From NCBI GenBank assembly GCA_026874595.1, contig CM049306.1, forward strand, positions 62,440,019 through 62,504,018: a DNA stretch of 64,000 nucleotides, in the 5' to 3' direction. The position numbers were made by a program, and so were the translations under genes. Below, piece by piece: positions 1 to 64,000 of this stretch (within the stretch, counting starts at the first letter, position 1; every line of letters begins with the position of its first letter). The stretch comes from Sipunculus nudus. Its lineage: Eukaryota; Annelida; Sipuncula; Golfingiida; Sipunculidae. The notes beneath the pieces are model-generated. The model did not search any database, was not told the origin of the DNA, and saw only the letters and a program-made list of their open reading frames with translations.

Positions 1-3000
1 ATCCGGTATACGAGAAACTGAAGTCCATCATCAACACATAATTCGGGCACACACAAAACTGAAGTCCTGTATTAATCCATGTGGCACCAAACAAACATAA
101 AGTCTCTCCTCTTCCTAAATAATAAAGTTCATGGCGTGGTTCATGGCATTCCGTGGGCTTGGGGACCAAGAGCCCACGGTCACGGTCCCCGGGGAAAACT
201 GTAACGTGGCGTAGTAAAGTCAATAGTCCCGCCTCGTACTGCAGGCGAATTCGTTTTATAGGTTTTCAACAATGGGTGAAAACCGCAGAAGTTTGTGGTT
301 TTGCTTGAGAGAAACGATAGCGCCGGCAGAACTGCAAAACCAGTACTGAATGGTCCAAGAATAGTTTTTATGTTTCTAAAAGCGCGTCAGTAGTCACTGA
401 TAGCGGGGAGGATCCATAAGCGTGGAAACGGGGGCGGCCACACCACTTCGTGGCGCCATCCTCCGATGTCCGGGTGACGTCCATGCAACACCTTATATCA
501 CTAAACCATCATTATCCCGGCGTCAATAAGTAAAAGAAACAAACTAACAGAAATTGAAGTTTTTTAAATAACGATCACGTCCAAATCCTTGGTTAAAACT
601 AAGCAGCAGTACAAGAACCCACACACAGCTAGTCTTTTTCAAAAGGTGTCAACCATTTACATTACTTTTGTAAGTAACAGACTAGCACGGCATTTCAAAA
701 CTTTTAAGCAGCAGGGTAAGCCTTGACGCTATATAACATGACGATTCTACAAAGACGTTCATTCTACAATGACTGCAAAAAGGCAGAGGCCATTCTTATA
801 GAAGAACCAGAAAACATTAGCTGAATAAGTCTTTTTAAGAAAACTAGAATACATTTGTGTTGAATTTTCTGAGTAATAGTTCAGTAATATGTCTTAGTGT
901 TCGTAGTGATATTTACTGCAACAAAAAAATTACAAACATTGTCTGAGCATGCCAATTGCATAAAGTTATTGCATGATGCGTGGTGGTGCATCATGATGTG
1001 TTATTATTAACTCAGGAAGAGTTGGACATGACGTTAACCCAGATGGAGATACGTTGGACCAGACCCGGATCATTTTGAACCCGTTTCTTATATCATCTGG
1101 TGACCAGATGCACCTTGCTTGGTTCCTAGATCCGTATAACATGGGCCCTGATCCGCATAACCTTATACACACGTTGACTCTGAGCACAGACCGGCATCAC
1201 CTGAAGTCCAGATCTATAACCCAAGCTTCCGTACTCTCTCCCATTTAGCTCAGCTGTGAGAGAACCCTAGTAAAACGTGTTTGAAAACTGGAGATACATT
1301 TTCTGTATGACGATTGATTTGTTATGGTGATTTTATGAACTTTACGAACACCTGTCAGGCCCACGGAAGCTTAACCTTTGAAGTAAGTATATGGTTAAGG
1401 CAAAAAGCGGGATTCATCGAAAGTTCTGGTTATTCGAATATATCAAGATTTTCTGCAACGAATGCATAAGTTGCCCTGTCATGCACACAATAATTAACTT
1501 CATACGACTTTTGTCCGGTAATGGATTTACGTTCTCGCGTTCTGGATATGCACACCGCATAATATATATGCCAGCTATTCAGATCCGTGTCACATCCGAC
1601 ATTGATCTGCAACAAATAATGCCGTGAATTTCAAATGTGACATAACTGTTATATTGTTAAAGGAAACTCTCAATCTTCATCAAATTAAAGAATAATAATT
1701 GAAATATTAAGTTCAGAGCCAACCAACATTTCTGACGTCACTGAAGGAATTTTAATAAACGTTCCAGTCTGCGTCGTGGCTCATCCTTACGTTTACAGAT
1801 TAAATGCAATTCTGTATACAATCACAATTAATACACAGTAAACATGAAAGCCGCAGATTTAATATTGTCACGACAATACAGTCAATATGATTAAATCTGC
1901 ATAACTGCAGCGTACAATGCCCTCCGCCATTAAGTGGCAAGGAAACTAAAAGAGCAAATGTAATTATCGATATTGTTTATATATTATTTTTGTTGTCAGA
2001 CGAATCCTTGGCGCTATTTTTACGATAACTTTCCTAGCAAAATAGACTAATTTAATGAACACCTGCATGGCGTAGGCGTCCATTCTTGGAGAGAGTTTAA
2101 AGTGCGGAACTATATTAAAGTTGCATTGTCGATGCCGACACCATTACATATCCACGTGTAGGGTGTCTGTGAGCTTTTTTGAATTACCATGTTTAAACCT
2201 CAACCAAACTTAAAAGCTATTATACTCCGCATATGCCATATCACAGTAATGCCTAAAGTTCCCTAAAGGGAACATTAACATTCTCTACAATTTAAATAAA
2301 ATAACTCATTCCACCTAGATATGATAACATATTCTGACTTATGGTAACTATGGTATTCTTATGTATTCCTTTAAGCTACTGATCCTATCTGCCAAATTAA
2401 TTATGAAGCTGAATTCAAGTGTCGGAACACCAAATCAACCTTTGAGGTACAGAGAGAAAAAATATAGTCGGGAAGCTATAGGGGGCAACCCAGCTCTCCT
2501 CCCTAAAGGACTAAACGAAACCATCGGTTTCTATAGTGCCCTTAACACATTTTGGAAGTGAACGAAATAAAAAAGTGGCCCTACCATGTAAAATTCGAGC
2601 TGGTTTTCCAATCTATGCGGACTAGAACGACACTTATTAAAAAAAAGAGCCGTATATAAAGGTATAGTGCATTGTTTACCTGCCAGAAGTTGTTATCAGG
2701 AGGCCTCCAACTGATGTTAAAAATTTCAAGTTAAAAGGTTCCAATACGGCCGCCACAATGGCAAAAGCACGAACATTCATTTTATTGGTTCACCATGCAT
2801 CACTTGTAAAAATGTTTCTATCGTTAATCTTTGTGTGCCCCCCTCCCCCGGTGACTGAATGAATGTTCCCAAATGGGTCCATTCACTTTTTTGGATGTGA
2901 ATATATGAATATTTGTTTTGTTTAAAGAGGATATTTATCACGTAAATTAATATACATCAGTTTATTTTGACTTATCAGAAGGTGCTTGCATACAAAAGAT

Positions 3001-5600
3001 TCATGGTCATGTTTCATATTTACACATTATATTTAATCCTTTGTCCATATAAATATTTGAAAAAAAAAAAATTAATTTGATATTGGAAAGGATTGTTACG
3101 TCTTTTGTTTTAAGATCAAATCCAAAGGCAAATACTAATGAAACACACAAGCGACACAAGTAAAGCTGTATAGCATTACCCCTAGATATATACTGATGAG
3201 TCCTATAGCCAAAAGCTGACCATGGAACACTACTTGAATAAGCTGATATGAAGTTCAGTATAATAAACATGCATGTTATGTGATGATTCGAGAACACAAG
3301 TCTTCATTACTGACTGCTGAAGCAATTAAAATGCACGGTATGTGAAGAATGTGGAGAAATATGGGTTTGTAAAAGCTATTTTATTACGATGGTACACACG
3401 ATTGATAAAAAAACTTTTAGAAAAGTAGAAAAAAATAGAAGTTTATATGGTACTCAAGTTATTTAATAACAGACTTTATGTACATGTACTTGTGCTTTTC
3501 AAAATGTAAAATATTAACTGAACATAAAGGTCAAATCAATGGTAAAAAGCATGGTAACATTAAGGAAAACAAGTCCATTGTCACACCTTGGGACCTTCAT
3601 ATCGACATAGATCAGCCATAATCGTATGGTTAAGGTTTTATGGTGTTGTTAATTCCTGTTCTTGAGAACAGGAACTTGATCCGTAAATCTCCAGTAAGTG
3701 GGATATTTGATCCGCCCAGTTAATCCCTATGGCTCCACGTGTCAGGATATTACCGAGAACAGTTACCATGATGACGTCAGCCTGGCCATATCTGGACCAG
3801 TGAAGTCGTTATTATGCGGTTCTTTATCCGATATTACAGAGATGTTACTGGGCTCACGGACACAGGGCAAGATCTTCGTATACATTCATTTTAATTCATG
3901 ATCATTCATGTTCCAATTTTTGCGAATAAATATCTAAATTAAATATCAAAATTATGTTCTTTGAGCTTGTGTTACTTATAACACACCACCCAATAAATGG
4001 AACAAACGAGGAAATTCACAAATAAAATGAAAGGTGAAATTTTATAGTGCACCTGGTACTTATTCCGTCATCTGTAAATTCGACTTTTCTCGGAATTCTT
4101 TGGAAAAGCTGCTTCAATAATTCATTAAGACGGAATCTGCACCTTGATGGAATACCGCTTTTGAAATTCCAGGTAAAGTCCTGGTAGATGTAAATATGGA
4201 GATCTGAATTTGAGGTTCACTCTGATGCAAAACAGCTGCTAAGCAAACAGTCCTGATTTAAAGGAGGCTTAAGTTCAGGTTTGTTTATTGGAAAAGTCTT
4301 ATATCTATTTTAAGCAAGGTTCGACTACTAAACACAGACATAACATTTCAACATTTGCTTGTAAAGAGAAAGTGTAAACGTTTTAAATGCGTTCACCAAT
4401 TCACAGAAGTTACTTGATCATGAAACCAATGAAACACGATGGATGATTCAGTTTCATCTAATCAGCCTAAATTAATGAGTAAGTCATTAATAATTTATTG
4501 ATTAATTAATTTCTTCATTGCAAAATTTCAAGCAACACAAAAGAACTATTAATTTTCTGTTTACCAAGTTTATGACGACGGAAAGTATTTTTACATGAAC
4601 ATAAGTAACACAGTTGTGAACGCGGAAACATTGTCTGTTTACAAAACTAATATTTGTTGATCTCATCTATATCTATCTGTCATATATGAATATCGGTAAA
4701 ACGTTTCCGGTTGAATATGTACGGATGAGTTTGTGTGTCTACCTTTGTGTATGTATGTTAGTGTATACGATGAGTGTAAGATGTATCACATTTGTAGGTG
4801 GTAAGATGTTGCCCTCTGGGTCTTAATGGATCAAAATTCAGGCAGAACACTAAGCTCACCTCTGGAACAATCAGAAACACGACTGCCTGATGGATTTAAG
4901 GCGAGGCCAAATAACTTACATATCTGCCGTGGGCATCGCGGCCAACACGGCCCGCTGCATCTGTTACCTGGCGCAGGAGAAAAAAAAAAAAACGGTGCTG
5001 CCATCATCATCATCACTGCTGGTTACTCCTGTAACCAGTTCCACCCTCTGTTACGCTTGGCGTGCACGCCTGTATGAACCGTGTCTGTACTGTACTGGTA
5101 CATGGTAGAGACTGTACGATTTATGAACTAGGATAAAGGGGTATTTTATTCGACCTACTATTTGGCAGAGAAGAGAGAGTTCTCACTGTGAGCGTCCTCT
5201 AAGGATTATGACGGTGGATTTGAAAATATGCCGCAAACGTAAGACCATTGTAAACTGTGTATTCGATGTTTGATGTTAATCACTTCCCGGTGTCTAACAG
5301 GTACACAGATCTACAGGGAGGGTTTAGTGTGTATACATAAGAAGCGTCTCCTGGGAGTCGGTGAGTAAACATCAAAATAAACATCACCATGAGAGCAAGG
5401 TTATGGGGCCAAACTGATGGCGGCCCTTACGACTGGCCGTTACCGTTTGGTCTTAATAACAGGACGCAAAGGTACAACAGACTTCTATTGTATCTATTCA
5501 TATTCTTACTGTATATGGCTATAGCAGAAAGATTGGCTCAGCATTATACGTGGTTCTACGAAGTTTAATAACAATATACCTTCTAATGAGATTTCTTAAT
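1..5600. other. Upstream non-coding region, no supported gene
   Basis: I read both strands for exons with splice signals, known motifs and RNA genes and support none. Open frames here are short (under about 85 codons), lack family motifs and are not flanked by convincing splice sites. Small items seen are an imperfect hairpin at 151-179 (9-bp arms CCGTGGGCT / AGCCCACGG), a near-perfect inverted repeat at 3653-3674, and short A runs near 3060 and 4980. The stretch is probably intergenic sequence or distal promoter of the receptor gene that starts at 6141. Confidence 0.5.
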
Positions 5601-6140
5601 TTAACTCTTGACGTTGCAGCCGCAGCCAGTTTTACAGTGAGGTTTGAGTGTTGCTGCGTGTAGTTGGGCTGATGGTCGTTATAAGAGGCCTGTGTGCGTG
5701 AGGGACTGCTTCCCGGCGATCTGGTAATGATGGCACACGGTCGTCCGGCGCAGACAGATTCCTTATGCTGCTTTTACGCTTTAATGGGCCGTTCGCCTGC
5801 ATCCACGGCCAGAATGCTCCGGAGCCTCCGGTGTTGCCGTACCCGCTTGTTTTCACTACCGGATATAACAAATTCCACTGGAGCAGCCTTCCTGTCTTCT
5901 GTCTACGAGGACCTTCATCAATGTAGATTGACAGGTTCCCACATTAAGCCAAAGTATGATAAATGGCTAAGAATTCCTTCGGGGACTAGTGACGTCCACG
6001 TCTCTTTGCGACCAAAATATTTAGATGGCATTGGAACACATTTACTGGTTCAATACTTGTTCAACCCCGCCCAAGTTTGGATTAATCCGAACCAAGTGAA
6101 GTGCGACTGTTTGAAGCGACAAGAGAAGAGGCTTGGAGCT

Positions 6141-6359
6141 ATGATGGTCTTGTACTACGTGTGTGTTGTGTGCCTGTTTGTATTTGGCGCGTGGCTGCGT
6201 GAAGTTCTAGCAATCTCAGCGACAGAAGACGCCAAGCGGCTTTACGACGACCTGCTCCGGAGAGGGGATTATAACCGCCTGGTAAGACCAAGACCGAACA
6301 GCACGGGGACTCTCACAGTGGTGAGACTGGGCCTGTCACTCTCACAGATCATAGACGTG
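6141..6359 (+). CDS. nAChR coding exon 1 (signal peptide and N-terminal helix)
   Basis: Codes 73 residues: a hydrophobic signal peptide ([18 protein letters not shown]...), then the N-terminal helix region (LYDDLLRR), a sequon NST and the conserved LSLSQIIDV end. The donor is GTG|GTAAGT, phase 0. Two adjacent ATGs occur; the second has A at -3 and G at +4, a stronger context. The frame stays open upstream back to 5694, but the signal peptide argues for starting here. It joins what are exons 1 and 2 in vertebrate neuronal receptor genes. Confidence 0.93.
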
Positions 6360-7118
6360 GTAAGTCACATTTATACAGTTACACGTTAACAAACAAACGT
6401 TTTTGGTCCGTTAAAGTTACACTTTAATTGATTAAAAGCAAATAAAATTATACACTCAAACGTGATTCAAAGAACACTCTTGAATAAAAAGTTACTCAAT
6501 TCATTGTTAGTCAAAGTTAGTTTGGCATTCTCACTAAATATATATCACTCCATACTTAAAGGAGTCAAGTAACATTTACTGTTCTGTATCTTTCCAAATC
6601 AATAATTATAGTGGTGAATCATTTACTTGCAATAACATAGATAGTATGTAGAGAAAATTGACAATAATGAAAACACATCACGTAAACATGGCACGGCTAA
6701 ACTTAAATCTAAAATTAAATATTGTTCAGTTATGGTAAGATATCCGTTATATAGGCCTTTATTTTCATTTTATATATACGTATCCTTATTCGCCTCGTGA
6801 TCGGTTGATGTGCAGATTTGCTTCCAGTAGTTACCAACACAGAATCCTAACTGTAAAAGGTATTAAATTAAAACCATAAAACTAATGTCCAACATCAGAT
6901 GTAATACACATCAATATCCTTAATAAAATACTTTAACAGAACGTTTTCTAAAATTATGTATTCGAGACATTTCTGTCTGGCTGAAGTAGTCATAAAAAAA
7001 GAGAGTATTGAATAATTTTATGAAATTAAAGTTCAAAACAATTCAAATCGTTCCAAAAAACCTCAGTGAGAAACTGTTAAACTTACATTGGATCAAATTA
7101 CATACACGCAGCTACACG

Positions 7119-7169
<51 letters not shown>

Positions 7170-7846
7170 GAAGACATATAAATTAGGGGAAAATCCTGGG
7201 CCGATCCGGGATTCGAAGCCAGGTCGGTGGCGCACAAGTTCGGCGTACCAACCGCTTCGCTAGCAAAGCAAGCTTCAAACAGTTCTGTCCGCTTTTATGT
7301 CACCCCGTAACACACCCCCTCTTCAGAGCGTTCTGCTATCAGAATAAGATTATCCAAGGAGACACACTTTGGTGAGCTTATTCCCTGGGCCACAAAGGTA
7401 ACCGTCACGTTAGACGAGCCTCCATTTTGTTACGAAGACAAATAAATGAGGGGAAAATCCTCGGCCGATCCGGGATTCGAACCCCTAACGGTGGCGCACA
7501 AGTACGGCGTCCGAACCGCTTCGCTAGAAAAGCAAGCATCACTAGCAAAACAGTTCGGTCCGCTTTTATGTCACCCCGTAACACACCCCCTCTTAAGAGC
7601 GTTCTGCTATCAGAACAAGACTAATTTTCCCCAGGAGTCACACTTTGGTGAGCTTATTCCCTGGGCCACAAAGTTTTATCGTCACGTCGGACAAGCCCCC
7701 ATTTTGTCACAAAGACAAATTGTTGAGGGGAAAAATCCTGGGCCGATCCGGTAGTCGAACGCAGGTCGGTGGCGCACAAGCCCGGCGTACCGACCGTTTC
7801 GCTAGCAAAGTTCGTTCCGCTTTTATGTCACCCCGTAACAATATAT

Positions 7847-7932
<86 letters not shown>

Positions 7933-10900
7933 GGAGGAATTATTTGAATGCTATATACGTATATGCCATTCGGAATTGAGTTCTTTTCTGTGGGTGGTAC
8001 TCTGTTGATATATATTTGATTATATAATTATTCTTCCATCACCATAACAGTTACAGTTAGTGCACCTACATATATATCTCCGTATGAGGTATGATGACAG
8101 CAGACACGGCCCGGCCATATGCTGTTGGGTTATAAATGGTACAGATATTCCCGGTAGATCAATTAACGACCATTAACCGGTTCATGAGGCTTCTTAGTCG
8201 CCGTTCTTTCCTGTCGAAAATGAAGAACCGATCACAAGGAACGTAAAGAAAAACTGAAGCCCGATCAAAATGACCTTGCCTGGAACCAGCCTCCCTTAGC
8301 ATCTCTATATAACGCTGTAAAAATCTGCGTAATCTCTAGCGTTATGGAACACTTTACGCACAGGAAGTCTGGGCCATACATTAAACCATGTACAAGTCTC
8401 CTTTAGAACCACACTATGAAAAGGAAATGTGTACATATTTTTCATTATATTTTTTTTTTGCGGAATCATAGTAATATATACAATAAATAGATTGATACAA
8501 AAATAAAAATACGATTATGAGTAAAAGTAATAATATAAAAGGATCCAACTATTAATAAATTCAAACAATTAAATCTCCATACATATATAAATTGTTTTAA
8601 TCACGCACACCACACTAGATGACATGATCGTCAAAATTAAAGCAGTGGTCCAAATAACAGCCAGCTTAATATTCTACCTTAATTAATAGTAAATTTAAAG
8701 AAGGAATAACGACTACAGATTTCAGTGGTGTGCTCATGGCGTTCTTCGATAGGTAACTTAAAACTCTATTGTCCCCCGCCGTCGGCCGGGGCATACAAAT
8801 GGTGAGCGTCTGTCTGTCCTTCCGTCCGTCCATGATGTTAAATGATGTTAACGCAATAACTCGAAACGAATTACCAGTCTTGCAGCATTGATGCACCTTA
8901 TCAAAGGCTAGGTCAATTCGAACATGGATGACCTTGACGCATTTTCTACAATTTCAACAGAATTTGCTGCGACAAGCTCGCGGGAGGCCCGCTCGCTAAA
9001 GTGTGTATCGTCTTGTAAAAAGTTTTGGCCGACTGACACGTACCCTTAACGTGTGTATAGTTAATTCCTGTAAAGGAGGTTAGGCTTACTGACACGTAGC
9101 CTTAACGTGTGTATAGTAAATTCCTGTAAAGGAGGTTAGGCTTACTGACACGTAGCCTTACGTCCATATCGTATTGTAAAAGAAATTTAAGCCGACTGAC
9201 ACATAGCCTTAGGCCTGTACGTGTCTGTATGTTTTGTAAAAGACAGGCTAACTGACACGCAGGCGTAATTAACCTTCGTTATGTGTAAGACAGGCCAACT
9301 GACACGTTATATTAACGTTTGTATCGCGTAGTAAAGAAATCACAAACTTTTGTGCATTTTATATATGCATTAACATAGAACTGTCGCATGCTGTCACCTG
9401 TGCAAGAGTGTAATCAGAGGGAGGATGATCTGTTGTTTTTTAAACAGGTAAAAAACAAGTACACGTCCTTCAAGACGCTTCCTGTTTCCAGTTTAAATTC
9501 ACACGGAGCACGGCCCTCTGATAAACGTCAGCGACACGAGAGATATACAATGCCATTTGACTGATTTTCAGCTGCCATGTTCGTGACTGGAACAAAGGTA
9601 GATTGTAAGACGACAGATTATGTCCCTTGCTAGACGTATCTCACAGAAACACTCAGGAAAAGCACCTTCTGTTGTTTGACGTATTTATAATAGTGGCTAT
9701 CATCCGCACGCAACTACCTCTCATTAAGATTCTCTACAAAGAAAGATTCATGTTTTGTTTCATTAAACAACATTTTATTTTTAAGAAGTGGCATGAAAAA
9801 TGTAAAGTCGGTATAGGCAGGCTATTAGGCCTACCAGCAGGACTGAATAATGAAGTAGGTCACGCGAGGATGACGTCACAATGTCATGCATCACGTGACT
9901 TGATACCATTGCAGATTGATGGTGCTGAGCCAACAATAATAGCATATATAGCGATTGCCTTTATATTTGGTTTCCCATCATCGTGTAGGATTAAAATATT
10001 GGACTTCACAGTCAACGGTTGTTCGAACCACGCCACTGCAAGGTATATTTTAAGGAAACTTCAGAACTGCACTAACTTGTAATAAAGCGTTCCCTGTTGG
10101 CATAAGCTAGGCCTATAGATATATAAGGTCCACCCATGAAGCAGCTGAAAGCCGAGAAACCAGGTCGACAAGAGGGAGGCCTATTGATTCATAATAATTA
10201 TAACCGGTTGATCAGGATGAATGAACTATGAAATATGTGAATATATATAAATTCAGCGAACTATAGTAGACTCTTAACATACATCTACCACAGCATGTCA
10301 TATGGTGTGTAGGTTTGATATGACTGATAGGCGACATTCATTAATTACAACTGCATATAATTTACATTTATAACCGCACAATTAGGGGTCAACTACATGC
10401 TAAATATACCCGGCCTCAGGGCCGCAATTTAAATACATATTACGACCTCTGGACTAATCCTGGTCACAATCATGGGAAACGTGAATTCCAGAAGGCGGAA
10501 TTAAAATGTTCTGGTCATAGGTTTCCTATATCCTCATTCAAGGAGCCGCCATCAGTCATGGACCATGACAAAATTATCCGGTTTTTAGTGTTTGTTAAAG
10601 TAGGCTCTAACAATAGTTAGGGGTTGAATGGAATATTTTTGACAATATTTCTTTCTGGAAAATTTATATAAAAAAAGTTGCCAGGAAAACCTGAGGTTTT
10701 ATTATTATTTACAACACGGTTACAAATATATTTCATCAAAATCCTGTGAAACCATGCAGTCTGTAAAACGCAACATCATCAACGAACTCATGGCAACCAA
10801 GGTCATTGTCGACAAGCCAAACCATGCAATCACGTTTGGCTGAGCCCGAGGTTGTGTAAACAATAAAAATTTTCAAACAGAATAAATGCATTGAAATAAA

Positions 10901-13900
10901 GCCAAAATACTCTTACAAGGGGGCGTTTGATCCATCAGATCAGGGGATTATTTTTAAGTTATTCATTGCAGTATATTAGGTATTAAATTTTATTTGACCT
11001 TTTCTATGAAATTTTACCCAAAAAAAATACACGGGTATTAAGAACATAACAGACCATGTGCATGGTATTATTTCATACATAAAATGGCACCTCGTTTGGG
11101 CCAGAATTTTAGGTAAGAAGATCACACACTGGACGTTTGGGAAAACTGCCGCTACAACCACATCACAACCTATATATATATATGTGTGTGTGTGTGTGTA
11201 AATGAGCAGCCATTTGTAGGTTAGGTTACAGCATTATCCGTGTTACGATGACATAGACTCTCTGTCACGTTTTCTTGCATGCATGGAGGGAATCTATTGA
11301 TCGATGGTGCTTTGAATGTCTGCACTCATAAGATAATTTGCTTGTTCGGGTGGCTGCTCCAGCACAGTTGCTCACTATCAGTAGCCAATGCAGCTGAAGG
11401 GGTTGCTTTCTTTTGTACAACCAGGAGTTCGTGGTCCTCTTTTAGTGCCCTGTCATCTCCAGATTCATCGTTATATCCGCCGTAATGACCCCGGGCGCCG
11501 TCACATGCTTCACACCGACTCACGACGGTGACGGGTTTCACTCTCAGTAAATGATTCATGTATCTTTTTCCAAGGATGAAATCGTAGTACATTTTCGGGA
11601 AAAGAATATTGGGTTCACCTATATCAAATATACACCCGTTGTAATGAAAGAACACAAAGTTAATTCATCATGGTATAATCCTGATTAAATATGTCGTTTT
11701 TGCTCGATCTGTAAAGATTAAATTACTAAAGCTGAATGGCAGCGTGATGAAAGCTCTGATTAAAACCGTGATTAAACTTTATTTATTCTAATTGGTTTAC
11801 AACCTTAATAGCAGATGTGAGACACTCTACATGGCTCGGACGCTGGCATTATTTATAGTCTGTATATAAGAGTGGAGAAAACCGCTGGACGGTCCAGACT
11901 GACACACTTAATATCAAATGTATACATCATGTTTTATACTTAGCCTAAATAACGGATCTGTGTGATAGCGCAGGTTCCAAAGATATATCATGAACTTCAA
12001 TAGAATATGGGAAAAATTCAGTTGTTTCAGTAGGACTTCACATAAATGTTTTGACTGTGCGTGAATGAATCGTGTCTCATATGACTGGACTAATGTTATA
12101 AATATATAGTAGAGATATTGTATTGCCCGTTGTATAACACTTTATATAGTGCCCTCTGGACTTGACTTGTGTGATCTTCTGTTGGTCTATGTATTTTGAA
12201 CAAAATTAAACACAAGTATTTTGAGCAGATCCAGTCATCTGGTATTTTCACCCATGTTTTTTATTGGTTTTATGTGAAGACAAGTGGGAATAGTATTTCA
12301 TGCAAATTGTGTCTTTGGAACGAAATGAATTTTAATTCGTTTGTACGTCTGCCCGTTATATAATGTACGAAATTAAAGGAAAACAGTTGATTTTCTCGAA
12401 ATGACGTATTCTCATATTTGTGCAGACATCACATGAATACTCACGTGTTTTTCAGCAGTTATATAATACATTTTTCTTTTGCAGGATGAAAAGAACCAGA
12501 TCATGACGACCAACGTGTGGCTGGAGCAGGTAATTCCCTTTATTAAATGTTAAATATGCTGAATGAACAGTCATTATGCTCACTGAGAATGAAAAATGAT
12601 GTCAGCAAGATTCCAACTGGTTAGGAAGCCAACTACATAAACATGTATTTGCAATTGTGAAAAATAATTTTATCTGAAGCATGTATATATATACGTGCGA
12701 CAAAGCACGCATCTACTGGCTACATTCATTCAAATGGCAAATACCCTATAGGGGACTATTAAACTCAGTGCTTTTATGAAATTATTTTTATAGCTCATGA
12801 GCTGATCTACTCATGACGTCATGAATGAACTAATACTGCTGAGTGAAGAAGAAAATAAAAATATATAACAGGGCATCTGTATACATGGCCATCCCCGACA
12901 CACACACGGCATAGCTTGAAGCTCAGTACAGTTCGATTAATCTGCTTCGACTTAGTTTTTATGAATGATATATGGGATCTGTCGGGGGACCATAATTTAA
13001 CGGTAATTGGAAAAATAGGGTCCTGTTAGGACAGCACTTTCCAGGCAATAGAAGTAAAACTAACCAAAAATTATGACCCAGAAATTTAATAAAAAATATA
13101 TATATACTTAATAAAAACAAACTCATTTCTACACCAAGATGATCATGATAAAGGGGAATGATAGGTGGGCGTGATGATCTGTTAATAGACACTCTTAAAT
13201 TGTTAGTTCCCATTGGATTTAGCACTTAATATATGCTCTAACCGAACTTTTTATTCACAGACAGGCGCACTGAAACAACGACTAAGTGTTATAAAACATC
13301 GCGCGGTCCACGTTAGCCCATGTAAGCTGTCAGAGGTCACGGCAGAGGGACCATCTACATTCTCTGGCCCGCCTGCAACAATGCTACTTTAAGGTCAAAT
13401 AGGCAATCTAAAACGCGGAGGGAATGATGTACATTACTTGTTGTCAGGTGGGATCTGCTTGGCGGTACCGCAGCTGGTTCATCAGTATCAGTCGCTGAAA
13501 CCAAATCTCCGAGGTCTTCATGATACCAGCATCAATCCAGACAAGCGTGCTGGTTTGTCCATATAATTAATCAATGAGAATTGACATATTTTTCTTCTCT
13601 TACATAAAAATCGAATGTTGCCCAGGACAAGCCGAGTACGCCAGGTATCTGCAGCTCCGCAGCTTCTCTCCTTCGTGATGCTTTCAAAACCTCACGGCAT
13701 CTGTCCTGTATTGATTTCCTTCATTTAGAATATTCTCTACAAATCAGGACTCGACTGCCTTGCTTGTTTAATCAGCGGAATTACTATTTAACACGAACAA
13801 AAAGTTAAAAAGAGAGTTCCAATTTCCATCTGAGGACTAGTCGTGCAAGCCAAAATTAACTTTATTAGCGATATTGATTTCCTTGTGAGTGTTATCAATT

Positions 13901-16900
13901 TGATAAAGCTATCCTGATTGATGAAAAGTATTGCCACAAGCAAAAAAACGTAGTAATCATACTCCGCAGAACAGATTTTCTACAGATTTATGCATATATA
14001 TGCGTGTGCGTGAGGCCGTGGGCAGAAAGCGATCAGGTTTGAATGGCGAATCTTATTCCCCTCCTTAATTACGTTGATATGAGTTACACAAAAGCCATGC
14101 AATTACAACGAAATATGCTGTCTCCATGAATTTTTTTTGATAACCTGAAAATATCGCAGATGACTACAGATACCTCACCGCCAGACACATGGCATAGTGG
14201 CTCAAGCTTTCGCTCGACCGTTAACGAATGGTAGCTTATGTGATCAAGTTAACAGCGTTCTTGTATAGATTCAGGATTTCAACTTCCAGTTTGACTTTAA
14301 GTCGTTTGTAATACACCTCTTTAAAGAAAGTTGGGAAGAAACACGAACATCAAAATATTTTTGCTGAAATAATATTATTTTTTTCCAAACAATTTTTGAT
14401 TGTAATATTAGGAGAAACTTTCAGTTTCTCTTCTACTACAGTAGAAAAGAACTGTGAATATGATTAAGCAGTGTTTGCTCACAGATCCTAGGCACGTTTC
14501 CTTATACCTAATATTAATTCACTTGAGATCAGCTGGGACCTATGGAAAATAATATGGTACATTTTTTTTCGCATATAGGAATGGTATGACTATAAATTAT
14601 CATGGAGTCCACACAGTTACGGCAACATTTCCACTCTTCACGTTCCTGCAGACGAGATTTGGTTACCGGATATCGTCTTATATAACAGGTGAGGTTCTTA
14701 ATTAAATAAACAATCTTGAAATTATTGTCCCACTGAAAAGCTCACTGCAAAGCGTTTACAAATTATTACAGAAACGGCACCTAGAAGATATTTTAATATA
14801 TTTTTGGGTTCGTACTTACGGTTGTCAGTAAAGTGGCCGACACCAAATTTTTAACATGCTTTATGTTAAATACGAAACATGAATATTTTCGGCAAGTCTG
14901 TCGCTATGATTGGACCTCCATTATAACCATTTAAGATTAAATGCTATAGTGACCAGGTCTTAACCTGCCGAGGTATTAAGTCAGATGTGATGCCTTTATA
15001 TTTAAGTATGGTATTTACTCTAATCAGTAATAAATTAAATGTATCATGAAATTACATAGAAACGGTTTGCTAGCAAAAATAAAATCTTTTTTAAACGTTC
15101 GTTTTGTAAACGTTTTCTCTTCAGCGCAGATGGAAATTTTACTGTTCAGCACAAAACCAAAGCAACATTACATTCAAGTGGTCGGGTGAAATGGCGTCCA
15201 CCAGCCATATATCAAAGTCTGTGCCACATCAATGTTGAGTACTTTCCGTTTGACGTTCAGCGATGTCATCTGAAGCTGGGCTCGTGGACGTACGATGGCT
15301 TTAACGTAGACATACGACACAAGCGGATAGAGGAAGACGGTGACCATCTTAGGTGGGTGGAGAAGGGTATTGACCTTGCCGAGTATTACGGCAGTACGGA
15401 GTGGGATATTGTGGACGCACCTGCTAAAAAATACGTCTTCAAGTACCCGTGTTGCCGCGAACCTTATCCTGACATCAAGTTTTATCTAGAGATTCGGCGA
15501 AAACCTTTATTTTACACAGTTAACTTGATTTTACCATGCGTTGCAATTTGCTCAGTGACTGTTCTAGTGTTTTACATTCCTGCTAAAAGTTCTGAAAAAA
15601 TAACCATGGGCATCACAATATTAAACTCACTGACAATTTTCCTGTTACTAGTGTCCCAGATATGCCCACCTACATCAATTGCCACACCTCTTATAGGAAA
15701 ATATTTACTTTTTACCATGGTTTTGGTCACATGTTCTATTATAGTGACGGTTTTTGTCTTGAACATTCACTTCCGGTCACCGGCCACACATATCATGTCA
15801 CCGTGGGTACGGAGGCTATTTCTGCAGCTCCTTCCCAAGTTCCTCTTGATGCGGCCGCCGGAGCCTTATCATCAAGAAGGATGTTTAAAGACGATGCTGA
15901 CCAATAAAAGTGCCCAAAAGGAGAGCTTCAAAGAGGCGGACTGCTCAGACGACGACCAGGTCCATAGTCCTTCGCCAGACGGACCGCGCCGCAGAGCCAT
16001 GAGGGACAACACGCCGCTCCTCTCACAAACACATCCCACCGGTGCATGCCGGGATAGGCGAGTTCCCCCAGCGGCAGAACGCGCGATGATTGGAGTGACC
16101 TTCATCGCAGATCATTTGAGACAACAGGACGAGTTTAACAAGGTCAGTATGTACTGGACGTATGGATCTGTGAATTTAGTAGTTAATAAGGGATGTCTGA
16201 TAATTATGGTCTTTTGTGCTAGATTATTTTACACTGAAGAACATACTGATGGTCTTAACATAAATTTTAAAATTTGAACAAGCATTGATATCATATTAGA
16301 AGATTTAAAACTAGAATAGTTATTTTTGAAGATGTAGCTGCTTTAGTGATGAGTACAAGTAAGTCTCAGTTACCTGTTTCCAACAGACCTGCATGGTAAC
16401 GCTGAAAGAGGACAAGTGCCGTACCTACCTACTATTGACTATTATTTATTTTGATTGATACGAACCCCTCCTATAGATGCCTGAAATAAAATATGTCGGG
16501 ATTTTGTTTTTGCTGGAATAAAAAATTACCGGTGTTGAACTGCGTTTTGTGGAGGCGACATTATTAAACTAAGAGGCCTTTGATGACATTTGTAGAAACC
16601 GCTCTTTAATTTGTCAGATTAGATCTCATGACAATAAATTGGTTTGTCCTTCGTCAATGCGAGATGCTTACTCTGTCATAAAGCCGATCGATAACAAAAA
16701 CACAGAAATAGTTCAGCAGGAAAGGGTTAATGATGAACAACCATAAATTGTATTATAATAGTATCAACCTTTTATTTAAAGGGGATAAAATAATACTCTA
16801 TAAGTAATAGTGTTCTTCTGAGGTTAGTATGCATCACTTGGAGGTATAATATATGTCTGATCGCTTATATTTTAAAACTGCAGGCAAAGGGGGATTGGCA

Positions 16901-17072
16901 GTATATGGCCCGTGTTCTGGATCGCCTGTTTCTTTGGTTATTCAGCTGCGCGTGTCTCCTAGCAACGTTCGGGATATTTCTTCAGGCACCGACACTTCAG
17001 CACCATAGAACAGAACTGGGACCAACACGAAACTGTTCAAACGTGGGAGGAAGCATGCACTGGTGCTCATGA
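6141..17072 (+). CDS. Nicotinic acetylcholine receptor alpha-type subunit (5 coding exons)
   Basis: This gene encodes a pentameric ligand-gated cation channel subunit of the cell membrane. Coding exons are 6141-6359, 12485-12529, 14579-14688, 15125-16142 and 16884-17072, all with GT-AG borders and matching phase, giving 526 residues. Visible in order: signal peptide (about 1-24), sequons NST, NIS and NFT, loop D region (WYDYKLSW), loop A (WLPDIVLYN), Cys-loop C158-C172 with 13 residues between the cysteines, loop B (GSWTYDG), loop C with vicinal cysteines (YPCC, 232-235) and EPY, M1, M2 (from E282), M3, a roughly 110-residue cytoplasmic loop, and M4 (about 472-491). The YxCC pair marks an alpha-type subunit able to form the principal agonist face. 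The closest recalled pattern is the invertebrate alpha1-like / vertebrate alpha2-6 group. Odd: Asn at M2 9' and Gln at 20'. The family is certain; the exact orthologue is not. Confidence 0.96.
7121..7168. repeat. (TA)24 microsatellite
   Basis: Perfect TA dinucleotide run directly before the first SINE-like unit. Confidence 0.97.
7186..7840 (-). repeat. Three tandem tRNA-derived SINE-like units
   Basis: Three related units begin with GGGGAAAATCC at 7186, 7450 and 7727, so spacing is 264 and 277 bp. On the minus strand each has a pol III-like A box (TAGCGAAGCGG type) followed about 35 bp later by a B box (GGTTCGAATCC type; intact in the middle copy at about 7472-7482, degenerate in the others). 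That is the internal promoter of tRNA genes. A shared non-tRNA tail runs toward lower coordinates in the minus reading, including conserved stretches such as GTCACCCCGTAACA. No full cloverleaf or acceptor stem is seen, so these are not tRNA genes. The third unit breaks off at the following TA tract. Confidence 0.7.
7841..7929. repeat. Compound (TA)n(GA)n microsatellite
   Basis: TA run with one interruption from 7841 to 7900, switching to a GA run to about 7929. It cuts off the third SINE-like unit. Confidence 0.96.
8780..9000. repeat. Probable dispersed repeat
   Basis: The stretch has a run of CCGTCCGTCC-type pyrimidine repeats followed by text about a non-coding, GC-richer block (CGATAACTCG-like ATAACTCGAAACG). 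I know similar blocks as dispersed non-coding repeats in mollusc-type genomes, but there is only one copy here, so the call rests on resemblance. Confidence 0.3.
9030..9345. repeat. Degenerate minisatellite, about 47-56 bp period, six copies
   Basis: The core ACTGACACG recurs at 9032, 9088, 9144, 9195, 9251 and 9298, spacings 56, 56, 51, 56 and 47. The first two periods are nearly identical (CCTGTAAAGGAGGTTAGGCT shared); later copies decay. No coding frame runs through it. Confidence 0.88.
11171..11200. repeat. (TA)n(TG)n microsatellite
   Basis: Short TA run turning into a TG run. Confidence 0.9.
12485..12529 (+). CDS. nAChR coding exon 2 (45 bp)
   Basis: Acceptor TTTTGCAG, donor CAG|GTAATT, phase 0 both sides. 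It encodes [15 protein letters not shown], the most conserved short exon of the family; its 45-bp length equals that of vertebrate neuronal nAChR genes. Confidence 0.97.
12530..14578 (+). other. nAChR intron 2
   Basis: Flanked by GTAATT and a GCATATAG acceptor. No repeat family, RNA gene or extra exon recognised inside; sequence is AT-rich. Confidence 0.85.
14579..14688 (+). CDS. nAChR coding exon 3 (110 bp)
   Basis: Starts in phase 0 with EWYDYKLSW and ends after LYN plus two bases (AG|GTGAGG). It holds a loop D region, sequon NIS and loop A (WLPDIVLYN). The 110-bp length is the canonical one for this exon in the family. Confidence 0.97.
14689..15124 (+). other. nAChR intron 3
   Basis: 436-bp intron between GTGAGG and TCTCTTCAG. 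Nothing else recognised. Confidence 0.85.
15125..16142 (+). CDS. nAChR coding exon 4 (Cys-loop to M3-M4 loop)
   Basis: Large exon of 1018 bp: one base completes Ser125, then 339 codons. It holds sequon NFT, the Cys-loop (FPFDVQ between C158 and C172), loop B (GSWTYDG), loop C ([10 protein letters not shown]), M1, M2, M3 with the following HFRSP, and most of the cytoplasmic loop. The donor is AAG|GTCAGT at 16143. If unspliced, the frame stays open for 44 more codons to a stop at 16275-16277, giving a form without M4. In vertebrate CHRNA2-6 genes one large exon likewise covers this part. Confidence 0.96.
15582..15662 (+). other. nAChR M2 pore helix with Asn at 9'
   Basis: Reading from E282 as -1', the helix is [13 protein letters not shown] and onward. 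Position 9' (residue 292, AAC at 15624-15626) is Asn where nearly all nAChR subunits have Leu. The -1' Glu is kept. The outer 20' residue is Gln instead of the usual acidic or basic residue. Flanking residues are fully typical, so the alignment is not in doubt. Confidence 0.93.
16143..16883 (+). other. nAChR intron 4
   Basis: 741-bp intron from GTCAGT to AAACTGCAG; no other element seen. Confidence 0.85.
16884..17072 (+). CDS. nAChR coding exon 5 (M4 and C-terminus)
   Basis: Phase 0 after AAG. It encodes the end of the cytoplasmic loop ([18 protein letters not shown]), M4 and a rather long extracellular tail with a sequon (NCS), ending in TGA at 17070-17072. The [15 protein letters not shown] pattern is the family hallmark just before and inside M4. 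Confidence 0.95.
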   Translation, partial: AKGDWQYMARVLDRLFLWLFSCACLLATFGIFLQAPTLQHHRTELGPTRNCSNVGGSMHWCS

Positions 17073-17652
17073 AAAGTGGCCAGGTTTGTTAAAGCTCCGA
17101 TGAAATGCATCTCGGGAAATTATGGACGGAGAGGAATTGGAAAGCGTGTTTAACACGTGATTATGCCGTCGACACAAGGATTTTAGAGAAACAACGAGAG
17201 GGAGAAGTAAACGAGAAAAGATCAGAAAAGCTTCTTCATTTATTTTTTCTGCGACCCAGCCTGTAAAATGCAACCAAGATCATATCCGGGAAAAAATGCA
17301 CTGTTAATATATTATATGAACGCCGAAAGTTAGAGGATATATATTGGCTTCCTGAGAAGTATGTGCATTTACTGAAATAATATTATAATATAGTTATAAA
17401 AGCAAAAACGTGTAATTGAAATGGTTTACTTTAACCTTTTAGCAACACCGCCGGAGGCCTAACCTGTTAACATGATACTGAACTGTACCTTCCAAAGTCT
17501 CCTCAATTATCAAATACATGGCGTATTACATATAAGAAGCTGTGCGCATTTTGCACATTTTCACACAAAGCCGCATACCTTTTTACATATGAATGACGTG
17601 GAGCAATAGTTTAAGCATGAAGGAGAAACTTCAGGAGGAGTAAACTGTGTAC

Positions 17653-17658
17653 AATAAA
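17653..17658 (+). other. Candidate polyadenylation signal of the nAChR gene
   Basis: AATAAA hexamer about 580 bp after the stop codon, the first canonical one found downstream. Confidence 0.45.
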
Positions 17659-18116
17659 AATCTATCTATTGATTGTACATATTCGATCGAAAGCGATAAC
17701 ATGGTGAATAATTGTAAAAATCAACATTCGTTGACAGCTTTTGTAAACATTTTTACCTGTGCTATAGTTACATATTTTAGGTTATACGTTCGTTTGCAAG
17801 CAATCAATTAAAGCTGACTGTTATAAATAAAACGTCTTTTTGTTGTGAAAGAAAGGGGAAAGAATGGTTCTCTGGTGAACATAAATAACGATGATTTGAA
17901 AGGTTCCGCCATAATGACTGGAAGGTTACACACCTGCCGTAAAACTTAACCTCATGACGCTCAACTGATGCATTAACTCAAATTATATGGCACAGTCTCA
18001 AGGAACGGATTACACACTTCTGAAAATTACCAACATTTTCCATCTTCATAATATCTCTATTTCATTTATGCATCTCATTTTATTTCGATATACATGCACG
18101 AGCAAATATTAGCTCT

Positions 18117-18122
18117 TTTATT
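18117..18122 (-). other. Candidate polyadenylation signal of the phospholipase gene
   Basis: AATAAA on the minus strand about 146 bp after the stop codon; a second one is at 18079-18084. Confidence 0.45.
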
Positions 18123-18267
18123 GTTTCCTTAACATGAATAAATAATAACAATAGTTTATACGTTATTTCAAACAGGAATGTTGTAGACAGCCATGAAAAA
18201 TAAAACATCTTCCCCATGTAATGGTGATAAACATTAGACGTGAGTAACCAGTACTGGCAGCAGGTGT

Positions 18268-18333
18268 CTATCCCTCCCCGTCAAGATCTGTTAATCGCTC
18301 CCTCAGGAAGGCTAACGTCGCTTCTTGTGCGCT
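18268..18333 (-). CDS. Phospholipase coding exon 12 (C-terminus)
   Basis: Acceptor TTTATAG, phase 0; 21 codons (SAQEATLAFLRERLTDLDGE...) and TAG at 18270-18268. The AxxATLAFLRER pattern fits the terminal helix seen after the TTDF segment in this lipase group. Confidence 0.82.
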   Translation of the reverse strand, partial: SAQEATLAFLRERLTDLDGEG

Positions 18334-19141
18334 CTATAAACGTGAAAAATACACTGATTTATAGGTTTGTTAATGCATGTGTAAATAAGGATTTCGATCA
18401 TCATTTGACATACCAGTGCTGAATATATAATATAATTTAGTTAACTGTAAAATTGTATAATGTGAATAAGGTTAATCGCCTAGTTCGGATAACTGTGATT
18501 ATTGTTTTTTTTTTTCAAAATGTGAGCTCTCATGATGCAATGAATAAAAACTTACCTCAATCAAAAATTCTCTGTCGCCCTGTTCGAGTGCGAAGTCTGT
18601 TGTTCTGACGTAGTCAGTATGTATTCCTATTATTCTCTTTATGTCGGTTTCCTGGAATATGAAGACGGCTACATAACCAATAATCATATGGAGCTATCAG
18701 TAACAGCAAAATAAACAGATCAATAAAATCACTCAATGCCAAGTTCATTCTCATGAAAAATTACCTGACAAGTAGCATTTTTGCACTCAATGGGTATTTA
18801 CTAGATTTAGCGCCAGCCACTCATACATAGAATTCCTGATACCCCATCAATTGTAAAAAAGCATATATGCGATGGCCTATCAATATCCACAAACCTGGGG
18901 TTTGGGCGAAAATAAAATGTTTTATGATGGCACGTAATATTAATGGGTAGCGGGTAATACATCTTAATATTTCGCAAATATACGTAGATTGTATATTAAC
19001 AGCCAGAAAAAGTAAATAAATGGTAGTAAAATATGGAGGACCACATTGTACGGACTATAAAGCATTCCACCTTCGTGATGAGAAACCACTGTATACTGCC
19101 ACTGAATAAAATTTACACAACACAAAATTGTGTATGCGTGT

Positions 19142-19205
<64 letters not shown>

Positions 19206-22200
19206 GCCGGAGGGGGGGGATGAGTCAGTGGTAATTAGCATATATGGTGATGCTAAAATTTAAATGATAAAAATTTGGATTTAGATTTGATATTTTTTAG
19301 TTTTGTACTTTAGTTAATCCTCGGTGTCATGTTTGTTTGAAAATGTCCGTACATTTTTTTGGGGTACTAAAATTAAAAAAACATGACCAGCCAATTAGCA
19401 TAAAACACCAATATGTTCTTGGGTTTCAAGATTCTACTGTCCATGGTGACGAGTCTCGTTGCCAAGGGTAACTGACGTTGGTGATTGTTACCTTTATCAG
19501 AAGTCTGTCGATGGTGACCTTGACTGTGTTGTACAGGGCAGTCCCAAACGATAGAAAACTGGTGATGTCCTGTCTCCGTGGTAAACCTAGAAGGCGCTCC
19601 CGGAAGTTGATACAGCGCTCGTCCATCAGATGCATGACTTCATGATACGAGAGCTGAAAGGATTTGGGGAATTCACTTTGTGAATAACTTTGCATAGTAC
19701 TAAGAAATGTTGCTACTTTATAAGACGGACATGCATGCAGGTATATATCCAACACAGTATGTCCCACATATTTCCCTGAAATATATAGGTTAGTTTGATC
19801 TGAATAATATCATTTATACATAATTTTCCCATTTAATGAAAATCTGTGGTTGGCTTTATATTCGCGAGGCTGAAATTTCGCGATTTCTTCATTTTTAACA
19901 TTTCGCAGGGTTTTATTTTCGCGAATGCAAAACAACCTATAAAATCTAAGTACGGCAGTATTTGTTTTGATTTTAAATTTAGAATTAATCCAACAATACC
20001 AGGCTCGTTTCTGGTTCAGTCATTCAGTTTGACCGGTGTCACAATCGATATATCTCGTGTGATTACCGCGTGTTTTACAATGACTTAAGCTTATGTGCAT
20101 GGGCCAGTTTGGATACCATGCACAGATTAGGTTGTGAATATAGGTTGATTCCATAGGTATAAGAAGTAATCTGTTTGTGCAGATGAATCATTCCCTCTTG
20201 TTCATCTTAGTCAATGGGACATCTTATTCCCGTGGGATTCATATTCGCGATTATGTTACACGCGAAATTTAAACCATAGAGAATAAAAATACAACCACAG
20301 TATGTCACATTTAATTATCTGAAAATAAAAGCGGCACCAAAGACCAGTTGGATCATAAAACTGACATTTATTCTAATAAATCGGACAAGAAACATGGAGT
20401 CGAATATATAGCTCGGATATATTGCCACGGCAACCTTTTATCATTGAGACTTATACATTAAATGGTATTTTTATGGAGAAAAGGATATTTTAATGTCCGT
20501 CACCCCTCCTGTTAAATCTGGCCTTGATGTAAACCTTACTTTCCCGTCTGCACTCCGGTCCAGCATCTTGAACGTCACCTCCGGGCTCTTGTCACCACAC
20601 ACCATGTTCATCAGCTCCGCATTACCAACCTAAAACAAGGAAAGGCGACGGTCATCGTGGGGAATACTTACCCGCTATTACCACTATACCTACCATGGCC
20701 CGTGCAAGGGCTTGTCTAGCAGTCTTAACCGTTGATTGAGTCGAAACAATTTATAATATTCAGAAATAAAATATCATGCTTTTATTAAAATAACTGAATT
20801 GCCGAAATAGTTTTAACATTTGCACCAAGTTGTTGCAGAAACAGTGCCAAGGCAAAGTGTTTAATGGGAGGCAATTTCCAGAGGCAGAGTATTTTCGGGG
20901 GGGGGGGGGGGGGGGGGCGGGTATTATACAGCGAGGCCATCAATGTATTTTAGTGAATACCTTTTCTGTATCCATATGTTTAAGTCAATGTATTTCTATA
21001 CGTTTTTTTTCATGTTGCGATGCTGGCGCAAACACATTTCTTTCAAGTGCCTTAATAAAATATCTCATATCCTGGAGATGGCACTTGTGGTTAACGAATG
21101 CCAATGCTGACCCAAAGCCTAGCACACGTACAGATTTATTCAGAAAACATCGACACTTTTAAGCTAGAGTGTCACTAAAACAAAAAAAAAGGGGAGAAAC
21201 TACTGCTTTTGACACTGTATCATGTTCTAATAAGTCACAGAATGACACTAAATGCTGCAGGGCAACTTATATATTTGTAACCGACTGCCATATAAGAACA
21301 ACCAAGAATATTAAACATTCCCTGATATTGCCGACACAAGACCAGTCATTTTTGGTTGTCCAAATATTGTTTAGATCGATTCTTCAATCAGAGATGAAGT
21401 CAGACATGGGGTTGTGAAATCAAGAATCTAAGAAATAATACCCAACTTTTTCTAACGAGGCTACAAACTCCTCTTCCGTTACCATGCCGTCACGTGACTT
21501 GTTTTCTGCAGCCAGTGCTTTGGCAAACTCAAGTGCCAGCTCCCACCTCCGGTCCATGTGTTCGATCTGCTTGCTCAACGTCTCGGTTTCTGGGCCCCTT
21601 TCTCTGTCAGTAAACAGACGTTAAAACACATACATAAAACGTTATAAAAAAAGGCTTTACGGTATTGTTTATTTTCTTCGTCCATGCTACGCGGAAGGTT
21701 CCTAGGTTAGTTTTAAAGACTAAATGGAGGTTGAATTAAAAAGCAATAAAGACAAACTCTAAGACGAGAACAAATTTAAATTCCAAAAGCAAAGAAAGAG
21801 CTGAATTTTCGAATAAATAAAAGAATCTGATTAAATATTCCGAAATATTATTAAAAACGGAATGAGCTGATAACAATGTTAAATCAACGACATTTGATGG
21901 GAAAGATTTACCGAAACGGCTATTTATATAAATGTTAATTACATTGTACGTTGCCAACAGAATTCTGTATTTGCCGCATATGGAGCTGTTACCTTGCCAA
22001 TGAAGTGTCTGGTCTAGCTATAACTGTCCCTCTATAACGCTGCTTAAAATCGTGTCGCAAAATGTCACGGTCGTACGTGGAATACTAAAATAAATAAACA
22101 ATTGAGTTATTGTACACGATAAAATCACGAGACACCATGACGGGGAGTTTATACTGCCCGTAACGAGGACAGAATTAGGGTTCACGAACCCAGAGTAATG

Positions 22201-25200
22201 TTCTCACCGTGAAGTTGGTAAACACAACGACGCCTTAAATAAGGAAGAGGAGGTAACGGATGTCAGGATTATTGTGAATACGTCATAATTAGAAAAATCA
22301 AAAACTATGAATAGAAGAAAATTGTTTACAAATTTTTATTTTAATATTATATTTAAACCGGGCGTTGTTAAACTTATTATCGATCTATATTAATGATTAT
22401 ATCTTAAATTTATCTATTATAACAGCAAGTCTAGCTCTGCCTTGGACAACTAAGAAAGTATGCACTGCTAATTACGGCTGTGCAGTTTAGGTCGGGCATG
22501 CGAATATAAACGCCCATTTCCCAATATATCATTGGCATTGTGTTCTGTTACATTTCGCGCATTCATTTATGCATATCTATTGAGAGGAAAAAATTATAAT
22601 AGTACATACAATAGTACATCGGCCTTTCTTCGATGTTTAAGTTTGACATAAATTAAATGGAAAATCCTAGGAACACCATGTGAAAACGGGGTTTTCAATT
22701 AAGTCGCCAAACAACTGCTGTTCAGTTATTTTCAATGCAACAAAATGTTTGCATCTTTAGCTTATCCAAGCAGTACCAACAGGCACTCCGTCAGTTTGTG
22801 GCCTGAATCTAAAAAAATGCACCTTTTTTATATTACTACGATCTTATAATAAAAAACTTAGAATTGTATAATAAAATAGCTTGTCTACCTGAGGCGATCA
22901 GGTGAGACCCATTTTGAAGCAACAGAATAATTACTGGCTCACAATGAGATTATGAATAAACATGATAATACGAATGTCAAGGTAAGTAAATTGTCATTTT
23001 AATAGCCCCTTTGTTTCAGTGAAAGACAGTCTAGACCATCAGCACCCAGACCTCGTCCAAACTATATATAGAAACTTCCTTAGCAGACAAGACGTCAAAG
23101 TGGTTGACTTGTGATAGGAGAAGATATAAACAGGGCAACACAGGATACCTTCTTGTAGGGTCATAACTCCTATCCCCTTTGGCATGCCTCAGCCTCGTAT
23201 GGAAGCTTGCTCATATCTGAATCCATTAAGAGGTTTTATAGCGGGATTCTCTTTTTCTATTTTTTGTTTTTGTTTTGATCGTTGCATTGCCATCATCAGT
23301 TGCTGTATTCATCTGTAATTTACATAGCGGGGACCTCATATAGGTCAAGATATTAGTGATTTTATGAACACGCGTTTCTTATGTGTGCTTACATGATCGA
23401 AATTAATTCATGAGATGTGTAAATGCAAAACATGTATATTTTGATAAAAAGGGGTATACGTTGCAGGATGGTACATTATATTAGTATGCTTTCCATTATC
23501 AGCTACAGACATTGACCCATGAGCTAAAATGCATCATAAGTATGTACTATAAATTGCTCAAGTTATAAATCCATAGGATAAAAAAGTAGATAATGATCAG
23601 TTCAACGTAATCAGCTTTAAGACGCTTTGCACAATACCGCTCGCATATTTGAGGTTGGCATCATCAAACTTGGTAAATGGTATAGGCCCTAATGAACAGA
23701 ACTGATGGATGATGTGTAGTGTTCGTTGCACTATATAGCTAGCATACTCACCATAAAGCACAGCTTATCGATCACGTGGCTCTCTGCACTTACCACTAAC
23801 ATCCCTAGGGTCTTTTTATTATAGTCTTTGAAAGGCTCCTCGGCTCTGTCCAGATGTAATAAATACGAATCCTCCGGCTTCATAGACATATACCAACCTA
23901 GGGCAACAAAGGGCTGATGATATAAGCCTTGTCCTTAATTCATTCATAAAAATATGTATCCTTGTACTGTGTACCGTCTGTATCACCTACTGATGTCAGT
24001 TATTAAATCACATTTTTAAAAGTTATTTTAATCACTTGAAAAAAAACGTAAATCGGTCTGATTGACACAATAAAAACGGTTCTTTGTATTTTGAATGAGT
24101 GGTAACATACCTTACCATCAAACACGTGAATAGGAAAATTACTGAGCACTCCGCCGTCTATGTAATAATCTGGTAAACTGTCTTTGGTGTACTGAATTGG
24201 CTGGTACAGTCCTATAAGTAATAAAAGGTTTATCATGGTAATCTGTCTTGTTTTCTAATCATGCATATAATTTAAATTTGTTGATTTAGTTTAAAAAAAC
24301 GGGTCCCAAGACATTTTCAATAATAAAAGAGAAAATTTGCCAAAAAAAATTTCATGTGCAACCGGATTCGTGCTTGTTTAAGGGGCACTCACTGGTGAAC
24401 AAATTTGGAACATGCCTTAAAAAAATTCGGAATGGGGTGATTGAAAATATTCGCTATCAGTAGTGAAGCAATTTTTGCAGTTTGATACGCCTGATAAGAG
24501 CGGAATATAGGTTTTGATTCAAGGACAGGTACCATCAATCATGGACGCCAGCTGCTAAACCTTTGTGATATATCTTGTCCAACTCCGGAAACAATGTTAA
24601 TGCTGGGCATTAGGAAGACAGATAACGTTGTGCCTGGGGGTTTTCGTCCGGCCGCCCCACACAGCCAGGGTTTGTTTCAATGCATAATTTGGCCAACGGC
24701 CTGTCTTGTCAAACACTATATGTGTAGCATACATGACAAAGTGTGCCTATGTGGTGAAATTCTTTTTAACACAAAGAAAATGCCTTTGATACAAGTGCAG
24801 TATTTATAGGAACGACTCCTATGTGTGAATTTTTTTTTCATTCCTAATCCAGAACACGTCGGCTGTCGACAGATATGCATTCACCTAGGATTTTTGGGCC
24901 ACAAATCCGACAGTGCCTTCACTACAATTAGTGATTGAATCCGTAAAACAGAACAAAGAACCACGACGAGATAAATGTTGATAGACAATACAGTAAGACC
25001 TACATCTTAATTCCTTAAGGCATGTTTCTCTACACTCGATGAAGACTATGGTCAATTATTTGTATTAATTTGGAGCGGGCTTAATATAGCTGAGACCTGA
25101 AATGATGCAACCGGAACTCGTACAACACTCATGGGCCATGTTTGTTTAGAGAATGTGTGTGCGAGGAAGGGGGGGGGGGGCTAGTTCGGGTAAAATATAT

Positions 25201-28200
25201 CTCATACAAAATTTTCATAATATGAATTACATAACTGAAGTTTTATTGTGGAAAGAAAGAAAGATGTGAGGGGAAAGAATGAGCAAATTTCTCGTACAAA
25301 GGTCTTCTTACCCCCCCCCCCCCCAAAGGCATAATGAAGTGGCTTGGCTGAGACCTTTTGCTGTAAGCTTCTCCCTTGAGACATAACACAAACCGACATG
25401 TTGTTTACCCTGTTCGGTATACCCGAAATATATAACCCCAAGGTAAAACACAAACAATTAAGTGTTTCAGTTTATTTCATATGATTGGTACACAAGGGTT
25501 TATATCACCCTTACCCTAAAACAAACTCAATACAGTTTTCCATGAACAAATACCAATGGGCTAGTTGAACCAACGCAATGAAATGTTGAACCAACGCAAT
25601 GAAAACTGCTGAAATTTACCTCGAAGCTTTCGGCGCAAGCGCATATACAACGAAATACATACAAACAATTTAAGCTGCATCAATGCTCGATATACAACAG
25701 ACCACTGACATTCTTTTCCAAATGATGGCCTAAGCTAGCAAGGCATACTACTGCGTCGCCACGCGATACTAACGCGTGGGAACGAGATAATTATCGCGTG
25801 GCCACAAGATACTATCGCTTGGGAACGAGAAAGTTATCGCGTGGCCAGGAGATACTAACGCGTGGGAACGAGATAAAAAATAATTTTGTGCATGTCCTAT
25901 ACGAGCCACCGTACCGTAAAATATGATTAACAGATTCAACAGGTACATACATATTTGAATTAATAGTTCTAAGAGTAAAGAAGAAGAGGATTTTAACTAA
26001 AAGTAGTATCCCTTCTGGATCCTTATATAAATATATAATGGGGGAGTTCGTTCCACAGATGACTTCATGTCTGGGAATTAGGCATTCGTGGATCATTAAT
26101 ACTAATTGTACGATAACATTTTGTTAGTTATATGATTCTTAAATGCTTATTGTATTCATGCGTTTAACCGGTTTATTTGTTATTTAAACGTAATGCAGCT
26201 TGATTTATGCTTGAGCCAACGTGGAAGCTATAAATGTTTGAAATTACAATTAAAGCGGGAGCACATCACAACTGAGAACACTTGCGCCGGGACGTTTAGC
26301 CGGGTGTGCGGGAGCCTTGTGTCCGGGAAGGTTCACCTGAACCCAGACACTAATTTCATGTGCACCTGGCAGAACTCCAGGAGTTCACGAGAGACACGGA
26401 AAGTAAATGAATAACGTTCTTATCACCAATGTCCGGAGAACAGCTGTTATGTTATATTATCAATAACTGATGAACCTAGTGCACAATGAAAGATATATTT
26501 AGTAATATCAAAGACGACTCCATCAGGCTGAAAGTGGAAGTTCATTATGCCTTTTAGGTTCGAATTTCAGTTTAAATAACAGGTCTTGCAAATGGCATTA
26601 TGAATCTTGAGATGCTTTATTTCCATAATGATTTCTTTATAAACCATCCATTCTGCACAGTTTTTTTCTGTGTGTATAAACTTGAATGCATTCAAGTTCA
26701 ATGATATGGAATGGAATAGATCTGCATTGGATACAGGATCACAACTTGTTTGTTTGATCGGGATCTATATGCGGTGCAGGATCATAAATTATAAGTTTGA
26801 GCCTGATTTAGATGAGGTCCAGGATCACAACTTGTCAGTTTGATTCGGATCTATATGAGGTCCAAGATCACAGCTTATTAGTTAGCCCTGCCTGGGCTTT
26901 AGTATTTGCGTTTACTAATAAAATGCTTAAAATAAAACGTGATTCCATGTACCGATAGACTTAACTCAGTGCCAGTTCTTATCACTAAAGCCCTGTAAAG
27001 TCCGTATGGTGAATCCGTGATATTTGCATATTAAGGCGTCACAAGGCTCTTTGAGGACCCGACGATTCCCCCGTATTTGCATATCAGGCTGTCACGCCTC
27101 ATGTGAGTGGCATCATTGCTATGAAAACGTCAACAGTGGTCCCTCAGCTCGACCAGCTTGGTAACATTCGCACAGAAATCATGTATTCAGGTATTTCACA
27201 CATGGACCTTCGTGTCCTATGATATATCTCTGCTGAACGAATATTACGGTCCATGGGCCAAATGTAAGTGCATATTGTAAAAACTATCGCAACAATTTTG
27301 TACTGACAGGTCCAGTATAATTCCCTCTGCCCAGATTACAAGAGCAGCTGGCAAGCATTTGTCTGAACCCGTGTATTAACTGTCAATTTGCGACACGCGA
27401 AGCGTGATCGTTTCAGTCAGCCGGTACATTTTGACTGCGCTTGTCGCGTGTGCACCTGAATATCTCGTGCTGATTGGCTGAGCCAGAGTTTGATAGGCCT
27501 ACATTATATTTAAACAGGCCCACTTTCAAGAGTGGTGGTCCGATTAACGTTATCACTGAGGCTGAGGGTTATAGTGTTTTGAAATCTTAAACTCAACTTA
27601 AGCGACGGCCTAAAACTATTAAGACAAATTAAGTGGGGATATTAGTAGCCAATAGGAAGCCCGGAATAGGCGATGACTGAATGAACCATGTTGGTTTTGA
27701 AAAAAGAATCTGGGAAAGACCACTGCTGACGTCACTGAAAAAGACCTTAGTTCAGCGAGGCGGTAATGTATGGCGCTGACCGTCCGGGAACCGGCCAAGA
27801 TTACCAGTCCATGAAATCAGTGGTTCAGATAGTGGCAAATTAGTTATATGAGTTGCCGCAGGATGGCGGTACCGACACTAAGTGCGATACAACGCGGGAA
27901 CGTTTTATTTCTCCGTCAGAAGCAACAATTAAGTCATAACTATTTCATGGACTGGGCCAGTCTAGAATTAAAGGGTCACAACTTATCATTTTTTATGAAG
28001 CTGGTATTGACAGATGATTGACGGTATGGAAACTCTTGTTTTAGGCCTTAGCTGAAGCGTGCATTTTCTGACTTAAGATTAGTTTTGCTTCTAAGTGATT
28101 AAAAGTGATGCATACGTACCAGGGACAGCTGAAGACATCTGAACTGCCATGGCTATTGTCATATCTGGGGTTGTTTTAGGGTGAAAGAGCTCAAGAGACA

Positions 28201-31200
28201 TCCTGTTTACGTTGGTGGCGGTAATACAAAGCTCGGTCCCCCTGTCACGGTACAGCTGGCGGGAAGAAGGTACAGTAAGGTTAGCTGCTGATGAACAAGG
28301 GCTGTGGTCTCTATACATCCCGTATTAAAATGCGATAACTTCTTAATCGACTACAATTTCCGGGAAAAAATAGATGTATCGGAACGACACGAATGCTCCC
28401 GCCTGGAGCAATTGTTTAAATTGTTAAAGTGGTGGGGTATAAATGTAGCAAAACTGAAGGATCAAATAGTTTTATCATTGTCTCTTAATGATATTACAAT
28501 GAACATTTAATGAAGACCAATGATGATGATGATGATAAAATTCTATGATATATTCAGGAACCGTGATACTGTCATAAATAGGCCAACCGGGACGAAACGC
28601 GAACTCGATCTGTAACTGGTCATTATGCGCCCACACACCAAAAATCAGGCCAATATCTCTAAGCACTGCGAAAAAAAGTTCGTACATATATGCATTTATC
28701 ATGAAAATTTCTAATTTTCATGACATTTTCTATGTTCAGGAGCTGTCATACAGTCAAAAGTAGGTCAACCGGGACAAAATGCATATTCGATCTGTAAGTG
28801 GTCATTTTGCCCATACACACCAAAAATCAGGCCAGAATCTGCAAGCATTGCGTAAAAGTTCGCCCCGGTCAGCACATTTTCGGGGCGGCATTTCGGCTAA
28901 TTTGTATAATGAAGTGGCACGAGAAGTTCCTCAGAAAAGTCCGTAAAGATGCATTTATCATGAATATTAATATTTTTTCATAAAATGTTCTATGTTCAGC
29001 AGCCGTCATACCATCAAATGTAGGTCAACCGGGACAAAACGCGAACTCGATCCGTAACTGGTCATTATCTGCCCCCACCTAAAAAAAATCAGGCAAATAT
29101 CTGCAACCATTGCGTATGTTCGCCCCGGTCAGCACATTTTCGGGGCGGCATTTCGGGGAATTAGTATAATGAAGTGGCACGAGAAGCTCCCCAAAAAGTA
29201 CAAATTTGGCCATTTTTCAAGACTGGTGAGAAAATCTAAATGTTTGGTGTCTTTTTGGCTATGTGTCCCATTTTTAATGAATTTCAGGAATTATAAAATG
29301 GGGAGTAGAACCAACCAAATGATTTGCGAACGATCTCTATATAGGAAGGCTACGCAAGCAGAAATACAGATATGTTGTTAATCTTTATTAGATCAGCCAT
29401 CTTGCAATGTCAGAACGCCATGGATAATTTGACCAGTCGTGCAAAGCCGGAATTTCAGGGCCATCTACATTACAGAAAATCCAACCATGCATGGAGAAAC
29501 CCTGTCAGAAGAATGAATGGCCACCAGTGTTGGGACTTGGGTGTCTGTTTCACACAGTTTTTTGTTTGGAATGTATAAAGAATTTCCACTCTTGAATTCA
29601 CCTTTTATCGATGATATTTAAACAGCCTGAAACAAACTTAAATGTCCTCTTCAGTGATTTCTCAAACTCTTACAAAAGACTTTTTAAAATACAAACGTTT
29701 ACACAATCGGGAATATTTTTAGTACTATCTAAATTTCTGTGTGTTTTGATTTACCTCTGGTTTTAGAATTTAATATTAGTATGACCTGCATAATCTTTTA
29801 TGTGACGTGAATAATAACAATCTTTCACCCAGAGTTATTTTATCTTTCAGATCGCATTTCAAATATAAATCTTTCAAAAATGTCCGGCGGGATGAAGAGC
29901 CCTGGCCCCTATGCCACACGTTCAGTATACATATCAAGTATCAGCGTTACCTTTTAGACTTCAAAACTCTAATAAAAATATATTTGTCTGTACTCTTATT
30001 AACCGTTTAATGATCCACTCCCTACAGAGAATTGTTATATGTTGGGACAAATCATTCAAGTTAATGTATAATTTATAGTTTAATGATAATATTACTTAAA
30101 CTTTATTCAAATACTTTACTTATTAACAATAATCATAAGTTCATAAATAAAACCTCGCAAAGTGCAGAAACATTCTCACTAATTTTAAAATGATATTGAT
30201 GTAGCCTTGAATTTAAGCATGCTTTCAACTTTGAAGATATTGTAATTAAACAAAAAAGTCAGAGATTATCAAAACATTTTTTTTTCTGAAAAGCATTAAA
30301 CATGCCCTGCTTACAAATAACTTTATAAATTACGCGTTTTGAGTAAAGACTAAAGTATAAGTGCCTTGCTTGCTGCAGCACCATGCATACCACAGCGCTC
30401 TATTAGTTGTTGCTGCTGTCATATGCGATAACAAAAGGTGGAATTGAAGAAGTGACAGGGTATTTATGTGCGTTGAGAATTGAATAACACGCACCAAATC
30501 AAGTTTTATTCCACGTTGACTTAAAGCTTATCATAAATCGTGTTTACATGAAAAAAATAAGTAACCATATTATTTTTGTATCCTGAAGTGTAATTTTTTT
30601 CTAGTTACAATTTATTCTCTGCACTTCATGATGCATTACTTGTCTGAAGTTAGAGCGATCTTTTGATTTACAGTAGCAAAAAGATGACTGATCCATATTG
30701 TGTGGCGAAGGAATTCCCTGCTAATGAATTCATACATACACTTGCGTTGTTGTAAACGTAAAGCTTTTAATAAAGAAATTTGACGTGATATGTTTCTATA
30801 TGTTGTCAAGGTTTTGTAATGTTTTGTCAGAGGGGCGGCAATTTCTAAGACCGCCCCTGGCGGCAATGAGGCTAGGTACGCCGCTGCAAGGATTTCCTCT
30901 TTTAAGGAATACACTAACGGCGCCGTATACGGCTTCAGATGGAGAACCGCATATGCAGACAAAGAAATCTTTAATCCTCGTTCACAGCGCCATAGAAACA
31001 CTCATATTTTATCAAATTTTAGTTATTACAGCACTGTGTTCATATCTGTTACTGCACACGTGGAAAAAACTGATTCCTTGTTATATTTTCTTTTAAACAC
31101 TCAGCTGTTATTTTTATAAGGTCGCTTTGGTAAAAAAATACTCGTTATCTAAATGTCTATTTAATAATTGATGGTCTACAGAAGAATTTGACAGTAGCGT

Positions 31201-31652
31201 CACTTTCTTTCACTGATCGGTTCACATCTGAACACTCTTATTTACGTTTGTGTAAGCAACCAATAAACATATGACCTTCAGATTTTATGAGGGACTGTTC
31301 AATCCAGTGTAAAGTTACCTACATACCTGACCAAATGTATAGCCCTTCTGGCCTGTCTTCTTCTCAACCCACTCCTCGATGTAGTCATGGAGACGTTTAC
31401 CAGACAGCCAGCCGTAGTTACTGATAATGAGAGGAAACGACAGCCACATGGGCAGCCAGGAATCGGCTGAAATATCAAAATCTATTCACGTGACTAAACA
31501 AACGGTCAGGCTATGTATCTTTCTTACACTCCATTAAATTTTTTTTGACTCCTAGAATAGTTACAGACCCAGGGATCAGTTGGCATTTTTTTCAGACACT
31601 GGCATAACATAGTTGAAAAAACTGCAACCATAATGGAAGGAAGTTAAGAAAA

Positions 31653-31704
<52 letters not shown>

Positions 31705-34700
31705 TGGAACCCCACAATTACGACCACCCTGGGGACTAAGCAAAGTGGTCGTAATTTGGGGGTGGTCGTATTTGTGAAACTCTTACCATGGTCGCATATA
31801 ATGTGTATAATATTTAATGTGTATCAGAGTTTATCTATTGCATATCTTTAATGTGAAATATAACAACATTATTTACTTAGCGGAGGACCCTTATTATGAA
31901 TGGTTTTGTGTGTAGCTGAACATATCTTTTCATGATAAAAATTATTATACATGTCCACATACGTAGTGACTGATGATTAACAAATAATAACACTAAAGCA
32001 ATACGATTACAACCTACTGAATGCATATTGAACATAATACATGGCTGTCATATATTTAGCCTTCCGCTTGAGTATATATTGCGTGCACTCGAGTTTTCCC
32101 GACGCTAAACTGCTGAGCCATTTGGTGCTGACTGCGTGTTGTGTTTGCCGCCTTGATTAACGCCACTTTATCCTTCAAGGAGAGTCTTTCAGAGGCATGG
32201 TTGCCTAACAGCAAGCAAGTAAAATGCAAACTTAATCAGTAGAGAAATAAACTGACAACGATCTATCAGAAAACGCAAGTTAATGTGAGGGATTTTCCCC
32301 CATGCAAGCTTTATTTACACATTTTACTGACTGCTCAATACTCAGTGTCAATAAGGTATGAACACATTTAGGATTAACTAGGTCGTTAATTTTACCAATG
32401 AGGATCGAACAATATGTGATGAGCTGAAATATTAAGCCCGCAACCCCACACTTAGGGTAGCTGTAATACAGGTGGTCACTGAGGGGCAATTAGCATCTGA
32501 CCCCAGGTCAGACTGGCTCATTTAGTAATCAGGCCGATGGTTACCATCTTTGATCTAGAGCCAACATCTCAACGAGTCACAGCGGAGACACCGAGTCGGG
32601 AAGATATGCGGGACCAGATTAACACTCGGGTTAAGAAACCTTATTACCCGCTTTGATCTTTCGTTAAGGCGCCTGTGACAAGACGCAGCCATTGACTCGA
32701 TCATGACAAATGTTGTTTCAGTACTTCTCGGCGGTGGTCGCATTAGCGGGGTCGCATTAGCGCTGGGGCCAGGAAATCTGGTCGTAATTCTGAATTCAGG
32801 GGTGGTCGTAATTTTGAGTCATTTTTAAACATAAATAAACTAAAAACAATTCGGGACCAAGCAAAATGGTCGTAATTGTGGGGTGGTCGCAATTGTGGGG
32901 TGGTCGCAAGGCGGGGTTCCACTGTATATATATATGTTTAACTTGAAGTGTACATATATCTAGAATGATAATTTGATGGTTACTTTTCATCATCTAATCT
33001 CACCAGAGCCACAAATACAAACTTTCCACGGGTACTTCCAAGTTTTACCTCCTCGTATTCAAACTTTGAAGAACCGTTTGGTCCGATTTTCTAAGAAAAA
33101 GAGATCAGACTCATGTTGAGTTTGGTCGACTTACTTTTCATTTTTTTCATAACTTTTTATTTTGTTCTGGATACATATTCTTTGACCTACAATTTTGTTT
33201 CTAAAGGGGACCTATCTGGACCCGTAAGTATATACGTTCTTCAGGCAGTAGTTATACAGCGCAGTCCCAGATCTCCCTTTGTTTGATCCGCTGCTTTGTA
33301 TAACAAGGGTCTCTTGGTTACATCACCAGGGTTGGCCTAGATCAAAGAACTGTAATCAGACCAATGAGGATGTGGAATCACATTGTGCATCCAGCTCTGG
33401 TACAGGGCCGAGAATTGATTAATTAACCGCTTTTTGGTTGAGTGAAAAATTTTTGTTTTGCATCCCAAAACTCTAACACAGGTCCTAAAACACAAAAATG
33501 TACGTAACTTGCGGCATGTAAGTCACAGTGACTTATTTATGGTATGCAAGAAGATTTAAACAGGACGTACCTGGAAGCTATAGATTAAGAAGTTTTGGGG
33601 ATAAAGGGTAAAAATTTTTGCTCTGACAGGGAAAGATTTTGGTAAGGTTGAAAGAACTGAATGACGAAAAAGAAGGAAGTTTGCGGTCTGGAATACCAGT
33701 TATAATAAGAGAACATTCTTAATATTAGGCCTACCACGTATACGGAATGTATTATACGCCGCACGGGTAACCGACTCGGTGCCCTGTCACTGCCTGACAA
33801 CATCCCAAAGAAGCGATTTCTTCATTTCACGGTCACAGGTGTTCAGACTAGTATGTTCTGAAAAGCACTTCATAATTCATTTACCAGCCGCCAGGTTCCT
33901 TGTCAATATCACATTTTACATTTGCTCATTTTAACGTAACTGACCACCTGCGTGTCAAAGGATTGATTAATATGTTAAAAAGTCAATATGTAAAATCGAA
34001 ATCAATTGTTACTGTATTCTTTGACTTATGATAAAATATTTCCTTTCAAAGCATGTAATGTTTCGATTTTCATGGATCATTCCCCAACAAAGCCCCCCCC
34101 CCCCCCGCCTAAAGTAATGCTGGATCCGGTACTCGGAAGAATTTGGATATAACATAATATGGGTGTATTACTAAGTATGTTTGAATATGTATAAATATTG
34201 TTTCGTTTATAAATATTTTACCATAGCGCCTGCGATAAAAAGAATGAATGTCTATGGAGTTAAACGGTAACAGAAGGAAAGAGGATAACCGTAGGGTTCC
34301 CAGTTAATCGATTTATTTCAAGAATATCGCGTATAGTGTAGAGTAGGATACCTACCTTGTGCAAAATTCTCAAGGTTTATACACGTAATCTTAAAGAGGT
34401 CTCTGACGTCATAGCCCACAGCCAACAGTGCGGCAAAGATAGCGCCGCCACTTGATCCAGCAAAACGTTTGATTTTTCGAAGAATACCAACTTTTTCAAG
34501 TACCTGTATTAGATAATTGACAAGCCATCAATTTGTCTCCACTAATAAATACTCTTAGAAATCGAAATCCTTGCAGTGATCATGTAAATCTCTAAACAGG
34601 TTGTTACTTGGTAGAAAAATGTATGTTTTATAAGAAAGTGTTCATAGCGTTTTCGTGATTTTTATGTCCGGCTGCTTGTACCTTTTTGCTTACCTTTAAA

Positions 34701-34858
34701 CCACCAAGATAAGCAAAGACCTTGGCCCCTCCACCCTCCATGACTAAGTTTTCATAATCATACTCGAGGTCTCTCAGATGTTCGGGAATGTTGACAGGTT
34801 TTCTGTATAACTGATCGCAGGATACATCGTCTATTTGTTGTGACTGCCAGTTGCCCAT
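18268..34858 (-). CDS. Patatin-like phospholipase with inserted EF-hand pair (12 coding exons)
   Basis: Exons, 5' to 3': 34858-34694, 34503-34356, 31466-31327, 28255-28120, 24211-24116, 23897-23752, 22084-21993, 21603-21447, 20629-20540, 19653-19492, 18651-18556, 18333-18268. Phases agree at all eleven junctions and total 1494 bp (497 residues plus stop). Patatin lipases cleave acyl esters of membrane lipids with a Ser-Asp dyad. Seen here: GGG oxyanion loop (EGGGAKVFAYLGGL, 41-54), GSSGG with Ser73, HPKTTPDM, DGG with Asp215, GWYMSMKPEDS, and near the C-terminus RTTDFALEQGDREF. Two EF-hand loops (342-353 and 384-395) lie between the core and that C-terminal part. The start MGNWQS fits N-myristoylation. 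I infer a membrane-tethered, calcium-responsive lipase; substrate is unknown. Confidence 0.92.
18556..18651 (-). CDS. Phospholipase coding exon 11 (TTDF motif)
   Basis: Acceptor TATTCCAG, donor GAG|GTAAGT, phase 0; 32 codons. It holds GIHTDYVRTTDFALEQGDR, a conserved strand-loop of invertebrate and bacterial patatin-like proteins. Confidence 0.9.
19146..19206. repeat. (GA)n microsatellite
   Basis: GA run with one slip near 19190, in phospholipase intron 10. Confidence 0.96.
19492..19653 (-). CDS. Phospholipase coding exon 10 (end of EF-hand 2 and following helix)
   Basis: Acceptor CCTTTCAG, donor AAG|GTAACA, phase 0; 54 codons. The first residues LSYHEVMHLMDE finish the second EF-hand loop (Glu at loop position 12). 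Then comes the FRERLLGLPRRQDITSF segment and a helix ending IDRLLIK. Confidence 0.9.
19843..20281. mobile_element. Possible MITE with TTCGCG-rich ends
   Basis: The left end reads CTGTGGTTGG...ATTCGCG and the reverse complement of the right end reads CTATGGTTTAAATTTCGCG, a weak terminal inverted repeat. TTCGCG motifs cluster near both ends and not in the flanks. It lies in phospholipase intron 9 and has no coding content. Confidence 0.4.
20540..20629 (-). CDS. Phospholipase coding exon 9 (start of EF-hand 2)
   Basis: Acceptor TGTTTTAG, donor AAA|GTAAGG, phase 0; 30 codons ending MLDRSADGK, the first seven positions of an EF-hand loop. The intron splits the loop; joined with LSYHE of exon 10 it is a canonical 12-residue loop with D at 1, S at 3, D at 5, G at 6 and E at 12. 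Confidence 0.92.
20897..20917. repeat. G21 homopolymer
   Basis: Uninterrupted run of 21 G followed by CGGG, in phospholipase intron 8; can form G-quadruplexes and is prone to sequencing error. Confidence 0.95.
21447..21603 (-). CDS. Phospholipase coding exon 8 (EF-hand 1)
   Basis: Acceptor ACTGACAG; one base completes Arg308, then 52 codons. A charged helix (IEHMDRRWELALEFAKAL) leads into the EF-hand loop NKSRDGMVTEEE (342-353). The donor is uncertain: AAA|GTTGGG at 21447 or, 18 bp earlier, TTT|GTAGCC at 21465. Both keep frame. The shorter form would space the two EF loops 36 residues apart, as in calmodulin, against 42 in the longer. Confidence 0.85.
21993..22084 (-). CDS. Phospholipase coding exon 7
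   Basis: Acceptor ATTTTAG, donor CAAG|GTAACA; 30 codons plus two bases (YSTYDRDILRHDFKQRYRGT...). No motif of its own, but it is required: without it exon 6 (phase 0) cannot join exon 8 (phase 2). Many basic and acidic residues suggest a linker. Confidence 0.82.
23752..23897 (-). CDS. Phospholipase coding exon 6
   Basis: Acceptor GCCCTAG, donor ATG|GTGAGT; completes Gly229, then 48 codons starting WYMSMKPEDS and including KKTLGMLVVS. These match the block after the catalytic Asp in patatin-like proteins. An internal GTAAGT after TTAGTG (in frame) could serve as an alternative donor. Confidence 0.9.
24116..24211 (-). CDS. Phospholipase coding exon 5 (catalytic Asp)
   Basis: Acceptor ACTTATAG, donor GATG|GTAAGG; 31 codons with split Gly at both ends. 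Contains YYIDGGVLSNFPIHVF with the DGG motif (Asp215), the second member of the catalytic dyad. Confidence 0.95.
25169..25180. repeat. G12 homopolymer
   Basis: Run of 12 G in phospholipase intron 4. Confidence 0.95.
25311..25324. repeat. C14 homopolymer
   Basis: Run of 14 C in phospholipase intron 4, 130 bp from a G12 run; the two could pair. Confidence 0.95.
25750..25882. repeat. 43-bp minisatellite, three copies
   Basis: TGGGAACGAG recurs at 25777, 25820 and 25863, exactly 43 bp apart, with CGCGTGGCCA and GATACTA blocks between. CpG-rich relative to the surroundings. In phospholipase intron 4. Confidence 0.9.
26716..26888. repeat. 43-bp minisatellite, four copies
   Basis: CAGGATCA-type cores at 26734, 26777, 26820 and 26863, all 43 bp apart; units carry GATCTATATGAGGTCCAGGA-like text with mismatches. 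Unrelated in sequence to the 43-bp repeat 0.9 kb away. Confidence 0.9.
28120..28255 (-). CDS. Phospholipase coding exon 4
   Basis: Acceptor CCGCCAG, donor CCTG|GTACGT; 45 codons plus one base. Contains LCITATNVNRM, HPKTTPDMTIAMAVQMSSAVPG, the classic patatin-core block (HPKTTPDM / AVxMSxxxPG). Confidence 0.95.
28256..31326 (-). other. Phospholipase intron 3 (3.1 kb)
   Basis: Contains the three-copy repeat cluster at 28530-29210 and otherwise AT-rich unassigned sequence. A GC-rich block near 30825-30890 (GGGGCGGCAATT ... CCGCCCCTGGCGGCAAT) forms an inverted repeat and looks like a transposon fragment; the open frames over it are not convincing genes. Confidence 0.65.
28530..29210. repeat. Local cluster of three copies of an unnamed repeat
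   Basis: Three related units share TAGGTCAACCGGGACAAAA, then CGATCTGTAACTGGTCAT and CACCAAAAATCAGGCCA. The CAACCGGGAC core is at 28584, 28766 and 29026. Copies 2 and 3 also share a GC-rich tail (CGCCCCGGTCAGCACATTTT, GGGGCGGCATTTCGG, GAAGTGGCACGAGAAG) and are 260 bp apart at both marks. No coding content; probably fragments of a dispersed element. In phospholipase intron 3. Confidence 0.85.
31327..31466 (-). CDS. Phospholipase coding exon 3
   Basis: Acceptor ATTTCAG, donor CAG|GTATGT; completes Ala105, then 46 codons (DSWLPMWLSF..., NYGWLSGKRLHDYIEEWV, KKTGQKGYTFGQ). The NYG...GKRLxxxIE pattern is the patatin lid/helix region between Ser and Asp motifs. Confidence 0.93.
31655..31701. repeat. 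(TA)n microsatellite hosting a transposon
   Basis: TA run that stops at the transposon end and resumes for a few units (TATATATA) right after its other end at 32925. Confidence 0.95.
31702..32924. mobile_element. Pogo/Tigger-type DNA transposon, internally deleted (1223 bp)
   Basis: The left end begins CAGTGGAACCCCACAATTAC and the right end, reverse complemented, begins CAGTGGAACCCCGCCTTGCG; both continue with CGACCACC. A TA lies on each side, the target-site duplication of the Tc1/mariner-pogo superfamily. Subterminal GGTGGTCGTAATT motifs repeat near both ends. The right end has extra copies of a 17-bp GGTCGCAATTGTGGGGT unit. Length is well under an autonomous pogo element, and only an N-terminal transposase remnant is seen, so it is non-autonomous. 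It lies in phospholipase intron 2. Confidence 0.88.
32056..32205 (-). pseudogene. Pogo transposase N-terminal HTH remnant
   Basis: A minus-strand frame reads GNHASERLSLKDKVALIKAA, TTRSQHQMAQQFSVGKTRV, then a stop at 32058-32056. This is the CENP-B-N / psq-type helix-turn-helix of pogo transposases (LSLxxKVxxIKAA...xxAxxFxVGKTxV). No initiator Met lies close upstream and the downstream CENPB-HTH and DDE catalytic domain are missing, so it is a relic of the element that surrounds it. Confidence 0.75.
34093..34106. repeat. C14 homopolymer
   Basis: Run of 14 C in phospholipase intron 2. Confidence 0.95.
34356..34503 (-). CDS. Phospholipase coding exon 2 (nucleophile Ser)
   Basis: Acceptor AATACAG, donor CAAG|GTAGGT; 49 codons plus one base. 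Contains LEKVGILRKIKRFAGSSGGA and the following helix AIFAALLAVGYDVRDL; Ser73 in G-S-S-G-G is the nucleophile elbow. Confidence 0.95.
34694..34858 (-). CDS. Phospholipase coding exon 1 (myristoylation-type start, oxyanion loop)
   Basis: 55 codons from ATG at 34858 to AAG|GTAAGC. It begins MGNWQSQQ: Gly2 and Ser6 fit the N-myristoyltransferase consensus. It ends with LVMEGGGAKVFAYLGGLK, the oxyanion-hole glycine loop and first helix. The frame continues upstream to other Met codons (34906), but a plausible acceptor (TTTCATCCAG|GAATC, exon border 34863) sits 5 bases before this ATG, which favours this start and suggests a 5' UTR exon further upstream. Confidence 0.88.
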
Positions 34859-35045
34859 GATTCCTGGATGAAACATACAGTTCACAAGCAATGTCATGTT
34901 TATCAACTAATCCATATATGACTTGTGTAACACTTGTTCTATTGTACTAATATTCATAAGGGGCTGATAAAAAAGTGGACTTTGGTCGATGTTCACGTCG
35001 GACGATTCTGTTTACCTACCACAGTAATGTAATCATGAATATAAA
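34859..35045 (-). promoter_or_regulatory. Putative 5' flank / 5' UTR intron end of the phospholipase gene
   Basis: Only 187 bp separate the start codon from the satellite. It has a candidate splice acceptor at 34864-34865 but no clear TATA or initiator. It is either the promoter or the last part of a 5' UTR intron; sequence alone does not decide. Confidence 0.35.
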
Positions 35046-36740
35046 ACATACGATATAGATACCTACACTATCAAGGTCAGAAAGCCTGCCTACATGGGGG
35101 AGTAACACATAAGATATAGATACCTACACTATCAAGGTCAGAAAGCCTGCCTACATGGGGGAGTAACACATACGATATAGATACCTACACTATCAAGGCC
35201 AGAAAGCCTGCCTACATGGGGGAGTAACACATACGATATAGATACCTACACTATCAAGGCCAGAAAGCCTGCCTACATGGGGGAGTAACACATACGATAT
35301 AGATACCTACACTATCAAGGTCAGAAAGCCTGCCTACATGGGGGAGTAACACATAAGATATAGATACCTACACTATCAAGGTCAGAAAGCCTGCCTACAT
35401 GGGGGAGTAACACATACGATATAGATACCTACACTATCAAGGCCAGAAAGCCTGCCTACATGGGGGAGTAATACATACGATATAGATACCTACACTATCA
35501 AGGCCAGAAAGCCTGCCTACATGGGGGAGTAACACATACGATATAGATACCTACACTATCTAGGTCAGAAAGCCTACCTACATGGGGGAGTAACACATAC
35601 GATATAGATACCTACACTATCAAGGTCAGAAAGCCTGCCTACATGGGGGAGTAACACATACGATATAGATACCTACACTATCTAGGTCAGAAAGCCTGAC
35701 TACATGGGGGTGTAACACATACGATATAGATACCTACACTATCTAGGTCAGAAAGCCTACCTACATGGGGGAGTAACACATACGATATAGATACCTACAC
35801 TATCTAGGTCAGAAAGCCTGCCTACATGGGGGAGTAACACATACGATATAGATACCTACACTATCTAGGTCAGAAAGCCTGCCTACATGGGGGAGTAACA
35901 CATACGATATAGATACCTACACTATCAAGGCCAGAAAGCCTGCCTACATGGGGGAGTTACACATACGATATAGATACCTACACTATCTAGGTCAGAAAGC
36001 CTACCTACATGGGGGAGTAACACATACGATATAGATACCTACACTATCTAGGTCAGAAAGCCTGCCTACATGGGGGAGTAACACATACGATATAGATACC
36101 TACACTATCAAGGCCAGAAAGCCTGCCTACATGGGGGAGTAACACATACGATATAGATACCTACACTATCTAGGTCAGAAAGCCTACCTACATGGGGGAG
36201 TAACACATACGATATAGATACCTACACTATCTAGGTCAGAAAGCCTGCCTACATGGGGGAGTAACACATACGATATAGATACCTACACTATCTAGGTCAG
36301 AAAGCCTGCCTACATGGGGGAGTAACACATACGATATAGATACCCACACTATCAAGGTCAGAAAGCCTGCCTACATGGGGGAGTAACACATACGATATAG
36401 ATACCTGGACTATCAAGGTCAGAAAGCCTGCCTACATGGGGGAGTAACACATACGATATAGATACCTACACTATCAAGGTCAGAAAGCCTGCCTACATGG
36501 GGGAGTAACACATAAGATATAGATACCTACACTATCAAGGTCAGAAAGCCTGCCTACATGGGGGAGTAACACATACGATATAGATACCTGGACTATCAAG
36601 GTCAGAAAGCCTGCCTACATGGGGGAGTAACACATAAGATATAGATACCTACACTATCAAGGTCAGAAAGCCTGCCTACATGGGGGAGTAACACATACGA
36701 TATAGATACCTACACTATCAAGGTCAGAAAGCCTGCCTAC

Positions 36741-39700
36741 AAGGGGGAGTAACACATAAGATATAGATACCTACACTATCAAGGTCAGAAAGCCTGCCTA
36801 CATGGGGGAGTAACCCATACGATATAGATACCTGGACTATCAAGGTCAGAAAGCCTGCCTACATGGGGGAGTAACACATACGATATAGATACCTACACTA
36901 TCAAGGTCAGAAAGCCTGCCTACATGGGGGAGTAACACATACGATATAGATACCTACACTATCAAGGTCAGAAAGTCTGCCTACATGGGGGAGTAACACA
37001 TACGATATAGATACCTACACTATCTAGGTCAGAAAGCCTGCCTACATGGGGGAGTAACACATACGATATAGATACCTACACTATCAAGGTCAGAAAGCCT
37101 GCCTACATGGGGGAGTAACACATACGATATAGATACCTACACTATCAAGGTCAGAAAGCCTGCCTACATGGGGGAGTAACACATACGATATAGATACCTG
37201 GACTATCAAGGTCAGAAAGCCCGCCTACATGGGGGAGTAACACATACGATATAGATACCTACACTATCAAGGTCAGAAAGCCTGCCTACATGGGGGAGTA
37301 ACACATAAGATATAGATACCTACACTATCAAGGTCAGAAAGCCTGCCTACATGGGGGAGTAACACATACGATATAGATACCTACACTATCAAGGTCAGAA
37401 AGCCTGCCTACATGGGGGAGTAACACATACGATATAGATACCTACACTATCAAGGTCAGAAAGCCTGCCTACATGGGGGAGTAACACATACGATATAGAT
37501 ACCTACACTATCAAGGTCAGAAAGCCTGCCTACATGGGGGAGTAACACATACGATATAGATACCTACACTATCAAGGTCAGAAAGCCTGCCTACATGGGG
37601 GAGTAACACATAAGATATAGATACCTACACTATCAAGGTCAGAAAGCCTGCCTACATGGGGGAGTAACACATACGATATAGATACCTACACTATCAAGGT
37701 CAGAAAACCTGCCTACATGGGGGAGTAACACATACGATATAGATACCTACACTATCAAGGTCAGAAAGCCTGCCTACATGGGGGAGTAACACATACGATA
37801 TAGATACCTACACTATCAAGGTCAGAAAGCCTGCCTACATGGGGGAGTAACACATACGATATAGATACCTACACTATCAAGGTCAGAAAGCCTGCCTACA
37901 TGGGGGAGTAACACATACGATATAGATACCTACACTATCAAGGTCAGAAAGCCTGCCTACATGGGGGAGTAACACATACGATATAGATACCTACACTATC
38001 AAGGTCAGAAAGCCTGCCTACATGGGGGAGTAACACATACGATATAGATACCTACACTATCAAGGTCAGAAAGCCTGCCTACATGGGGGAGTAACACATA
38101 CGATATAGATACCTACACTATCAAGGTCAGAAAGCCTGCCTACATGGGGGAGTAACACATAAGATATAGATACCTACACTATCAAGGTCAGAAAGCCTGC
38201 CTACATGGGGGAGTAACACATACGATATAGATACCTGGACTATCAAGGTCAGAAAGCCTGCCTACATGGGGGAGTAACACATAAGATATAGATACCTACA
38301 TTATCAAGGTCAGAAAGCCTGCCTACATGGGGGAGTAACACATACGATATAGATAGCTGGACTATCAAGGTCAGAAAGCCTGCCTACATGGGGGAGTAAC
38401 ACATACGATATAGATACCTACACTATCAAGGTCAGAAAGCCTGCCTACATGGGGGAGTAACACATAAGATATAGATACCTACACTATCAAGGTCAGAAAG
38501 CCTGCCTACATGGGGGAGTAACACATACGATATAGATACCTACACTATCAAGGTCAGAAAGCCTGCCTACATGGGGGAGTAACACATAAGATATAGATAC
38601 CTACATTATCAAGGTCAGAAAGCCTGCCTACATGGGGGAGTAACACATACGATATAGATACCTACACTATCAAGGTCAGAAAGCCTGCCTACATGGGGGA
38701 GTAACACATACGATATAGATACCTACACTATCAAGGTCAGAAAGCCTGCCTACAAGGGGGAGTAACACATAAGATATAGATACCTACACTATCAAGGTCA
38801 GAAAGCCTGCCTACATGGGGGAGTAACCCATACGATATAGATACCTACACTATCAAGGTCAGAAAGGCTGCCTACATGGGGGAGTAACACATACGATATA
38901 GATACCTACACTATCAAGGTCAGAAAGCCTGCCTACATGGGGGAGTAACACATACGATATAGATACCTACACTATCAAGGTCAGAAAGCCTGCCTACATG
39001 GGGGAGTAACACATACGATATAGATACCTACACTATCAAGGTCAGAAAGCCTGCCTACATGGGGGAGTAACACATACGATATAGATACCTACACTATCAA
39101 GGTCAGAAAGCCTGCCTACATGGGGGAGTAACACATAAGATATAGATACCTACACTATCAAGGTCAGAAAGCCTGCCTACATGGGGGAGTAACACATACG
39201 ATATAGATACCTGGACTATCAAGGTCAGAAAGCCTGCCTACATGGGGGAGTAACACATACGATATAGATACCTACACTATCAAGGTCAGAAAGCCTGCCT
39301 ACATGGGGGAGTAACACATAAGATATAGATACCTACACTATCAAGGTCAGAAAGCCTGCCTACATGGGGGAGTAACACATACGATATAGATACCTGGACT
39401 ATCAAGGTCAGAAAGCCTGCCTACATGGGGGAGTAACACATAAGATATAGATACCTACATTATCAAGGTCAGAAAGCCTGCCTACATGGGGGAGTAACAC
39501 ATACGATATAGATACCTGGACTATCAAGGTCAGAAAGCCTGCCTACATGGGGGAGTAACACATACGATATAGATACCTACACTATCAAGGTCAGAAAGCC
39601 TGCCTACATGGGGGAGTAACACATAAGATATAGATACCTACACTATCAAGGTCAGAAAGCCTGCCTACATGGGGGAGTAACACATACGATATAGATACCT

Positions 39701-40148
39701 GGACTATCAAGGTCAGAAAGCCTGCCTACATGGGGGAGTAACACATAAGATATAGATACCTACATTATCAAGGTCAGAAAGCCTGCCTACATGGGGGAGT
39801 AACACATACGATATAGATACCTACACTATCAAGGTCAGAAAGCCTGCCTACATGGGGGAGTAACACATACGATATAGATACCTACACTATCAAGGTCAGA
39901 AAGCCTGCCTACAAGGGGGAGTAACACATAAGATATAGATACCTACACTATCAAGGTCAGAAAGCCTGCCTACATGGGGGAGTAACCCATACGATATAGA
40001 TACCTGGACTATCAAGGTCAGAAAGCCTGCCTACATGGGGGAGTAACACATACGATATAGATACCTACACTATCAAGGTCAGAAAGCCTGCCTACATGGG
40101 GGAGTAACACATACGATATAGATACCTACACTATCAAGGTCAGAAAGT
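36741..40148. repeat. 52-monomer (3172 bp) block repeat within the satellite
   Basis: Rare variants recur at the same spacing: CTACAAGGGGG at 36741 and 39913, and AAAGTCTG at 36976 and 40148, each 3172 bp = 52 x 61 apart. A further CTACAAGGGGG copy is at 38754 (33 monomers after the first, 19 before the last). Confidence 0.85.
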
Positions 40149-42120
40149 CTGCCTACATGGGGGAGTAACACATACGATATAGATACCTACACTATCTAGG
40201 TCAGAAAGCCTGCCTACATGGGGGAGTAACACATACGATATAGATACCTACACTATCAAGGTCAGAAAGCCTGCCTACATGGGGGAGTAACACATACGAT
40301 ATAGATACCTACACTATCAAGGTCAGAAAGCCTGCCTACATGGGGGAGTAACACATACGATATAGATACCTACACTATCAAGGTCAGAAAGCCTGCCTAC
40401 ATGGGGGAGTAACCCATACGATATAGATACCTGGACTATAAAGGTCAGAAAGCCTGCCTACATGGGGGAGTAACACATACGATATAGATACCTACACTAT
40501 CAAGGTCAGAAAGCCTGCCTACATGGGGGAGTAACACATACGATATAGATACCTACACTATCAAGGTCAGAAAGCCTGCCTACATGGGGGAGTAACACAT
40601 ACGATATAGATACCTACACTATCAAGGTCAGAAAGCCTGCCTACATGGGGGAGTAACACATAAGATATAGATACCTACACTATCAAGGTCAGAAAGCCTG
40701 CCTACATGGGGGAGTAACACATACGATATAGATACCTGGACTATCAAGGTCAGAAAGCCTGCCTACATGGGGGAGTAACACATACGATATAGATACCTAC
40801 ACTATCAAGGTCAGAAAGCCTGCCTACATGGGGGAGTAACACATAAGATATAGATACCTACACTATCAAGGTCAGAAAGCCTGCCTACATGGGGGAGTAA
40901 CACATAAGATATAGATACCTACACTATCAAGGTCAGAAAGCCTGCCTACATGGGGGAGTAACCCATACGATATAGATACCTGGACTATCAAGGTCAGAAA
41001 GCCTGCCTACATGGGGGAGTAACACATACGATATAGATACCTACACTATCAAGGTCAGAAAGCCTGCCTACATGGGGGAGTAACACATACGATATAGATA
41101 CCTACACTATCAAGGTCAGAAAGTCTGCCTACATGGGGGAGTAACACATACGATATAGATACCTACACTATCTAGGTCAGAAAGCCTGCCTACATGGGGG
41201 AGTAACACATACGATATAGATACCTACACTATCAAGGTCAGAAAGCCTGCCTACATGGGGGAGTAACACATACGATATAGATACCTACACTATCAAGGTC
41301 AGAAAGCCTGCCTACATGGGGGAGTAACACATACGATATAGATACCTACACTATCAAGGTCAGAAAGCCTGCCTACATGGGGGAGTAACCCATACGATAT
41401 AGATACCTGGACTATAAAGGTCAGAAAGCCTGCCTACATGGGGGAGTAACACATACGATATAGATACCTACACTATCAAGGTCAGAAAGCCTGCCTACAT
41501 GGGGGAGTAACACATACGATATAGATACCTACACTATCAAGGTCAGAAAGCCTGCCTACATGGGGGAGTAACACATACGATATAGATACCTACACTATCA
41601 AGGTCAGAAAGCCTGCCTACATGGGGGAGTAACACATAAGATATAGATACCTACACTATCAAGGTCAGAAAGCCTGCCTACATGGGGGAGTAACACATAC
41701 GATATAGATACCTGGACTATCAAGGTCAGAAAGCCTGCCTACATGGGGGAGTAACACATACGATATAGATACCTACACTATCAAGGTCAGAAAGCCTGCC
41801 TACATGGGGGAGTAACACATAAGATATAGATACCTACACTATCAAGGTCAGAAAGCCTGCCTACATGGGGGAGTAACACATACGATATAGATACCTGGAC
41901 TATCAAGGTCAGAAAGCCTGCCTACATGGGGGAGTAACACATAAGATATAGATACCTACACTATCAAGGTCAGAAAGCCTGCCTACATGGGGGAGTAACA
42001 CATACGATATAGATACCTACACTATCAAGGTCAGAAAGCCTGCCTACATGGGGGAGTAACATATAAGATATAGATACCTACACTATCAAGGTCAGAAAGC
42101 CTGCCTACATGGGGGAGTAA
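39986..42120. repeat. 16-monomer (976 bp) higher-order unit, tandem pair
   Basis: AACCCAT+CTGGAC monomers at 39986 and 40962, AAAGTCTG at 40148 and 41124, and the rare CTGGACTATAAAGG at 40431 and 41407 are all 976 bp apart. The second copy is 19 monomers long to the next AACCCAT+CTGGAC mark at 42121, so it gained three monomers. Confidence 0.88.
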
Positions 42121-45100
42121 CCCATACGATATAGATACCTGGACTATCAAGGTCAGAAAGCCTGCCTACATGGGGGAGTAACACATACGATATAGATACC
42201 TACACTATCAAGGTCAGAAAGCCTGCCTACATGGGGGAGTAACACATACGATATAGATACCTACACTATCAAGGTCAGAAAGCCTGCCTACATGGGGGAG
42301 TAACACATACGATATAGATACCTACACTATCAAGGTCAGAAAGCCTGCCTACATGGGGGAGTAACACATAAGATATAGATACCTACACTATCAAGGTCAG
42401 AAAGCCTGCCTACATAGGGGAGTAACACATACGATATAGATACCTGGACTATCAAGGTCAGAAAGCCTGCCTACATGGGGGAGTAACACATACGATATAG
42501 ATACCTACACTGTCAAGGTCAGAAAGCCTGCCTACATGGGGGAGTAACACATACGATATAGATACCTACACTATCAAGGCCAGAAAGCCTGCCTACATGG
42601 GGGAGTAACACATACGATATAGATACCTACACTATCAAGGCCAGAAAGCCTGCCTACATGGGGGAGTAACACATAAGATATAGATACCTGGACTATCAAG
42701 GTCAGAAAGCCTGCCTACATGGGGGAGTAACACATACGATATAGATACCTACACTATCAAGGTCAGAAAGCCTGCCTACATGGGGGAGTAACACATAAGA
42801 TATAGATACCTACACTATCAAGGTCAGAAAGCCTGCCTACATGGGGGAGTAACACATACGATATAGATACCTACACTATCAAGGTCAGAAAGCCTGCCTA
42901 CATGGGGGAGTAACACATACGATATAGATACCTACACTATCAAGGCCAGAAAGCCTGCCTACATGGGGGAGTAACCCATACGATATAGATACCTACACTA
43001 TCAAGGTCAGAAAGCCTGCCTACATGGGGGAGTAACCCATACGATATAGATACCTACACTATCAAGGTCAGAAAGCCTGCCTACATGGGGGAGTAACACA
43101 TACGATATAGATACCTACACTATCAAGGTCAGAAAGCCTGCCTACATGGGGGAGTAACCCATACGATATAGATACCTACACTATCTAGGTGAAAAAGCCT
43201 GCCTACATGGGGGAGTAACACATACGATATAGATACCTACACTATCAAGGTCAGAAAGCCTGCCTACATGGGGGAGTAACACATACGATATAGATACCTG
43301 GACTATCAAGGTCAGAAAGCCTGCCTACATGGGGGAGTAACACATACGATATAGATACCTGGACTATCAAGGTCAGAAAGCCTGCCTACATGGGGGAGTA
43401 ACACATACGATATAGATACCTACACTATCAAGGTCAGAAAGCCTGCCTACATGGGGGAGTAACACATACGATATAGATACCTACACTATCTAGGTCAGAA
43501 AGCCTACCAACATGGGGTAGTAACACATACGATATAGATACCTACACTATCAAGGTCAGAAAGCCTGCCTACATGGGGGAGTAACACATACGATATAGAT
43601 ACCTACACTATCAAGGTCAGAAAGCCTGCCTACATGGGGGAGTAACCCATACGATATAGATACCTACACTATCTAGGTCAGAAAGCCTGCCTACATGGGG
43701 GAGTAACACATACGATATAGATACCTGGACTATCAAGGTAAGAAAGCCTGCCTACATGGGGGAGTAACACATAAGATATAGATACCTACACTATCAAGGT
43801 CAGAAAGCCTGCCTACATGGGGGAGTAACACATACGATATAGATACCTACACTATCAAGGTCAGAAAGCCTGCCTACATGGGGGAGTAACCCATACGATT
43901 TAGATACCTACACTATCTAGGTCAAAAAGCCTGCCTACATGGGGGAGTAACACATACGATATAGATACCTGGACTATCAAGGTCAGAAAGCCTGCCTACA
44001 TGGGGGAGTAACACATAAGATATAGATACCTACACTATCAAGGTCAGAAAGCCTGCCTACATGGGGGAGTAACACATACGATATAGATACCTACACTATC
44101 TAGGTCAGAAAGCCTACCTACATGGGGGAGTAACACATACGATATAGATACCTGGACTATCAAGGTCAGAAAGCCTACCTACATGGGGGAGTAACACATA
44201 AGATATAGATACCTACACTATCAAGGTCAGAAAGCCTGCCTCCATGGGGGAGTAACACATACGATATAGATACCTACACTATCTAGGTCAGAAAGCCTGC
44301 CTACATGGGGGTGTAACACATACGATATAGATACCTGGACTATCAAGGTCAGAAAGCCTGCCTACATGGGGGAGTAACACATACGATATAGATACCTACA
44401 CTATCAAGGTCAGAAAGCCTGCCTACATGGGGGAGTAACACATACGATATAGATACCTGGACTATCAAGGTCAGAAAGCCTGCCTACATGGGGGAGTAAC
44501 ACATACGATATAGATACCTACACTATCTAGGTCAGAAAGCCTGCCTACATGGGAGAGTAACACATACGATATAGATACCTGGACTATCAAGGTCAGAAAG
44601 CCTGCCTACATGGGGGAGTAACACATACGATATAGATACCTGGACTATCAAGGTCAGAAAGCCTGCCTACATGGGGGAGTAACACATACGATATAGATAC
44701 CTACACTATCAAGGTCAGAAAGCCTGCCTACATGGGGGAGTAACACATACGATATAGATACCTACACTATCTAGGTCAGAAAGCCTACCTACATGGGGGA
44801 GTAACACATACGACATAGATACCTACACTATCAAGGTCAGAAAGCCTGCCTACATGGGGGAGTAACACATACGATATAGATACCTACACTACCAAGGCCA
44901 GAAAGCCTGCCTACATGGGGGAGTAACACATACGATATAGATACCTACACTATCAAGGTCAGAAAGCCTGCCTACATGGGGGAGTAACACATACGATATA
45001 GATACCTACACTATCAAGGTCAGAAAGCCTGCCTACATGGGGGAGTAACACATACGATATAGATACCTGGACTATCAAGGTCAGAAAGCCTGCCTACATG

Positions 45101-45238
45101 GGGGAGTAACACATACGATATAGATACCTACACTATCAAGGTCAGAAAGCCTGCCTACATGGGGGAGTAACACATACGATATAGATACCTACACTATCAA
45201 GGTCAGAAAGCCTGCCTACATGGGGGAGTAACACATAC

Positions 45239-48044
45239 GATAAAGATACCTGGACTATCAAGGTCAGAAAGCCTGCCTGCATGGGGGAGTAACACATACG
45301 ATATAGATACCTTCACTATCAAGGTCAGAAAGCCTGCCTACATGGGGGAGTAACCCATACGATATAGATACCTACACTATCAAGGTCAGAAAGCCAGCCT
45401 ACATGGGGGAGTAACACATAAGATATAGATACCTACACTATCAAGGTCAGAAAGCCTGCCTACATGGGGGAGTAACACATACGATATAGATACCTGGACT
45501 ATCAAGGTCAGAAAGCCTGCCTACATGGGGGAGTAACACATACGATATAGATACCTACACTATCAAGGTCAGAAAGCCTGCCTACATGGGGGAGTAACAC
45601 ATAAGATATAGATACCTACACTATCAAGGTCAGAAAGCCTGCCTACATGGGGGAGTAACACATACGATATAGATACCTACACTATCTAGGGCAGAAAGCC
45701 TGCCTACATGGGGGAGTAACACATACGATATAGATACCTACACTATCAAGGTCAGAAAGCCTGCCTACATGGGGAAGTAACACATACGATATAGATACCT
45801 ACACTATCAAGGTCAGAAAGCCTACCTACATGGGGGAGTAACACATAAGATATAGATACCTACACTATCAAGGTCAGAAAGCCTGCCTACATGGGGGAGT
45901 AACCCATACGATATAGATACCTACACTATCAAGGTCAGAAAGCCTACCTACATGGGGGAGTAACACATAAGATATAGATACCTACACTATCAAGGTCAGA
46001 AAGCCTGCCTACATGGGGGAGTAACACATACGATATAGATACCTACACTATCAAGGTCAGAAAGCCTGCCTACATGGGGGAGTAACATATAAGATATAGA
46101 TACCTACACTATCAAGGTCAGAAAGCCTGCCTACATGGGGGAGTAACCCATACGATATAGATACCTGGACTATCACGGTCAGAAAGCCTGCCTACATGGG
46201 GGAGTAACACATACGATATAGATACCTACACTATCAAGGTCAGAAAGCCTGCCTACATGGGGGAGTAACACATACGATATAGATACCTACACTATCAAGG
46301 TCAGAAAGCCTGCCTACATGGGGGAGTAACACATACGATATAGATACCTACACTATCAAGGTCAGAAAGCCTGCCTACATGGGGGAGTAACACATACGAT
46401 ATAGATACCTACACTATCAAGGTCAGAAAGCCTGCCTACATGGGGGAGTAACACATACGATATAGATACCTGGACTATCAAGGTCAGAAAGCCTGCCTAC
46501 ATGGGGGAGTAACACATACGATATAGATACCTACACTATCAAGGTCAGAAAGCCTGCCTACATGGGGGAGTAACACATACGATATAGATACCTACACTAT
46601 CAAGGTCAGAAAGCCTGCCTACATGGGGGAGTAACACATACGATAAAGATACCTGGACTATCAAGGTCAGAAAGCCTGCCTGCATGGGGGAGTAACACAT
46701 ACGATATAGATACCTTCACTATCAAGGTCAGAAAGCCTGCCTACATGGGGGAGTAACCCATACGATATAGATACCTACACTATCAAGGTCAGAAAGCCAG
46801 CCTACATGGGGGAGTAACACATAAGATATAGATACCTACACTATCAAGGTCAGAAAGCCTGCCTACATGGGGGAGTAACACATACGATATAGATACCTGG
46901 ACTATCAAGGTCAGAAAGCCTGCCTACATGGGGGAGTAACACATACGATATAGATACCTACACTATCAAGGTCAGAAAGCCTGCCTACATGGGGGAGTAA
47001 CACATAAGATATAGATACCTACACTATCAAGGTCAGAAAGCCTGCCTACATGGGGGAGTAACACATACGATATAGATACCTACACTATCTAGGGCAGAAA
47101 GCCTGCCTACATGGGGGAGTAACACATACGATATAGATACCTACACTATCAAGGTCAGAAAGCCTGCCTACATGGGGAAGTAACACATACGATATAGATA
47201 CCTACACTATCAAGGTCAGAAAGCCTACCTACATGGGGGAGTAACACATAAGATATAGATACCTACACTATCAAGGTCAGAAAGCCTGCCTACATGGGGG
47301 AGTAACCCATACGATATAGATACCTACACTATCAAGGTCAGAAAGCCTACCTACATGGGGGAGTAACACATAAGATATAGATACCTACACTATCAAGGTC
47401 AGAAAGCCTGCCTACATGGGGGAGTAACACATACGATATAGATACCTACACTATCAAGGTCAGAAAGCCTGCCTACATGGGGGAGTAACATATAAGATAT
47501 AGATACCTACAATATCAAGGTCAGAAAGCCTGCCTACATGGGGGAGTAACCCATACGATATAGATACCTGGACTATCACGGTCAGAAAGCCTGCCTACAT
47601 GGGGGAGTAACACATACGATATAGATACCTACACTATCAAGGTCAGAAAGCCTGCCTACATGGGGGAGTAACACATACGATATAGATACCTACACTATCA
47701 AGGTCAGAAAGCCTGCCTACATGGGGGAGTAACACATACGATATAGATACCTACACTATCAAGGTCAGAAAGCCTGCCTACATGGGGGAGTAACACATAA
47801 GATATAGATACCTACACTATCAAGGTCAGAAAGCCTGCCTACATAGGGGAGTAACACATACGATATAGATACCTGGACTATCAAGGTCAGAAAGCCTGCC
47901 TACATGGGGGAGTAACACATACGATATAGATACCTACACTATCAAGGTCAGAAAGCCTGCCTACATGGGGGAGTAACACATACGATATAGATACCTACAC
48001 TATCAAGGTCAGAAAGCCTGCCTACATGGGGGAATAACACATAC
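45239..48044. repeat. 23-monomer (1403 bp) higher-order unit, tandem pair
   Basis: GATAAAGATA at 45239 and 46642, GCCAGCC (A at 45396 and 46799), CTAGGGCAG (45691 and 47094) and ATCACGG (46176 and 47579) are each exactly 1403 bp = 23 x 61 apart, in the same order. Confidence 0.93.
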
Positions 48045-51000
48045 GATATAGATACCTGGACTATCAAGGTCAGAAAGCCTGCCTACATGGGGAAGTAACA
48101 CATAAGATATAGATACCTACACTATCAAGTTCAGAAAGCCTGCCTACATGGGGGAGTAACACATACGATATAGATACCTACACTATCAAGGTCAGAAAGC
48201 CTGCCTACATGGGGGAGTAACACATACGATATAGATACCTACACTATCAAGGCCAGAAAGCCTGCCTACATGGGGGAGTAACCCATACGATATAGATACC
48301 TACACTATCAAGGTCAGAAAGCCTGCCTACATGGGGGAGTAACACATACGATATAGATACCTACACTATCAAGGTCAGAAAGCCTGCCTACATGGGGGAG
48401 TAACACATACGATATAGATACCTACACTATCAAGGTCGGAAAGCCTGCCTACATGGGGGAGTAACACATGCGATATAGATACCTACACTATCAAGGTCAG
48501 AAAGCCTGCCTACATGGGGGAGTAACACATACGATATAGATACCTACACTATCTAGGTCAGAAAGCCTGCCTACATGGGGGAGTAACACATACGATATAG
48601 ATACCTACACTATCAAGGTCAGAAAGCCCACCTACATGGGGGAGTAACACATACGATATAGATACCTACACTATCAAGGTTAGAAAGCCTGCCTACATGG
48701 GGGAGTAACACATACGATATAGATACCTACACTATCAAGGCCAGAAAGCCTGCCTACATGGGGGAGTAACACATACGATATAGATACCTGGACTATCAAG
48801 GTCAGAAAGCCTGCCTACATGGGGGAGTAACACATACGATATAGATACCTACACTATCAAGGTCAGAAAGCCTGCCTACATGGGGTGTAACACATACGAT
48901 ATAGATACCTACACTATCAAGGTCAGAAAGCCTGCCTACATGGGGGAGTAACACATACGATATAGATACCTACACTATCAAGGTCAGAAAGCCTGCCTAC
49001 ATGGGGGAGTAACACATACGATATAGATACCTACACTATCTAGGTCAGAAAGCCTGCCTACATGGGGTAGTAACACATACGATATAGATACCTACACTAT
49101 CAAGGTCAGAAAGCCTACCTACATGGGGGAGTAACACATACGATATAGATACCTACACTATCAAGGTCAGAAAGCCTGCCTACATGGGGGAGTAACACAT
49201 ACGATATAGATACCTACACTATCAAGGCCAGAAAGCCTGCCTACATGGGGGAGTAACACATACGATATAGATACCTGGACTATCAAGGTCAGAAAGCCTG
49301 CCTACATGGGGGAGTAACACATACGATATAGATACCTACACTATCTAGGTCAGAAAGCCTGCTTACATGGGGGAGTAACACATACGATATAGATACCTAC
49401 ACTATCAAGGTCAGAAAGCCTGCCTACATGGGGGAGTAACACATACGATATAGATACCTACACTATCAAGGTCAGAAAGCCTACCTACATGGGGGAGTAA
49501 CACATACGATATAGATACCTACACTATCAAGGTCAGAAAGCCTGCCTACATGGGGGAGTAACACATACGATATAGATACCTACACTATCAAGGCCAGAAA
49601 GCCTGCCTACATGGGGGAGTAACACATACGATATAGATACCTGGACTATCAAGGTCAGAAAGCCTGCCTACATGGGGGAGTAACACATACGATATAGATA
49701 CCTACACTATCAAGGTCAGAAAGCCTGCCTACATGGGGGAGTAACACATACGATATAGATACCTACACTATCAAGGCCAGAAAGCCTGCCTACATGGGGG
49801 AGTAACACATACGACATAGATACCTACACTATCAAGGTCAGAAAGCCTGCCTACATGGGGGAGTAACCCATACGATATAGATACCTACACTATCAAGGTC
49901 AGAAAGCCTACCTACATGGGGGAGTAACACATACGATATAGATACCTACACTATCAAGGTCAGAAAGCCTGCCTACATAGGGGAGTAACACATACGATAT
50001 AGATACATACACTATCAAGGCCAGAAAGCCTGCCTACATGGGGGAGTAACACATACGATATAGATACCTGGACTATCAAGGTCAGAAAGCCTGCCTACAT
50101 GGGGGAGTAACACATACGATATAGATACCTACACTATCAAGGTCAGAAAGCCTGCCTACATGGGGGAGTAACACATACGATATAGATACCTACACTATCA
50201 AGGTCAGAAAGCCTGCCTACATGGGGGAGTAACACATACGATATAGATACCTACACTATCAAGGTCAGAAAGCCTGCCTACATGGGGGAGTAACACATAC
50301 GATATAGATACCTACACTATCAAGGTCAGAAAGCCTGCCTACATGGGGGAGTAACACATACGATATAGATACCTACACTATCTAGGTCAGAAAGCCTGCC
50401 TACATGGGGGAGTAACACATACGATATAGATACCTACACTATCAAGGTCAGAAAGCCTGCCTACATGGGGGAGTAACACATACGATATAGATACCTACAC
50501 TATCTAGGTCAGAAAGCCTGCCTACATGGGGGAGTAACACATACGATATAGATACCTACACTATCAAGGTCAGAAAGCCTGCCTACATGGGGGAGTAACA
50601 CATACGATATAGATACCTGGACTATCAAGGTCAGAAAGCCTGCCTACATGGGGGAGTAACACATACGATATAGATACCTGCACTATCAAGGTCAGAAAGC
50701 CTGCCTACATGGGGGAGTAACACATAAGATATAGATACCTACACTATCAAGGTCAGAAAGCCTGCCTACATGGGGGAGTAACACATACGATATAGATACC
50801 TACACTATCAAGGTCAGAAAGCCTGCCTACATGGGGGAGTAACACATACGATATAGATACCTACACTATCAAGGTCAGAAAGCCTGCCTACATGGGGGGG
50901 AGTAACACATACGATATAGATACCTACACTATCTAGGTCAGAAAGCCTACCTACATGGGGGAGTAACACATACGACATAGATACCTACACTATCAAGGTC

Positions 51001-51400
51001 AGAAAGCCTGCCTACATGGGGGAGTAACACATACGATATAGATACCTACACTATCAAGGCCAGAAAGCCTGCCTACATGGGGGAGTAACACATACGATAT
51101 AGATACCTACACTATCAAGGTCAGAAAGCCTGCCTACATGGGGGAGTAACACATACGATATAGATACCTACACTATCAAGGTCAGAAAGCCTGCCTACAT
51201 GGGTGAGTAACACATACGATATAGATACCTGGACTATCAAGGTCAGAAAGCCTGCCTACATGGGGGAGTAACACATACGATATAGATACCTACACTATCA
51301 AGGTCAGAAAGCCTGCCTACATGGGGGAGTAACACATACGATATAGATACCTACACTATCAAGGTCAGAAAGCCTGCCTACATGGGGGAGTAACACATAC

Positions 51401-54400
51401 GATAAAGATACCTGGACTATCAAGGTCAGAAAGCCTGCCTGCATGGGGGAGTAACAAATACGATATAGATACCTGGACTATCAAGGTCAGAAAGCCTGCC
51501 TAAATGGGGGAGTAACCCATACGATATAGATACCTACACTATCAAGGTCAGAAAGCCAGCCTACATGGGGGAGTAACACATAAGATATAGATACCTACAC
51601 TATCAAGGTCAGAAAGCCTGCCTACATGGGGGAGTAACACATACGATATAGATACCTACACTATCAAGGTCAGAAAGCCTGCCTACATGGGGGAGTAACA
51701 CATAAGATATAGATACCTACACTATCAAGGTCAGAAAGCCTGCCTACATGGGGGAGTAACATATACGATATAGATACCTACACTATCTAGGGCAGAAAGC
51801 CTGCCTACATGGGGGAGTAACACATACGATATAGATACCTACACTATCAAGGTCAGAAAGCCTGCCTACATGGGGAAGTAACACATACGATATAGATACC
51901 TACACTATCAAGGTCAGAAAGCCTACCTACATGGGGGAGTAACACATACGATATAGATACCTACACTATCAAGGTCAGAAAGCCTGCCTACATGGGGGAG
52001 TAACCCATACGATATAGATACCTGGACTATCAAGGTCAGAAAGCCTACCTACATGGGGGAGTAACACATAAGATATAGATACCTACTCTATCAAGGTCAG
52101 AAAGCCTACCTACATGGGGGAGTAACACATAAGATATAGATACCTACACTATCAAGGTCAGAAAGCCTGCCTACATGGGGGAGTAACACATACGATATAG
52201 ATACCTACACTATCAAGGTCAGAAATCCTACCTACATGGGGGAGTAACACATAAGCTATAGATACCTACACTATCAAGGTCAGAAAGCCTGCCTACATGG
52301 GGGAGTAACACATACAATATAGATACCTACACTATCAAGGTCAGAAAGCCTGCCTACATGGGGGAGTAACACATACGATATAGATACCTGGACTATCAAG
52401 GCCAGAAAGCCTGCCTACATGGGGGAGTAACACATACGATATAGATACCTACACTATCAAGGTCAGAAAGCCTGCCTACATGGGGGAGTAACACTTACGA
52501 TATAGATACCTACACTATCTAGGTCAGAAAGCCTGCCTACATGGGGGAGTAACACATACGATATAGATACCTACACTATCAAGGTCAGAAAGCCTACTTA
52601 CATGGGGGAGTAACACATACGATATAGATACCTACACTATCAAGGCCAGAAAGCCTGCCTACATTGGCGAGTAACACATAAGATATAGATACCTACACTA
52701 TCAAGGTCAGACAGCCTGCCTACATGGGGGAGTAACACATACGATATAGATACCTACACTATCAAGGTCAGAAAGCCTGCCTACATGGGGGAGTAACACA
52801 TACGATATAGATACCTACACTATCAAGGTCAGAAAGCCTGCCTACATGGGGCAGTAACACATACGATATAGATACCTACACTATCAAGGTCAGAAAGCCT
52901 GCCTACATGGGGGAGTAACACATACGATATAGATACCTACACTATCAAGGTCAGAAAGCCTGCCTACATGGGGGAGTAACACATACGATATAGATACCTA
53001 CATTATCAAGGTCAGAAAGCCTGCCTACATGGGGGAGTAACACATACGATATAGATACCTACACTATCAAGGTCAGAAAGCCTGCCTACATGGGGGAGTA
53101 ACACATACGATATAGATACCTACACTATCAAGGTCAGAAAGCCTGCCTACATGGGGGAGTAACACATACGATAAAGATACCTGGACTATCAAGGTCAGAA
53201 AGCCTGCCTGCATGGGGGAGTAACACATACGATATAGATACCTTCACTATCAAGGTCAGAAAGCCTGCCTACATGGGGGAGTAACCCATACGATATAGAT
53301 ACCTACACTATCAAGGTCAGAAAGCCAGCCTACATGGGGGAGTAACACATAAGATATAGATACCTACACTATCAAGATCAGAAAGCCTGCCTACATGGGG
53401 GAGTAACACATACGATATAGATACCTGGACTATCAAGGTCAGAAAGCCTGCCTACATGGGGGAGTAACACATACGATATAGATACCTACACTATCAAGGT
53501 CAGAAAGCCTGCCTACATGGGGGAGTAACACATAAGATATAGATACCTACACTATCAAGGTCAGAAAGCCTGCCTACATGGGGGAGTAACATATACGATA
53601 TAGATACCTACACTATCTAGGGCAGAAAGCCTGCCTACATGGGGGAGTAACACATACGATATAGATACCTACACTATCAAGGTCAGAAAGCCTGCCTACA
53701 TGGGGAAGTAACACATACGATATAGATACCTACACTATCAAGGTCAGAAAGCCTACCTTCATGGGGGAGTAACACATACGATATAGATACCTACACTATC
53801 AAGGTCAGAAAGCCTGCCTACATGGGGGAGTAACCCATACGATATAGATACCTACACTATCAAGGTCAGAAAGCCTACCTACATGGGGGAGTAACACATA
53901 AGATATAGATACCTACTCTATCAAGGTCAGAAAGCCTACCTACATGGGGGAGTAACACATAAGATATAGATACCTACACTATCAAGGTCAGAAAGCCTGC
54001 CTACATGGGGGAGTAACACATACGATATAGATACCTACGCTATCAAGGTCAGAAAGCCTACCTACATGGGGGAGTAACACATACGATATAGATACCTACA
54101 CTATCAAGGTCAGAAAGCCTGCCTACATGGGGGAGTAACACATACGATATAGATACCTACACTATCAAGGTCAGAAAGCCTGCCTACATGGGGGAGTAAC
54201 ACATACGATATAGATACCTACACTATCAAGGTCAGAAAGCCTGCCTACATGGGGGAGTAACACATACGATATAGATACCTACACTATCAAGGTCAGAAAG
54301 CCTGCCTACATGGGGGAGTAACCCATACGATATAGATACCTACACTATCAAGGCCAGAAAGCCTGCCTACATGGGGGAGTAACACATAAGATATAGATAC

Positions 54401-54900
54401 CTACACTATCAAGGTCAGAAAGCCTGCCTACATGGGGGAGTAACCCATACGATATAGATACCTACACTATCAAGGTCAGAAAGCCTGCCTACATGGGGGA
54501 GTAACACATACGATATAGATACCTACACTATCAAGGTCAGAAAGCCTGCCTACATGGGGGAGTAACCCATACGATATAGATACCTACACTATCAAGGTCA
54601 GAAAGCCTGCCTACATGGGGGAGTAACACATAAGATATAGATACCTACACTATCAAGGTCAGAAAGCCTGCCTACATGGGGGAGTAACACATACGATATA
54701 GATACCTACACTATCAAGGTCAGAAAGCCTGCCTACATGGGGGAGTAACACATACGATATAGATACCTACACTATCAAGGTCAGAAAGCCTGCCTACATG
54801 GGGGAGTAACCCATACGATATAGATACCTGGACTATCAAGGTCAGAAAGCCTGCCTACATGGGGGAGTAACACATGCGATATAGATACCTACACTATCAA
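51401..54900. repeat. 29/30-monomer higher-order unit, pair with one-monomer gain
   Basis: GATAAAGATA at 51401 and 53170 and GCCAGCC (51558 and 53327) are 1769 bp = 29 x 61 apart, but CTAGGGCAG (51792 and 53622) is 1830 bp = 30 x 61 apart. One monomer was gained or lost between those marks. The block shares its rare variants with the 45.2-48.0 kb pair. Confidence 0.9.
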
Positions 54901-57900
54901 GGTCAGAAAGCCTGCCTACATGGGGGAGTAACACATACGATATAGATACCTACACTATCAAGGTCAGAAAGCCTGCCTACATGGGGGAGTAACACATACG
55001 ATATGGATACCTACACTATCAAGGTCAGAAAGCCTGCCTACATGGGGGAGTAACACATAAGATATAGATACCTACACTATCAAGGTCAGAAAGCCTGCCT
55101 ACATAGGGGAGTAACACATACGATATAGATACCTGGACTATCAAGGTCAGAAAGCCTGCCTACATGGGGGAGTAACACATACGATATAGATACCTACACT
55201 ATCAAGGTCAGAAAGCCTGCCTACATGGGGGAGTAACACATACGATATAGATACCTACACTATCAAGGCCAGAAAGCCTGCCTACATGGGGGAGTAACAC
55301 ATACGATATAGATACCTACACTATCAAGGCCAGAAAGCCTGCCTACATGGGGGAGTAACACATAAGATATAGATACCTGGACTATCAAGGTCAGAAAGCC
55401 TGCCTACATGGGGGAGTAACACATACGATATAGATACCTACACTATCAAGGTCAGAAAGCCTGCCTACATGGGGGAGTAACACATAAAATATAGATACCT
55501 ACACTATCAAGGTCAGAAAGCCTGCCTACATGGGGGAGTAACACATACGATATAGATACCTACACTATCAAGGTCAGAAAGCCTGCCTACATGGGGGAGT
55601 AACACATACGATATAGATACCTACACTATCAAGGCCAGAAAGCCTGCCTACATGGGGGAGTAACCCATACGATATAGATACCTACACTATCAAGGTCAGA
55701 AAGCCTGCCTACATGGGGGGGTAACACATACGATATAGATACCTACACTATCAAGGTCAGAAAGCCTGCCTACATGGGGGAATAACACATACGATATAGA
55801 TACCTGGACTATCAAGGTCAGAAAGCCTGCCTACATGGGGGAGTAACACATAAGATATAGATACCTACACTATCAAGTTCAGAAAGCCTGCCTACATGGG
55901 GGAGTAACACATACGATATAGATACCTACAATATCAAGGTCAGAAAGCATGCCTACATGGGGGAGTAACACATACGATATAGATACCTACACTATCAAGG
56001 CCAGAAAGCCTGCCTACATGGGGGAGTAACCCATACGATATAGATACCTACACTATCAAGGTCAGAAAGCCTGCCTACATGGGGAGTAACACATACGATA
56101 TAGATACCTAGACTATCAAGGTCAGAAAGCCTGCCTACATGGGGGAGTAACACATACGATATAGATACCTACACTATCAAGGTCAGAAAGCCTGCCTACA
56201 TGGGGGAGTAACACATGCGATATAGATAACTACACTATCAAGGTCAGAAAGCCTGCCTACATGGGGGAGTAACACATACGATATAGATACCTACACTATC
56301 TAGGTCAGAAAGCCTGCCTACATGGGGGAGTAACACATACGATATAGATACCTACACTATCAAGGTCAGAAAGCCTACCTACATGGGGGAGTAACACATA
56401 CGATATAGATACCTACACTATCAAGGTTATAAAGCCTGCCTACATGGGGGAGTAACACATACGATATAGATACCTACACTATCAAGGCCAGAAAGCCTGC
56501 CTACATGGGGGAGTAACACATACGATATAGATACCTGGACTATCAAGGTCAGAAAGCCTGCCTACATGGGGGAGTAACACATACGATATAGATACCTACA
56601 CTATCAAGGTCAGAAAGCCTGCCTACATGGGGGAGTAACACATACGATATAGATACCTACACTATCAAGGTCAGAAAGCCTGCCTACATGGGGGAGTAAC
56701 ACATACGATATAGATACCTACACTATCAAGGTCAGAAAGCCTGCCTACATGGGGGAGTAACACATACGATATAGATACCTACACTATCTAGGTCAGAAAG
56801 CCTGCCTACATGGGGGAGTAACACATACGATATAGATACCTACACTATCAAGGTCAGAAAGCCTACCTACATGGGGGAGTAACACATACGATATAGATAC
56901 CTACACTATCAAGGCCAGAAAGCCTGCCTACATGGGGGAGTAACACATACGATATAGATACCTGGACTATCAAGGTCAGAAAGCCTGCCTACATGGGGGA
57001 GTAACACATACGATATAGATACCTACACTATCTAGGTCAGAAAGCCTGCCTACATGGGGGAGTAACACATACGATATAGATACCTACACTATCAAGGCCA
57101 GAAAGCCTGCCTACATGGGGGAGTAACACATACGATATAGATACCTACACTATCAAGGTCAGAAAGCCTGCCTACATGGGGGAGTAACACATACGATTGA
57201 TACCTACACTATCAAGGTCAGAAAGCCTGCCTACATGGGGGAGTAACACATACGATATAGATACCTACACTATCAAGGCCAGAAAGCCTGCCTACATGGG
57301 GGAGTAACACATACGATATAGATACCTGGACTATCAAGGTCAGAAAGCCTGCCTACATGGGGGAGTAACACATACGATATAGATACCTACACTATCAAGG
57401 TCAGAAAGCCTGCCTACATGGGGGAGTAACACATACGATATAGATACCTACACTATCAAGGCCAGAAAGCCTGCCTACATGGGGGAGTAACACATACGAT
57501 ATAGATACCTGGACTATCAAGGTCAGAAAGCCTGCCTACATGGGGGAGTAACACATACGATATAGATACCTACACTATCAAGGTCAGAAAGCCTGCCTAC
57601 ATGGGGGAGTAACACATACGATATAGATACCTACACTATCAAGGTCAGAAAGACTGCCTACATGGGGGAGTAACACATACGATATAGATACCTACACTAT
57701 CTAGGTCAGAAAGCCTGCCTACATGGGGGAGTAACACATACGATATAGATACCTACACTATCAAGGTCAGAAAGCCTGCCTTCATGGGGGAGTAACACAT
57801 ACGATATAGATACCTACACTATCTAGGTCAGAAAGCCTGCCTGCATGGGGGAGTAACACATACGATATAGATACCTACACTATCAAGGTCAGAAAGCCTG

Positions 57901-58386
57901 CCTACATGGGGGAGTAACACATACGATATAGATACCTGGACTATCAAGGTCAGAAAGCCTGCCTACATGGGGGAGTAACACATACGATATAGATACCTGC
58001 ACTATCAAGGTCAGAAAGCCTGCCTACATGGGGGAGTAACACATAAGATATAGATACCTACACTATCAAGGTCAGAAAGCCTGCCTACATGGGGGAGTAA
58101 CACATACGATATAGATACCTACACTATCAAGGTCAGAAAGCCTGCCTACATGGGGGAGTAACACATACGATATAGATACCTACACTATCAAGGTCAGAAA
58201 GCCTGCCTACATGGGGGAGTAACACATACGATATAGATACCTACACTATCAAGGTCAGAAAGCCAGCCTACATGGGGGAGTAACACATACGATATAGATA
58301 CCTACACTATCAAGGTCAGAAAGCCTGCCTACATGGGGGAGTAACTCATACGATATAGATACCTACACTATCAAGGTCAGAAAGCC

Positions 58387-61300
58387 AGCCTACATGGGGG
58401 AGTAACACATAAGATATAGATACCTACACTATCAAGGTCAGAAAGCCTGCCTACATGGGGGAGTAACACATACGATATAGATACCTGGACTATCAAGGTC
58501 AGAAAGCCTGCCTACATGGGGGAGTAACACATACGATATAGATACCTGGACTATCAAGGTCAGAAAGCCTGCCTACATGGGGGAGTAACACATACGATAT
58601 AGATACCTACACTATCAAGGTCAGAAAGCCTGCCTACATGGGGGAGTAACACATAAGATATAGATACCTACACTATCAAGGTCAGAAAGCCTGCCTACAT
58701 GGGGGAGTAACACATACGATATAGATACCTACACTATCAAGGTCAGAAAGCCTGCCTACATGGGGGAGTAACACATACGATATAGATACCTACACTATCA
58801 AGGTCAGAAAGCCTACCTACATGGGGGAGTAACACATACGATATAGATACCTACACTATCTAGGTCAGAAAGCCTGCCTACATGGGGGAGTAACACATAC
58901 GATATAGATACCTGGACTATCAAGGTCAGAAAGCCTGCCTACATGGGGGAGTAACACATACGATATAGATACCTACACTATCAAGGTCAGAAAGCCTGCC
59001 TACATGGGGGAGTAACACATACGATATAGATACCTACACTATCACGGTCAGAAAGCCTGCCTACATGGGGGAGTAACACATACGATATAGATACCTGGAC
59101 TATCAAGGTCAGAAAGCCTGCCTACATGGGGGAGTAACACATACGATATAGATACCTACACTATCAAGGTCAGAAAGCCTGCCTACATGGGGGAGTAACA
59201 CATACGATATAGATACCTACACTATCAAGGTCAGAAAGCCTGCCTACATGGGGGAGTAACACATACGATATAGATACCTACACTATCAAGGTCAGAAAGC
59301 CTGCCTACATGGGGGAGTAACACATACGATATAGATACCTACACTATCAAGGTCAGAAAGCCTGCCTACATGGGGGAGTAACACATACGATATAGATACC
59401 TACACTATCAAGGTCAGAAAGCCTGCCTACATGGGGGAGTAACCCATACGATATAGATACCTACACTATCTAGGTCAAAAAGCCTGCCTACATGGGGGAG
59501 TAACACATACGATATCGATACCTACACTATCAAGGTCAGAAAGCCTGCCTTCATGGGGGAGTAACACATACGATATAGATACCTGGACTATCAAGGTCAG
59601 AAAGCCTGCCTACATGGGGGAGTAACACATACGATATAGATACCTGGACTATCAAGGTCAGAAAGCCTGCCTACATGGGGGAGTAACACATACGATATAG
59701 ATACCTACACTATCAAGGTCAGAAAGCCTGCCTACATGGGGGAGTAACACATACGATATAGATACCTACACTATCTAGGTCAGAAAGCCTACCTACATGG
59801 GGGAGTAACACATACGATATAGATACCTACACTATCAAGGTCAGAAAGCCTGCCTACATGGGGGATTAACACATACGATATAGATACCTACACTATCAAG
59901 GTCAGAAAGCCTGCCTACATGGGGGAGTAACCCATACGATAAAGATACCTACACTATCTAGGTCAGAAAGCCTGCCTACATGGGGGAGTAACACATACGA
60001 TATAGATACCTGGACTATCAAGGTAAGAAAGCCTGCCTACATGGGGGAGTAACACATAAGATATAGATACCTACACTATCAAGGTCAGAAAGCCTGCCTA
60101 CATGGGGGAGTAACACATACGATATAGATACCTACACTATCAAGGTCAGAAAGCCTGCCTACATGGGGGAGTAACCCATACGATATAGATACCTACACTA
60201 TCTAGGTCAGAAAGCCTGCCTACATGGGGGAGTAACACATACGATATAGATACCTGGACTATCAAGGTCAGAAAGCCTGCCTACATGGGGGAGTAACACA
60301 TAAGATATAGATACCTACACTATCAAGGTCAGAAAGCCTGCCTACATGGGGGAGTAACACATACGATATAGATACCTACACTATCTAGGTCAGAAAGCCT
60401 ACCTACATGGGGGAGTAACACATACGATATAGATACCTACACTATCAAGGTCAGAAAGCCTGCCTACATGGGGGATTAACACATACGATATAGACACCTA
60501 CACTATCTAGGTCAGAAAGCCTGACTACATGGGGGTGTAACACATACGATATAGATACCTGGACTATCAAGGTCAGAAAGCCTGCCTACATGGGGGAGTA
60601 ATACATACGATATAGATACCTACACTATCAAGGTCAGAAAGCCTGCCTACATGGGGGAGTAACACATACGATATAGATACCTGGACTATCAAGGTCAGAA
60701 AGCCTGCCTACATGGGGGAGTAACACATACGATATAGATACCTACACTATCTAGGTCAGAAAGCCTGCCTACATGGGGGAGTAACACATACGATATAGAT
60801 ACCTGGACTATCAAGGTCAGAAAGCCTGCCTACATCGGGGAGTAACACATACGATATAGATACCTGGACTATCAAGGTCAGAAAGCCTGCCTACATGGGG
60901 GAGTAACACATACGATATAGATACCTACACTATCAAGGTCAGAAAGCCTGCCTACATGGGGGAGTAACACATACGATATAGATACCTACACTATCTAGGT
61001 CAGAAAGCCTACCTACATGGGGGAGTAACACATACGACATAGATACCTACACTATCAAGGTCAGAAAGCCTGCCTACATGGGGGAGTAACACATACGATA
61101 TAGATACCTACACTATCAAGGCCAGAAAGCCTGCCTACATGGGGGAGTAACACATACGATATAGATACCTACACTATCAAGGTCAGAAAGCCTGCCTACA
61201 TGGGGGAGTAACACATACGATATAGATACCTACACTATCAAGGTCAGAAAGCCTGCCTACATGGGGGAGTAACACATACGATATAGATACCTGGACTATC

Positions 61301-64000
61301 AAGGTCAGAAAGCCTGCCTACATGGGGGAGTAACACATACGATATAGATCCCTACACTATCAAGGTCAGAAAGCCTGCCTACATGGGGGAGTAACACATA
61401 CGTTATAGATACCTACACTATCAAGGTCAGAAAGCCTGCCTACATGGGGGAGTAACACATACGATATAGATACCTGGACTATCAAGGTCAGAAAGCCTGC
61501 CTGCATGGGGGAGTAACACATACGATATAGATACCTTCACTATCAAGGTCAGAAAGCCTGCCTGCATGGGGGAGTAACCCATACGATATAGATACCTACA
61601 CTATCAAGGTCAGAAAGCCAGCCTACATGGGGGAGTAACACATAAGATATAGATACCTACACTATCAAGGTCAGAAAGCCTGCCTACATGGGGGAGTAAC
61701 ACATACGATATAGATACCTGGACTATCAAGGTCAGAAAGCCTGCCTACATGGGGGAGTAACACATACGATATAGATACCTGGACTATCAAGGTCAGAAAG
61801 CCTGCCTACATGGGGGAGTAACACATACGATATAGATACCTACACTATCAAGGTCAGAAAGCCTGCCTACATGGGGGAGTAACACATAAGATATAGATAC
61901 CTACACTATCAAGGTCAGAAAGCCTGCCTACATGGGGGAGTAACACATACGATATAGATACCTACACTATCAAGGTCAGAAAGCCTGCCTACATGGGGGA
62001 GTAACACATACGATATAGATACCTACACTATCAAGGTCAGAAAGCCTACCTACATGGGGGAGTAACACATACGATATAGATACCTACACTATCTAGGTCA
62101 GAAAGCCTGCCTACATGGGGGAGTAACACATACGATATAGATACCTGGACTATCAAGGTCAGAAAGCCTGCCTACATGGGGGAGTAACACATACGATATA
62201 GATACCTACACTATCAAGGTCAGAAAGCCTGCCTACATGGGGGAGTAACACATACGATATAGATACCTACACTATCACGGTCAGAAAGCCTGCCTACATG
62301 GGGGAGTAACACATACGATATAGATACCTGGACTATCAAGGTCAGAAAGCCTGCCTACATGGGGGAGTAACACATACGATATAGATACCTACACTATCAA
62401 GGTCAGAAAGCCTGCCTACATTGGGGAGTAACACATACGATATAGATACCTACACTATCAAGGTCAGAAAGCCTGCCTACATGGGGGAGTAACACATACG
62501 ATATAGATACCTACACTATCAAGGTCAGAAAGCCTGCCTACATGGGGGAGTAACACATACGATATAGATACCTACACTATCAAGGTCAGAAAGCCTGCCT
62601 AAATGGGGGAGTAACACATACGATATAGATACCTACACTATCAAGGTCAGAAAGCCTGCCTACATGGGGGAGTAACCCATACGATATAGATACCTACACT
62701 ATCTAGGTCAAAAAGCCTGCCTACATGGGGGAGTAACACATACGATATAGATACCTACACTATCAAGGTCAGAAAGCCTGCCTACATGGGGGAGTAACAC
62801 ATACGATATAGATACCTGGACTATCAAGGTCAGAAAGCCTGCCTACATGGGGGAGTAACACATACGATATAGATACCTGGACTATCAAGGTCAGAAAGCC
62901 TGCCTACATGGGGGAGTAACACATACGATATAGATACCTACACTATCAAGGTCAGAAAGCCTGCCTACATGGGGGAGTAACACATACGATATAGATACCT
63001 ACACTATCTAGGTCAGAAAGCCTACCTACATGGGGGAGTAACACATACGATATAGATACCTACACTATCAAGGTCAGAAAGCCTGCCTACATGGGGGATT
63101 AACACATACGATATAGATACCTACACTATCAAGGTCAGAAAGCCTGCCTACATGGGGGAGTAACCCATACGATATAGATACCTACACTATCTAGGTCAGA
63201 AAGCCTGCCTACATGGGGGAGTAACACATACGATATAGATACCTGGACTATCAAGGTAAGAAAGCCTGCCTACATGGGGGAGTAACACATAAGATATAGA
63301 TACCTACACTATCAAGGTCAGAAAGCCTGCCTACATGGGGGAGTAATACATACGATATAGATACCTACACTATCAAGGTCAGAAAGCCTGCCTACATGGG
63401 GGAGTAACACATACGATATAGATACCTGGACTATCAAGGTCAGAAAGCCTGCCTACATGGGGGAGTAACACATACGATATAGATACCTACACTATCTAGG
63501 TCAGAAAGCCTGCCTACATGGGGGAGTAACACATACGATATAGATACCTGGACTATCAAGGTCAGAAAGCCTGCCTACATCGGGGAGTAACACATACGAT
63601 ATAGATACCTGGACTATCAAGGTCAGAAAGCCTGCCTACATGGGGGAGTAACACATACGATATAGATACCTACACTATCAAGGTCAGAAAGCCTGCCTAC
63701 ATGGGGGAGTAACACATAAGATATAGATACCTACACTATCAAGTTCAGAAAGCCTGCCTACATGGGGGAGTAACACATACGATATAGATACCTACACTAT
63801 CAAGGTCAGAAAGCATGCCTACATGGGGGAGTAACACATACGATATAGATACCTACACTATCAAGGCCAGAAAGCCTGCCTACATGGGGGAGTAACCCAT
63901 ACGATATAGATACCTACACTATCAAGGTCAGAAAGCCTGCCTACATGGGGAGTAACACATACGATATAGATACCTACACTATCAAGGTCAGAAAGCCTGC
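58387..64000. repeat. 53-monomer (3233 bp) higher-order unit, second copy runs off the window
   Basis: GCCAGCC (58387 and 61620), CTAGGTCAAAAAG (59471 and 62704) and GGTAAGAAAG (60023 and 63256) are all 3233 bp = 53 x 61 apart. Further on ACATCGGGG (60836 and 63581) is 45 monomers apart, so the second copy lost eight monomers. Confidence 0.9.

Follow-up and report, generated by a model that had tools for sequence, protein, structure and literature searches.

The window, 64,000 nucleotides of the Sipunculus nudus genome, carries on its minus strand (34858-18268) an animal patatin-like lipase gene that spliced alignment models as 12 exons encoding 483 residues (Table 1). An earlier note, made from the letters of this DNA alone, had also counted 12 exons, but its length of 491 or 497 residues gives way to 483. 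The exons spread over 16.6 kb, are open across all 483 codons, and agree in length with those of paralogs. Exon 7 was located by the spliced aligner with intronless paralogs as the guide. A candidate exon at 32262-32232 was discarded as an aligner artefact, and exon 3 was placed as listed. An acetylcholine-receptor exon, which marks the host as an animal, neighbours the lipase gene, and an Rfam scan of the window returned no match. Molluscan haemocyanin, sought as a marker of phylum, matched nothing in this genome, but its control matched nowhere either, so the result carries no information; a myosin search with the same aim yielded matches without loci.

Table 1. Features of the lipase gene, in window coordinates.
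Feature	Residues	Position	Strand	Remark
Coding exons 1-6		34858-34694, 34503-34356, 31466-31327, 28255-28120, 24211-24116, 23897-23794	-	
Coding exons 7-12		22084-21993, 21603-21447, 20629-20540, 19653-19492, 18651-18556, 18333-18268	-	
MGNWQS codons		34858-34841	-	possible N-myristoylation signal, by the general motif rule
GGG oxyanion-hole motif	42-44	34735-34727	-	invariant in A1 and A2
GSSGG nucleophile elbow	71-75	34458-34444	-	Ser73
DGG	215-217	24158-24150	-	predicted catalytic Asp215
Inserted region	~273-399	22057-19585	-	exons 7-10 with introns; missing from EF-less bacterial relatives
EF-hand loop 1, NKSRDGMVTEEE	328-339	21503-21468	-	helix-loop-helix in predicted model
EF-hand loop 2, DRSADGKLSYHE	370-381	20560-20540 + 19653-19639	-	intron-split
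Loop 2, first half, DRSADGK	370-376	20560-20540	-	
Loop 2, second half, LSYHE	377-381	19653-19639	-	
RTTDFALEQGD	446-456	18606-18574	-	C-terminal part of patatin fold

The patatin signature is complete, with the GGG oxyanion loop and both dyad motifs (G-x-S-x-G and D-G-[GA]), and the Pfam Patatin profile (PF01734) matches residues 38-227 at 105 bits against a cut-off of 27.7. When coordinates were recomputed, these motifs, both EF-hand loops and the RTTDFALEQGD segment all fell where the earlier note had placed them. The predicted model adopts a patatin fold; its match to patatin structures spans residues ~30-480, that to VipD extending to residue 483. By sequence, the protein is predicted to be a patatin acyl hydrolase that would use a Ser73-Asp215 dyad.

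The EF-hand pair lies inside this fold. Four bacterial relatives that lack EF-hands align on either side of it, bearing out the nesting proposed earlier, and a [TA]-[DE]-F element occurs at the same place in all seven EF-less relatives aligned, so the RTTDF segment is part of the lipase fold, as the earlier note had supposed. In the predicted model the pair forms a paired helix-loop-helix, and residues 312-389 match calmodulin lobes. The model has a mean pLDDT of only 74.9 and was built from nine sequences; for the helix that directly follows the insert (409-426), the block values lie between 56 and 69. A model of an EF-less protein closes with the same order of elements, minus the insert, although its middle helix is poorly predicted. 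Judged from alignments and predicted structure, the nested EF-hand pair is real and conserved.

In a profile search for Patatin plus EF-hand, as the earlier note had advised, both kinds of domain give matches. Patatin clears its Pfam cut-off; the window-copy EF-hands, taken alone, stay below the curated cut-offs of all four Pfam EF families that they match (23.2 vs 25.4, 23.8 vs 30, 22.9 vs 25 and 16.4 vs 25.9). Paralog L009 passes three of five: EF-hand_1 (41.4 vs 25.4), EF-hand_6 (34.7 vs 25) and EF-hand_5 (29.5 vs 25.9), with EF-hand_7 (29.1 vs 30) and EF-hand_8 (19.1 vs 28) below threshold. Among 20,000 shuffles of the window-copy insert, none contained two relaxed EF loops and 19 contained one. 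Given these nearly empty shuffles, and the conservation of the domain order in paralogs and bacteria, chance origin of the loops is excluded.

Among the 15 EF-bearing sequences, animal and bacterial, 14 have a loop 2 that fits the strict EF pattern, the exception being C5k at position 9. Loop 1 is strict in three of the 15 and relaxed in ten. Its first position is N in the window copy, C5b and C5hi, S in C5g (read by eye), and E in all four bacteria. The sequences therefore support one good calcium site, loop 2, as loop 1 is poor, with N in the window copy and E in the bacteria at position 1. The pair resembles that of calmodulin but is set inside an enzyme fold, with a weak first loop.

Paralogs with introns and paralogs without them share this domain order. 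Of these, C5hi, C5e, C5g, C5k, C5j and C2 were modelled with a corrected window profile, and C5a-C5d with an earlier one whose exon 3 was one base short. C5e, C5f, C2 and C5g did not assemble cleanly, and no alignment, tree or rate count includes them; what was used of these models is limited to the N-terminus of C5e, C5g and C2 and, read by eye, the EF loops of C5g. Short extra introns introduced by the aligner into C5e, C5f and C2 are not biological. For the C-terminal part, two close pairs show dN/dS values as high as 0.70 and 0.61. The grouping of EF-bearing sequences is unsupported (48/10) when inferred from the core alone with long-branch rows kept.

N-myristoylation calls for an M-G start followed by small residues. 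An MG[NSG]xxS start occurs in 13 of 13 animal members in which a start was found (that of C5k was not), including the MGGCKS of C5j, which was picked by eye. The choice of start leans towards MGN because the aligner profile itself opened with MGN. By sequence, the lipase probably carries a myristoyl anchor.

How does this architecture compare with known systems? Patatins are textbook calcium-independent phospholipases, and in group IV cytosolic phospholipase A2 calcium acts through a C2 domain. In the window protein, Pfam gave no match to ankyrin, cNMP or C2 domains at an E limit of 10, with HMMER filters dropping most matches above ~0.1. In a group VI survey of flatworms and molluscs, the patatin domain either stands alone or is combined with ankyrin or with cNMP (PMC11811501). 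The window protein differs from the group VI iPLA2 and PNPLA enzymes in that neither of these extra domains was found in it and its EF-hand pair is built in. VipD, ExoU and VpdC, a subgroup of bacterial patatin-like phospholipases, are effectors that bacteria secrete and that bear additional domains of other kinds, whereas here we find an animal gene with introns and an EF-hand insert; the VpdC-type NCBIfam model (NF043045) scores 96.7 bits, below its cut-off of 1000. Among the close systems, which also include PlpD, the CBASS effectors CapV and CapE differ in that they bind cyclic nucleotides, going by entry titles. PADLOC phospholipase effectors match the patatin part (4.1e-10 to 4.6e-5), and the CBASS_lipase model (NF041079) gives 23.5 bits where its cut-off is 200. 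The listings from topic searches of an open-access library showed no description of a patatin/EF-hand fusion, which may nevertheless stand unremarked in domain surveys; one paper mentions an EF-hand for a PI-PLC (PMC10470789).

So, is this a calcium-controlled patatin? Sequence evidence suggests that patatin lipases with nested EF-hands respond to calcium. The best explanation, to which we give a probability of about 0.6, is a cytosolic, probably myristoyl-anchored patatin lipase controlled by calcium through the nested EF-hand pair; catalysis, calcium binding, myristoylation and their coupling are all predicted properties. By sequence and model, the pair sits between the strand that follows the predicted catalytic Asp and the helix-strand-helix with which the patatin fold ends. 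Most likely, calcium binding, mainly at loop 2, would alter the shape of the pair and, since the lipase fold anchors it at either end, shift the C-terminal helices packed on it. Such a shift would change how the active site is reached or how the enzyme touches the membrane. Several observations weigh against this reading: the poor loop 1, the departure of C5k in loop 2, the sub-threshold EF-hands and the greater change of the insert in the window copy, the dN/dS values of the C-terminal part, the unsupported grouping from the core, the pLDDT values of the model and the satellite near the start codon.

Alternatively, the pair could be a structural or protein-docking module, with calcium either always bound or scarcely bound, leaving the lipase calcium-independent. 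The absence of the usual Asp from loop 1 position 1 in several members fits such a role, as does the occurrence in bacteria, which are not known to have most of the calcium signalling of animals. However, the near-universal strictness of loop 2 exceeds what a purely structural module would need, and we consider this reading a plausible but lesser one. It is also conceivable, if improbable, that the family is calcium-controlled and the window copy, decaying or specialised, has lost most of that control. The window copy forms the longest animal branch in all three trees (0.94, 0.73 and 0.78), and against C5c its dN is 0.77 in the insert vs 0.42 in the patatin part, at saturated dS. The splice donor 3' of exon 8 is weak (GTTGGG), and expression of this copy is uncertain, as a 61-bp satellite starts only 184 bp 5' of its ATG. 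Yet the Ser, the Asp, both EF loops and 12 open exons are kept, and long neutral drift would not leave these.

The wide spread of the exons and the one weak donor might also be taken to mean that exons of two adjacent genes were merged. The same order occurs in one unbroken frame in intronless paralogs and in bacterial homologs that are single ORFs, which refutes such an artefact for the family and makes it very improbable here. The bacterial homologs, patatins with the nested EF-hand pair, come from four genomes of one class, three of the proteins being 56-69% identical to the fourth, that of G308. One of the genomes is metagenome-assembled, as might be expected if the copies were eukaryote contamination and the family confined to animals. 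We find this scarcely credible, however, given that the copies are intronless, occur in four genomes of one class, have a G+C content of 0.61-0.71, and adjoin open frames whose products look, by eye, like an MBL-fold hydrolase, a YkgJ-type protein, an ABC-F ATPase and an EF-G-like GTPase.

Giant viruses and plasmids were rejected as a source on the following searches. In viral_contigs, no relative was found with A1, and with A4 two matches covered the patatin part only; a plasmid search with the G308 protein gave 11 matches, none over 80% of the query. A calcium-switched patatin with a nested EF-hand pair may have arisen once in one bacterial class and been transferred horizontally to (or from) the animal lineage. 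There it would have gained introns and a myristoyl anchor and grown to ~11 genes with introns, alongside copies that lack them. The result would be a calcium-gated system of membrane lipases that the iPLA2/cPLA2/sPLA2 scheme does not cover. We offer this scenario tentatively, as a possibility that has the odds somewhat against it.

An expanded gene family of the animal and a few bacteria retain an EF-hand pair within a lipase fold, and this patchy distribution, an animal and one bacterial class, poses a concrete question of gene transfer. Should calcium control of these lipases be true, the family would have its calcium switch built in, an arrangement that the usual phospholipase A2 classes do not list.

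On the minus strand of the window, a 12-exon gene runs from an ATG at 34858 to a stop at 18268, as shown by reading of the sequence, spliced protein-to-DNA alignment and a translation check. Its exons (165, 148, 140, 136, 96, 104, 92, 157, 90, 162, 96 and 66 bases, exons 1 to 12) encode a product of 483 residues, so that the 491/497 residues proposed in the earlier note were slightly too many. Every motif named there was found in this product, at the computed positions tabulated here. Exon 7 (22084-21993) lies between the parts that had been read as patatin and as EF-hand, and carries a terminal RPxTxLA motif, as in the paralogs.

Motifs of the patatin-like lipase encoded in the window, by residue of the 483-residue product
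Feature	Residues	Strand	Sequence
GGG	42-44	minus	window protein
GSSGG	71-75	minus	window protein
DGG	215-217	minus	window protein
EF loop 1	328-339	minus	window protein
EF loop 2	370-381	minus	window protein
RTTDFALEQGD	446-456	minus	window protein

The lipase gene is adjoined by a large open exon on the plus strand (15060-16274) for a nicotinic acetylcholine receptor subunit (best PDB match alpha-4, 4.5e-86), so the host is an animal. A 61-bp satellite array (~475 copies, 96% match) takes up 45% of the window at its right-hand end (35042-64000), reaching the edge and starting 184 bp upstream of the ATG of the gene, and intron 3 contains two copies of a tandem repeat of ~260 bp (28673-29199).

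The EF-hand patatins are a gene family, of which the window gene is one of many members. With one paralog as query, the S. nudus genome (a 1.43 Gb assembly in which the contig carrying the window exceeds 100 Mb) gave 82 matches. Multi-exon relatives occur on contigs C5 (nine loci: C5a, b, c, d, e, g, hi, j and k), C2 and C1, which holds the window; C5f (39.87 Mb) is an additional partial locus, and single-exon matches occur on C3, C5 (1.58 Mb) and C7. Models with 12 exons were resolved for C5b, C5c, C5d, C5j and C5hi; in the stretches fetched, C5a is without its last exon and C5k without its first, and C5e, C5f, C5g and C2 gave no clean assembly. Paralog exon lengths are close to those of the window gene (159-168, 148, 137, 136, 96-99, 104, 92, 157, 90, 162, 96 and a short last exon). 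The exceptions are C5c, with one zero-length exon inserted by the aligner, C5d, with the last two sizes off by four bases, C5j, with an exon 1 of 123 where the alignment starts inside the exon, and C5k, with a first piece of 154. All resolved members share one order: patatin motifs, EF loop 1, EF loop 2 (starting 42 residues later), [IV]HTDY and an xDF element.

Contig C8 carries three intact intronless copies (478 aa), which are under purifying selection, and two broken ones, and these look like a retrocopy that was duplicated afterwards. The C8 copies form two clusters (44.84-44.85 Mb and 46.65-46.66 Mb), one copy having two stops and another a frame break. For the C8 copies together with the C5c/C5d pair, dN/dS ranges over 0.19-0.31 (patatin part) and 0.26-0.32 (insert), and the C-terminal part, at 0.23-0.70, is under weaker constraint. 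Two further contigs of the assembly, C113 and C138, hold patatin and neighbor genes that look bacterial by eye (L001 and L004), and their DNA is probably that of a contaminant or symbiont.

A bacterial genome scan with the family alignment returned a single locus, L059, in the metagenome-assembled genome “Proteobacteria bacterium isolate Deltapro3”. This is one open frame whose match covers residues 1-472, EF loops included (best segment 34% identity), set at ~70% G+C among bacterial-looking open frames. A search of 377 genomes of the same phylum, scoring at most four candidates per genome, gave at least four full-length members (G001, which is the genome of L059, G308, G318 and G324), and the remaining matches listed comprise the patatin part or short pieces. 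A search at E ≤ 1e-40 of the class to which G308 belongs (71 genomes) recovered the same four, and the design is therefore rare in that class. Neither viral contigs nor plasmid records gave a whole-length match. By eye, an MBL-fold-like hydrolase directly follows the EF-hand patatin gene at L059, and a similar leucine-rich-repeat-like protein adjoins it in two of the four bacterial genomes (L067 and L069).

Alignment indicates that the EF-hand pair is an insertion in the patatin fold. The EF-less bacterial patatins L070, L071, L072 and L075 match the family as far as the strand TLGF, and the alignment resumes at the helix preceding R-T; in between, the family carries ~125 extra residues (273-399 of the window protein). 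A [TA]-[DE]-F element occupies the RTTDF position in all seven EF-less sequences aligned (these four plus L073, L074 and L076), which backs the earlier assignment of that segment to the same domain. In a 17-sequence tree, a branch sets apart each of three groups: the animal members (100/99), the bacterial EF-hand members (98/97) and the EF-less members (99/98). With the insert removed, EF-bearing members group at 98/95 once the long-branched L074 and L076 are dropped, but at only 48/10 when they are kept; a single insertion event is thus the simplest reading of the sequences, not a proved one.

Calcium control of the family is likely. Of 15 sequences, 14 have an EF loop 2 that fits the strict EF pattern (C5hi among them); C5k fails at position 9. 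Calcium bound there would move the EF pair, which, anchored at both ends in the lipase fold, would shift the C-terminal helices and so alter access to the active site or the membrane. A myristoyl group would hold the enzyme at the membrane: all 13 animal members whose start was found begin with MG[NSG]xxS (MGGCKS in C5j), which we take to be an N-myristoylation signal, the choice of start being biased towards MGN by an aligner profile that began with it. The start of C5k was not found.

Calcium control is less sure because loop 1 is weak: 3 of the 15 sequences fit the strict pattern there and 10 a relaxed one, and its first position is Glu in the four bacteria and Asn in the window copy; in C5g, outside these 15, it looks degenerate by eye. 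The state of the window copy also weighs against it. The branch of this copy exceeds that of every other animal member in each of the three trees (0.94, 0.73 and 0.78), and its dN is 0.77 in the insert and 0.42 in the patatin part against C5c, and 0.74 and 0.44 against C5j (dS saturated in both), compared with 0.35 and 0.33 for C5a against C5b. Its EF-hands score under the Pfam cut-offs, and the satellite lies close upstream. The C8 and C5 paralogs would suit an initial calcium assay better than this copy.

By sequence, the closest kin of the family are bacterial patatins. In NCBIfam the nearest is VpdC, far under its cut-off, and VipD and ExoU are among the best 60 of 301 PDB matches. Of the domains looked for as marks of known animal classes, namely ankyrin, cNMP and C2, a Pfam search of the window protein found none. 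For group VI enzymes, a survey of flatworm and mollusc PLA2s gives patatin alone or accompanied by ankyrin repeats or cNMP domains, and “EF-hand” is absent from its main text (PMC11811501). None of the open-access titles and abstract openings listed describes a patatin/EF-hand fusion; eukaryote sequence databases and InterPro lie beyond the scope of that negative, and the fusion may already be known. The earlier observation of patatin with EF-hands was right, and reaches wider than the window could reveal: patatin lipases with a nested calcium-sensor module form a conserved family that an animal shares with a few bacteria.
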